Shown: one piece after another, positions 1-45,783 of the stretch
Layout of the letters: each line of letters starts with the position of its first letter
Numbering within the stretch: the first letter of the stretch is position 1
From: Anaerolineae bacterium
GTDB lineage: Bacteria; Chloroflexota; Anaerolineae; B4-G1; SLSP01
Assembly (NCBI GenBank): GCA_026991395.1
Contig: JALXBP010000108.1
Span: 1-45,783 of the forward strand
Direction of reading: 5' to 3'
Length of the DNA stretch: 45,783 nucleotides
Notes under the pieces: model-generated
Told to the model about the DNA's origin: nothing
Seen by the model: only the letters and a program-made list of their open reading frames with translations
The model's database searches: none
Position numbers and translations under genes: made by a program

Positions 1-533
1 CGCAGGCGATCAAGTACATCGACGAGCATGATCCGGTGGATATGCTCTTCTTCGGCAAGCAGGCGATCGACGGCGATACGGCACAGGTCGGGCCTGGCGT
101 CGCCGTGCGGCTGGACATCCCCGTCGTTACCTACGTTACCCACATCCGCGAGATCGACCTGGAGGGGCGGAAGGCGATCGTCGAGCGCAAGACGGAGCGC
201 GGCATCGAGGTGATCGAGGTGCAGCTTCCGGCGCTGATCACCTGCGAGAAGGAGATCGCCGAAATCCCCTTCGCCCCGCTGCCCGATCTCATCCGCTCAC
301 TGCGCTACGATCCGGAGGTCTGGACGACGCAGGGGCCGGTGGAGTTCGACAAGATGCAGATCGGCGTGCGCGGTTCGCCGACGATCGTCTTCAAGATGGG
401 AACGCCGCCGCTGCCGGAGCCGGGAGAGGTCATCGACGCCCGCGAGATGGGTATCGAGAAGGCGGTGAAGTACGCCTTCGACAAGGCGGAGGCCGAGGGC
501 ATCTTCGCATCGCTCTGGGGAGGTGAGGCATGA
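1..533 (+). CDS. fixA: Electron transfer flavoprotein beta subunit (FixA/EtfB), 5'-truncated by the window edge
   Basis: This is the C-terminal two thirds of the ETF beta/FixA subunit, which with EtfA forms the FAD- and nucleotide-binding heterodimer that passes electrons to FixC. The frame is open from base 3 and enters the family signature FGKQAIDGDTAQVGPGVA at once, so the true start lies upstream of base 1; the in-frame GTG at 36 is internal. About 177 residues are visible of a usual 250-280. The conserved C-terminal segment around ALITCEKEIAEIPFAP follows. The stop overlaps the etfA start by four bases (ATGA), which implies translational coupling in a fixABCX operon. Family assignment is firm. 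Whether the complex bifurcates electrons cannot be judged from this fragment. Confidence 0.93.
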   Translation, partial: QAIKYIDEHDPVDMLFFGKQAIDGDTAQVGPGVAVRLDIPVVTYVTHIREIDLEGRKAIVERKTERGIEVIEVQLPALITCEKEIAEIPFAPLPDLIRSLRYDPEVWTTQGPVEFDKMQIGVRGSPTIVFKMGTPPLPEPGEVIDAREMGIEKAVKYAFDKAEAEGIFASLWGGEA

Positions 534-1594
534 GCACACGCCGTTTCTGGGTTTACATCGAACAGGAGGAGGGCGTCGTTCATCCCGTCTCTTGGGAGCT
601 GCTGGGCGTGGCCCGCAAGCTGGCCGAGCAGGTCCGCGATGAAGCGGAGGCCAACGGCGACGAGGTCGTCGTCGAAGGCGTCCTCGTCGGCTGCACCGTC
701 AGGCACATCGCCGAGGAGGCCTTCAAGTACGGGGCGGATCGGGTCTACATGGCCGACAGCCCCATCTGCGCCGTCTATCGCAACACGGCCTATCACAAGG
801 TCATCGCGCAGATCGCCAAGCAGTACGAGCCGGAGGTTTTCCTCATCGGGGCGACGACGTTGGGGCGCGACCTGGCGGGGGCCATCGCCACCTCGCTGCG
901 CACCGGTCTGACCGCCGACTGCACGCAACTGGAGATGGGCGAGGTCAAGGGAGCGAAGCGCAAGCTGCTCTTAGCGACCCGTCCGGCCTTCGGCGGCAAC
1001 ATCCTGGGGACGATCATCTGCCGCAAGCGGACGCCGCAGATGGCGAGCGTCCGTCCGCGCGTCTTCCCGCTGCCCACACCCGACCCCGAACGGACGGGGG
1101 AGATCGTCGAGGTGCCGGTGGAACTGGACGAGAACGAGATCCCGATGCGCATTCTGGAGATCATCAGCGCGGGCGGCGAGAACATCAACCTGGAGTATGC
1201 CGACGTGATCGTCGCCGGTGGACGCGGTCTCGGCGGGCCGGAGGGCTTCAAGCTGCTGGAGGAACTGGCGAACGAACTGGGCGGCGTCGTCGGCGCGAGC
1301 CGTCCCTGCGTCGATGCCGGATGGATCGGTTACGCCCACCAGGTCGGGCAGACGGGCAAGACGGTACGCCCCAAGCTCTACATCGCGGCGGGCATTTCCG
1401 GCGCGTTGCAGCACAAGGTGGGGATGCAGGATTCGGACTTCATCATCGCCATCAACACCGACCCCAAAGCGCCCATCTTCGACGTGGCGGACGTGGGCAT
1501 CGTCGGCGATCTCTACAAGGTCATCCCGGAGATGATCAAGCAGGTCAAGGAACGCAAGGCGCAGATGCAGGCGAAGCAGGAGGAGGCGGCATGA
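530..1594 (+). CDS. fixB: Electron transfer flavoprotein alpha subunit (FixB/EtfA)
   Basis: This is the 354-residue ETF alpha subunit, which holds the FAD that shuttles electrons from the beta subunit to FixC. The N-terminal alpha/beta domain opens with RRFWVYIEQEEG, typical of FixB. The C-terminal FAD-binding domain (about residues 225-335) has the signature stretch with GGRGLGGPEGF, SRPCVDAGW and QVGQTGKTVRPKLYIA, followed by GISGALQHKVGM and AINTDPKAPIF, all canonical. The length matches FixB rather than the shorter group I EtfA. The start overlaps the fixA stop (ATGA) and the stop overlaps the fixC start (ATGA), so the three genes are coupled. An extra region of about 40 residues, rich in Glu/Asp, joins the two domains. 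Confidence 0.95.
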   Translation: MSTRRFWVYIEQEEGVVHPVSWELLGVARKLAEQVRDEAEANGDEVVVEGVLVGCTVRHIAEEAFKYGADRVYMADSPICAVYRNTAYHKVIAQIAKQYEPEVFLIGATTLGRDLAGAIATSLRTGLTADCTQLEMGEVKGAKRKLLLATRPAFGGNILGTIICRKRTPQMASVRPRVFPLPTPDPERTGEIVEVPVELDENEIPMRILEIISAGGENINLEYADVIVAGGRGLGGPEGFKLLEELANELGGVVGASRPCVDAGWIGYAHQVGQTGKTVRPKLYIAAGISGALQHKVGMQDSDFIIAINTDPKAPIFDVADVGIVGDLYKVIPEMIKQVKERKAQMQAKQEEAA

Positions 1595-2910
1595 CGGAGA
1601 AGATTCGGTTCGATGCAATCGTCGTCGGCGCGGGACTGGCCGGTTCGGCGGCGGCGATGGTGATGGCCCGCGCGGGGATGAACGTCGCGCTGGTGGAACG
1701 CGGCAAGGAGCCGGGGGGCAAGAACTACTTCGGCGGGGCGATCTACACCCACGCCATCGAGGAGGTGCTGCCCGACTACCGCGATCGTCGCCCGCCCCTC
1801 GAACGCCCCGTAACCGAGGCGGGCTTCTGGTTTCTGGGCAAGGACGGGCTGACGAAGATGACCGTCCAGGGCGGGCCGCTCAACCGCGAGCCTGCCGATG
1901 CCTACACCGCGCTCCGCGCCCACTTCGATCCCTGGTGGGCCAAGCAGGCGCAGGACGTGGGCGCTTTCCTCATCCCCAAGACGACGGTCGTGGACTTCAT
2001 CCGCGCCGCCGACGGGCAGGTCATCGGCGTGGTTACCGACCGTCCGCAGGGGGAGATCTACGCGCCGGTCGTCATCATCAGCGAGGGGGTGAACAACCTC
2101 CTGACGCAGAAGCTGGGGCTGATCGACCACGATCTGGAACCGGCGCACGTCGCACTGGCCTTCAAGCAGGTCATCGCCCTGCCGATGGAGGAGATCAACA
2201 ACCGCTTCGGGCTGCCGGATGACGGCCACGGGCTGGCCGTCTCGGTGCTCGGCGACCTTTCGCTGGGGCTGCCGGGGATGGGCTTCGTCTACACGAACAA
2301 GAAGAGCCTCTCGGTGGGGATGGGCGTCATGCTGGACGTGCTCGCCGAGTATCGGCTGAAGCCCTACGAACTGCTGCAGCGCTACCTCCAGCATCCGGCG
2401 ATTGCCCCGCTGGTCAAGGACGGGCAGTTGCTGGAGTACGGGGCGCACCTCATCCCCGAGGGCGGCTACCGCGACATGCCGAAGCTCTACACCGGCGGCG
2501 CGATGGTCGTCGGGGATGCGGCGGCCATGGTCAACGCGCTGCACTGGGAGGGGACGAATATGGCGATCATCGCCGGGAAGCTGGCCGCGGAGACGGCCAT
2601 CGAGGCGCACAACGTCGGCGACTTCTCCGAACGGGCGATGGCACGCTACGAGGAGAAGCTGTGGGACACCTTCATCCTCCAGGACCTCAAGCAGTACCGC
2701 AACTTCTCCCGCTTCCTCGAAAAGCACCCGCAGTTCATGGATGTCTATCCGAACTTCGTCAACGACGCCCTGGGGACCTTCTTCACCTCCTACGGGAAGC
2801 CGAAGAAGGAGCTTTTCCGCGAACTCAAGGGCGCACTGACCAGCCGACGCCCGCTGCTCAAGGCGGTCGGCGATATGATCTCGATGGCGCGAGCCGTGAT
2901 GGGGTGGTGA
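1591..2910 (+). CDS. fixC: FixC-type flavoprotein, ETF:quinone oxidoreductase family
   Basis: This is a 439-residue FAD flavoprotein related to ETF-ubiquinone oxidoreductase. It takes electrons from FixAB and passes them to the quinone pool and, with FixX, possibly to ferredoxin. The dinucleotide-binding motif GAGLAGS is at residues 13-19, followed by VERGKEPGGKNYFGG. The second FAD motif, YTGGAMVVGDAAAMVN, lies near residue 300, and HWEGTNMAI follows. There is no Fe-S domain of its own, as in FixC, because that part is the separate fixX gene. The frame stays open far upstream inside etfA, but the ATG at 1591 is chosen because it overlaps the etfA stop and begins right before the flavin fold. 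fixX starts four bases after the stop. Confidence 0.94.
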   Translation: MTEKIRFDAIVVGAGLAGSAAAMVMARAGMNVALVERGKEPGGKNYFGGAIYTHAIEEVLPDYRDRRPPLERPVTEAGFWFLGKDGLTKMTVQGGPLNREPADAYTALRAHFDPWWAKQAQDVGAFLIPKTTVVDFIRAADGQVIGVVTDRPQGEIYAPVVIISEGVNNLLTQKLGLIDHDLEPAHVALAFKQVIALPMEEINNRFGLPDDGHGLAVSVLGDLSLGLPGMGFVYTNKKSLSVGMGVMLDVLAEYRLKPYELLQRYLQHPAIAPLVKDGQLLEYGAHLIPEGGYRDMPKLYTGGAMVVGDAAAMVNALHWEGTNMAIIAGKLAAETAIEAHNVGDFSERAMARYEEKLWDTFILQDLKQYRNFSRFLEKHPQFMDVYPNFVNDALGTFFTSYGKPKKELFRELKGALTSRRPLLKAVGDMISMARAVMGW

Positions 2911-2914
2911 GACT

Positions 2915-3265
2915 ATGGCAATGAAACGAGGTGATGCATTCGTCGGCAAGGAACTGCCGGAAGAGGTCAAGAAGACGATCCCGCGGGTGTACGTGGACGA
3001 TCTCCTCATCTCCCTCAAGTACTACGTGGACGAGGAGCAATCCCACCTGTGGATCAAGGAGCCGGAGACGTGCAATCGCTGCCAGTACAAGCCCTGCCTT
3101 TCCTTCTGTCCGGTCGGCGTCTACACGCTGGACAACGAGGGCAAGATTCAGGTGGCCTACCAGGCCTGCGTGGAATGCGGGAGTTGCCGCGTCGCCTGTC
3201 CCTACAACAACATCGGCTGGAAGCTGCCGCGCGGCGGCTTCGGCGTCGCCTACAAGTTCGGGTAA
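2915..3265 (+). CDS. fixX: FixX ferredoxin-like protein with two cysteine quartets
   Basis: This 116-residue ferredoxin-like partner of FixC carries electrons out of the Fix complex. Two cysteine sets are visible: C53, C56, C61, C65 (ending in Cys-Pro) and C85, C88, C91, C95 (CxxCxxCxxxCP). The protein could therefore hold two [4Fe-4S] clusters, unlike the shorter E. coli form. The C-terminal PRGGFGVAYKFG is the family ending, and it also resembles the C-terminus of ETF-QO. Two ATGs (2915 and 2921) are in frame near the start. The first is used here. A perfect 11-bp hairpin follows 18 bases after the stop and closes the operon. Confidence 0.94.
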   Translation: MAMKRGDAFVGKELPEEVKKTIPRVYVDDLLISLKYYVDEEQSHLWIKEPETCNRCQYKPCLSFCPVGVYTLDNEGKIQVAYQACVECGSCRVACPYNNIGWKLPRGGFGVAYKFG

Positions 3266-3283
3266 TTCGACGCTTTCGGAGCG

Positions 3284-3318
3284 AGAAGGGGCGCGTGGAA
3301 GCGCCCCTTCTGCAGTTT
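3284..3318 (+). terminator. Rho-independent-like terminator of the fix operon
   Basis: A perfect 11-bp stem (3284-3294 with 3301-3311, arms AGAAGGGGCGC/GCGCCCCTTCT) has a six-base loop and is followed by GCAGTTTTG. The T-tract is short and displaced, but the position just after fixX and before a new promoter supports termination. Confidence 0.8.
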
Positions 3319-3390
3319 TGCCCGCCGCACGGAGCGGAGCGGCTCCTGCTCCCCTCTGCGCGAGCACGATCCCTGTGCGCAGGGCAACCT

Positions 3391-3418
3391 TTGACCCGCC
3401 TGCAGAAGGTCTTATAAT
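3391..3418 (+). promoter_or_regulatory. Near-consensus sigma-70 promoter
   Basis: The -35 box TTGACC (3391-3396), a 16-base spacer and a perfect -10 box TATAAT (3413-3418) lie 29 bases before the ATG of the zinc-ribbon/TPR gene. The site follows the fix terminator and so separates two transcription units. The stretch between terminator and promoter (about 3320-3390) is GC-rich with small inverted repeats, and no gene is seen there. Confidence 0.82.
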
Positions 3419-3447
3419 CGCTGCAAGCAAGGATCGAGAGAAGAACG

Positions 3448-4068
3448 ATGAAGCTGATTCCGGCCAACAGCTTTGCCTTCGAACTCGTGCACATCTACGC
3501 CCAACGCTGCGACTGCGGGGGCCGCTACGAGGTGCGCACGCAGCACCTCCTGAAGGCCAACGAGACGCCGATCGACCGCATCACCGCCGTCTGCCGACGG
3601 TGCGGAACGGAGCGCGACTTCTTCTTCGACGTCCACACCTTCTACGGCCTGGAGGAAGGGACATCGTCCCGCTTCGCGGCAACGGAGGCGGCGCTGCAGG
3701 CGGGTATCGAGGCGATCAACCGCGGGGACTTCGAGGAGGCCGTCGGCCATATGCGGCGCGTCGTCGATGCCGAGCAGGGAGAACCGGCCTTCGGCTGGGG
3801 GCACTACCACTTGGGGATGCTCCTCCTCGTGCTCGGTCGGCGCGAGGCCGGTTACGAGGAGATTCGGCGGGCCGTCGCCCTCGTCCCCAACGAGGCGGAG
3901 TTCCACCGCGGCCTGGCCAAGGCCGCCGAACTGCTGGGCCGCATCGAGGAGGCCGAAGCCGAGCGGGCGCTGAGCGAAAACCTCCGGCAGCGCAACGAAG
4001 CCGATCCACCGCCCGCGGTCGAGGCCGCGGCGACCGAAGCGCCATCACCATCCCGCGACGCGGGATAA
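3448..4068 (+). CDS. Zinc-ribbon and TPR-repeat protein of unknown function
   Basis: This 206-residue soluble protein was not matched to a named family. The N-terminal part has a CxC (C21, C23) and a CxxC (C49, C52) pair, which look like a small zinc ribbon. Residues of about 83-175 form amphipathic helices of tetratricopeptide type (AIEAINRGDFEEAVGHMRRV; the next pair is around HYHLGMLLLVLGRREAGYEE), followed by an Ala/Pro/Glu-rich tail. TPR domains usually bind other proteins. A near-consensus promoter lies upstream and GAGAGAAG serves as ribosome-binding site. The next gene starts 19 bases after the stop and has its own strong AGAGGAGG site, so the two are probably co-transcribed. Function is unknown. 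Confidence 0.75.
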   Translation: MKLIPANSFAFELVHIYAQRCDCGGRYEVRTQHLLKANETPIDRITAVCRRCGTERDFFFDVHTFYGLEEGTSSRFAATEAALQAGIEAINRGDFEEAVGHMRRVVDAEQGEPAFGWGHYHLGMLLLVLGRREAGYEEIRRAVALVPNEAEFHRGLAKAAELLGRIEEAEAERALSENLRQRNEADPPPAVEAAATEAPSPSRDAG

Positions 4069-4087
4069 GGGCTACAGAGGAGGTCTT

Positions 4088-5242
4088 ATGAGCGGGAAAC
4101 TGGTCATCACGACGGCGGAGACGCCTAAGGAACGGCGGGAATTCATCAAGTTCCAGTGGGAGGTCTACAAAAACGATCCCTACTGGGTTCCTCCTCTCTT
4201 CTCGGAGCGGGAGGAGTTCCTCGACCCGCAGCGCCACCCCTTCCACAAGCATGCCCGCGTGCGCTATTTCGTCGCCCGTCGGGAGGGGAAGATCGTGGGC
4301 ACGATTGCGGGCATCATCAACGACAACCACATCCGCCACTGGAACGAGCAGGTCGGCTTCTTTGGCCTCTTCGAGGTGCTGCAAGACCCGGAGGCCGCCG
4401 CCGCGCTCCTCGAAGCCGCGGAGAACTTCGTCCGCGAGGCGGGGATGGAGGCCATCCGCGGGCCGATGAACTTCTCCACCAACGAGGAATGCGGCCTGCT
4501 GGTCAACGGATGGAACGGCCCGCCCAAGATTTTGATGACCTACAATCCGCGCTACTACGTGGACTACATCGAGCGCAACGGCTATCGCAAGGCGATGGAC
4601 CTGCTGGCCTACACCGCCGACCTGCGCGAGATCGACCGCACCGTCTCCCCCAAGGTCTGGCGGGTGATGGAGAAGGTGAAGGAGCGTATGGACATCACCG
4701 TCCGCCCGATGAATATGCGCGACTTCGACGCCGAGGCCGCCCGCTTCAAGGAGATCTACAACGCGGCGTGGGCGAAGAACTGGGGCTTCGTGCCGCTGAC
4801 CGAGGAGGAACTCGACCATGAGATCAAGGCCCTCAAGCCGCTGATCGACCCCAACGTGATCTTCTTCGCGGAAAAGCATGGCAAGCCGGTCGGTGCCATG
4901 CTCCCCCTCCCCGACCTCAATCAGGCCCTGATCCGCGCCTACCCGCGCCCCGGCGTGCCGGAGTGGTGGACGATGGCCAAGTTCCTCTACTGGTGGAAGG
5001 TCCGCCGCGTCGTGACGACCATCCGCGCTTACGCAGGCGGCGTGATCGAGGAGTATCGCGGGCGCGGCGTCGATGCCGTCCTCTTCGGCGAGACGCTCCT
5101 CGCCGCGATGCGGCAGGGCTACAAGGAGGGCGAAATCTCCTGGGTACTGGAGAGCAACATCCCTATGCGCCAGACGGCGCGGAATTTCGGCGGCAGGCTC
5201 TACCGCACCTACCGCATCTACGAAAAGTCCCTGGTGGCGTGA
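4088..5242 (+). CDS. GNAT-fold protein, YghO-like, putative N-acyltransferase
   Basis: This 384-residue protein has its second half in the GNAT acyltransferase fold. The acyl-CoA loop is visible as EEYRGRGVDAVLF (R-G-x-G type), followed by ESNIPMRQTARNFGG, which resembles the end of the fold. The N-terminal half (VYKNDPYWVPPLFSERE, then RYFVARREGKIVGTIAGI) is the pattern I associate with the large YghO-like family of unknown substrate. Length fits that family. AGAGGAGG at 4077-4084 precedes the ATG. The gene is the second of a unit headed by the TPR protein, and a GC-rich hairpin follows its stop. The substrate cannot be read from the sequence. Confidence 0.72.
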   Translation: MSGKLVITTAETPKERREFIKFQWEVYKNDPYWVPPLFSEREEFLDPQRHPFHKHARVRYFVARREGKIVGTIAGIINDNHIRHWNEQVGFFGLFEVLQDPEAAAALLEAAENFVREAGMEAIRGPMNFSTNEECGLLVNGWNGPPKILMTYNPRYYVDYIERNGYRKAMDLLAYTADLREIDRTVSPKVWRVMEKVKERMDITVRPMNMRDFDAEAARFKEIYNAAWAKNWGFVPLTEEELDHEIKALKPLIDPNVIFFAEKHGKPVGAMLPLPDLNQALIRAYPRPGVPEWWTMAKFLYWWKVRRVVTTIRAYAGGVIEEYRGRGVDAVLFGETLLAAMRQGYKEGEISWVLESNIPMRQTARNFGGRLYRTYRIYEKSLVA

Positions 5243-5257
5243 ATCGGTAGCGACGGG

Positions 5258-5283
5258 CCGCCTCTCTCCGGCGAGAGAGGCGG
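5258..5283 (+). terminator. Perfect GC-rich hairpin between GNAT and MFS genes
   Basis: An 11-bp perfect stem (5258-5268 with 5273-5283, arms CCGCCTCTCTC/GAGAGAGGCGG) encloses the tetraloop CGGC. No clear T-tract follows (TCTCTGTTG), so it may be a weak terminator or an mRNA-stabilising or processing hairpin ahead of the MFS gene. Confidence 0.5.
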
Positions 5284-5319
5284 TCTCTGTTGCCGAAGAG
5301 AGGCGATGGAGGAAGCAGC

Positions 5320-6603
5320 ATGAAGCGACAGGGGAAGAGGATGGACTTCTCCATCCTCGCCGAGAACCCCAACTTTGCGCGGCTGTGGGTGGGGCAGCTC
5401 CTTTCGCAGATCGGCGATCAGGCCCTGCTCATCGCCACGCTGCAGCTCGTCAACGATCTGAGCGATTCGGTCGTGGCCCTCCTCATCCCTGCGCTGGCGC
5501 TGGCCCTCCCCCAAGTGCTCTTCGGCCTCGTCGGCGGCGTGATGGCCGACCGCTGGAACCGCCAGACGACGATGATCGTCTCCGATCTCCTGCGCGGCCT
5601 CGTCGTCTTCGCCCTGCTGACGGTGCAGTTCACCGGTCGGCTGTGGTTCCTCTACGCGGGCGTGGCGGCACTGGCGATCGTCGGCGTCTTCTTCTACCCG
5701 GCCCGCAACGCACTCTTGCCGAACATCGTCCCCGTCGCCGAGCTGTGGAGCGCCAACGCGCTCATCCAGGGGAGTACGATGCTGGCGCTCGTCGTGGGAC
5801 CGGCGCTGGCCGGTGTAGCCATCTCCCTCTGGGGCGTCGGCTTCGCCTTCGTCTTCGATGCGATCACCTTCTTCCTCTCGGCCAGCGCCATCGCCTCGCT
5901 CGACCTGGCGGAGCAGCAGGCGGCGGTCGAAAGAGCTGTGCCGCGGGGGATGCGGCACAATCTCGCCGAGGGACTGCGCTACATCGCCGCCCATACGCTG
6001 CTCAAGCAGACGCTGGCCCTGGTAGCGGCGGCGACGCTGGGCGTCGCCGCCATCGTCCTCCTCGCCGTGCGCCATCTCGACGAGGCGCTGGGGGTCAGCG
6101 CGGCGGGGTACGGCTTCACGCTGACCGTGCTGGGGGCCGGATCGCTGGTCGGCGGCGTGCTGGCCTCGCGCCTTTCGGGACGGGTGCGCCCCTGCTTCCT
6201 CGTCAGCGGGATGCTTCTCCTGGCCGGCAGCGCCATCATCGCCTTTGCACTGGCTCCGGCCTACTGGGTCGTGCTCGTCAGCGTCGCCGTGCTGGGGATG
6301 AGCGTCGTCACCGCACGCGGCTCGCTGGATACGATCACGCAACTCCTCGCCCCCGATGCCGTGCGCGGGCGGGTCCAGGCCGCGGTCAATATGATCATCG
6401 GCGCTTCCACCGCCCTCGCCGAGGGGCTTTCGGCGCTGCTCGGCGACCTCCTGGGCGTGAAGAGCGTCTTCCTCGGGGCCGGGGCGCTGACGATAACGGC
6501 GGGGCTAGCCGCGCTGTGGATTCTGCGCCGCTTCGATGCCGAAGCGGAGATGGAACACGGAAAAGCCCTCTTCGCCGCCACAACGGAGGAGAAGAGGGCT
6601 TGA
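5320..6603 (+). CDS. MFS transporter, MFS_3/EntS-like exporter family
   Basis: This 427-residue integral membrane protein has about 12 hydrophobic helices in two halves of the major facilitator fold. The start of helix 1, NPNFARLWVGQLLSQIGDQ, and the loop GGVMADRWNRQTTMI (motif A type, G-x-x-x-D-R) are typical of the MFS_3/EntS-like drug or siderophore exporters. The second half contains GAGSLVGGVLASRLSGR. The ATG at 5320 is preferred over an in-frame TTG at 5290 because GGAGG (5308-5312) lies at the right distance. The 3' end overlaps the opposite-strand terminator of the neighbouring lspA operon. Substrate is unknown; nearby genes give no hint. Confidence 0.85.
   Translation: MKRQGKRMDFSILAENPNFARLWVGQLLSQIGDQALLIATLQLVNDLSDSVVALLIPALALALPQVLFGLVGGVMADRWNRQTTMIVSDLLRGLVVFALLTVQFTGRLWFLYAGVAALAIVGVFFYPARNALLPNIVPVAELWSANALIQGSTMLALVVGPALAGVAISLWGVGFAFVFDAITFFLSASAIASLDLAEQQAAVERAVPRGMRHNLAEGLRYIAAHTLLKQTLALVAAATLGVAAIVLLAVRHLDEALGVSAAGYGFTLTVLGAGSLVGGVLASRLSGRVRPCFLVSGMLLLAGSAIIAFALAPAYWVVLVSVAVLGMSVVTARGSLDTITQLLAPDAVRGRVQAAVNMIIGASTALAEGLSALLGDLLGVKSVFLGAGALTITAGLAALWILRRFDAEAEMEHGKALFAATTEEKRA
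6561..6601 (-). terminator. Terminator of the traR-lspA operon, lying inside the MFS 3' end
   Basis: A perfect 11-bp stem (6563-6573 with 6591-6601, arms AAGCCCTCTTC/GAAGAGGGCTT) has a 17-base loop and, on the minus strand, is followed by TTTT (6564-6561). It lies just past the stop of the nitrilase-family gene and overlaps the last codons of the convergent MFS gene. Confidence 0.68.
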
Positions 6604-6613
6604 TGCACCGAAC

Positions 6614-7477
6614 TCAGTACTTGCGCACGATGGCGCGGTAGGCCGCAGGCTGCCGCGCGAGGATGATCTGCGATTCCTCGCGGGCACGCCGCACCTCATC
6701 CAGATCGAGGCGGATGACGACGTAGCCCTCCTCGGGCGCGGGCTGCACCACCTCGCCCTCGCTTCCTTCGAGGGGCGCGGCAGGCGGCGTCGGCAGAGCG
6801 CCGAGCACCTCGCCGCGCGGCCCCAGGATGGCGCTTTCCCCGCCGAAGGTGTAAGAAGGCTCCTCGCCGATGCGGTTGGCCGCGGCGATGAAGACGTTGT
6901 TTTCGTATGCCCGCGCCGTGAGCAAGGTGCGCCACATCCCGATCGCCTGCATCTCCCAGGCGGCGGGGACGAGGATGACCTCGGCCCCATCCAGGACGAG
7001 GCTCCGCGCCACCTCCGGAAAGACGAGGTCCCAGCCCAGCATGATGCCGACGACGCCCGTGTCGGTTTCCACCGGCGCGATCTTGTAGCCGGGCCGGAAG
7101 ACGAGGCGCTCTTCCGCCTGCAGGTGCACCTTGCGGTACTCGGCAGCCGGAGCGCCGTCCGGCGCGATGAGGACGGCGCTGTTGTAGAGTACCGTCTCCA
7201 CCCGCTCCTTCACCGCCATCCCCACCAGAACGTAGAGGCCGAATTCGCTGGCGTACTGTCCGAGGATGTTGGTGGCCGCGCCGGGGACCCGCTGCGCCAT
7301 CTGCGCGAAACGCTGCCCGCCCTCGAAGCCGGTTACGGCGAGTTCGGGGAAGACGATGATGTCCACTTCCTGAGTGGTGGCAATCTTCTGGATCATCGAG
7401 GCCATCTTGCCGATATTGGCCTCCATACGCCCCAGTTCCGGCTGCATTTGCACAACGGCGATCTTCATCTCACGCAT
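6614..7477 (-). CDS. Nitrilase/carbon-nitrogen hydrolase family protein lacking the catalytic cysteine
   Basis: This 287-residue protein has the nitrilase alpha-beta-beta-alpha fold. The family normally hydrolyses C-N bonds in amides or nitriles with a Glu-Lys-Cys triad. The Glu (E45 in VFPELAVTG) and Lys (K116 in YRKVHL) are present. The third motif, normally G-x-x-[IL]-C-[YWF]-[DE], reads GIMLGWDLVFPE here, with Gly148 (codon 7034-7036) in the cysteine position. The whole protein contains no cysteine. It is therefore likely a non-catalytic homologue or uses different chemistry. The ATG at 7477 has AAGGAG six bases upstream. It is the last gene of the traR-lspA-rluA-like operon, 29 bases after the preceding stop. 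Confidence 0.85.
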   Translation of the reverse strand: MREMKIAVVQMQPELGRMEANIGKMASMIQKIATTQEVDIIVFPELAVTGFEGGQRFAQMAQRVPGAATNILGQYASEFGLYVLVGMAVKERVETVLYNSAVLIAPDGAPAAEYRKVHLQAEERLVFRPGYKIAPVETDTGVVGIMLGWDLVFPEVARSLVLDGAEVILVPAAWEMQAIGMWRTLLTARAYENNVFIAAANRIGEEPSYTFGGESAILGPRGEVLGALPTPPAAPLEGSEGEVVQPAPEEGYVVIRLDLDEVRRAREESQIILARQPAAYRAIVRKY

Positions 7478-7506
7478 AAGACACTCCTTGCTTTGGGATA
7501 GCCCGC

Positions 7507-8430
7507 TCAGCGGCGGGGATGGCGCAGATAGCGCAAAAGGGAATCGAGCGCCTTCGGCAGGGGCGAGCGGAAGGTCAGCCGGTCGCCGCTCTGCGGATGG
7601 CGAAAGGTCAGCGCACTCAGGTGGAGGAAGAGCCGATCGTCGAGCCACTCCTGGCGGCGCGAGCCGTACACCCTGTCCCCCACGATCGGCGTGCCGTACC
7701 AGGCCAGGTGGATGCGAAGCTGGTGCCGCCGCCCCGATTCCGGCTGCAGTTCCACCAGCGTGTACGACCGCCCCTGCAGGCGGTAGCCGGTCAGCACGCG
7801 GTAGCGGGTGATGGCCGCGCGCCCCGTGCGGCTGACACGCTGCCGACCACGCTCGTGCCGCTGCCGCCCGATGGGGAGATCGATCGTCCCTTCCCCCTTC
7901 AGCACACCTTCGACGAGTGCGGTGTACCGCCGCTCGATCTGCCGCTTGCCCAGAGCACGCTTCAGACGGCGGTAGGCGGCCTCATCGCGCCCCGCGAGGA
8001 TCAGACCGGAGACGCCGTCCTCCATCGCCGTGACGATGCCCGCGCGTCCCGCTCCGCCGACGTTGGCGATGGCTGGGTCGTCGGCGATGAGGATGTCGGC
8101 CAGGCTCTCCCGCACCTCCTCCGGGGAGGGGAAGAGCGGCACACCGGCGGGCTTGTCCACGACGAGGACGGCCTCATCGCGGTAGAGGATGCGCGGGGGA
8201 AGCAGTGCCGGATGGAGATCGGGGGTGGCCGGTGCCTCGGGGAGATCGGCGTGGACGCGATCACCGGCATCGAGGCGCTGCCCGCCGCTCGTGGCTCTCC
8301 GCCCGTTGACCGTTACCGCGCCGTTGCGCACGGCCTCGTGGATCGTCCAGCGATCGAGCTGCGGCCAGCGCTGCGCTAAGGCCTGATCGAGCCGCTGAGG
8401 GATGTCCGCCTCGAACTCACGCTTGACCAT
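7507..8430 (-). CDS. RluA-family pseudouridine synthase homologue with altered catalytic motif
   Basis: This 307-residue protein has an N-terminal S4-like RNA-binding segment (about 11-60) and an RluA-type catalytic domain. Family features present are DEAVLVVDKPAGVP, RRYTALVEG and SGRRHQLRIHL. The catalytic loop, normally HRLDxxTSG, reads TAMEDGVSG at residues 134-142 (8031-8005), so Glu137 stands where the catalytic Asp is expected and the His-Arg pair is lost. Pseudouridine synthases use this Asp universally, so activity is doubtful. The fold assignment is firm; the biochemical role is open. The start overlaps the lspA stop by 14 bases. An active RsuA/RluE-type enzyme is encoded separately at 16174-16803. 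Confidence 0.85.
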   Translation of the reverse strand: MVKREFEADIPQRLDQALAQRWPQLDRWTIHEAVRNGAVTVNGRRATSGGQRLDAGDRVHADLPEAPATPDLHPALLPPRILYRDEAVLVVDKPAGVPLFPSPEEVRESLADILIADDPAIANVGGAGRAGIVTAMEDGVSGLILAGRDEAAYRRLKRALGKRQIERRYTALVEGVLKGEGTIDLPIGRQRHERGRQRVSRTGRAAITRYRVLTGYRLQGRSYTLVELQPESGRRHQLRIHLAWYGTPIVGDRVYGSRRQEWLDDRLFLHLSALTFRHPQSGDRLTFRSPLPKALDSLLRYLRHPRR

Positions 8431-8941
8431 CGTCCACCGTGGTTACAGCTACGGCCCGCCGACGCTCGGCCCGTTCTTCCAGCATCATATGGAGGATGAG
8501 CAACGCGACGCCGACCACGATGGCCGAGTCGGCGACATTGAAGACCGGCCAGCTTTCCAGCGGCCAGAAGTTCACATCGATGAAATCGGTTACCGCTCCG
8601 TGCAGCAGCCGATCCGCGAGGTTTCCCGCCGCGCCTCCCAGTTGCAGGCCCAGCGCCAGGCCGAGCATCCAGTGCTCCTCCTCGAGCATACGCTGGAAGT
8701 AGAGGATGGCAGCGACAACGACGACAGCGACAACGGTGAAGAGCCAGCCGAGACGGGGGAAAAGGCCGAAGGCCACACCGGTGTTATGCACATAGGTGAA
8801 GGAGAGGACAGGATGCAAAGGCGGGTAGAGATCGGTCGGGGTGGCGGGGAGGAGATGCTGCCGCACCCAAGCCTTGCTCCATTGATCCAGCGCGAGGGTC
8901 GCCACGGCGCTGCTCCAAAGGATGAGCGCGGTTCGCCTCAT
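8417..8941 (-). CDS. lspA: Lipoprotein signal peptidase (signal peptidase II)
   Basis: This 174-residue inner-membrane aspartic protease cleaves the signal peptide from diacylglyceryl-modified prolipoproteins. Four transmembrane segments are visible. Conserved blocks in order are DQWSK (19-23), NTGVAFG (53-59), GGAAGNLADRL (102-112), VTDFIDV with catalytic D119, and FNVADSAI with catalytic D138. The start ATG at 8941 overlaps the stop of the traR/dksA-like gene (ATGA); an upstream in-frame extension would run through that gene and is rejected. The stop overlaps the RluA-like start by 14 bases, as in the common lspA-rluD arrangement. Confidence 0.95.
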   Translation of the reverse strand: MRRTALILWSSAVATLALDQWSKAWVRQHLLPATPTDLYPPLHPVLSFTYVHNTGVAFGLFPRLGWLFTVVAVVVVAAILYFQRMLEEEHWMLGLALGLQLGGAAGNLADRLLHGAVTDFIDVNFWPLESWPVFNVADSAIVVGVALLILHMMLEERAERRRAVAVTTVDDGQA

Positions 8942-9294
8942 CGTCGCCCACCCGTTCCTTCCATACGCCGCTGACAGGCCATGCAGTAACGCGCCGAGGG
9001 GAGTGCCTCCAGGCGGGGCAGCGCGATGATCCCGCCGCACGACTCGCAGATGCCGTAGGTGCCATCCTCGAACTTGGCGAGGGCGTGGACCACATCATCG
9101 AGCGCGTGCCGGATGCGCTGGCGCACCGAGATGTCTCTGGCCTGCTCGAAGACCTCGCTGGCGGCATCGGCCATATGGTTGCCGTAGCCGACGCCCTCCT
9201 CGCGTACCTTCCCCTGCAGGCCATCCAACTGGGCCATCAACTCCTCGCGCTCCTTGAGCAGGCGCTGATGCAGCTCTTCATACGTCGCAGGCAT
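8938..9294 (-). CDS. TraR/DksA-type C4 zinc-finger protein
   Basis: This 118-residue protein has an N-terminal helical hairpin (about 5-75) and a C-terminal C4 zinc finger (C83, C86, C104, C107, with SARYCMACQ). DksA/TraR proteins bind the secondary channel of RNA polymerase; the small Gram-positive-like relatives next to lspA are of unknown target. The DksA coiled-coil tip Asp-Ala pair is not clearly seen, although a MADAA segment lies in the hairpin. The gene heads a four-gene operon and has its own promoter at 9343-9370. Its stop overlaps the lspA start, so expression of the two is coupled. Confidence 0.85.
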   Translation of the reverse strand: MPATYEELHQRLLKEREELMAQLDGLQGKVREEGVGYGNHMADAASEVFEQARDISVRQRIRHALDDVVHALAKFEDGTYGICESCGGIIALPRLEALPSARYCMACQRRMEGTGGRR

Positions 9295-9342
9295 GCTCCA
9301 CGTATCCCTTTCTACCCTCTGTTCTCTGCACTCGCCGCCGGT

Positions 9343-9370
9343 ATTCTACCTTCCTTCGCTTGGAAGGCAA
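9343..9370 (-). promoter_or_regulatory. Promoter of the traR-lspA operon
   Basis: On the minus strand, TTGCCT (9370-9365), a 16-base spacer and TAGAAT (9348-9343) lie about 50 bases upstream of the traR/dksA-like start. The -35 box shares the TTGCC form with the tig and mraZ promoters in this window. Confidence 0.65.
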
Positions 9371-9424
9371 TCCTGCAGCCCCCCGCCTTCGGGCGCCCCT
9401 CGCGGATGATGATTTGCAAGACCG

Positions 9425-9433
9425 TGGTATAAT
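9425..9433 (+). promoter_or_regulatory. Extended -10 promoter of the cNMP/PH-domain gene
   Basis: TGGTATAAT is an extended -10 element (TGn plus TATAAT at 9428-9433), 41 bases before the ATG at 9475. No good -35 box is seen at 16-18 bases, which fits an extended -10 promoter. It is divergent from the traR promoter, 55 bases away. Confidence 0.65.
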
Positions 9434-9474
9434 CTATTCAACAGAGGGGAGCCTGCCGCGGCGAAGGAGAGAAG

Positions 9475-11193
9475 ATGAACGAGATTCTGGATGACCACGC
9501 TATCGTCGAACAGTTGCAGCGCGTTACGCTCTTCAGCGACCTCAGCGATGAGGAGGGGACGCTGGAACTCTACCGCGTCGCCAGGCTGGTGCAACAGGCG
9601 GTCTACCAGCCCGGCGAGTGGGTCTTCAAGCAAGGTGATCCCGCGAACCGCCTGTACATCATCCTCGAGGGCCGAGTGCGCCTCTATCGTCTGGATCACG
9701 AGGGGAACACGATAGAACTGCGCACCCTGGGGCCGGGGGACTGGGTCGGCGAGACGGGGCTGCTCGTCGGCGATTTCCACGACGCGACGGCGGAGGCCCT
9801 GACGCCGGTCCGCCTGCTCTACCTGGAGCGCGAACCCTTCCTCGAGTTGCTGCAGAAGCGCCGCACACTCCGCACCCGGCTCAAGATGGCCCGCGAGGTC
9901 GAGCGCCGCCGCGACCTGCCGCACTACGATTGGCTACGCGACGATGAGCTGGTCATCTTCTCCGTCCACCGCCACCCCTTTTTCTGGATACGGCATGCAG
10001 CCCCTTTCCTCATCATCTTCCTCGCCCTCAGTGCGGCCTACCTCACTGCCTTCTTCCGGCTCTTCCCTCGCTTGACTTCGCCCATCATCCACATCCTGGA
10101 CTTCCTCTTCGGCGCGGCCACCCTTTTCATCGCGGGGATGCTCCTGTGGCACTACTTCAACTGGCGCGACGACTACTTCGTCCTCACGACGCAGCGCATC
10201 GTCCACAGCGAGCGCGTCTGGCCCCGCAAGTGGTCCTTCCAGGAGGGCGCACTGCGCAACATCCAGGACATCCACGAAGTGCGCCTGGGCATCCTCTCCA
10301 AGCTCTTCGACTTCGGCGATCTCGTTCTGCAAACGGCGGGGGAAACCATCCACATCGACTTGCTCCAGGTGCCCCACCCTGCCGAACTGCGTGAGCTGAT
10401 CTTCCGGGAGATCGAGCGGGAGAAGGCACGCGAGATGCTGCGCCTGCGCGAACAGATTCACACCAAGCTGAAGCAGCGGCTCGCCCCCCGGCAGGTCGAG
10501 CAACCGGCGACCGCCTCCCATACGGGGAAGCCACGCCCGCAGCGCAGGCTGGGCAAAGGGCTCATCGCAGTCATTCGAGATTACTTCATCCCTCCATCCT
10601 GGGAGGTCAGCCCCGACGGCACGACGATCACCTGGCGTCGATACTGGCTCGTCGGCCTCGCCAAGGAGAGCGTCCTCTTCGCCACGATGCTCGTCCTCTT
10701 CCTGATCTGGGTGCATTGGGGACAGACCCAGCCGCTCTTCTCCATTTTGATGCTCTTCATCGAAGGGGGCTGCTTCTTCTACGCCCTGTGGATGTGGGAG
10801 GACTGGCACAACGACTACATCCAGATCACGCCCAAGCGGCTCATCGTCGTCAAACGCACACCCCTCTACCTGAAGGAGGTGCGCCGCGAAACGACGCTCG
10901 ATCGCATCCAGGATATCAACTCGAACATCCCCGGCCTCCTCGCCAAGCTGATCAAATGCGGCACCGTCTCACTGGAGACGGCGGGCACGGAGGGGCGCTT
11001 CCAAATGGAGTGGCTGCGCCATCCGGAGAAGATCCAGGCCGAAATCTCCAAGCGGCAGGAAGCCTTCATTCGTCAGCAACAGGAGGCGGAGGCCAATCGC
11101 CGCCAGGAGGAGATGCTCAACTGGTTCGCAACCTACGAGGCCATCAAGCAGGGCCTGCACGGAGATCAACCTCCCGCACAACAAGGAGCCTGA
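9475..11193 (+). CDS. Membrane protein with cyclic-nucleotide-binding-like domain and two bacterial PH modules
   Basis: This is a 572-residue protein of unusual architecture. Residues of about 15-135 form a cNMP-binding-like beta roll (YQPGEWVFKQGDPANRLYII, then GETGLLVGDFHDATAEA). The Arg that binds the cyclic phosphate in CRP-type sites is His102 here. Two transmembrane helices (about 172-226) lead into a bPH2-type domain (FNWRDDYFVLTTQRIVHSE, then NIQDIHEV). A charged linker, a second helix pair (about 397-440) and a second bPH2 module (DWHNDYIQITPKRLIVVKR, then DRIQDINSNIPG) follow, with a Gln/Glu-rich tail. It was not matched to a characterised protein. It likely sits in the inner membrane as a sensor or scaffold. 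def starts two bases after the stop. Confidence 0.8.
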   Translation: MNEILDDHAIVEQLQRVTLFSDLSDEEGTLELYRVARLVQQAVYQPGEWVFKQGDPANRLYIILEGRVRLYRLDHEGNTIELRTLGPGDWVGETGLLVGDFHDATAEALTPVRLLYLEREPFLELLQKRRTLRTRLKMAREVERRRDLPHYDWLRDDELVIFSVHRHPFFWIRHAAPFLIIFLALSAAYLTAFFRLFPRLTSPIIHILDFLFGAATLFIAGMLLWHYFNWRDDYFVLTTQRIVHSERVWPRKWSFQEGALRNIQDIHEVRLGILSKLFDFGDLVLQTAGETIHIDLLQVPHPAELRELIFREIEREKAREMLRLREQIHTKLKQRLAPRQVEQPATASHTGKPRPQRRLGKGLIAVIRDYFIPPSWEVSPDGTTITWRRYWLVGLAKESVLFATMLVLFLIWVHWGQTQPLFSILMLFIEGGCFFYALWMWEDWHNDYIQITPKRLIVVKRTPLYLKEVRRETTLDRIQDINSNIPGLLAKLIKCGTVSLETAGTEGRFQMEWLRHPEKIQAEISKRQEAFIRQQQEAEANRRQEEMLNWFATYEAIKQGLHGDQPPAQQGA

Positions 11194-11195
11194 CG

Positions 11196-11747
11196 ATGAG
11201 TGTACGTCGTGTGATTACCGTCGGCGACCCGCGTCTGCGGCGTCGCTCGAAGAAGATCGAGAAGATAACCCCGGCGCTGCAGCGCCTCATCGACGATATG
11301 ATCGAGACGATGCACGCCGAGAACGGCGTCGGCCTCGCCGCCGTGCAGGTCGGTGAGTTGCTCAACGTCATCCTCGTGGAAGACCCCGACGACGTGGACG
11401 AGGAAGGCCATCCGCGGCTCTACGTCGTCATCAACGCGGAGATTCTGCGCCACAACGCCGAGACCGAAGCCGGGATCGAAGGCTGTCTTTCGGTACCGGG
11501 CTACGTCGGCGAAGTGGAGCGGTACACGCAGGTGCTCGTGCGCGGCCTGGATCGGCGCGGCAAGCGGCTGCGCATCGAGGCGAGGGACTTCCTGGCCCGC
11601 GTCTTCCAGCACGAGATCGACCACACGCAAGGCATCCTCTACATCGACCGCCTCACCGCACCCGATCGCATCTGGCCGGTCGAGGAGGGCGAGGAGGAAG
11701 CCACCGAAGCATCCCAACGTCATCAGACAGCCGCGGCCCCGTCGTAA
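11196..11747 (+). CDS. def: Peptide deformylase
   Basis: This 183-residue metalloenzyme removes the formyl group from the N-terminal methionine of new proteins. All three motifs are intact: GVGLAAVQ (44-51), EGCLS with metal ligand C97, and HEIDH with ligands H139 and H143 and catalytic E140. The frame is open upstream inside the preceding gene, but the ATG at 11196 begins the conserved N-terminus (VITVGDPRLR) and lies two bases after the previous stop. A short acidic, low-complexity tail follows residue 165. It is co-transcribed with the PH-domain gene and probably with mrp, 37 bases downstream. Confidence 0.95.
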   Translation: MSVRRVITVGDPRLRRRSKKIEKITPALQRLIDDMIETMHAENGVGLAAVQVGELLNVILVEDPDDVDEEGHPRLYVVINAEILRHNAETEAGIEGCLSVPGYVGEVERYTQVLVRGLDRRGKRLRIEARDFLARVFQHEIDHTQGILYIDRLTAPDRIWPVEEGEEEATEASQRHQTAAAPS

Positions 11748-11784
11748 GACAGCCGCGCCAGACCATTCAAGGAGGTTACCGATC

Positions 11785-12876
11785 GTGGTTTCCGTCGAAC
11801 AGATTCGCAAGGCACTCGAAGGCGTGATGGACCCCGAAATCCATCGCAGCATCGTCGAACTGAATATGGTGCGCGAGATCAAGGTAAAGGGCAAGAAGGT
11901 GGACGTTACCATCGCCCTCACCGTCGCCACCTGCCCCCTGCAGGGGAGCATCGCCGATGACGTAGTCAAGGCCGTCCAGGCGCTGGACCCCAAGCTGGAG
12001 GTCAACGTTACCCTCACCGAGATGACCGACGAGGAGAAGAAGGCGCTGACGGAGAAGCTCCAGGGCGGCAAGCAGCGCAAGAACTTCCCCGCCGCGCAAC
12101 TGAACAAGATCAAGACGGTCGTCGCGGTGATGAGCGGCAAGGGCGGCGTGGGGAAGTCCACCGTCGCCGCGCTGCTGGCGGCGGGGCTGCGTCGCAAGGG
12201 CCTGCGCGTCGGCGTCCTCGACGCGGACATCACCGGGCCGAGCATCCCGCTCCTCTTCGGCGTCCACGAGCCACCCGCGATGGGCGCAGTCGGCATTATG
12301 CCGCCGGTCAGCCGTGGCGGCGTGAAGATCATGTCCATCAACCTGCTGCTGCGCGATGAGGGACAGGCGGTCATCTGGCGCGGCCCCCTGATCACCAGCG
12401 CCATCCAGCAGTTCTGGAGCGATGTCTTCTGGGGCGACCTGGACGTCCTCGTCGTGGATATGCCGCCCGGCACCTCCGACGCGGCGCTCACGGTGATGCA
12501 GAATCTGCCCGTCAGCGGCATCATCCTCGTAACCTCGCCGCAGGACCTGGCGGAGATGGTCGTCAGCAAGGCCGCCGATATGGCCAAGCAGATGAAGACC
12601 CCCATCTGGGGCATCGTCGAGAATATGAGCTACGCCATCTGCCCCCACTGCGGGGAGCGGATCGACATCTTCGGCAAGGGGAAGACGGAGGCGCTGGCGG
12701 CGAAGTTCAATACCGCCTTCCTGGGGCAGCTTCCCATCGACCCCGAGATCAGCAAGCTGGGCGACAGCGGCGAGATCGAAGCCTACCTCAACACCGCCTT
12801 CGAGCCGACGGTGGAGATGGTGGCGGAGAAAGCCTCCAAGGCGACGACTGCCTCGCCCTTCAAATTCCGCGTCTGA
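11785..12876 (+). CDS. mrp: Mrp/ApbC-type Fe-S cluster carrier ATPase with N-terminal MIP18 domain
   Basis: This 363-residue P-loop ATPase of the Mrp/NBP35 family carries and transfers Fe-S clusters. Residues 1-90 are a MIP18 (DUF59) domain with the conserved TCPL (C50). The deviant Walker A GKGGVGKST is at 118-126, DADITGPSIP follows at 147-156, and VVDMPPGTSD is near 223-232. The CxxC that binds the bridging cluster is C286/C289. The start is a GTG at 11785, chosen because AAGGAGG (11769-11775) lies nine bases upstream; the open frame further upstream overlaps def and is rejected. A hairpin terminator follows 29 bases after the stop. It may serve the Fix and AddB-like Fe-S proteins, but no link is shown. 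Confidence 0.94.
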   Translation: MVSVEQIRKALEGVMDPEIHRSIVELNMVREIKVKGKKVDVTIALTVATCPLQGSIADDVVKAVQALDPKLEVNVTLTEMTDEEKKALTEKLQGGKQRKNFPAAQLNKIKTVVAVMSGKGGVGKSTVAALLAAGLRRKGLRVGVLDADITGPSIPLLFGVHEPPAMGAVGIMPPVSRGGVKIMSINLLLRDEGQAVIWRGPLITSAIQQFWSDVFWGDLDVLVVDMPPGTSDAALTVMQNLPVSGIILVTSPQDLAEMVVSKAADMAKQMKTPIWGIVENMSYAICPHCGERIDIFGKGKTEALAAKFNTAFLGQLPIDPEISKLGDSGEIEAYLNTAFEPTVEMVAEKASKATTASPFKFRV

Positions 12877-12905
12877 CCGCATTCACCGCAGACGACATCG
12901 AGGAG

Positions 12906-12940
12906 GTTGGCGGGACGATGAATCCCGCCAACTTCGTTTT
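12906..12940 (+). terminator. Rho-independent terminator after mrp
   Basis: A perfect 10-bp stem (12906-12915 with 12923-12932, arms GTTGGCGGGA/TCCCGCCAAC) has a seven-base loop and is followed by TTCGTTTTA. It ends the 9475-12876 transcription unit. No convincing promoter is seen between it and the secreted-protein gene. Confidence 0.85.
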
Positions 12941-12985
12941 ATCACGACGAAGGCCGGGCGCGTGCAGCCGGAAAGGAGAGAGACG

Positions 12986-15418
12986 ATGAGGGGATGGAAG
13001 CGGTGGACATTGGCGGTAGCGATGGTGGTCGCGACGCTGGCGAGCACGCCGAGGGCTTTCGGACGGGCGTTGCAGGAGGAGGTCGGCACGGGTGATCTGC
13101 GCATCACCTTGCGGGCGGTGGGCACGGGGATGGAACTGGCCGCCATCGAGGGGGAGGGTGTGCCGATGCTGGACGGCTCCTCGCCGATCTTCACGCTCCA
13201 TCTGGCCGAGGCAGGAAGCGGCGCGGCAAGCGCGATCGATTCGCTCGGCGATTGGGGGCAGGTGGCGGTCGAGAACGACGGGACGCATTGCCGCATCACC
13301 TTCTCGCAGCCGGGAAGCGGCTTCCCCTCGGGGCTGACGGTGTGCTTCGACCTCCTCGTGGAGGGTGGGCGCTCGCAATGGTCGCTGGCGGTCTCCGGTT
13401 TGGGGACGACGACCACCCTGATGGCGGTGGATTTCCCCGACCTGAAGCTGCTCGCCCCCGGCGGGGACACCTTCCTCATCCCCAAGTACTCCGGCACACT
13501 GCTCCCCGACCCCGTCGCCTCGGCGGTGAGCTACGACCTCACCTATCCGCGCGGCTGGAGCGCGACGATGCCCTTCGCCGCCTACTACAACGCCGATTAC
13601 GGCCTCTACCTCGGCTTTCACGACCCCTTCGCCTCGCTCAAGACCTTCCACCTGCGGGGAGAAAGCGGCCACCTCCACTTCTGGGGGGATGTCGTCATCG
13701 CCGACGAGACGGTGCCCGGCAACGACTGGACGCTGCCGGGCCACTTCGAACTCGATCTCTTCGAGGGCGACTGGTACGATGCGGCGCTCATCTACCGCGA
13801 CTGGGCCTCGCAGGAGGCGGACTACTGGCCGGACGAAAGCGCCGCGCGGGAGCAGCGTCAGCGTGCCCTGGGCGAGGTGGCCGTCTGGGGCTACTACTCC
13901 GCCGATCCTTCCGTCCCGATGACGACGATCGAGGGCGAGATGCTCGACTACGTGGACTACTTCGACGGCCTGCCGACCGGCATCCACTGGTACCGCTGGA
14001 ACTACCTCGGCTTCGACGATGACTATCCCAACTACTTCCCGGAGCGCGAGGGCATGGACGACCTCGTCGCCTCGGTGCAAGCGGCGGGCGGCGTGCTGAT
14101 GCCCTACATCAACGGGCGGCTCTACGATACCGACCTGACCGGCGAGTGGGACTACGCCACGCGGGGCTACCCTTACGCGACGAAGCAGAGCGATGGAGCG
14201 GCCTACACCCAGTTCTTCAACGGCAACACCTTCGCCGTGATGTGCCCGACGCAATCCAACTGGTGGAATATCCTCGTGGACGCCGCACAGCAACTCACCG
14301 GGCGGCTGGGCACGGCGGGGGTGTACGTGGATCAGGTCGCCGCCGCCGGGCCGACCGAATGCATGGATGCCTCGCACGGCCATCCGCTGGGCGGCGGTCA
14401 CTGGTGGCGCGATGGCTATCGCGCGATGTTCGAGGCCCTCCACGCGGCGCTGCCCGGTGATCGCTTCGTCATCGTCGAGGGGGGCGCGGATTACGTCGCC
14501 GACCAGGTGGACGGCTTCCTCACCGACGGCTGGCTGACGAACAACCTCGTCCCCGCCTTCCAGGCGGTGTACGGCGGGCGCGTGCAACTCGTCGGCAAGC
14601 GGACGGGCACCTCCCGCTACCACAACGAATCGTTCTACTGCAAGCTCTCGCAAGCCTTCACGCAGGGCATCCAGCCGGGGCGGACGAGCCTCTGGATCGT
14701 CCACGACCCGAACGCCGATCTCGCCGCGCCCTTCGTCAGGCAACTGGCGACGATGCGGGCCAGATTGCGGGACTATCTCGCCTTCGGGAGGATGCTCCGC
14801 CCGCCGGAGCTGGAAGGCTCCATCCCCACCATCACCTCGAGCTGGACGGACTACGGCACGCCGGTGGATGTAACCATCTCCGCCATCCAGCGCGGTCTCT
14901 ACCGCAACGAGGAGGACGGCAGCATCGCCCTCGTCTTCGCCAATGCCTCGATGACCGACACGCTGGACTTTGCCTTCACCTTCGAAGGGGAACGCTACGG
15001 CTTCGGCGGCGATCTCTTCGTCCGCCGGGTTACGGAAAGCGGCGAGGAGACACCGCAGGTGAAGCCCAACACCTTCACGCAGGCGGTCAGTATGGAGCCG
15101 CTGGAGGTGATGGCCTTCGTGATCACCTCCACCTACACGGTGGGCGGGACGGTCTGCGACCTGGAGAGCGGGGAGAGCCTCGTCCTGCAGAACAACGGCG
15201 GCGACGACCTCACGATCACCGCCAACGGCCCCTTCACCTTCGCCACGGCGCTGGAAAGCGGGGCAGCCTACGCGGTAACCGTCGCCTCGCAGGCCGTCTC
15301 CGCCGACGAGCGCTGCTTCGTGGTGAACGGAAGCGGCATCATCCGGGGGGAAAACGTTACCGATGTGGCGGTCTTCTGCCTGGAGCGCCGTCTCTACCTG
15401 CCGCTGGTGCTGCGCTGA
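12986..15418 (+). CDS. Secreted TIM-barrel glycosidase-like protein with C-terminal Ig-like domain and YLPLVLR tail
   Basis: This 810-residue exported protein starts with a signal peptide (about residues 1-28, basic start then WTLAVAMVVATLAS). A beta-rich N-terminal part (about 30-250) is followed by a likely barrel domain (WGYYSADPSVPM, GIHWYRWNY, LMPYINGRLYD, GVYVDQVAA, FVIVEGGADY), where acidic residues end predicted strands as in retaining glycosidases. This resembles the uncharacterised DUF6259-type group; that match is from memory. Residues of about 712-800 form an Ig-like domain (LVLQNNGGDDL, ANGPFTFATALESG) that recurs in secreted proteins. The chain ends YLPLVLR. The ATG at 12986 follows AAGGAGAG; an in-frame GTG at 12962 is less likely. 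Substrate is unknown. Confidence 0.75.
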   Translation: MRGWKRWTLAVAMVVATLASTPRAFGRALQEEVGTGDLRITLRAVGTGMELAAIEGEGVPMLDGSSPIFTLHLAEAGSGAASAIDSLGDWGQVAVENDGTHCRITFSQPGSGFPSGLTVCFDLLVEGGRSQWSLAVSGLGTTTTLMAVDFPDLKLLAPGGDTFLIPKYSGTLLPDPVASAVSYDLTYPRGWSATMPFAAYYNADYGLYLGFHDPFASLKTFHLRGESGHLHFWGDVVIADETVPGNDWTLPGHFELDLFEGDWYDAALIYRDWASQEADYWPDESAAREQRQRALGEVAVWGYYSADPSVPMTTIEGEMLDYVDYFDGLPTGIHWYRWNYLGFDDDYPNYFPEREGMDDLVASVQAAGGVLMPYINGRLYDTDLTGEWDYATRGYPYATKQSDGAAYTQFFNGNTFAVMCPTQSNWWNILVDAAQQLTGRLGTAGVYVDQVAAAGPTECMDASHGHPLGGGHWWRDGYRAMFEALHAALPGDRFVIVEGGADYVADQVDGFLTDGWLTNNLVPAFQAVYGGRVQLVGKRTGTSRYHNESFYCKLSQAFTQGIQPGRTSLWIVHDPNADLAAPFVRQLATMRARLRDYLAFGRMLRPPELEGSIPTITSSWTDYGTPVDVTISAIQRGLYRNEEDGSIALVFANASMTDTLDFAFTFEGERYGFGGDLFVRRVTESGEETPQVKPNTFTQAVSMEPLEVMAFVITSTYTVGGTVCDLESGESLVLQNNGGDDLTITANGPFTFATALESGAAYAVTVASQAVSADERCFVVNGSGIIRGENVTDVAVFCLERRLYLPLVLR

Positions 15419-15424
15419 CCGCTC

Positions 15425-16177
15425 TCATCGCTGCTGCGGCGGGCGGTAGCCGCGCAGACGATAGGCCAGCAGCGTCTTGAGGACGGTGAAGCCGTCGCGC
15501 CAAGAGATCTTCTTCCCCTCGGTGAACTCGCGCCCGTTGTAGGAGATGGGCACCTCGTAGATGCGGTAGCCCAGCAGGAGAATCTGCGCCGTGATCTCCG
15601 GATCGAAGCCCCAGCCGGGGGCGCGGAGATCGAGCTGCTCGGCGACGCGGCGGGTGAAGAGCTTGTAGCAGGTCTCCATATCGGTGAGGATGGTGTCGTA
15701 GAGGACGTTGGTCGCCAGCGTGAGCAGACGGTTGCCGAGCATATGCCAGAAGAACATCGCCTTGGTCGGCCCGCCGCGGAAGCGCGAACCGTAGACGACC
15801 TCCGCACGCCCTTCGAGCACGGGCTGGAGCAAGACGGGGTAGTCGCGCGGGTCGTACTCCAGATCAGCATCCTGGATGATCATCAGATCGCCCGTCGCCG
15901 CGCGGAGCGCCGTCCGCACCGCCGCCCCCTTGCCCTGATTGTGCTCGTGGAAGATGACGCGCACCTCCTCGTCGCCGCGCAGCGTGTCGAGATAGTCGCG
16001 CGTGCCGTCCGTCGAGCCATCGTCCACGATGACCACTTCGCGTTCCAACTCGACGGTAACCTCGCGGGCCTCGCCGCCCCAGATGGTAACCCGCAACGGA
16101 ACGGCCCGCACGCGGGCGACGATCTCCCGAATGGTCGCCATCTCGTTGTACACCGGCATAATGATCGAAAGTTTCAT
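15425..16177 (-). CDS. Family 2 glycosyltransferase, polyprenyl-phosphate mannose/glucose synthase-like
   Basis: This 250-residue GT-A glycosyltransferase resembles dolichyl/polyprenyl-phosphate sugar synthases. It would transfer a sugar from a nucleotide donor to a lipid phosphate at the membrane. Motifs are SIIMPVYNE (4-12), VVIVDDGSTDGT, HNQGKGAAVRT, the metal-binding QDADLEYDP, and GWGFDPEI near the acceptor site. No C-terminal membrane helices are present, so it is the soluble type. The ATG at 16177 has AAGGAG upstream and overlaps the stop of the RluE-like gene (ATGA). It is the last gene of the surE unit, and its stop lies six bases from the convergent secreted-protein stop. Confidence 0.88.
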   Translation of the reverse strand: MKLSIIMPVYNEMATIREIVARVRAVPLRVTIWGGEAREVTVELEREVVIVDDGSTDGTRDYLDTLRGDEEVRVIFHEHNQGKGAAVRTALRAATGDLMIIQDADLEYDPRDYPVLLQPVLEGRAEVVYGSRFRGGPTKAMFFWHMLGNRLLTLATNVLYDTILTDMETCYKLFTRRVAEQLDLRAPGWGFDPEITAQILLLGYRIYEVPISYNGREFTEGKKISWRDGFTVLKTLLAYRLRGYRPPQQR

Positions 16178-16803
16178 CCTCTCTCCTTTCCGGAACGTTC
16201 CCGCCTGCGGGTGTGCCGCACCCAGTCGAAGAGCATCCGCCGCTCGGCTGCCGTCAAGTCGCGCCACCGGCCCGGCTCCAGATCGGGCGGCAGGCGCAGC
16301 GGCCCGATGCCGACGCGCACCAGCCGCAGCGTCGGGTGGCCGACGGCCGCCGTCATCCGCCGAATCTGGCGCTTCTTCCCCTCGTAGAGGACGATGCGCA
16401 GCCAGGACCGCTTGGCGGGGGAGGGGAGCGGACGCGGGAAGGGCGGCAGGGGCGGCTCCGTGCTCAGCAGTTCCACATCGGCGCGGCGCGTCCACCCCGT
16501 CTTGATCTTCACCCCGCGCCGAAGCTGCTCCAGCGCCTCCACGGAGGGATGCCCCAACACCAGCACCAGGTAGACCTTCGGATGGTGGTAGCGTGGATGG
16601 GTCAGCCGGTGGATGAGCCAGCCGTCATCGGTTACGAGCACCAGCCCCTCGCTGTCCAGATCGAGCCGACCGGCGGGGTTGAGCGTCGGCGGGATGCCTA
16701 AGCTGCTCAGCGTCGGGCGTCCGAGCCGGTCGCGCGGTGCGGAAAGGACGCCGTAGGGCTTGTAGGCGATGATGTAGCGATACTCCTCCCTCAGTTCGAC
16801 CAT
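16174..16803 (-). CDS. RsuA/RluE-type pseudouridine synthase without S4 domain
   Basis: This 209-residue pseudouridine synthase of the RsuA/RluB/E/F group isomerises a specific uridine in rRNA. The catalytic loop GRLDLDSEGL (45-54) holds the essential Asp48. YIIAYKPYGVLSA opens the domain, and EGKKRQIRRM, the RNA-binding motif of this group, is intact. There is no N-terminal S4 domain, which fits RluE (23S) rather than RsuA or RluB. The start lies 13 bases inside the surE 3' end and the stop overlaps the glycosyltransferase start, so all three genes are coupled. Unlike the RluA relative at 7507-8430, the active site is complete. Confidence 0.9.
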   Translation of the reverse strand: MVELREEYRYIIAYKPYGVLSAPRDRLGRPTLSSLGIPPTLNPAGRLDLDSEGLVLVTDDGWLIHRLTHPRYHHPKVYLVLVLGHPSVEALEQLRRGVKIKTGWTRRADVELLSTEPPLPPFPRPLPSPAKRSWLRIVLYEGKKRQIRRMTAAVGHPTLRLVRVGIGPLRLPPDLEPGRWRDLTAAERRMLFDWVRHTRRRERSGKERG

Positions 16804-17570
16804 CCTTCCCAGTCCCAGGTGTGCAGATCGCCCAGGAGCGCGTGGGCGGTCAAATCCAGTTGCAGCGGCGTGACGGAGATGTAGCCCTGCGCTACCGCGC
16901 CGATGTCCGTTCCCTCCTCCGCGATGCCGGTCGGCGGCAGGCCGCCGATCCAGTAGTAGGGGCGTCCCTGGGGATCGAGGCGGCGCACCAGTTCGTCGCG
17001 GTAGATGCGCCGTCCGCAGCGGGTAATCTGCACACCGCGCACCGCCTCGGCGGGGAGGTCGGGGACGTTGACGTTGAGCAAGGTCTCGGCGGGGATGCCG
17101 TGGCGCAGGACGAGACGCGCCAGGTGCGCCGCAAAGGCCGCCGCCGTCTCGTAGTGGTGGCCCTCCTCCACCTGGAGCGAGATGGCGATGGCGGGCAGGC
17201 CGCCGATGGCTCCCTCCATCGCGGCGGTAACCGTGCCGGAGTAGGTTACGTCGTGGCCGAGGTTCGGCCCGCTGTTGATGCCGGAGACGAGGAGATCGAT
17301 CGGCGGTTCGACGACGCCCAGCAGCGCCAGCGCGACGGCGTCGGAGGGTTTGCCGTTGGTCGCCAATGCAGGCATCCCGTTGGCCAACGTCGTCTCCTCC
17401 ACGCGCAGCGGCTTGTAGAGCGTCTTGGCGTGTCCGGCGATGCTCCAGTTGCGCTGCGGCGCGAGGACGGTAACCCGCCCGACGCGGGAGAGAGCTTCGG
17501 CCAACGCCGCCAGCCCCGGAGCCTTCACGCCGTCGTCGTTGGTGATGAGGATGTGCGGACGGGAACTCAT
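16791..17570 (-). CDS. surE: 5'-nucleotidase SurE
   Basis: This 259-residue metal-dependent survival protein removes phosphate from nucleoside 5'- and 3'-monophosphates. The metal motif NDDG is at 11-14 in ILITNDDGVKAPG. The second block, SGINSGPNLGHDVTYSGTVTAA, is intact. The ATG at 17570 has AGGAGGTGAG directly upstream and starts just before the first strand, so a longer open frame upstream is rejected. It heads a three-gene unit with the pseudouridine synthase and the glycosyltransferase. A promoter lies at 17593-17620, and an array of three spaced palindromes lies further upstream. Confidence 0.94.
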   Translation of the reverse strand: MSSRPHILITNDDGVKAPGLAALAEALSRVGRVTVLAPQRNWSIAGHAKTLYKPLRVEETTLANGMPALATNGKPSDAVALALLGVVEPPIDLLVSGINSGPNLGHDVTYSGTVTAAMEGAIGGLPAIAISLQVEEGHHYETAAAFAAHLARLVLRHGIPAETLLNVNVPDLPAEAVRGVQITRCGRRIYRDELVRRLDPQGRPYYWIGGLPPTGIAEEGTDIGAVAQGYISVTPLQLDLTAHALLGDLHTWDWEGWSN

Positions 17571-17592
17571 CTCACCTCCTGCTTTTTCGGCG

Positions 17593-17620
17593 ATTATACG
17601 CGGGATGAGGCTGATGGGAA
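17593..17620 (-). promoter_or_regulatory. Promoter of the surE operon
   Basis: On the minus strand TTCCCA (17620-17615), a 16-base spacer and a perfect TATAAT (17598-17593) lie 23 bases before the surE start. The -10 box is strong and the -35 box matches only four of six positions, which would fit an activated promoter. Confidence 0.6.
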
Positions 17621-17665
17621 GATGCCCGCGGGAAGGCTGTGGCACAGGGCAGACAGTGCCATTAC

Positions 17666-17718
17666 CCTTCAAGGCAAGCGGGATTTCCCTTCAAGGCTAT
17701 GAGCCTTTGCCTTGAAGG
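17666..17718. repeat. Three CCTT(S)AAGG palindromes at exact 22-bp spacing
   Basis: CCTTCAAGG occurs at 17666-17674 and 17688-17696, and its complement CCTTGAAGG at 17710-17718. Centres are 17670, 17692 and 17714, so the spacing is exactly 22 bp, two helical turns. Each unit is a perfect palindrome around one base. The array lies 46-98 bp upstream of the -35 box of surE. Units 2 and 3 can also pair as a 10-bp stem, and AAGGCT-ATG-AGCCTT nests between them. The remaining sequence of this 235-base gap shows no gene. Confidence 0.7.
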
Positions 17719-17756
17719 CTGCAGGCGCTGCCGTAGGCCCCACGCCACGGGGGAAG

Positions 17757-17789
17757 CGAAAAGAGGCCGCCCGGCGTCGGGCGGCCTCT
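17757..17789 (-). terminator. Terminator of the tig-clpP-acd unit
   Basis: A perfect 11-bp stem (17762-17772 with 17779-17789, arms AGAGGCCGCCC/GGGCGGCCTCT) has a six-base loop and is followed on the minus strand by CTTTTCG. It starts 17 bases past the synthetase stop. Confidence 0.85.
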
Positions 17790-17805
17790 CGCAGGTTCGG
17801 CGCAC

Positions 17806-19914
17806 TCACTTCGTTTTGAGGATGATGCGGGCGTCCACCACCTTCACGCCCTGCCCTTCCTCGTAGACGATGACCGGGTTGGCATCCGATTCGGCGATCT
17901 CGTCGCCGAGGTCGGTGATCATCTGCGAGTAGCGGCTGAGGACTTCAGCGAGCGCGGCGCGGTCGCGCGGCTTCTCTCCGCGCACCCCGGCGAGGATCGG
18001 CGCGCCCTTGATGTCGGTGAGCATCTGCGCCGCCATCGCCTCGTTGACCGGCGCGACGCGGAAGGTTACGTCCTTGAGCACCTCGACGAAGATGCCGCCC
18101 AGCCCGAACATCACCGTCGGGCCGAAGGTCGGGTCGTTGATCGAACCGAGGATGACCTCGGTCGCCCGGGGGGCCATCTCCTGAATGGCGACGCCGTGGA
18201 TGTCGGCTTCCGGCTTGTAGGCCCGCGCGTTGGCGAGGATTTCGTTGTAGGCGGCACGCACCTCGTCGGCGTTCTTCACGTTGACCTTGACGCCGCCCGC
18301 ATCGGACTTGTGCAAGATGTCGGGCGAGACGATCTTCATCACCACGGGGTAGCCGATCTGCGCCGCCAGCTTGACCGCCTCCTCCTCGGTCGTGGCGAGG
18401 ATGGTCTGGGCGACGGGGAGGCCGTAGGCCTTGAAGATGCCCTTCGCCTCGATCTCGGTCATCTCGCGCCCCTCGGCGCGCACTTTGGCGACGATGGCGC
18501 GGGCCGCCGCCTCGTCCACGTCGGCGTAGGGGTGGAATTCGCCCTGCCCCGCCTCGTGGGTGAGGGCATATTCGCGCAGCGCGGCGATGGCGTTGACGGC
18601 CACGTCGGGCGCGCCGTAGGCGGGGATGCCGTGCTCGACCAGCCACTGCATCGCCCGCTCGGAGCGCTCGCCGCCGACGAAGGAGACGGTGATCGGCTTG
18701 TCCGTGACGCCGGAGCGATCGACGGCGGCCTTGATCGCCTTGGCGATCTCCATCGGGTCGGTCATCGCCGTCTCGCAGTAGAGGACGGTCAGCGCGTCCA
18801 CCCAGGGATGGCCGAAGGTATGCTCGACCGATTCCTCGTACCACTCGCGCCCGGCCATCCCCGTCAGGTCGGCGGGGTTCTTCGCCGAGCCGAACTCCGG
18901 CATATGCTTCTTCAGTTCGGCCTGCACGTCCTCCGGCGCGAAGCGCAGCGGGATGCCGTAGCGCTCCGCCGCATCGGTCGCCAGGACACCGACGCCGCCG
19001 CCGTTGGTGATGATGAGGAGGTTCTCCCCCTTCATCGGCGGCTGGAGCGAGAGCGCCAAGGTGCGGTCGAAGAGGTTGTTCAGATCGGAGGCGTGGACGA
19101 CGCCCGCCTGCTGGAAGGCCGCCTCATAGACCTTGCCCGATCCGGCCAGCGAGCCAGTGTGCGAGGCCGCCGCCGCCGCGCCGTGGGCGGAGACGCCCGA
19201 CTTGAGCGCGATGATCGGCTTGGCGGTCTTGCGCGAGACCTCGATGAAGCGCCGCCCGTCCTTCAGCCCCTCGATGTAGAGCGAGATGCAGGCGGTATTC
19301 TCGTCCTGCGAGAGCCACTCCACCATGTCGGCGAAGTTGACGTCGGACATATTGCCGATGGAGATGAGCTTGTCGAAGCCGACGCGGCGGGTGTAGGTCG
19401 CCGTATCCATCGCGATGAGCAGCGCCCCGCTCTGCGAGACGAGCGACGCCTTCCCCGGCAGCGGCAGGATGGGGGCGAAGGAGGCGTTGCACTTGTCGGA
19501 GTTGGAAAGGACGCCGACGATGTTCGGGCCGAGGACGCGCATCCCGTAGCGGCGGGCGGTGGAAACGAGCGCATCCTCCAGATCGTGCCGCCCCACCTCG
19601 CTGAAGCCGGAGGCGATGACGATGAGGCCCTTCACGCCCTTCTTCCCGCACTCCTCCGCCACCTGGACGACGTAGCGGGCGGGGATGACGATGACGGCGG
19701 CATCGATCGGCCCCGGCACGTCGAGGACGGAAGGATAGGCCTTCAGCCCCAAAATCTCATCCCGCTTGGGGTTGATGGGGTAGATCGGCCCCTCGTAGCC
19801 GCTGTCGAGCAGGTTCTTGACGACGGTGTAGCCGATCTTGCCCGGCGTCGCGGAGGCTCCGACGACGGCGATGGATTTCGGCTTCAAAAGACCGTTCAGG
19901 ACTTCGAGATTCAC
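17806..19914 (-). CDS. ADP-forming acetyl/acyl-CoA synthetase, fused alpha-beta chain
   Basis: This 702-residue NDP-forming acyl-CoA synthetase makes ATP from ADP and phosphate as it converts acyl-CoA to the free acid (or the reverse). Domains in order are a CoA-binding Rossmann domain (SIAVVGASATPGKIG, near the N-terminus), two succinyl-CoA ligase-like domains with the phosphorylated His in AASHTGSLAGS (near 255), and a C-terminal ATP-grasp domain (PVVMKIVSPDILHKSDAGG, then FGLGGIFVEVLKD). There is no GNAT domain, which separates it from Pat-type acetyltransferases. The GTG at 19914 is chosen because AGGAGGG lies at the right distance; an ATG at 19947 would overlap the clpP stop. It lies 29 bases after clpP and ends before a strong terminator. 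Confidence 0.92.
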   Translation of the reverse strand: MNLEVLNGLLKPKSIAVVGASATPGKIGYTVVKNLLDSGYEGPIYPINPKRDEILGLKAYPSVLDVPGPIDAAVIVIPARYVVQVAEECGKKGVKGLIVIASGFSEVGRHDLEDALVSTARRYGMRVLGPNIVGVLSNSDKCNASFAPILPLPGKASLVSQSGALLIAMDTATYTRRVGFDKLISIGNMSDVNFADMVEWLSQDENTACISLYIEGLKDGRRFIEVSRKTAKPIIALKSGVSAHGAAAAASHTGSLAGSGKVYEAAFQQAGVVHASDLNNLFDRTLALSLQPPMKGENLLIITNGGGVGVLATDAAERYGIPLRFAPEDVQAELKKHMPEFGSAKNPADLTGMAGREWYEESVEHTFGHPWVDALTVLYCETAMTDPMEIAKAIKAAVDRSGVTDKPITVSFVGGERSERAMQWLVEHGIPAYGAPDVAVNAIAALREYALTHEAGQGEFHPYADVDEAAARAIVAKVRAEGREMTEIEAKGIFKAYGLPVAQTILATTEEEAVKLAAQIGYPVVMKIVSPDILHKSDAGGVKVNVKNADEVRAAYNEILANARAYKPEADIHGVAIQEMAPRATEVILGSINDPTFGPTVMFGLGGIFVEVLKDVTFRVAPVNEAMAAQMLTDIKGAPILAGVRGEKPRDRAALAEVLSRYSQMITDLGDEIAESDANPVIVYEEGQGVKVVDARIILKTK

Positions 19915-19943
19915 GTTGACCCCTCCTGATGATGAAAGATGAA

Positions 19944-20546
19944 TCATTCGCGCTGCGACGGCGACTCGCCGCCGCCCAATACCTTGTCGATGATGCCGTA
20001 CTCGGCGGCCTGTTCGGCGGTCATGTAGAAGTCGCGGTCGGTAAAGCGCTCGATCTGCTCCTCGCTGAGGCCGGTGTGCTGCCGCAGGATGTCGTTGATC
20101 AGCGAGCGCATACGCAGAATCTCCCGCGCGGCGATCTCGATGTCGGTGGCCTGGCCCTGCGCTCCGCCCAACGGCTGGTGGAGGTGGATGGTCGCGTGCG
20201 GGAGGGCAAAGCGCCGCCCCTTCGTGCCCGCCGTGAGGAGCACCGTCCCCATACTGGCGGCCATCCCCACGGCGATAGTCGATACGGGCGCGTGGATGAG
20301 CTGCATCGTATCGTAGATGGCCAGCCCGGCGGCGATCTCCCCGCCCGGCGAGTTGATGTAGAGCGAAATCTCCCGCTCCGGGTCCTCGCGGTCGAGGAAG
20401 AGAAGCTGGGCGACGATCAGGTTCGCCACCTGCGCGTTGATCGGCGTGCCCAAGAAGACGATCCGCTCCTTGAGGAGCAGCGAGTAGATGTCGTAGGCGC
20501 GTTCACCGCGCCCCGTGCTCTCGATGACCATCGGGATCATGCCCAT
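19944..20546 (-). CDS. clpP: ATP-dependent Clp protease proteolytic subunit
   Basis: This 200-residue serine protease forms the double-ring chamber that works with ClpX or ClpC ATPases. The catalytic triad is complete: Ser98 in GMAASMG, His123 in ATIHLHQP, and Asp172 in [27 protein letters not shown] and the second [13 protein letters not shown] loop are canonical. ATG at 20546 follows AGGAGG. A hairpin with a T-run lies between tig and clpP, so clpP mRNA arises by read-through or from a promoter inside tig. No clpX is seen in the window. Confidence 0.96.
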
Positions 20547-20560
20547 CTCGACCTCCTGCC

Positions 20561-20590
20561 AAAAAGCCGTGAGAGGCGATGGCCTCTCAC
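20561..20590 (-). terminator. Intercistronic terminator between tig and clpP
   Basis: A perfect 9-bp stem (20569-20577 with 20582-20590, arms GTGAGAGGC/GCCTCTCAC) with a four-base loop is followed on the minus strand by GGCTTTTTGG. The tig stop codon lies inside the stem. It is probably an attenuating terminator that lowers clpP relative to tig. Confidence 0.78.
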
Positions 20591-22005
20591 GCTGTCTCTT
20601 CCTCCTCCGATGAATGCTCTTCGGGCAAGGTCTCCTCCTCTTCCGCCCCCGTCGAGACGGCCTCGTCGCCTGCCTCGCCCTCCGCAGGCTCCTCCTGCCA
20701 CTGCCCGCGGGCGATGGCGAGCATCGCCTCGCGCGCCTTGTCGTAGAGCAAGGCGGCCATCGCCTGCCCAAGCCTCTCCTCGTCGATCACGAGCTGCCCC
20801 TCCTTCAGGCTGTCGGGGTAGTGTTCCTTGATGTAAGCCATCAGCTCGTCGCCATCCGGCTCCAGCTTCAGCGCCTCGGCCACCGCCTGGAAGACGAGGT
20901 CGCGGCGGATGAGGCGGTCGGTATTCTCCTTCAGCTCCTCGCGGTAGCTCTCCTCCGTCTTGCCGGTGAGGCGCAGGAAGTCGCTCCACGGGAGGCTCTT
21001 TTCCACATCGGCCTTCACTCCGGCGATGATGGAATCGATCGTCTCGTCGAGCAGCGCGGCGGGATAGCGGACCTCCGCCTGCTCCAGGAGCGCATCCTCG
21101 ACGGCGCGGGCGTAAGCCTCCTCGCTCTCCTTCAAGCGTTCGGCGAGCATCCTCTCGCGGATGGCCTCGCGCATCTGCTCCACCGTCTCGTAACCGGCGG
21201 CGTTGGCGAAGGCCTCGTCGATCGCCGGTTTCTGCCCTTCCTCCACCGCCTCGACGGTGATCTCGACCTCGACCTGCTGACCGGCGAAGGAGCCGAAAAG
21301 CTCCTCGCGATCGGGCAAGGTGGCGGTGAAGCTGCGCGATTCCCCGGCCTCGATGCCGATCAGCGCCTCCGTCATCTCGTCGCCGATCAACTGGCGGTCG
21401 AGCAGGATGGGGAACGGCTCCTCCTCCCCGGCCTCGAAGGTCTCCGCGCCGCGGAGGACGAAGCGGGAAGCGAGCAATCGGTCGCCTTCCTGCGCGGGCC
21501 GCTCAACGGGGACGTAGGTGAGCATCTCGTCGCGGAGCTTTTCCACCTCCGCATCGACCTCCTCCTCGTCAACGGTGGGCGGCTCGTAGGGCACGCGCAG
21601 CGCGCGGAAGTCCCCCACCTCGACGGTCGGTTCCAGGGGGACGGCGATGCGCACCTGCAACGGCGAAAGCTCCATCGAAAGCAGCTTCGCCTGCCGATAG
21701 GGTTCGATCCCCGCCTGCTCCAGCGCCAGCGGGAAGACCTCCTCCAAGAGGAGATCGGCGGCCTCCTCGCGCAGGGCCGCCTCCCCGACCTGCCGCAGGA
21801 TGATGTTGTACGGCGCGTGCCCCTTGCGAAAACCGGGGATATTCATCTGACGGGAGAGCTTGCGGGCCGCGCGGCGCATGGCCTCTTCGACGCTCGTCTC
21901 GTCGATGGTGATGGAGAGGATCGCCTCCCGTGCTTCCTCACGGGTTTCGACCTGCATTTCGAAGCGAGGCGTCGCGGATTGCTTTCGTTTCTTCGACTTG
22001 GACAC
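20587..22005 (-). CDS. tig: Trigger factor
   Basis: This 472-residue ribosome-associated chaperone and peptidyl-prolyl isomerase folds new proteins. The ribosome-docking loop GFRKGHAP is at 58-65, close to the canonical GFRxGxxP. The FKBP-type domain follows (about 160-250, [14 protein letters not shown], then FSGSFAGQQ-like segment [13 protein letters not shown]). The C-terminal helical chaperone arms cover about 255-430. A Glu-rich tail ([17 protein letters not shown]) is an addition. The start is a GTG at 22005, chosen because TGGAGG lies nine bases upstream and the next residues are a basic N-terminus. A TTGCCG-16-TATAAT promoter lies 53 bases upstream. Confidence 0.92.
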
Positions 22006-22057
22006 GGATTTCGACCTCCAGATTTCGACTCGCGCCACACGGCGCACAGGCGGGGCG

Positions 22058-22085
22058 ATTATACCACCGCCTTCACCCACGGCAA
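22058..22085 (-). promoter_or_regulatory. Promoter of tig-clpP-acd
   Basis: On the minus strand TTGCCG (22085-22080), a 16-base spacer and TATAAT (22063-22058) preceded by TGG (extended -10) lie 53 bases before the tig GTG. It lies just downstream of the dcw terminator. Confidence 0.8.
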
Positions 22086-22105
22086 CCATCCCGCCGCAGG
22101 CGCAG

Positions 22106-22136
22106 AAAAAAGCCCCGGCCCGCTCGGCCGAGGGCT
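22106..22136 (-). terminator. Terminator at the end of the dcw cluster, after ftsZ
   Basis: A 10-bp stem with one bulged base (22111-22120 with 22126-22136) is followed on the minus strand by TTTTTTCTG (T-run 22111-22106). It separates ftsZ from the tig promoter. Confidence 0.88.
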
Positions 22137-22222
22137 CGACACGGCAGGGAAGCTCCGATGGACGCACGGGGCAGCCCGTCCGTCCACCGGCGCTTTCCGT
22201 ACCGATGGCCGCCTTCCGCCGT

Positions 22223-23281
22223 CTAACCGCGTCGCCGCAGGAAGGCGGGAATATCGAGGTTGTCGCGATCGATCGTCTGCGGGGCGACGACGTCCTGAAG
22301 CTCACGGCGCACACGGGCCTCGCGGCGCATCGGCGGCTCCTCGCGGTCGAAGCCGGTCGCGATGACGGTGATGCGCACTTCGTCGCCCATCGACTCGTCG
22401 ATGACCGCGCCGAAGATGAGGTTCACGTCCTCGTGTGCCGTCTCGCGGATGATGGAGGCGGCCTCGTTGACCTCGAAGAGCGTCATATCCGGCCCGCCGG
22501 TGATGTTGAAGAGGATGCCGCGCGCCCCGTCGATGGTGATGTCGAGCAGGCGGCTGGAGATGGCCTGCTGCGCCGCCTCGATGGCGCGGTTCTCGCCGTT
22601 GCCGTATCCCACGGCCATCAGCGCCGCTCCGCCTTCTTGCATAATCGCCTTCACATCGGCAAAGTCCAGATTGATGAGGCCGGGCACGGTAATGACCTCG
22701 GTAATCCCCTGGATGCCCTGGCGAAGCACATCATCGGCCAGGCGGAAGGCATCCTGCAGGCTGACGCGCTTCTCCGTGATCTCCAGCAGGCGGTCGTTGG
22801 GGATGACGATGAGCGTATCCACCACCTGCTTGAGCCGCTCGATGCCCTCCACCGCCGCCTTGGCCCGCTTCGCGCCCTCGAAAGCAAAGGGGCGCGTAAC
22901 GACGCCGATCGTCAGCGCCTTGATCTCCTCCTTGGCCACGCGCGCGATGACCGGAGCCGCTCCCGTCCCCGTGCCGCCGCCCATCCCCGCGGTGATGAAG
23001 ACCATATCGGAGCCCTGGAGCACCTCGCGAATCTCATCGACCGATTCCTCCGCCGCCTTCTGGCCCTCTTCGGGGTTGCCACCGGCCCCCAGGCCGCGCG
23101 TAACGCCGTCGCCGATGCGCAGCCGAATCGGCGCGTCGGAAAGCATCAGCGCTTGAGCGTCGGTATTCACGGCGATGAAGTCCACACCCTGCAGACCTTC
23201 GCTGATCATCCGATTCACGGCGTTGCTGCCCCCACCCCCAACGCCAACGACACGAATCTGAGCAAAATTTTCCCCTGCCAT
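22223..23281 (-). CDS. ftsZ: Cell division protein FtsZ
   Basis: This 352-residue tubulin-like GTPase polymerises into the division ring. The nucleotide loop GGGTGTG is at 101-107, the N-terminal [15 protein letters not shown] at 11-25, and [11 protein letters not shown], the T7 synergy loop, is near 203-213. The last 13 residues, [13 protein letters not shown], are the conserved C-terminal peptide that binds FtsA and other partners; the linker before it is very short. ATG at 23281 has AAGGAGGTG upstream. ftsZ ends the dcw cluster, 67 bases after ftsA, and a strong terminator follows. Confidence 0.97.
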
Positions 23282-23348
23282 TGAAACACCTCCTTCGAAT
23301 TTCAGAACTCGACACACTTTCGCCACAGTCTGCACCGACCTCCGCCGC

Positions 23349-24572
23349 TCATCCGGGAAGCAATGCCCGCAGCCACGGAGCCAGCTTCTTCCACCACGGA
23401 GCACCGACCGAGGCTTTCCAGCCACCGAGTTGCTCCCACAAGGGTACCCACTGCACCAGTCCCACGGCGACCGCCGCATCCGGACCGCTCACCTTCTCCG
23501 TGAGGCCGCTGAGATCGTGCGGCACGCCGATGCGCACCGGCAATTCCAGCATCTCCCGCGCCAGCGTCTCCATCCCCGGCATCTGCGCCGTTCCGCCGCA
23601 GAGGACGAGACCCGCAGGCAGCAGCCCATCGTAGCCGGAGCGCTTGATCTCCTGCTGCACCCCCTCCAGAATCTCCTCGCAGCGCGGCTGGATGATCTCC
23701 GCCAGCTTCCAGCGGGGCATGACGACGGGGCCGCTTTCGCCGTGCGGCGCGATGGTGAAGCGCTCGTCCTCCGGCACCTGGGCGGCGAAGGCGTGGCCGT
23801 GCTCGATCTTCACCGCCTCCGCCACCTCCGGCGGGAGCCGGAGCAGCGTCGCGATGTCCTTGGTGATGTACTCGCCACCCAGGGTGATGCTGCGCGTGTA
23901 CCAGACGCTCCCTTCGATGAAGATGGCGATGTCCACCGTCCCCTCGCCGATGTCCACGAGGACGACGCCCATCTCCCGCTCCGTCTGCGTGAGGACGGCG
24001 TTGCCCGCCGCCAGGCTGGTGAGCACAAGCTCACCGACCTCGACACCGGCCCCGCCCACGCACTTGGTGAGGTTCTGCACCGCCGTTACGCTGGCCGTCA
24101 CGACGTGCGCCTCCACCTCCAGCCGGAAGCCGTGCATCCCCAACGGGTCGCGCACGCCCTCCTGGCCGTCCACCGTGTAGGTGCGCGGGATGATGTGCAG
24201 CAGCTCCTGATTCTGCGGCAGGACGATCGCCCCCGCCGCCTCCAGGACGCGATCCACATCATCCGGCGTGATGCCGCGGTCGCGGCGGGAGACGCCGACG
24301 ACGCCCTGGCTGTTGTACGAACTGATGTGCGCCCCGCTCACGCCGACGAAGGCCCGTTCGATCTGGTACCCCGAACTCTGTTCGGCGGCCTCGACCGCGT
24401 CGGTGATCGCCGCCGTCGCCTCGGCGACGTTGACGATCACCCCCTTGCCCACGCCGCGCGAGGGGACCTGTCCCACACCCACGATGCGCGTTCCCTCGTG
24501 CTCGTCGATCTCCGCCACGAGTACCGTGATCTTCGAACTGCCAACATCGATACCGACAACCGATCGCTCCAT
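23349..24572 (-). CDS. ftsA: Cell division protein FtsA
   Basis: This 407-residue actin-like protein anchors FtsZ to the membrane. The phosphate-1 segment GIDVGSSKI (7-15) opens the ATPase fold, the SHS2 (1C) domain lies around 85-160, phosphate-2 is [15 protein letters not shown], and the adenosine loop is [12 protein letters not shown]. The C-terminus [15 protein letters not shown] is an amphipathic helix typical of the membrane-targeting tail. The chosen ATG at 24572 has only a weak GAGGTG site; the frame is open upstream but conserved sequence starts here. It follows ftsQ by 32 bases. Confidence 0.94.
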
Positions 24573-24604
24573 CACCACCTCGCTTTCGTGCCCCCCGGCC
24601 CCCC

Positions 24605-25387
24605 TCACCAAAGACGCCGATCCAGCGAATAGGCCGGTGCCTCCGGGAATCGCACGTCGATGACCAGCGGGAAGAGGCCGCGCTGCTGCAGATGCTCGGT
24701 CAGCGAGCGGTAAACCCGCCACCGCTGCATCATCGCGCCCGCGTTCCCCAGGCCAAAGACGACATCCTCACCCGCCCCGTCACGCCAGACGAGGCCGTAA
24801 CGGGGATTATACACCAATGTGGTCATATGCGGCTCCTGCGCAAAAAGCGCCCGCACGCTCGCCACCACCGGCGGCGGAAGCCGTTCCGCATCGGGCAGCG
24901 GGCCGACGACCTCCGGCAACGCGCGGTCATCCGCGGCGGAGAAGAGCACGCCGTCATCCGCCACCCAGCGGCGGCGGCCATCCGGCCCCACCCAGGCGAA
25001 GCTCGGCTCCCGCTCCTCGACGACGATGCGGCACCCCGCCGGGTAGAGATGCCGCTCCACCTCCACCGCACGGATGGCGGGCATCGACGCCACCGCCGCC
25101 TCGACGGCCTGCTCGTCCACCCACAGGCCGTGCCGACCCTGCAGACCGCTGCGCTGCACGATCGCCGCCGCCCGCTGCGGCGAGGCTCCCTCGACCTCCA
25201 CACGCGCTGCCGTAACGTACCACCGCGCGTCCAGCCAGAGCCAGAACAGCCCCGCCACCAGCAGGACGAGGGGCAAGGCCATCCGCCACGAAAGCCGCAG
25301 GGAAGGCAAGCCCCCTCTGCGCCGGGCACGTCCCATCGGCTGGGCACCGAGCAGCGCCGTCGTGCGGTAGTACCGTCGCTTCGCCAT
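24605..25387 (-). CDS. ftsQ: Cell division protein FtsQ/DivIB
   Basis: This 260-residue bitopic membrane protein links the division ring to septal synthesis. A basic cytoplasmic N-terminus (1-33) and one transmembrane helix (about 34-52) are followed by a POTRA domain (YVTAARVEVEGASPQRAAAI, then RAVEVERHLYPAGCRIVVEEREP) and the FtsQ beta domain. The call rests on this architecture and on the position between ddl and ftsA, because sequence conservation in this family is low. Its start lies eight bases after the ddl stop. Confidence 0.88.
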   Translation of the reverse strand: MAKRRYYRTTALLGAQPMGRARRRGGLPSLRLSWRMALPLVLLVAGLFWLWLDARWYVTAARVEVEGASPQRAAAIVQRSGLQGRHGLWVDEQAVEAAVASMPAIRAVEVERHLYPAGCRIVVEEREPSFAWVGPDGRRRWVADDGVLFSAADDRALPEVVGPLPDAERLPPPVVASVRALFAQEPHMTTLVYNPRYGLVWRDGAGEDVVFGLGNAGAMMQRWRVYRSLTEHLQQRGLFPLVIDVRFPEAPAYSLDRRLW

Positions 25388-25395
25388 CGCTCACC

Positions 25396-26529
25396 TCATC
25401 CAATCGGCGCACGGACGATGCGTTCCGAGCGCCCGTTTTCGTAGTGCCGATCGAGCGCCAGGTCGATCAGCCAGCCGAGCAGCTTGTCGTAGGACACGCC
25501 GCTCGCCTCCCACAGCTTGGGGTACATGCTGATCTTGGTGAAGCCGGGCATCGTGTTGATCTCGTTGAGGTAGAGTTCGCCCGTCTCGCGGCTGAGGAGG
25601 AAATCGACCCGTGCCAGCCCGGCCCCATCGATGGCCCGATAGGCCGCCAGCGCCATCTCGCGCACCCGCTCCGTCAGCGCCTCCGAGATCGGAGCGGGGA
25701 TGAGCAGCTTCGACGCCTGCTCGCCATCGTCCAGGTACTTGGCCGCGTAATCGTAGAACTCGCGGCTGGGGACGATCTCCCCAGGCACGGAGGCGCTGGG
25801 GGCCTCGTTGCCCAGGACGCTGACCTCAATCTCACGGGCCTGGGGGACCGCTTCCTCCACGAGCAGGCGGCGGTCGTAGCGGGCCGCCTCCGCCAGCCCC
25901 ACCCGCAGCGCCTCGCGGTCGGCACATTTGCTGATGCCCACGCTGGAGCCGAGGTTCGCCGGTTTGACGAAGAGCGGGTAGCGCAGCTTCGCCTCCACTT
26001 CGGCGATGACCTCCTCCGGCATCCGCTCCCAGCGCCGCCGTGTGACGGCGACGTAGTCGGCCACCGGCAGGCCGTGCGCCTTGCAGGTATCCTTGAAGGC
26101 GATCTTGTCCATCGCCAGCGCCGAGGCGAGGACGCCGCAGCCGACGTAAGCGACACCGGCCATCTCCAGCAGGCCCTGGAGCGTCCCGTCCTCGCCGAAG
26201 GTGCCGTGCAGGACGGGGAAGACTACGTCCACGCGCCGCAGCAGCGCCAGCTTCGCCGCGCCGTCCTCCGCTTCGAGTTGCCAGAGACCGCGCCGCGTCG
26301 GATCGGGCAGGATCGTAACCGGCGTCAGCCCCTCGAAACGCTCCCGCTTGAGCGCCTCCAGTGCACCTTCACCGGCCAGCCACGCCCCCTCGCGGGTGAT
26401 GCCGACCGGCACCACCTCGAAGCGAGAGGGATCGAGCGCCGCCATCACCGAGCGGGCCGATTCCAGACTGACGTCGTGCTCACCGGAACGTCCGCCGAAG
26501 AGGACGATGACCTGCAACCGTTCTCCCAT
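25396..26529 (-). CDS. ddl: D-alanine--D-alanine ligase
   Basis: This 377-residue ATP-grasp enzyme joins two D-alanines for the peptidoglycan stem. N-terminal GGRSGEHDVSLESA, HGTFGEDGTLQG, the ATP-grasp stretch PLFVKPANLGSSVGIS and the C-terminal metal-binding LNEINTMPGFT are all present. The length fits the VanA/Ddl family with a small insertion. ATG at 26529 follows GGGAGGTG, and it starts two bases after the murB stop. Residues that distinguish D-Ala from D-lactate use were not assessed. Confidence 0.96.
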   Translation of the reverse strand: MGERLQVIVLFGGRSGEHDVSLESARSVMAALDPSRFEVVPVGITREGAWLAGEGALEALKRERFEGLTPVTILPDPTRRGLWQLEAEDGAAKLALLRRVDVVFPVLHGTFGEDGTLQGLLEMAGVAYVGCGVLASALAMDKIAFKDTCKAHGLPVADYVAVTRRRWERMPEEVIAEVEAKLRYPLFVKPANLGSSVGISKCADREALRVGLAEAARYDRRLLVEEAVPQAREIEVSVLGNEAPSASVPGEIVPSREFYDYAAKYLDDGEQASKLLIPAPISEALTERVREMALAAYRAIDGAGLARVDFLLSRETGELYLNEINTMPGFTKISMYPKLWEASGVSYDKLLGWLIDLALDRHYENGRSERIVRAPIG

Positions 26530-26531
26530 CT

Positions 26532-27458
26532 TCACCTCCCCCTCGCTGCGACCTCCGCCGCAGCATCGATGATCTCGATTTCCGGCTCCAGCCAGAGGCC
26601 GAAGCGCTCCATCACCCGCTCCTGCACCTCCCGCATCAGCGCGAGGTAGTCCGCCGCCGTGCCGCCGCCTTCGTTGATGAAGAAGTTGGCATGCTTCTCC
26701 GAGACGACGATCCCGCCGCGGCGCAGTCCCTTCAGCCCCGCCGCGTCGATGAGCCGACCGGCGTAGTCGCCCGGCGGATTCTTGAAGGTCGAACCCAGGG
26801 TGCGCCCGCGCGGCTGCGTCCGCCGACGGTGCTCGACGTAGCGGTTCAGCGCCGCCTCCACCGCCTCCCGCGCTGCCGGTCGGAGGCGGAGCACCGCCGA
26901 GAGGATCGTCCACCCTTCACCGGAGCCTTTCAGGCGGCTTCGGCGATAGGCAAAGTCGAACCAGCGCCCGTCCACTGCGACCACCTCGCCCTGCGGCGAA
27001 AGGAGCGTGGCCTCCTCCACCAGCGGACCGATCTCGCCGCCGTAGGCCCCCGCGTTGCCCACCAGCGCCCCGCCGATCGTGCCGGGCACGCTAACCGCCC
27101 ACGCCAGCCCCTCCAGCGCGTGGCGGGCGGTGCGGCGGGCCAGCGGGGCGATCATCTCGCCGCTTTCCACCCGCAGGACCGTCCCGTCGAAGCGGTGGCC
27201 GCGCACCCGATTGAGCATCACCACGCCTCGCAGCCCCTCATCCGGCAGGAGGACGTTGGTCAAACCGCCGAAGAAGTACAGCGGCAACCCCGCCTCCCGC
27301 ACCTCGCCCAGGAGACGCACCAGGCTTTCCCGACGCCGCGGAATGACCAGCAGCGCCGCACGCCCGCCGATGCCGATGGCGGTGAAGGGGGCCAGCCGCG
27401 CATCGAGTTGCGCTTCCTCCCCCAGACGGGCGGCCAGACGGCGGTAGGGATCGCTCAC
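26532..27458 (-). CDS. murB: UDP-N-acetylenolpyruvoylglucosamine reductase
   Basis: This 308-residue FAD enzyme reduces UDP-GlcNAc enolpyruvate to UDP-MurNAc with NADPH. It is the type II form: FAD-domain FTAIGIGGRAALLV and VSVPGTIGGALVGNAGAYGGEIG, then the YRRSRLK loop, the proton donor Ser in LGSTFKNPPGDYAG, and C-terminal SEKHANFFIN and FGLWLEPEIEI with the catalytic Glu. The start is a GTG at 27458 that overlaps the murC stop by four bases (GTGA), so the two are coupled. murA is not in this window. Confidence 0.96.
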   Translation of the reverse strand: MSDPYRRLAARLGEEAQLDARLAPFTAIGIGGRAALLVIPRRRESLVRLLGEVREAGLPLYFFGGLTNVLLPDEGLRGVVMLNRVRGHRFDGTVLRVESGEMIAPLARRTARHALEGLAWAVSVPGTIGGALVGNAGAYGGEIGPLVEEATLLSPQGEVVAVDGRWFDFAYRRSRLKGSGEGWTILSAVLRLRPAAREAVEAALNRYVEHRRRTQPRGRTLGSTFKNPPGDYAGRLIDAAGLKGLRRGGIVVSEKHANFFINEGGGTAADYLALMREVQERVMERFGLWLEPEIEIIDAAAEVAARGR

Positions 27459-28840
27459 GCTCGCACCTCCAGAGCCTGCAGCAGGCGATGGCCGACCTCG
27501 TACTCGTTGCCTGCGCCGAGCAGGAGCACGACATCACCGGCCTGCACGACCTCGGCCAGTTCATCGGCGGCCTCCTCCAATGAGCCGACCGCACGCACGC
27601 GCGGATGTTCCAGCGCCTCGGCGATCGTCCGCTGATCCAGCGTGCCGTCGTCCACCTCTCGCGCGGCGTAGACGGGCAGGACGATCACCTCGTCCGCCCC
27701 CTCGAAGGCGGTGAGGAAGTCATCCCAGAGCGCGCGGATGCGGCTGAAGGTGTGCGGCTGCCAGACGACGATCAGCCGACGGCATGCGTAGCGGCCCGCC
27801 GCCGCCTCCAGCACCGCCCTGATCTGCGTCGGATGGTGGGCGTAGTCGTCGATGACGGTTACGCCCGCCGCCTCGCCGAGCACCTCGAAGCGCCGCCCCG
27901 TGCCGACGAAATGGCCCAGCGTCTCGGCGGCCTGCTCGAAGGGGACGCCGACCAGCGCCGCCACAGCCAGGGCGGCCAGCGCGTTGAGCGCGTTGTGCCG
28001 ACCGGGGAGGCGCAGCCGCACCTTGCCCAGCACCTCCCCGCCGCGCAACGCGAGGAAGGAGACCCCGCCCTCCGCGTTCGGCGCGATGGACTCGGCACGC
28101 CAATGCACCCCGCGCCCCTCCTCCAGCCCGTAGAGCACCAGACGACCGCCGTTGGCGTGGAAGGAGGCGGCGACGGCGTGGGCGACCGCGTCGTCGTTGC
28201 AGGCGACCAGCGTCCCGCCCTCGACGATCCCGTCCACGAAGTCGCCGAAGGCCAGGCGCACGAAACGAAGGCCGGGGAAGACATCGGGATGGTCGAATTC
28301 GATGTTCGTCACCACGGCGATCTTCGGCTTGAGCGCGAGGAAGGTGTGGCGGTACTCGTCGGCCTCGATGACGAAATAGCGCCCCGTGCCCGCACGCCCG
28401 TTCGTCCCCAGGTCGAGCGGCACGCCGCCGACGATGAAGCCAGGGTCCAGGCCCGCCTCGTCGAGGATGAGGGCGATCATCCCGGTAACCGTCGTCTTGC
28501 CGTGCGCTCCGGCGACGGCGATGAGATCGTAACCCGCCGTCAGCAGGGGGAAGAAGTCGGGGCGGCGCATCACCGGAATGCCGGCCTCCCGTGCGGCAGC
28601 CAGTTCCACGTTCGCCTCCGGCACGGCGGACGAGGCGAGCACCAGTTCGGCCCCCGCGACGTTCTCCGCCCGATGCCCCACGGCGACGGGGATCCCCTCC
28701 GCCCGCAGCGCACGCACCATCGGCCCCTCGACGCGGTCGGAGCCGCTCACCGCGTGGCCGCGGTCGCGCAGCACACGGGCGATGGCCGACATCCCCGCCC
28801 CGCCGATGCCGACGATGTGAAGACGATGCGGTATCTGCAT
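27455..28840 (-). CDS. murC: UDP-N-acetylmuramate--L-alanine ligase
   Basis: This 461-residue Mur ligase adds L-alanine to UDP-MurNAc. Three domains are clear: a UDP-binding Rossmann fold with HIVGIGGAGMSAIA (8-21), the ATPase domain with P-loop GAHGKTT (111-117) and EADEYRHTFL, and the C-terminal domain with IDDYAHHPTQIRA and WQPHTFSR. It lies between the CvpA-like gene and murB, nine bases after the former. The stop overlaps the murB GTG. Confidence 0.97.
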   Translation of the reverse strand: MQIPHRLHIVGIGGAGMSAIARVLRDRGHAVSGSDRVEGPMVRALRAEGIPVAVGHRAENVAGAELVLASSAVPEANVELAAAREAGIPVMRRPDFFPLLTAGYDLIAVAGAHGKTTVTGMIALILDEAGLDPGFIVGGVPLDLGTNGRAGTGRYFVIEADEYRHTFLALKPKIAVVTNIEFDHPDVFPGLRFVRLAFGDFVDGIVEGGTLVACNDDAVAHAVAASFHANGGRLVLYGLEEGRGVHWRAESIAPNAEGGVSFLALRGGEVLGKVRLRLPGRHNALNALAALAVAALVGVPFEQAAETLGHFVGTGRRFEVLGEAAGVTVIDDYAHHPTQIRAVLEAAAGRYACRRLIVVWQPHTFSRIRALWDDFLTAFEGADEVIVLPVYAAREVDDGTLDQRTIAEALEHPRVRAVGSLEEAADELAEVVQAGDVVLLLGAGNEYEVGHRLLQALEVRA

Positions 28841-28849
28841 CCCTCCTCC

Positions 28850-29386
28850 TCAGATGAAGACGATCAGCACGAAAGCGAAGGCCAGCGCCACGCTGACGAA
28901 GAGCGTCGGGCCGACGAGCCAGTGCAGCGGCAGCCACTTGATGATCCCCAACGCGACGACGTTATCCGGTGCGGGCGGCGTGATGCCCCAGATGTTGTAG
29001 CCGTAGGTATCGAGAAAGCCCCAGATCATCCCGACGATGAGAAAGCCGTTGATGAAGCCGAGGAAGAAGCCGAGCAGCGAATCCTGCAGCTTCTCCTTCC
29101 GCGCCCGCTGCCCTAACGCGGCGGAGATCATCGTCGTCGCGTAGCCGAAGACGACGATGGTCACGAAGAGCAGCATCCGCACGTAGAGCCAGGTCTTCGG
29201 GTCGCTCATCTGCAGCGTCTGCAGTGACTGCGAGAGCACCGGCACATAGTTCAGCATCACCAGTTCGATGAAGCGGGCGAGGATGACGCTGAACGTAACC
29301 AGCAGTTCCTTCGCCCAGCCGCGCAATGCGCCGACGAGTGCGAAGAAGAGGAGCAGCCCGAAAAAGGCCGTCTCGATTGGAATCAT
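28850..29386 (-). CDS. CvpA-family-like membrane protein
   Basis: This 178-residue protein has four or five hydrophobic segments. The first helix with LVGALRGWAKELL and the DSLLGFFLGFINGFLIVG segment (about 100-120) resemble the CvpA family. CvpA-like proteins are known from colicin V export and from outer-envelope integrity in proteobacteria; the mechanism is unclear. It is inserted between murG and murC, overlaps the murG stop by four bases (ATGA), and so is co-translated with wall genes. An envelope function is an inference from position. The CvpA match is moderate. Confidence 0.6.
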   Translation of the reverse strand: MIPIETAFFGLLLFFALVGALRGWAKELLVTFSVILARFIELVMLNYVPVLSQSLQTLQMSDPKTWLYVRMLLFVTIVVFGYATTMISAALGQRARKEKLQDSLLGFFLGFINGFLIVGMIWGFLDTYGYNIWGITPPAPDNVVALGIIKWLPLHWLVGPTLFVSVALAFAFVLIVFI

Positions 29387-30504
29387 CGCCCGCCTCCTTC
29401 CACTGAAGAACCTTGTCTCCGCGCAACAGCCTGCAGGAGTTGCGCCAGCCGGAGCGCCGCATCCTCACGGGCCAGCGAGCGCGCCGCCTCGCGCATCGCC
29501 TGCAAGCGGGCCGTATCGGCGAGCAGTTCGCCGACGAGCGGGACGATCTTCGCCTCGATCTCCCCGTCCTCCACGACGACCGCCGCGCCGCGGGCCGCCA
29601 GCCAGGCCGCGTTGACGCTCTGGTAGCGCCACGCATAGGGGTAGGGCACGAGGACGGCGGGCAGCCCGAAGTAGGGCAACTCCCCCAGCGTCGAAGCGCC
29701 GCTGCGTGCCACGACGAGATCGGCAGCCGCCAGCGCCGCCCCCATCCGCTCGTGCAGGTAGGCGTAGGGATGGTAACGTGCCTGCAACTCGACGGGCAGC
29801 GCCGCACGCGCCCCGCATTCCGCCTCCCGCCCCGCCCCGCAGAGGTGAACGACGTGTGCCATCTCCAGCAGCGGGCGGATATTCGCCGCCACCGCCCGGT
29901 TGAGCGAGCGCGCGCCCTGACTGCCGCCGAAGACGAGCAGCACCTTCGCCTCCTGCGGCAGGCCGAGCGCCTCCCGCGCCGCGCCCCGCTCCCAGCGGCG
30001 CACCTCGTCGCGCAGGGGGTAGCCGACGACCTCGCCCTTGCCCGCAGGGACGCAGGCCAGCGCCTCCTCCACCGTAACCGCCGCCCGCTCCGCCAGCCTG
30101 AGCGCGAACTTGACCGAGGCCGCCGGTTCGATATCCGGAAAATAGACGACGATCGGCACACGCCGCAGCCACGCCGCCAGGAGCGTCGGCACGGCGGCAT
30201 AGCCGCCGGTGGTGAAGAGCAGGTCCGGACGCCGACGCGCCATCAGCCAAAGCGCCCTGGCCGTCCCGCAGGCCATCTCGAAGGCCGAGCGCAGTTGCCG
30301 CAGGCCGCCGACGCCGTGCAGCTTGCCCGCACGGATGCGCGTCCACGGCACGCCGTGGCGGGCGACGATCATCGGCGCAGGCCCGTGCTCATCGCTCAGC
30401 CAGAGCATCCGCGCCTCCGGCTCAATGCGCTGCAGTTCTTCGACGACGGCCAACGCGGGATAGACGTGTCCCCCGGTACCGCCGCAGGCGATCCAGTAGT
30501 CCAT
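29383..30504 (-). CDS. murG: UDP-N-acetylglucosamine transferase MurG (lipid II synthase)
   Basis: This 373-residue GT-B glycosyltransferase adds GlcNAc to lipid I on the inner membrane face to form lipid II. The glycine-rich GGTGGHVYPALA loop is at 8-19, and GGSQGARSLN and the donor-site ARSGASTLGELPYFGLPAVLVPYPYA follow. The ATG at 30504 is fixed by the family N-terminus (MDYWIACGGTGGH). This start lies 83 bases inside the 3' end of ftsW, a long overlap in another frame. TTGGAG is the likely ribosome-binding site. The stop overlaps the next gene by four bases. Confidence 0.95.
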   Translation of the reverse strand: MDYWIACGGTGGHVYPALAVVEELQRIEPEARMLWLSDEHGPAPMIVARHGVPWTRIRAGKLHGVGGLRQLRSAFEMACGTARALWLMARRRPDLLFTTGGYAAVPTLLAAWLRRVPIVVYFPDIEPAASVKFALRLAERAAVTVEEALACVPAGKGEVVGYPLRDEVRRWERGAAREALGLPQEAKVLLVFGGSQGARSLNRAVAANIRPLLEMAHVVHLCGAGREAECGARAALPVELQARYHPYAYLHERMGAALAAADLVVARSGASTLGELPYFGLPAVLVPYPYAWRYQSVNAAWLAARGAAVVVEDGEIEAKIVPLVGELLADTARLQAMREAARSLAREDAALRLAQLLQAVARRQGSSVEGGGR

Positions 30505-31609
30505 GCAAATCTCCAAGCGAGGGGTCGCCGGCCCTGCCGCGCGAAACGGCCAGGAGCAAGCCAACGCCCCCCAAGGTCATCACCATCTCCGACCCGCCGT
30601 AGCTGAAGAAGGGCAAGGCCGTACCGGTGAAGGGAATCAAGCTGACCATCACCATCACGTTGAGCAGCGCCTCGACGACGATCATCGTCGTGACGCCGAA
30701 GGCGAGCAGCGAACCGAACGGCTCCGTCGTCTGCAGGGCGACGCGGTAGCCTCGGTAGGCGAAGAAGGCAAAGAAAGCGATGACAAGCAGCGCACCTACC
30801 AGCCCCAGTTCCTCCCCGATGACAGCGAAGATGCTGTCGGTGTGCGGGAAGGGGAGGTAGCCCGCCTTCAAGCGCCCGTTGCCAATGCCGACGCCGAAGA
30901 GCCCCCCCTCCCCCAAGGCCATCACCGCGCGGTGAACGTGGTAGGGCATCTGCGAGGGGTCCTTCAGGGCGGTCAGATAGTCCACCAGCCGCTGCCGTGC
31001 GTGGGGCAACTGCCATGCCAGCATGGCGAAGGAGCCGCCGCCGATGACGATGGAGAGGAAAATCTGCATCGGGTCTCCACCGGCGAAGAAGAACATCGCC
31101 AACCCGGCCACGATCAGCAGCAGCGCGGTGCTCAGATCGGGCTGCAGGGCGATCAAACCGGAGACGACACCAACGATGACGGAGAAGGGCACCAGACCAT
31201 AGCTAACCTCGTTCAGCCGCTCTCCCTTCGAAGCCAGCCAGGCGGCGATGTAGATGACGGCGACCAGACGGGCGAGAATCCCCGGCTGCACCGACGCGCC
31301 GAAGAGCGATCGCTGAGCGCCGAAGACCCGCTCCCCCATCAGCAGGACGATGAAGAGGAGGAAGAGCATCACGCCCATCATTGGCGTAGCCAATCCCTGC
31401 CACAGGCGGTAGGGGATGAAGGCCGCCGCCGCCATCATCAGCAGGCCCACGGCGACCCACAGCAACTGCTGCCGCCAGAAGTAGGTGCCCACGTAGAAGG
31501 TCGCACTGTAGAGCATCAGCAGCCCGTAGAGCAGCAGAGCGATCACCACCGCCATCAGGAGCAGGTCGATACGCGCCCGCTCTCGCCGTCGCCGCAGTCC
31601 TCTCGCCAC
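30422..31609 (-). CDS. ftsW: Septal peptidoglycan polymerase FtsW (SEDS family)
   Basis: This 395-residue SEDS glycosyltransferase polymerises lipid II at the septum with FtsI. About ten membrane helices are visible. Conserved blocks are LMLYSAT, ALQPDLSTALLL, GLFGVGIGNGRLKAGYLPFPHTDSIFAVIGEELG and LPFFSYGGSEM, near the family C-terminal signature. The GTG at 31609 is preferred (GAGGAG upstream, one base after the SDR stop) over an in-frame ATG at 31678. The basic C-terminal tail after LLLAVSRGR is about 40 residues long and its DNA also encodes the start of MurG. Confidence 0.94.
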   Translation of the reverse strand: MARGLRRRRERARIDLLLMAVVIALLLYGLLMLYSATFYVGTYFWRQQLLWVAVGLLMMAAAAFIPYRLWQGLATPMMGVMLFLLFIVLLMGERVFGAQRSLFGASVQPGILARLVAVIYIAAWLASKGERLNEVSYGLVPFSVIVGVVSGLIALQPDLSTALLLIVAGLAMFFFAGGDPMQIFLSIVIGGGSFAMLAWQLPHARQRLVDYLTALKDPSQMPYHVHRAVMALGEGGLFGVGIGNGRLKAGYLPFPHTDSIFAVIGEELGLVGALLVIAFFAFFAYRGYRVALQTTEPFGSLLAFGVTTMIVVEALLNVMVMVSLIPFTGTALPFFSYGGSEMVMTLGGVGLLLAVSRGRAGDPSLGDLHGLLDRLRRYRGTRLSRVGRRRRTAAH

Positions 31610-31610
31610 C

Positions 31611-32441
31611 TTACGCTCCTCGTCCCCGGAAGGGGGAAATACCCAAATCGCGGGCCATCCGCAGCCGCACCGCCTCATCGTCGATGGAGACGATGCGCCC
31701 GTGCCAATCGGCGGCCAGGGGCGTGGCCAGCCACCAGATGAGCGTCGCCGGTTCCTCCGGCGGGCGCAGCCACCCCGCCTCGTGGTAGGTGCGGAACTGC
31801 TCCACGAGCGGGAAGCGCCCCGGCGGCAGGCGGCGAATCTCCTCCTGCATCGCCGTTTCGACGATCCCCGGATAGAGCACGTGAACCCTGACCCTGCTCC
31901 CCGCCATCGTCAACTCCTCCGCCAGGTTGCGGGCGAAGTGATCCAGCCCCGCCTTGGCCGCGCAGTAAGCGCTCCAGCCGGGGACGGGATGCGCCGCCGC
32001 CCCGCTGGAGACGAAGACGAGCACGCCCTCGCCCCGCTCCACCAGCGCGGGGAGGAAGGCCCTCGCAGTGTAGAAAGCGCCGATCAGGTTGATCTCCACG
32101 TTCCGCGCCCAGAGATCGGCGGGCACCTCCCAGCTACGGCCGACGGGGTGCAGCACGGCGGCGTTGGCGACGACGATGTCGGCAGTGCCGAAGGCCCGCA
32201 CCGTCTCCTTGGCCAGCCGCTCGACCGCCTGCCACTCGCTCACGTCGGTGGGAACGGCCAGCGCCTGCCCGCCGCGCTCGCGGATCAGCGCCGCCGTCTC
32301 CTCGATCTGCGTCTTCGTCCGCGCCGCCACGACGACCGACGCCCCGGCCTCGGCCAGCTTCAGCGCCGTTGCCCGTCCGATCCCCCGTCCGCCGCCGGTA
32401 ACGACGGCGACCTTTCCCTCCAGCCGAACCTCCGGTTTCAT
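31611..32441 (-). CDS. Short-chain dehydrogenase/reductase inserted in the dcw cluster
   Basis: This 276-residue classical SDR binds NAD(P) through TGGGRGIG (15-22), with NAA (93-95), Asn118, Ser145/146 and the YxxxK pair Y159/K163, so it looks active. AART at the end of strand 2 suggests NADPH preference. The substrate cannot be told. It sits between murD and ftsW, where no SDR is normally found, 24 bases after murD and one base before the ftsW GTG, so it is fully part of the operon. It may be an envelope-related oxidoreductase or a passive insertion. GAGGAG precedes the ATG. Confidence 0.9.
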   Translation of the reverse strand: MKPEVRLEGKVAVVTGGGRGIGRATALKLAEAGASVVVAARTKTQIEETAALIRERGGQALAVPTDVSEWQAVERLAKETVRAFGTADIVVANAAVLHPVGRSWEVPADLWARNVEINLIGAFYTARAFLPALVERGEGVLVFVSSGAAAHPVPGWSAYCAAKAGLDHFARNLAEELTMAGSRVRVHVLYPGIVETAMQEEIRRLPPGRFPLVEQFRTYHEAGWLRPPEEPATLIWWLATPLAADWHGRIVSIDDEAVRLRMARDLGISPFRGRGA

Positions 32442-32465
32442 CTCCTTGCTCCTCTGCGTTGTCGG

Positions 32466-33848
32466 TTACGGAAGTGCCTCGACCAACTCACGGAAGCGAT
32501 CCCCACGCTCGGCGAAGTCGCGGAAGGCATCGAAGCTCGTGCCCCCCGGCGAAAGCAACACCACCTCACCCGCGCGGGCCTCCTGCGCCGCGATCTCCAC
32601 CGCCCGCTCCAGCGTCCCGGCGGGGACGATCCGCTCCAGCACCGCCGCCTCGCCCGCATCCGCCAGCGCCCGCCGCAGATGGTCCTCGATCATCGCCGCC
32701 GCCTCGCCGAAGGTGATGACCAGGCGGACGCGCCGCACCACACGCTCGGCGTAGGCTTCCCACGGCAGCTTCTTGTCCCGTCCTCCGGCCAGGAGCACCA
32801 GCGGCTCCTCGAAGGAGGCAATGGCCGCCAGCGCCCGCTCCGGCGCGGTGGCGATGGAATCGTCGATCCACAGCACGCCGCCCCAGCGCCGCACCTCCTC
32901 CAGCCGATGGCGCACGCCGGTAAAATCGGCGATCGCCGCCCGCATCGCCTCGACGGGCGCACCGGCGGCGTCGGCCAGCGCGATGGCCGCCAGCACGTTG
33001 AGCACGTTGTGGAAGCCGCGCAGCCGTATCGCCGAACGCGGCACGACCTCCACCTCTTCGCCGCCCTCGCGGCGGAGGATGAGGCGGTCGTCGCGCAGGA
33101 AGGTGCCCGCCTCGACCGGCTCCCGTCCGCTGAAGAAGCGCACGCGCGCCGGGGTCGCCTCGGCCAGCTCGCGGGCGTTCGGCTCATCGTAGCCGAGGAC
33201 GGCCACGTCCCCCGCCCGCTGGTGCGCCACGATGTTGCGCTTCGCGGCGATGTAGTTCGCCATCGTCCCGTGCCGATCCAGATGGTTGGGCGTGATGTTC
33301 AACACACCGGCGATCGGCGGGCTGACGCGCACCAGTTCCAACTGGAAGCTGGAAAGCTCCATCACCACGCGGGCCGCCTCGCCCGCCTCCGCGATCGCCG
33401 CCAGGTCGCCCAGCAGCGGATTGCCGATGTTGCCGCCCACCCACGTGCGGAAGCCCGCCGCCTCGAGCATCTCGCCCGTGAGCGCCGTCGTCGTCGTCTT
33501 CCCCGCCGAGCCGGTGATGCCGACGACCGTCGCCGGGCAGCGGGCGAGGAACTCCTGCGCGTCGCTCGTCAGCGGGATGCCGCGCCGCACCGCCTCGCGG
33601 ACGATGGGAATGGTCAGCGGCACGCCGCCGCTGAGCGCCAGCAGGTCGCAGCCGTCGAGCAGCGAGAGCGGATGGCCGCCGAGGACGTAGCGGATGGGCA
33701 GGTCGGCCAGCGAGGCCATCACCTCCTGCAACCGCGCCGCTTGGCGCAGGTCGGAGACGATCACCTCCGCGCCCTGCTCGGCGAAGAAGCGGGCCATCGC
33801 CCGTCCCTGCCGCGCCAGTCCCAGCACGACCACCCGTTGTCCGATCAT
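32466..33848 (-). CDS. murD: UDP-N-acetylmuramoyl-L-alanine--D-glutamate ligase
   Basis: This 460-residue Mur ligase adds D-glutamate to UDP-MurNAc-L-Ala. VVVLGLARQGRA (7-18) starts the N-terminal Rossmann domain, the P-loop GSAGKTT is at 113-119, ITPNHLDRHGTM is in the ATPase domain, and LLSPGGTSFDAFRDFAERG closes the C-terminal domain. The usual SPG motif of the N-terminal domain reads SGG here (near 73). ATG at 33848 follows GAGGAGCGG, and the gene starts ten bases after mraY. Confidence 0.95.
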   Translation of the reverse strand: MIGQRVVVLGLARQGRAMARFFAEQGAEVIVSDLRQAARLQEVMASLADLPIRYVLGGHPLSLLDGCDLLALSGGVPLTIPIVREAVRRGIPLTSDAQEFLARCPATVVGITGSAGKTTTTALTGEMLEAAGFRTWVGGNIGNPLLGDLAAIAEAGEAARVVMELSSFQLELVRVSPPIAGVLNITPNHLDRHGTMANYIAAKRNIVAHQRAGDVAVLGYDEPNARELAEATPARVRFFSGREPVEAGTFLRDDRLILRREGGEEVEVVPRSAIRLRGFHNVLNVLAAIALADAAGAPVEAMRAAIADFTGVRHRLEEVRRWGGVLWIDDSIATAPERALAAIASFEEPLVLLAGGRDKKLPWEAYAERVVRRVRLVITFGEAAAMIEDHLRRALADAGEAAVLERIVPAGTLERAVEIAAQEARAGEVVLLSPGGTSFDAFRDFAERGDRFRELVEALP

Positions 33849-33858
33849 CTTCCGCTCC

Positions 33859-34857
33859 TCACACCAGCGCCAGCGCAACACCGGCCATCGCCGCCAGCAG
33901 GCCGACCAGCCAGAAGCGCTGCACGACCTGCGTCTCCGACCATCCCAGCAACTCGAAGTGGTGGTGCAACGGCGTCATCTTGAAGATGCGCCGACCCTCG
34001 CCGTACTTCCGCTTCGTGTACTTGAAGTAGCTCACCTGGATGATGACCGACAGCGTCTCCGCCACCGGCACGAGCATCACCACCGGCAGGATGAGCCATT
34101 GCCCGGTCATCAGCGCGACGACGCCCAACGTCGCCCCCAACGCCAGCGAGCCGGTATCGCCCATGAAAAGCTCCGCCGGATGGGCGTTGTACCAGAGGAA
34201 GGCGAAGGATGCGCCCACGACGGTGAAGCAGAAGCGCACCAGGTAGATCTGCCCCTGCAACTCGGCGATGACGCCGTAGGCAGCGAAGGCGCTCGCCATC
34301 AGGATGCCTGCCAGCCCGTCCAGCCCGTCGGTGAGATTGGCGGCGTTGGCCGAGCCGATGACGACGAACATCGCCACGGGGATGTAGAACAGGCCGATGT
34401 CGATCTTCTCCGCCAGGCCAGGCACGGCGACACTGTGCAGCTTCATCCCCAGGTAGAGCACGAGGGCGACGGTGAAAGTCAGCAGCAACTCCACACGCAT
34501 CTTCAGCCCGGCGGAAAGCGCCTCCCCGCCGCGCACGCCGCGCACCCCCGCCAGGTCGTCGATCGCCCCCAGCACGGCGTAGATGACCATCACCCCCAGC
34601 GGGACGAGGATCGACTTGCCGATGACCGTCTGGCCGATCAGGTTGTAAACGTTCAGCGCCAAGGTGATGAGCAGCACCGGCACGGTAATGAGAACCCCGC
34701 CCATCGTCGGCGTGCCCATCTTGACGAAATGGCCGTGCGGCCCATCGACGCGAATCCGCTTGCCGATCTTCCACCGCCGCAGGAGCGCGATGTAGGGCCG
34801 TCCCCAAAAGACGACCATCAGGAACGAGATGCTGGCCAGAATCAGCGCGAAACCCAC
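33859..34857 (-). CDS. mraY: Phospho-N-acetylmuramoyl-pentapeptide-transferase
   Basis: This 332-residue integral membrane enzyme moves phospho-MurNAc-pentapeptide from UDP to undecaprenyl phosphate to make lipid I. About ten helices are seen. Signature blocks are KMGTPTMGGVLI (46-57), the aspartates in GAIDDLAG, SANAANLTDGLDGLA, FMGDTGSLALG and the PLHHHFE loop. The start is a GTG at 34857, one base after the murF stop. The family is widely conserved and the active site looks complete. Confidence 0.97.
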   Translation of the reverse strand: MGFALILASISFLMVVFWGRPYIALLRRWKIGKRIRVDGPHGHFVKMGTPTMGGVLITVPVLLITLALNVYNLIGQTVIGKSILVPLGVMVIYAVLGAIDDLAGVRGVRGGEALSAGLKMRVELLLTFTVALVLYLGMKLHSVAVPGLAEKIDIGLFYIPVAMFVVIGSANAANLTDGLDGLAGILMASAFAAYGVIAELQGQIYLVRFCFTVVGASFAFLWYNAHPAELFMGDTGSLALGATLGVVALMTGQWLILPVVMLVPVAETLSVIIQVSYFKYTKRKYGEGRRIFKMTPLHHHFELLGWSETQVVQRFWLVGLLAAMAGVALALV

Positions 34858-34858
34858 G

Positions 34859-36277
34859 TCAAGCTCCCGTCAGCGCCGCGACGATGCGATCCATATGCAG
34901 GGCGTGCGAACCCTTGACCAGGATGACATCCCCCGGCTGCAAGATTTCCCGCAGCAAAGCCACCGCCTCCTCCGGCGAAGCCACCTCGGTGATCCGATGC
35001 GCCGCCATGCCGCACAGCCGCGCCCCGCGTCCCAGCAGATGCGCCCGCGCTCCGACGGCAATGAGGCGATCGGCGACATCCGCCGCGCGGCAGCCCACCT
35101 TCAGATGGCCCTCCTCCTCGTAACGCCCCAGCTCCAGCATATCGCCGAGCACGGCGATCTTGCGCCCGCCCTCCAGTTCCTCCAGCACGTTCAGCGCGGC
35201 CAGCGCGGAAGGCGGACTGGCGTTGTAGGTATCGTCCAGGATGAGCGTCCCGTGCGGCCCGCGGACGGCCACCAGCCGCAACTGCGCGTGATTTTCACGC
35301 AGCCCCTTGGCGATCTCCTCCCAGCCAAGCCCCTCGATGAGCGCTACCGCCGCCGCCCGCAGCACCGTGTGGACGCTGTGGCGACCGAGAAGAGGCGCGC
35401 GCAGGTAGACGGCCTCGTCGCCGTAGTGCAGGCGGAAGCGAATCCCCTCCAGGCCGAGACTTTCCACCTCGTCGGCCCAGAGATCGGCCTGGGGCGTCAG
35501 TCCGTAGAAGAAGGGCCGCGCCGCCGTGTGCCCGGCCATCGCCCGCACGCGCGGATCGTCGGCATTGAGCACGGCCACGCCCTCCGGCGCGGGGGGAAGC
35601 GCCTCGACCAGTTCACGCTTGGCCAACGCGATCGCCTCCAGACTGCCCGCCCGCTCGGCGTGAACCGGCTCCACGTTGGTCACCACGCCGACCTGCGGCA
35701 GCGCCATCGCCGCCAGCTCTCGAATCTCGCCGCGGGTGTACATCCCCATCTCCAGCACCACGCGCTCGTGCGCCTCCGTCAGGTGGAGGAGCGTCAGCGG
35801 CAGGCCAATCTCGTTATTCTGCGAGCCTTCCGTTTTGAGCACGCGGTAGCGCTGCGCCAGAAGCCGTGCCGTCGTCTCCTTCGTCGTCGTCTTGCCCACG
35901 CTGCCGGTGATGCCGATGACGCGCACATCGAACTGCCGCCGCCAGAATGCGGCAGCCCGCTGCATCGCCGCCAGCACGTCGTCCACGCGAAGGAGACAGG
36001 GCGGATCGGGAAAGGTCAGCGGGAGGCCCGTCCGCAGATCGACGAGCGGCACATCGAGATCGACCGCCTCGTCGATCACCGCCGCCACCGCGCCCCGCCG
36101 CAGCGCATCGCCGACGAAGGTGTGCCCGTCCACCTGCTCGCCGCGGAAGGCGAAGAAGACGGCACCCGCATCGGCCTGCCGCGAATCGATCACCGGATGA
36201 ACGGGCACCGTCCCCCCTGCCGGGCGCGCCCCGCTCATCCCCTCGACCAGATCGGCCAACGTCAACGCTCTCATCAT
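34859..36277 (-). CDS. murF: UDP-N-acetylmuramoyl-tripeptide--D-alanyl-D-alanine ligase
   Basis: This 472-residue Mur ligase adds the D-Ala-D-Ala dipeptide made by Ddl. DSRQADAGAVFFAFRG (31-46) is the N-terminal MurE/F signature, the P-loop GSVGKTT is at 125-131, LEMGMYTRGEI follows, and ILDDTYNASPPS near the C-terminus is typical of MurF and not of MurE. Two ATGs are adjacent (36277 and 36274); AGGAGG is closer to ideal spacing for the second. It begins six bases after ftsI, where murE would usually lie. Confidence 0.95.
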   Translation of the reverse strand: MMRALTLADLVEGMSGARPAGGTVPVHPVIDSRQADAGAVFFAFRGEQVDGHTFVGDALRRGAVAAVIDEAVDLDVPLVDLRTGLPLTFPDPPCLLRVDDVLAAMQRAAAFWRRQFDVRVIGITGSVGKTTTKETTARLLAQRYRVLKTEGSQNNEIGLPLTLLHLTEAHERVVLEMGMYTRGEIRELAAMALPQVGVVTNVEPVHAERAGSLEAIALAKRELVEALPPAPEGVAVLNADDPRVRAMAGHTAARPFFYGLTPQADLWADEVESLGLEGIRFRLHYGDEAVYLRAPLLGRHSVHTVLRAAAVALIEGLGWEEIAKGLRENHAQLRLVAVRGPHGTLILDDTYNASPPSALAALNVLEELEGGRKIAVLGDMLELGRYEEEGHLKVGCRAADVADRLIAVGARAHLLGRGARLCGMAAHRITEVASPEEAVALLREILQPGDVILVKGSHALHMDRIVAALTGA

Positions 36278-36283
36278 CGCCTC

Positions 36284-38026
36284 CTACGGCCCCTCCGCCG
36301 CCTCCGAGGGCGGGATGTGGAGCAGTGTGAAGAGCCGCGAAGCGACACGCCGGAAGACTGGAGCTGCTGTCGTCGAACCCCAGCGCATCTCCGGCGGCAC
36401 GTGCGGGCGATCCAGCTTGACGAAGACGAGCAACTGCGGGTCGGGGATCGGCCCAAAGCCGACGAAAGAGGCGACGATCGCCTCCGGATCGTAGCCGCCC
36501 TCGACCGGAATCTGCGCCGTCCCCGTCTTGCCCGCGATGCGGTAGCCGGGGACCTGCGCCTGCGGCACCTCCCGCTCCACCGCCCGCGCCATCAACGTCC
36601 ACATCGTCCGCGCCGTCCGCGCCGAGATGGGACGGCCCGCCTCGCGGGGGAGGATGGGGACCACCCGCCCGTCGGGATAGCGGCGCTCGGCGACGACGTA
36701 GGGCGTCATCAGCCGCCCGTCGTTGGCGATGGCCGCCACCGCCGTCGCCATCTGCAGCGGCGTTACGGCGATGCCCTGCCCGAAGGCGTTGGTCGCCAGG
36801 TCCGAATCCTTCCACTGCCAGTCCCCCGGCACGCGGAGGATGCCCGGCGCCTCCTCCATCAGCTCGATCCCCGTCGTCTGCCCAAAGCCGAAAGCGCGCA
36901 CGTAATCGTAGAAACGCTCCGCGCCCAGCGCCTGCGTCGCCAGCGTCGCCGCCCCCACGTTGAGCGAATGGGCCAGCAGCCCCTCCAAATCCTGCTGCCC
37001 GTAGGCGCGGCGATCCCAGTTGTACACGCGAATGCCGCCGTAATCCAGGTAGCCGCGGTCTTCGTAGCTCCAATCCAAGTCGGCGACGCCCGCATCCAGC
37101 GCCGCCGCCACGGTTACCAACTTGAAGACCGACCCCGGCTCGTAGGCCAGGCTGATGGCCGGATCGAGGAAGAGCGAAGTCTCATCCTCCTTGGCGTAGC
37201 TGGCGTAGTGCTCCGGTTCGTACACCGGACGGCTGGCCATAGCCAGGATCGCACCGGTGCGCGGATCCATCACGATGATCGTCCCGCTCTCGGCGCTGTA
37301 GTCGTGCAGCGCCTTGTCCAGCTCCCCCTCGACGAAGGCCTGAATCGTGCGGTCGATCGTCAGCCGCAGCGTCGTGCCCGGATAGGGCATCGTGAAGCCG
37401 GAGACCGCCTCCTCCGGCATCGGCGCGGAGGAGCCGGTAACCTCCCCCATCTGCACGACCCTTTCGCCGCGCAGCAGGCGCTGCTCGTAGGCCAGCAAGC
37501 CGTAGCCGTCGCCCTCTGCGTTGACGAAGCCGAGCAGGTGGGCGGCCAGATGGCCCTCCGGGTAGACCCGCCGCCAGGAGGGCGTCAGCGTCAGCCACGG
37601 CAGGTGGAGCGCCGAGAGCGCCTCCGCATCGGCCTGCGAAATCCCCTGCGCCAGGGGATGCCAGACGAAGGTGCGGTTCTGCTCCTCCGGGCGCAGCGTC
37701 AGCGCCGCGACGATCTCCCCCACAGGCCGGTGGAGGTGAGGAGCCAGGCGCTCCGCCGCGGCGACGGGATCGCCGATCATCTCCACCTCCGCCCCCACAT
37801 CGAAGACCGGCTGATTGCCGACGAGGAGATCGCCGTTGCGGTCGGTAACCAGCCCCCACGGCGGAGAAGGCAGGGCGTAGTAACGCTCGACGAGTGCCCG
37901 CGCTTCCTGCGCATAGGCCGGGTGCTCCAGAAGCTGGATGCGGACCAACTGCATCACCAGCAGCATCAAGACGACGATGAGCAGGAAGGTGATGAAGCGC
38001 ACCCGCGCCTCGGGACCGCGCATCAT
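36284..38026 (-). CDS. ftsI: Septal penicillin-binding protein FtsI/PBP2-class transpeptidase
   Basis: This 580-residue class B penicillin-binding protein cross-links septal peptidoglycan. An N-terminal membrane anchor (about 10-30) is followed by the dimerisation domain (GLVTDRNGDLLVGN, then WRRVYPEGHLAAHLLGFVN) and the transpeptidase domain with SVFK (Ser299, Lys302), SLN (354-356) and KTG (500-502). No PASTA repeats follow. The start overlaps the FtsL-like stop by four bases. Its partner is FtsW, encoded in the same operon. The position and motifs support FtsI over an elongasome PBP2. Confidence 0.94.
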   Translation of the reverse strand: MMRGPEARVRFITFLLIVVLMLLVMQLVRIQLLEHPAYAQEARALVERYYALPSPPWGLVTDRNGDLLVGNQPVFDVGAEVEMIGDPVAAAERLAPHLHRPVGEIVAALTLRPEEQNRTFVWHPLAQGISQADAEALSALHLPWLTLTPSWRRVYPEGHLAAHLLGFVNAEGDGYGLLAYEQRLLRGERVVQMGEVTGSSAPMPEEAVSGFTMPYPGTTLRLTIDRTIQAFVEGELDKALHDYSAESGTIIVMDPRTGAILAMASRPVYEPEHYASYAKEDETSLFLDPAISLAYEPGSVFKLVTVAAALDAGVADLDWSYEDRGYLDYGGIRVYNWDRRAYGQQDLEGLLAHSLNVGAATLATQALGAERFYDYVRAFGFGQTTGIELMEEAPGILRVPGDWQWKDSDLATNAFGQGIAVTPLQMATAVAAIANDGRLMTPYVVAERRYPDGRVVPILPREAGRPISARTARTMWTLMARAVEREVPQAQVPGYRIAGKTGTAQIPVEGGYDPEAIVASFVGFGPIPDPQLLVFVKLDRPHVPPEMRWGSTTAAPVFRRVASRLFTLLHIPPSEAAEGP

Positions 38027-38361
38027 CGCTCGCCCCCTTCTTCATCGAGGCGGACGAAGTCCACCTCCTCCGCGGGCACGAAGCCCAGGGCCAGCGAACG
38101 CTCCTGCAGGCGGGGGATGGCGCTCTGCCGGGCGATCTCCACACGCAGCGCCTCGTTGACGCGCTCCTGCGTCATCACCGCCTCGCCGACCTTCCAAATC
38201 TGCCGCGCCAGGCGGACATTGGAGGCCACCAGCGTCAGGTAGGCGAGGATGAGCAGCGTAACGACCAGCGTCAACGCGACGATGGCGATGGCCACCGTCC
38301 GCTCCCATTGCCGCCTGCGGCGGGGAACGCCGTGCGTTCGCTTCTGCCAAAGGACACTCAT
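38023..38361 (-). CDS. ftsL: FtsL/DivIC-like bitopic division protein
   Basis: This 112-residue protein has a basic N-terminus, one membrane helix (about 23-46) and a periplasmic helix likely to form a coiled coil ([18 protein letters not shown]). Sequence identity in FtsL is low, so the call rests on topology, size and position between rsmH and ftsI, where ftsL normally lies. It overlaps both neighbours by four bases (ATGA at each end). It would form a complex with FtsQ and help activate FtsWI. Confidence 0.75.
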
Positions 38362-39308
38362 CGTCCGCTACCCTCCACCTTCTCGACTACACGCAATTTC
38401 GCGCTGCGACTGCGCCGATTGACCTCCCGCTCCTCCGCCGAGGGCACGATCGGCTTGCGCGTTACCCATCGCACCCGCGGCGATGCCGCCTCCGCGAGCG
38501 GCAACGGCGAGGGCACGGCCTTCCGCCCCGCCCAGCGCCGAAAAGTCCGCTTGACGATGCGATCCTCCAGCGAATGGAAGGTGATCACCGCCAATCGCCC
38601 CCCCGGTCTCAGCAATTCGAGTGCCTGCGGCAAAACGGCCTCCAGCGCCTCCAGTTCCCGGTTGACAGCAATGCGCAACGCCTGGAACGTGCGCGTCGCC
38701 GGATGGATGCGCCCGCGGCGCGGCACCACCCGCTCGATGAGGGCGGCCAACTCGCCCGTCGTCCGCAGAGGCCGGGCGGCAACGATGGCACGGGCGATCA
38801 CGCGACTGTGGCGCTCCTCGCCGTAGCGCCACAGGAGCCGCGCCAGAGCCTCCGCATCCAACTCGTTCACCAGGTCGGCGGCCGTCGTCCCGCCCCCCTG
38901 CGGATCGTAGCGCATATCCAGCGGCCCATCCAGGCGGAAGGCGAAGCCGCGCTGCGCATCGTCGATCTGCAGGGAGGAGTAGCCCAGGTCGAGGAGGATG
39001 CCGTCCACCTCGACAAAGCCCTCCGCCCTCGCCAAGCGCCCCATCTCCGCATACGAGGCTTGCCGCAACCGGCAGCGCTCACCGAAGCGGGAGAGCCGTC
39101 GCTCGGCGTAAGCCACGGCCTGCGGATCGCGGTCCAGGCCGAGCAAGCGCCCCGTCGGCGCGGAGGCGAGCAGGATAGCCTCCGCGTGGCCGCCGCCCCC
39201 GACGGTTCCATCGATGTAAAGGCCGCCCTCACGCACGGCGAGGGCCGTCAGCACCTCCTGCAGGAGGACGGGACGATGCCCTCCCCTCAGATCTGCAGAT
39301 TCTCCCAC
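38358..39308 (-). CDS. rsmH: 16S rRNA (cytosine1402-N4)-methyltransferase RsmH
   Basis: This 316-residue SAM-dependent methyltransferase modifies C1402 of 16S rRNA. Motifs are [10 protein letters not shown] near the start, the SAM loop [37 protein letters not shown] and the C-terminal [12 protein letters not shown] with the [10 protein letters not shown] end. No ATG exists near the conserved N-terminus. A GTG at 39308 is chosen because GGAGGAGG lies ten bases upstream; it overlaps the mraZ 3' end by 22 bases. The stop overlaps the FtsL-like start. Confidence 0.93.
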
Positions 39309-39721
39309 AGCGAAGGGTCCTCCTCCATCAGGGCCATCTGACGGGCATTTTCCTCCGCCCATCGCTGGGGGTGCCAGAGTTCGATGAAATGATCGAGGCC
39401 GACGACGACGACATCCCGCTCCAGCCCGGCGTAGGCACGCAGCCGCTCCGGCAGGAGGAGCCGCCCCTGGCGATCGAGGGCCGCATCCACGGCATCGGCG
39501 AAGAGGAGACGGCGCAGCGCCCGCCCCTTGGGGTCGGTGATGGGCAGGGCATTGACTTTGGCCGCGATCTCCTGCCACACGGAGATGGGATAGACGGTCA
39601 GACAACGATCCAGCCCGCGGGTAACGACGACCTTTTCCCCCTCCAGGGCCTTGCGGAAGGCGGCGGGGATCGTTACGCGCCCTTTGCCGTCCAAAGTGTA
39701 ACTGTACTGCCCCAGGAACAT
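39287..39721 (-). CDS. mraZ: Transcriptional regulator MraZ
   Basis: This 144-residue protein has two AbrB/SpoVT-like swapped-hairpin domains. The first has [19 protein letters not shown] (8-26); the second has [20 protein letters not shown] (about 81-100). MraZ rings bind tandem TGGG repeats upstream of their own operon and regulate it. Such repeats are present here at 39761-39797. It is the first gene of the dcw cluster. ATG at 39721 follows AGAGGAGG. Size and both DxxGR signatures are canonical. Confidence 0.97.
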
Positions 39722-39760
39722 CGCGGCCTCCTCTGCAGGTGCAGGCAGGTGGGATAACCT

Positions 39761-39797
39761 TTCCCAAATTCACCCACTTTATCCCACAATCTCCCAC
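39761..39797 (-). promoter_or_regulatory. MraZ operator: four TGGG boxes at 10-bp period
   Basis: On the minus strand GTGGGAGATT, GTGGGATAAA, GTGGGTGAAT and TTGGGAAA follow each other, with the GGG cores centred at 39794, 39784, 39774 and 39764, exactly 10 bp apart. This is the MraZ box layout known from other bacteria (TGGG-N6 units), placed just downstream of the -10 box where binding would block the promoter. A further GTGGGA lies upstream between the -35 and -10 boxes. Confidence 0.9.
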
Positions 39798-39826
39798 ATT
39801 ATACACGATATTTCCCACAAAGGCAA
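39798..39826 (-). promoter_or_regulatory. Promoter of the dcw cluster (PmraZ)
   Basis: On the minus strand TTGCCT (39826-39821), a 17-base spacer and TATAAT (39803-39798) lie 77 bases before the mraZ ATG. The MraZ boxes start right at the 3' end of the -10 box. No other gene is seen in the 188-base gap 39722-39909. Confidence 0.88.
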
Positions 39827-39909
39827 CCACCAATCCCTGATTTCCGGTTACGAGTCGATAACGGGGGAGGACAGCAGAGGCGTACTGCTCCTGCGGAAGG
39901 GGAGAAGGC

Positions 39910-40740
39910 TCAGTGAAACTCGATCTCGGCGATCTGGTCGAAGTCCCAGCTTTCCCACGGCTCCTGTTCTTCCGGTTCCGCCTCGGCCACGAGCGGGACC
40001 TCGCCTTCGCAGAAGGTGCGGTAGGGACAGAAGCGGCAGGAGCGCTCGTCTTCCACGCGCGGAAAGTCGGCTTCGCCGTCGGCGGCGGCGATCGCCGCAA
40101 GGAGGGTGCGGAGATCGGCCTCGTCGCGGGCGAAGTCGTCCCGCGTGTAGGGCAAGCGCCGCTCTGCAGGGACGGCGGCATACCAGTAGCGCATCGTGAT
40201 CGCCTCCGGCGCGAAGGGCCGCCCGCCGTTCAGTTCCGCCCCGGCACGGACGAGGAGGTAGCGGTAGAGCCGCGTCTGCCATCGGCGGGCGAGGAGGCTG
40301 CGCTCCTCGGCGCGGGCATTCGTCTTCCAATCGACGATGGTCGCCGTCCCGTCCTCCCCCACCACGATGAGGTCGTAGCGGGCGATGAGCCGATGGCCGT
40401 CCAGCGTCGCGCCGAGCCGCAGTTCCACGTAGCGGCGACCGCTCAGGTCGGCGAAGGGCGCTTCGCGCAGATAGGTCGCCCAGAGAGCGGCCAGCGCCTC
40501 GTCGGCGTTGGCCTCGCGCTGCAGGACCGCCTCTGGCAGGCCGAGGAGGTGGCGCTGCACCAGGCGGTGAAAGCGGCTCCCCAACGTCATCCGCCGTTCG
40601 TGCGCCCCCATCGCACGGGGCGGCGTGGGCCAGCGCAGGCGGCAGAGATAGCGCAGGTAGAAGCGGCGCGGGCAGGCGGTGTAATCCTCCAGCGCCTGCT
40701 GGGAAAAGCGAAAGCCTTCGGGCAGGCGACACTCACGCAT
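39910..40740 (-). CDS. Stand-alone Fe-S PD-(D/E)XK nuclease, AddB/Cas4-like
   Basis: This 276-residue nuclease has the RecB-family PD-(D/E)XK fold with an iron-sulfur staple. H58 (GSRFHRLVQ), E106, D123 and the core VDWKT (D137, K139) form the nuclease centre. C23 ([12 protein letters not shown]) and the C-terminal C235, C238, C244 ([10 protein letters not shown]) match the Fe-S pattern of AddB and Cas4 nucleases. An acidic tail follows. It starts eight bases inside the end of the helicase gene, so the two are one operon. It likely acts with that helicase in resecting DNA ends. No cas genes are present, so Cas4 is rejected. Confidence 0.85.
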
Positions 40741-43000
40741 CGGCTCGCTCCTTTCGATAGCGGATCAGCGCCTCCAGACCGCGGGCCGGTCGGCTCGCGC
40801 CCTTCCGCCCGCTGTTCCAGGTGATGATCAACTCGCGGCGGGCGCGTGTGATGCCCACGTAGAGCAGACGGAGGCGCTCGGCGGCATAATCCAGGCGGGC
40901 CTGCCGCGTGGCCTCCCCCTCCACGTAGAGGAAAGGCTCATCCGCCTGCTGCGGGAGTGCTTCGAGCTGGGCAAGCACCTCCGCCTGCAGGTTCAGGCCG
41001 TCGCGCACGAACCAGCGCTCGGCGACGAAGGAATCACCGTCCGCCTCCAGCGCAGAGGGGTAGTTGTAGCTGTTGACGGAGAGCAGGTAGACGCGGTCCC
41101 ATTCCAGCCCCTTCGCCTTGTGGATGGTGGCGACCACCACCTCCCCCGGATGGCGGTCGGGGTCGAAGCCGAGGTCGTCCTCCCCAAAGCCCACGAGGGT
41201 GCGGCGGCTGCGGGCGATCTGCTCCAGTTCGGCGCGGAAGTCGGAGAAGCGGAAATCGGGGTGGAGATCGGCGTAGCCGCGCAGCGTGAGGGCGACCTTG
41301 TGCACCAGCGCCAAGTCGGCGGCATCGCGGAAGATGTCCTGCGCCGCCGTGAGCAGGAGTTGATCGATGGGCAGCGCCGCCGCTTCCAGCCAGCGCCGCG
41401 CCACCTCGCGGAAGGCCGTCAGGTGCTCCTGCGCCGCCGGGGAAAGCTCGTGCTGCTCCAGCCAGTCCTCCGTCAGCGGAGCGAGGAAACTTTCCGGCGT
41501 GCGGAGACGGCCCAGCAGCGCGGCGACCTTGTCGCGATCGGCGGCCTCCGGCAGCGGATCGAGGCGTTCGGCCCACAGCCGATAGACCGCGGCCAGGCGC
41601 TGCGGCTCCTGCGGGCGTTCGAGGAAGGCGAGCAAGGCCCCCAGCGCCTTCACGATCGCCCGCGTGCTGTGCGTCGTCTTGAGCAGTTCGACGACAGGCA
41701 GACCGCGCTGCCGCAGTGCCTCCACCATCTTCGCCCCGCGGTCGTTGCGCGGCACGAGGACGGCGACCGTCGCCTGCGGGTGCTCCGGCAGCCAGCGGGC
41801 CAGCGACCTCGCGACGGCTTCGATCTCCTCCTGCGGGCGATAGGCCCGCTCGCTCAGGTGGACGAAGCTCAGCGAATCCGGCGGGTTGGGCTGCGGGTCT
41901 CCCGGCGGCGTCGGCTCGATGAAGGGCGGCTGCAACGCCTCGCGCACTGCCTCGACCGGATGCTCCTCCATCGTCCAGCGGATCAGCTCGTTCGCCAGGC
42001 CGATGATCGTCAGCGTCGAGCGACCGGAGTTGGGCAGATCGGCGGCCATCACCCCCTCTTCCCGGAGGAAGTCCCGCAGGAAGCGCGGGTTGGCCGTCGT
42101 GAAGGTCTCGTAGATCGCCTGATTGGGATCGCCAACGCGCACCCAGTTCCCCTCAGGCCCGGCGAGGAGGCAAAGAAGCGCCTCCTGCAGGCGGCTGCTG
42201 TCCTGCGCCTCGTCCTCGAGGATGTAGGGCCAGCGGTGGCGCAGGCGGCGGAGCAGCCCCTCGTCCTGGCGCAGAAGCTGCATCGCCAGCCGCATCAGGT
42301 CGCTGAAGTCCACCGCGCCGCGATGGTGCAGGGCACGCTGGTAATCCGCATACACCTCCGCGGCCATACGGAGCAGGAAAGCCTCGCGACCGGGCGGCAG
42401 GTAGTCCAGCCGACGGAGCAGATGCTGAGGCGTCAACTCCAGGTCCTTGGCCTGTTTGATGAAGGGCAGCACGATGTCGTTGCGCAGGATGGCGGGCCAC
42501 TCATTGCGCCGAATGCTCTGCGCTCTGGATTCGCTCAGATCGGTGCGCAGGAAGTCGTCGGCCAGGGCATCCTCGTGCTCGCGCAGCCAGAGGTCCAGCA
42601 CGTCGCGAAGGATGCGCCCCGCCTCGCCCTCATCGACGATCTCGAAGGTGCGGCCCAGGTTGAGCCGCGCCGGATTCTCGCGCACGATGTCGTGACAGAG
42701 ACCGTGCAGCGTGCGCACACGGTAGCCGACGCCCTCCAGCAGGTCGTAGCGCTGACCGAGGAAGCGGGCGACGCGGGCGGCGAAGTTCTCCACCGCCGAG
42801 TTCACCAGGGTGACGATGAGCACCTCCTGATCGTCCTCCAGCCCGCCCTCGGCGATGAGGCGGGCGGCGAGGAAGGAGAGCGTCCACGTCTTCCCGCTCC
42901 CCGGCACCGCGGCGACCCCCATACGCCCGCGGCGATAGCCGAGCACGATCCGCTGCTTGGGCCGCGGTCGAAAGGTAGCGAAACGCTCATCATCCGGCAT
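40733..43000 (-). CDS. UvrD/AddA-like SF1A DNA helicase without nuclease domain
   Basis: This 755-residue ATP-dependent 3'-5' helicase of the UvrD/Rep/AddA superfamily unwinds DNA. Q-motif FRPRPKQRIV and Walker A GSGKT (34-38) open it, motif II is DEAQD (263-267), motif III GDPNQAIY (290-297), ATIHKAKGLEWDRVYLL is motif V, and VGITRARREL is motif VI. All are intact. The chain ends soon after motif VI without a nuclease domain, which is instead the next gene (8-base overlap). ATG at 43000 follows AGGAGGG. The 2A domain is less conserved than in PcrA, so UvrD housekeeping function is not assumed. The stop overlaps the nuclease start. Confidence 0.9.
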   Translation of the reverse strand: MPDDERFATFRPRPKQRIVLGYRRGRMGVAAVPGSGKTWTLSFLAARLIAEGGLEDDQEVLIVTLVNSAVENFAARVARFLGQRYDLLEGVGYRVRTLHGLCHDIVRENPARLNLGRTFEIVDEGEAGRILRDVLDLWLREHEDALADDFLRTDLSESRAQSIRRNEWPAILRNDIVLPFIKQAKDLELTPQHLLRRLDYLPPGREAFLLRMAAEVYADYQRALHHRGAVDFSDLMRLAMQLLRQDEGLLRRLRHRWPYILEDEAQDSSRLQEALLCLLAGPEGNWVRVGDPNQAIYETFTTANPRFLRDFLREEGVMAADLPNSGRSTLTIIGLANELIRWTMEEHPVEAVREALQPPFIEPTPPGDPQPNPPDSLSFVHLSERAYRPQEEIEAVARSLARWLPEHPQATVAVLVPRNDRGAKMVEALRQRGLPVVELLKTTHSTRAIVKALGALLAFLERPQEPQRLAAVYRLWAERLDPLPEAADRDKVAALLGRLRTPESFLAPLTEDWLEQHELSPAAQEHLTAFREVARRWLEAAALPIDQLLLTAAQDIFRDAADLALVHKVALTLRGYADLHPDFRFSDFRAELEQIARSRRTLVGFGEDDLGFDPDRHPGEVVVATIHKAKGLEWDRVYLLSVNSYNYPSALEADGDSFVAERWFVRDGLNLQAEVLAQLEALPQQADEPFLYVEGEATRQARLDYAAERLRLLYVGITRARRELIITWNSGRKGASRPARGLEALIRYRKERADA

Positions 43001-43019
43001 AATCCCTCCTCATCGGGTG

Positions 43020-43046
43020 ATTATATTCGCAAGCAGAACGTTGCAA
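43020..43046 (-). promoter_or_regulatory. Possible promoter of the helicase-nuclease unit
   Basis: On the minus strand TTGCAA (43046-43041), a short 15-base spacer and TATAAT (43025-43020) lie 20 bases before the helicase ATG. The -10 box is perfect but the spacing is below the usual 16-18. No equally good promoter is seen for the divergent PLD gene in 43001-43146. Confidence 0.5.
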
Positions 43047-43146
43047 CGAACACACTATGCCGCAGGGAGAATCATGGTATGCTTGTCGCGTCTTTGGCTA
43101 TTCCTGCACAACTCATCGCTACAGTTCACTTACAAGGAGAGCTAAT

Positions 43147-43911
43147 ATGGCACGCTTCCTGAACACGAGTGCGCTCAACTACGGATTGGAAAAGTTAATC
43201 ATCCAGGCACGCAAACGAATCGTACTCATTAGCCCCTATCTAAAGTTCCACGAGCGTATCAAAAGCCTCTTGGCCACTCGTGACAAGGAAGGCGTGCAGA
43301 TTGAAGTTATCTATGGCAAACGTGAGCTTGCCCCACAGACAGCGGCATGGCTTCGCTCCCTTGAACACGTGCGCGTCTCCTTCTGTCAAAACCTCCATGC
43401 CAAATGTTACATCTTTGACAACCAAGCGGCCATCTTGACCTCGATGAACCTCTACGAATACAGCCAAGTGAACAATTACGAGATGGGTATCCTTGTCCTG
43501 GCCTCCTCATCATCACTCTCACTGCAGGAAGATGGACAGCTTTTAGCGAGTATTCTGCAAGAAGTCGAACTCATCCGCCAAGCCAGTACGGTGATGTTGG
43601 CACCAGCAGAGAGCATCGATCACTTTTCCACAGCCGCTCCGTCCAAAGAAAAGGAACAGCCCCCTTCCCGCCCCTCCCGGAAGTCAACGGCACCTTCATC
43701 CCGCTACAACAAGTTGACCACATATCGGCTCGCCCAAGCCAGGAATACGACAAAACCGGCACTGCTGCAACGCCTCGCAAAGCTCGGCTACATCCGCAAA
43801 CAGGGCAAGGACTGGACATTAACGGCCAAGGGCAAGCAAATCGGCGGCGAGATGCGCTCAGGCAAAGATGGCTCGACGTTCTTCCTCTGGCCTCGTGATC
43901 TCGAACTCTGA
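43147..43911 (+). CDS. PLD-family phosphodiesterase/nuclease with likely C-terminal winged helix
   Basis: This 254-residue protein has a single phospholipase D-type half site: H84-A-K86 with D91 (HAKCYIFD, the HxKx4D motif) and ILTSMNLYEYSQVNNYEMGI after it, as in dimeric Nuc-type nucleases. A Ser/Pro-rich linker (about 185-212) leads to a C-terminal segment (YNKLTTYRLAQARN, LLQRLAKLGYIRKQ, WTLTAKGKQIGGE, FFLWPRDL) that looks like a winged-helix DNA-binding domain. ATG at 43147 follows AAGGAG. The gene is on the strand opposite its neighbours and its DNA is visibly AT-richer, with TTA and other codons rare around it, so it was probably acquired. Substrate is presumably DNA. Confidence 0.78.
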   Translation: MARFLNTSALNYGLEKLIIQARKRIVLISPYLKFHERIKSLLATRDKEGVQIEVIYGKRELAPQTAAWLRSLEHVRVSFCQNLHAKCYIFDNQAAILTSMNLYEYSQVNNYEMGILVLASSSSLSLQEDGQLLASILQEVELIRQASTVMLAPAESIDHFSTAAPSKEKEQPPSRPSRKSTAPSSRYNKLTTYRLAQARNTTKPALLQRLAKLGYIRKQGKDWTLTAKGKQIGGEMRSGKDGSTFFLWPRDLEL

Positions 43912-43941
43912 GCGCTCATCCTTTCAGCATATGCTGAAAGG
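43909..43941. repeat. Two adjacent perfect palindromes at a convergent gene end, possible bidirectional terminator
   Basis: TGAGCGCTCA (43909-43918) is a perfect 10-bp palindrome that contains the stop codons of both convergent genes, one per strand. Right next to it CCTTTCAGCATATGCTGAAAGG (43920-43941) is a perfect 22-bp palindrome that encodes the last residues of the AddB-like protein. It could fold as a hairpin in both transcripts; no T-run follows on either strand. Confidence 0.65.
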
Positions 43942-45783
43942 CCACCAGTAGCGGGCCGCGATCCTCGTAGCCGCGGGCATTGAGTCGGCTCAATCCCAGG
44001 TAGAGGCCGCGCCGACAGCGGAGCAGCAGGCCGCGGGTGATACGCGCCAGCGATGCCCGCCGCGAGGCGATCTCCTCCTCGTCCGTCCACAGGCGACCGC
44101 TCTCCCAGCGGCGGCTGAGCACGTAGGGATGGGTCAGCGGCTGGTACGGGCGCTCCCACCAGCCGCGGCTTCCCACGTCCAGCCAGAACTGGTAATCGAC
44201 CGCCCGATTGCCCATCAGGAAAGTGTAGGCCGGGGCGATGAGGACGGCCTCCGCAGGCCGCGCCGTCCAAGGGAGCAGGTACTGCGCGGCGATCACCCCC
44301 GATTCGACCATCTGCAGGTAGGTCTTGCCCCACGGGGCCTCGTCGGGCAGGCCATCGACGACGGCGCGAAACTTCTGCGCCGATTCGATGAGCATCGCCG
44401 CCACGTAGGCCGCATCGTAGCGCCGGTAGAAGCCGAAGCCCTCGTGCGCGAGCAGTTCGTGGAAGAGCGCCTGGAAGAAGATGTCCAGGGGAGCCTCCCG
44501 CTCCTGCCATTCGTCGAGCCAGAGAGCCACCTGCTGGTAGCGTTCACCCAGGCGATAGGTGATCCGCTCCTGCATCTCCGCCCCCATGCCGTCGAAATCC
44601 AGCAAGCGCCCCTGGCGATAACGCACCTCGGTCAGCAGGCGGGCGCGGACGAGGTCCAGTCCCTCGATGGCCTGCACTAACGTCCGCGCGACATCGTCGG
44701 CAGGCGGAGCCATCCCCCACTGCGGATGGGCCAACTGCGCCAGGGTGAGCATAGCCAGCGCCGCCGGTTCCTCGCGCAGCGAGCGGGAGGGGCGGTGCGT
44801 GTAGGCGGGAATCCCCCGCGCCCGCAGGCGGTCGAGCAGCGAGAAGCGGAGCAGGTCGTTGAGGTAGGGCGCGAGGACGGCGATCTCCGAAGGCTGGACG
44901 CCGCGTTCGATCAGCGCGGCGATCTCCCCGGCGACCCAGTCGAGCATCTGCGGATAGTAGGCGGGCGTCTCGCGCGGGCGATGGAGCGCCGGGCGCAGCG
45001 CCTCCCTGCGCGAGGCGGAACGCGGCCCGCCCTCGATGGCCGCGCCCAGCGCGTCGGTCAGCGCCAGCACGGCAGGGGAGGGATGACGCGGCTGCTCGAA
45101 GCGGAAAGTCCGCTCACAGAGCGCCTCCAGCGACGCGCCGCCCTGCGGGTCGGCACCGAGGAAGAGCCGATAGCCACCCTCCTCGTCATCGATGAGCAGC
45201 GCCGACTGCAACTGCGGCAGCCATTCCCGCAGGAGATCGTGCGCCAGCGGCGTCTGCTCCTCCACGTTGTCGGCGATGAGATGGCGGTAGCGGCTAAAGA
45301 GGTAGTCGCGGAAGGCGGGCTGCGGCCAGAGGGCCGTTCGCAGCAGTTCCATCTGCAGCGAGAAGTCGAGCAGGTTGTGCTCCAGGCAGTAGGCGCGGAA
45401 GCGATTGACGGCCTCCTGCACCTGCCGATAGACCGTCTCCTGCGCCCTCTCCCCCGTCCAGGCGGCCATCAGCCGCTCGCCGATCTCGGTGTGCGGATAG
45501 CCGTTGACCGCCGCCTTGCTCAGGGCATCGAGAAGCTGGGCGTAGATGCGCTGCGGGCGGACGGTAACCGTATCGAAGAAGCCCTGCCGCATCCGCAGCG
45601 GTTCGACGACGCGGGCCATGAAGTACTGCGCCGTCTCCATCGTCAGGAAGCGCGGCGGCACTTCGGGATGGGCGAAGCCCGCCGCCTCGGCCACCAGCGG
45701 CCAGAAGAGATCGACCATCCGCCGCGCCAGCCCGCCCACGGTGAGCACGGTTACCTCGCCCCCGGCAGGGATCTGCGGACTGC
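43916..45783 (-). CDS. AddB/RecB-like helicase-fold protein, N-terminus beyond the window, degenerate Walker B
   Basis: More than 620 residues are visible; the frame is open to the window end, so the GTG at 45748 is internal and the Walker A region, if any, lies outside. TVLTVGGLARRMVDLFWP resembles motif Ia of UvrD/AddB proteins. The motif II region reads LIADNVEEQTP (157-167 counted from the 45748 GTG) instead of a DExQD box. LFLGADPQGG stands for motif III. The C-terminal RCRRGLYLGLSRLNARGYE resembles motif VI. No C-terminal nuclease or cysteine cluster is present. It probably is an AddB-like partner of the helicase and nuclease downstream on the same strand, from which the PLD gene separates it. 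Family is inferred. Confidence 0.65.
   Translation of the reverse strand, partial: SPQIPAGGEVTVLTVGGLARRMVDLFWPLVAEAAGFAHPEVPPRFLTMETAQYFMARVVEPLRMRQGFFDTVTVRPQRIYAQLLDALSKAAVNGYPHTEIGERLMAAWTGERAQETVYRQVQEAVNRFRAYCLEHNLLDFSLQMELLRTALWPQPAFRDYLFSRYRHLIADNVEEQTPLAHDLLREWLPQLQSALLIDDEEGGYRLFLGADPQGGASLEALCERTFRFEQPRHPSPAVLALTDALGAAIEGGPRSASRREALRPALHRPRETPAYYPQMLDWVAGEIAALIERGVQPSEIAVLAPYLNDLLRFSLLDRLRARGIPAYTHRPSRSLREEPAALAMLTLAQLAHPQWGMAPPADDVARTLVQAIEGLDLVRARLLTEVRYRQGRLLDFDGMGAEMQERITYRLGERYQQVALWLDEWQEREAPLDIFFQALFHELLAHEGFGFYRRYDAAYVAAMLIESAQKFRAVVDGLPDEAPWGKTYLQMVESGVIAAQYLLPWTARPAEAVLIAPAYTFLMGNRAVDYQFWLDVGSRGWWERPYQPLTHPYVLSRRWESGRLWTDEEEIASRRASLARITRGLLLRCRRGLYLGLSRLNARGYEDRGPLLVAFQHMLKG

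Follow-up and report, generated by a model that had tools for sequence, protein, structure and literature searches.

A candidate three-chain relative of AddAB in Anaerolineae, with a predicted motor, a pseudo-helicase and a free nuclease encoded by separate genes

We analyzed a 45,783-nucleotide stretch of DNA, hereafter the window, which is the whole of contig JALXBP010000108.1 (C108) in the 2.46-Mb genome, rated 100% complete, of an Anaerolineae bacterium; named relatives belong to the Anaerolineae, Chloroflexota. Three genes on its minus strand are considered here: adb (43916..45783), assigned from profiles and a structure model as coding for an AddB-like pseudo-helicase; hel (40733..43000), coding for a predicted 755-residue SF1A helicase of the UvrD/AddA type without a nuclease domain; and nuc (39910..40740), coding for a predicted free PD-(D/E)XK nuclease of 276 residues with an AdnA/AddB-type Fe-S signature. 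Judged by sequence, these features are far beyond chance, since they recur at 50–60% identity over their full length in dozens of genomes. The hel and nuc genes overlap by 8 nt in this genome, and a Shine-Dalgarno-like AAAGGAG for nuc (40748..40754, minus strand) lies within the hel coding region. An apparent in-frame hel–nuc fusion at another locus (L063) proved spurious, having been produced by a stretch of N.

The adb gene lies 915 nt upstream of hel in the window, whereas the two genes touch in most relatives. The interval is occupied by a PLD/HTH gene on the opposite strand (43057–43911, plus strand), whose PLD-type product is DrmC-like according to PADLOC and NCBIfam, under the NCBIfam cut-off, and carries a winged-helix-like region at its C terminus; this gene was not among the recurrent neighbors of the trio loci in relatives, as determined by clustering of open reading frames. 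Downstream of nuc, the translations, read by eye, indicate a cell-wall and division cluster (33859–39721, minus strand) with mraZ, rsmH, ftsL-like, ftsI-like, murF and mraY genes. Unlike in relatives, recJ is absent downstream of nuc; it is found on another contig, C102, and C142 carries a further match.

The PF12705 match (E 1.8e-35) spans all of the 276 residues of Nuc. His58, Asp123, Asp137, Lys139, Gln155 and Tyr159 are invariant in the 34 aligned sequences and constitute a complete RecB-family active site, with Asp137 and Lys139 belonging to the equally invariant nuclease motif DWKT (40321..40332, minus strand). Four cysteines in the arrangement C-(n)-CxxC-(5)-C are putative ligands of an Fe-S cluster: Cys23 (40672..40674, minus strand), conserved in 34/34 sequences, and Cys235, Cys238 and Cys244 (CxxCx5C; 40009..40038, minus strand), conserved in 34/34, 34/34 and 33/34, respectively. 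The Nuc profile matched columns 797–1078 of the AddB nuclease domain, including the Fe-S cysteines, with an E value of 1.1e-11; its match to the AddA nuclease was far weaker (E 6.4e-5, 122 columns). The best structural match of the Nuc model (pLDDT 88) was residues 782–1039 of AdnA, with a Z score of 18.3 and an r.m.s. deviation of 2.8 on 223 residues; further matches were ACE1 (Z 15.9) and residues 783–1137 of AddB (Z 15.4). Sequence and model together thus identify Nuc as an AddB/AdnA-type Fe-S nuclease domain on its own chain. With 27.4 bits against a cut-off of 65, it fails the Cas4 equivalog TIGR00372.

The C terminus of Nuc carries a conserved peptide, seen in the tail alignment as 12 residues in the window (39913..39948, minus strand) and as a 10-residue consensus across the family. 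It stands behind a variable acidic linker, is found in Salinibacter too, and falls within a segment predicted to be disordered (residues 249–276, pLDDT < 50). The peptide looks like a docking tail, which could stand in for the lost covalent link.

Hel contains PF00580 (E 6.4e-45) and UvrD_C, and no nuclease domain was detected in it. The SF1A motifs I, II, III, V and VI are conserved in 29 aligned sequences. Profile comparison with hhalign aligned Hel with the helicase part of an Anaerolineae AddA over columns 13–869 (E 1.6e-34), while the nearest solved structures by sequence were UvrD/PcrA/Rep, then AddA, AdnB and RecB. On this sequence evidence, Hel appears to be an active-type SF1A motor of the AddA type. 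The initial annotation of this DNA had recognized a complete SF1 helicase devoid of a nuclease domain and, overlapping it, a stand-alone PD-(D/E)XK nuclease with the same cysteine pattern, and both readings are borne out.

The adb gene runs off the end of C108. The missing 67 residues, with the Walker A motif GPAGAGKTT, are encoded on contig C110 (locus L112). The two contig ends (45660–45783 of the window and the end of L112) share more than 120 identical bases inside adb, so C108 and C110 are probably adjacent in the genome. Joined across them, the complete protein has about 688 residues, of which the window encodes the C-terminal 621. The large UvrD-fold protein without a nuclease domain that the initial annotation had placed upstream on the same strand is therefore right in fold, strand and lack of a nuclease, but its reading frame was incomplete. 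Pfam is nearly blind to Adb (UvrD-helicase, E 0.044 for the window's protein, below cut-off), and single-sequence searches against solved structures returned nothing usable for either Adb or Nuc; the assignment of Adb relied on profiles and on a structure model. The family profile, a comparison suggested at the outset, matched AddB over columns 27–708 (E 1.6e-10), AddA over 220 columns (E 6.9e-8) and Hel (E 1.2e-6). The structure modelled for the homologue in Anaerolinea thermolimosa, with a pLDDT of 90, has a full UvrD fold without a nuclease domain. It gave its highest Z scores (about 29) with UvrD-type chains, over 454–583 aligned residues, and the chains it covered most completely were AdnB (residues 24–806; Z 25.4, 620 residues, r.m.s. 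deviation 4.5) and AddB (residues 2–696; Z 21.6, 606 residues, r.m.s. deviation 6.3).

The motif states of Adb are those of a degenerate helicase. The Walker A lysine is kept in 37/37 aligned sequences and the Walker B aspartate in 38/38, but the position of the catalytic glutamate of helicases is occupied by asparagine in 37 of 38 (DN for DE) and the glutamine of motif III is replaced by Ala or Gly (one Ser). Motifs V and VI were unrecognizable in the alignment, with no TRAR-type motif VI. Given this loss of catalytic residues, Adb would be a pseudo-helicase, like AddB. AddB and RecC likewise have helicase-like domains in which most of the motifs are missing and which serve to scan for Chi (PMC4824097). 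Profiles and model concur that Adb is an AddB-like pseudo-helicase, the counterpart of the helicase-like part of AddB, and it would bind ATP but is probably unable to hydrolyze it.

A survey of 150 genomes of the class found all three genes in 68, none in 68 and part of the set in 14, hence an all-or-none state in 136; these are raw counts that ignore phylogeny. Where pairs lie on one contig within 15 kb, they share a strand without exception (55/55 for adb–hel and 40/40 for hel–nuc), and the typical gaps between trio genes in relatives are -4 to -20 nt, overlaps of 4–17 nt being frequent. The trio usually forms a tight same-strand operon, and its members are co-retained even megabases apart: one genome (G067) keeps all of them unlinked on a single 4.0-Mb contig, with positions of about 0.2, 1.0 and 2.2 Mb. 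Several genomes, among them G041, G119, G138 and G083, have adjacent adb and hel genes and no recognizable nuc; at two such loci (L140 and L141, in G138 and G041) the nuclease may have disappeared, have been replaced or have diverged.

Clustering of the 1034 open reading frames of the loci yielded hel in 83 loci, adb in 65, nuc in 46 and recJ in 37, the next family reaching 12. RecJ is a 5'-to-3' single-strand exonuclease. Among the 46 loci whose downstream sequence was long enough, its gene starts no more than 200 nt behind nuc in 24 and no more than 3.5 kb behind it in a further 13, and it belongs to the unit as a fourth recurrent gene. Distance-matrix (mirror-tree) correlation was high for all trio pairs and equally high with the recJ control, which makes it uninformative.

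In the window's genome, exactly one PF12705 domain was found, that of Nuc, with no second, AddA-type nuclease; two UvrD helicases exceed the cut-off, namely Hel and a PcrA/UvrD-like protein, and no fused AddB was found. These counts, a check proposed in the initial annotation, revealed neither a classical AddAB nor a RecB in this genome. Across the class, 42 of the 150 genomes encode a fused AddB, 27 of them belonging to the 68 with the trio, and AddB–AddA pairs of about 1000–1200 residues per chain were read in five genomes. This overlap rules out the trio as a replacement of AddAB everywhere: it is not simply a substitute, and may have another job in those 27 genomes. The trio does not represent a broken AddAB and does not in every case replace AddAB. 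The proposal of a split AddAB-type system is supported, each chain having been assigned to a part of AddAB or AdnAB; it had missed recJ as the fourth gene, and the coexistence with fused AddAB sets a limit to it.

Textbook AddAB consists of two large fused proteins, both of which combine a helicase-type domain with a nuclease domain. Before Chi, the 3' strand is cut by the nuclease of AddA; that of AddB acts on the 5' strand, and the inactivated helicase domain of AddB scans for Chi (PMC4824097). At the level of sequence and models, the trio shares with AddAB (RexAB) an AddA-type motor, an AddB-type pseudo-helicase with Walker A and an Fe-S PD-(D/E)XK nuclease. Unlike AddAB, it comprises three chains instead of two, carries PF12705 only in Nuc and unattached, lacks the AddA nuclease domain and includes recJ in its operon. 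AdnAB of mycobacteria has two chains with a motor and a nuclease in each (PMC13309787). Its AdnA nuclease domain is the structure nearest to Nuc and AdnB aligns with Adb as described above, whereas the single nuclease of the trio has a chain of its own. RecBCD resembles the trio in its arrangement of a UvrD-fold motor and a pseudo-helicase and differs from it by its RecB with a fused nuclease, of which none was found in the window's genome.

The free nuclease also invites comparison with Cas4-like proteins. Cas4 and the Argonaute-associated Cas4, ACE1, have a free Fe-S nuclease fold as well, but Nuc is below the Cas4 equivalog cut-off and its partners are a helicase and a pseudo-helicase. UvrD and Cas4-like proteins, which likewise join an SF1 helicase to a PF12705 nuclease, occur as an unfused operon in several bacteria, mostly Clostridiales, and as fusions linked to restriction systems; unlike the trio, the pairs are described, in the accessible text of that report, with neither an AddB-like partner nor recJ (PMC5704561). 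In the trio, the helicase and the nuclease are separate genes without a restriction-modification context, the strongly recurrent families being only adb, hel, nuc and recJ. The parts of the trio are already known, and what seems new is their distribution over three chains, with one free Fe-S nuclease, the AddA nuclease lost and recJ in the operon. As the initial annotation had supposed, the three-chain layout seems to be new: we found no description of it in the open-access literature, which is not proof of absence.

We consider it likely that Adb, Hel and Nuc are the separate chains of one DNA-end-resection enzyme of the AddAB/AdnAB class, and extend this inference to their complex, its polarity, the docking of the tail and a role in recombination. 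This reading is based on the mapping of each chain onto a part of AddAB, the motif states, the operon, the co-occurrence and the co-retention of unlinked genes. Hel would be the sole motor, unwinding from the broken end in the 3'-to-5' direction, and Adb would replace the helicase-like part of AddB as the duplex-splitting, strand-scanning subunit. Nuc would represent the AddB/AdnA-type Fe-S nuclease freed from the chain, perhaps held via its C-terminal peptide. Since the AddA-type nuclease, which acts on the 3' strand, is absent, the enzyme should degrade the 5' strand only; a 3' overhang would then be left for RecA with no Chi switch needed. RecJ, encoded alongside in most loci examined, may assist. 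Against a single enzyme speak, in the window's genome, the separation of adb from hel by the opposite-strand gene and the location of recJ elsewhere and, in the class, the 27 trio genomes with a fused AddAB, the genomes with adjacent adb and hel but no recognizable nuc, and a mirror-tree correlation no better than with recJ.

An alternative that we regard as unlikely is a defense module, in which a UvrD-Cas4-like pairing of helicase and nuclease, assisted by Adb, degrades invading DNA and leaves housekeeping resection to AddAB or RecFOR. The fused AddAB of the 27 trio genomes would suit such a module, as would the patchy distribution of the trio (about half of the class), a copy of the operon on a Salinibacter plasmid and the tie of UvrD-Cas4 fusions to restriction systems (PMC5704561). 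Against it, recJ is the only strongly recurrent neighbor, and no restriction, CRISPR or other defense family is prominent in the flanks. Moreover, tblastn with Adb found no match in phage records, no viral contig encoding a relative of Adb turned up among 59 candidate stretches, and the window's genome shows no other enzyme of the AddAB/RecB class.

Somewhat less probable still is a set of independent proteins whose genes are co-transcribed only because all of them serve repair; Hel would then be a repair helicase like UvrD, Nuc an exonuclease of the Cas4/EXO5 type and Adb an ATPase that binds DNA. The proximity of Hel to UvrD/PcrA by sequence and the genomes with adb and hel but no nuc are compatible with this, and a complex of the three is itself inferred; yet the all-or-none pattern in 136/150 genomes holds even where the genes are unlinked, every chain corresponds to a part of one known complex, and the conserved tail of Nuc suggests a fixed partner. 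That frameshifts or gene fission recently broke up AddAB in a few lineages, as the correspondence of each chain to an AddAB fragment might suggest, is very improbable. The family is large and divergent, with 42–60% identity of Adb to the reference, yet it is intact and its conservation extends over many families. It coexists with fused AddB–AddA pairs as distinct genes and lacks the AddA nuclease, and its order adb–hel–nuc is not what cutting AddB–AddA in place would give.

More tentatively than the single end-resection enzyme itself, we put forward as a possibility that the trio defines a distinct bacterial end-resection class beside RecBCD, AddAB and AdnAB. Its enzyme would be a heterotrimer of a motor, a pseudo-helicase and a lone nuclease for the 5' strand, tethered by its tail; together with RecJ, it would produce 3' overhangs without Chi having to switch off a 3' nuclease. 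If this is true, the helicase–nuclease machines at the start of recombination can be assembled from unfused components, with a single nuclease, and the prediction follows that resection can dispense with Chi control where the enzyme has no nuclease for the 3' strand. Proteins annotated only as hypothetical, as helicase or as PD-(D/E)XK nuclease would also gain a function in a large class of environmental bacteria.

Among 301 Chloroflexota genomes sampled, strong Adb matches (E <= 1e-30) were confined to the class. The three genes, neighbors in most related genomes, are also together outside the phylum, on plasmid pSR56 of Salinibacter ruber M8 (Rhodothermota; L136, 8950–16833), which carries the operon adb–hel–nuc–recJ in that order, annotated as hypothetical, helicase, nuclease and recJ; its Adb, Hel and Nuc are 43, 44 and 38% identical to those of the window. 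A gene without partners in the listed neighborhood, on a plasmid of Ilyobacter polytropus (L137, 6004–7977), encodes a distant Adb-like UvrD-fold protein that is 22% identical to the query across 56% of its length.
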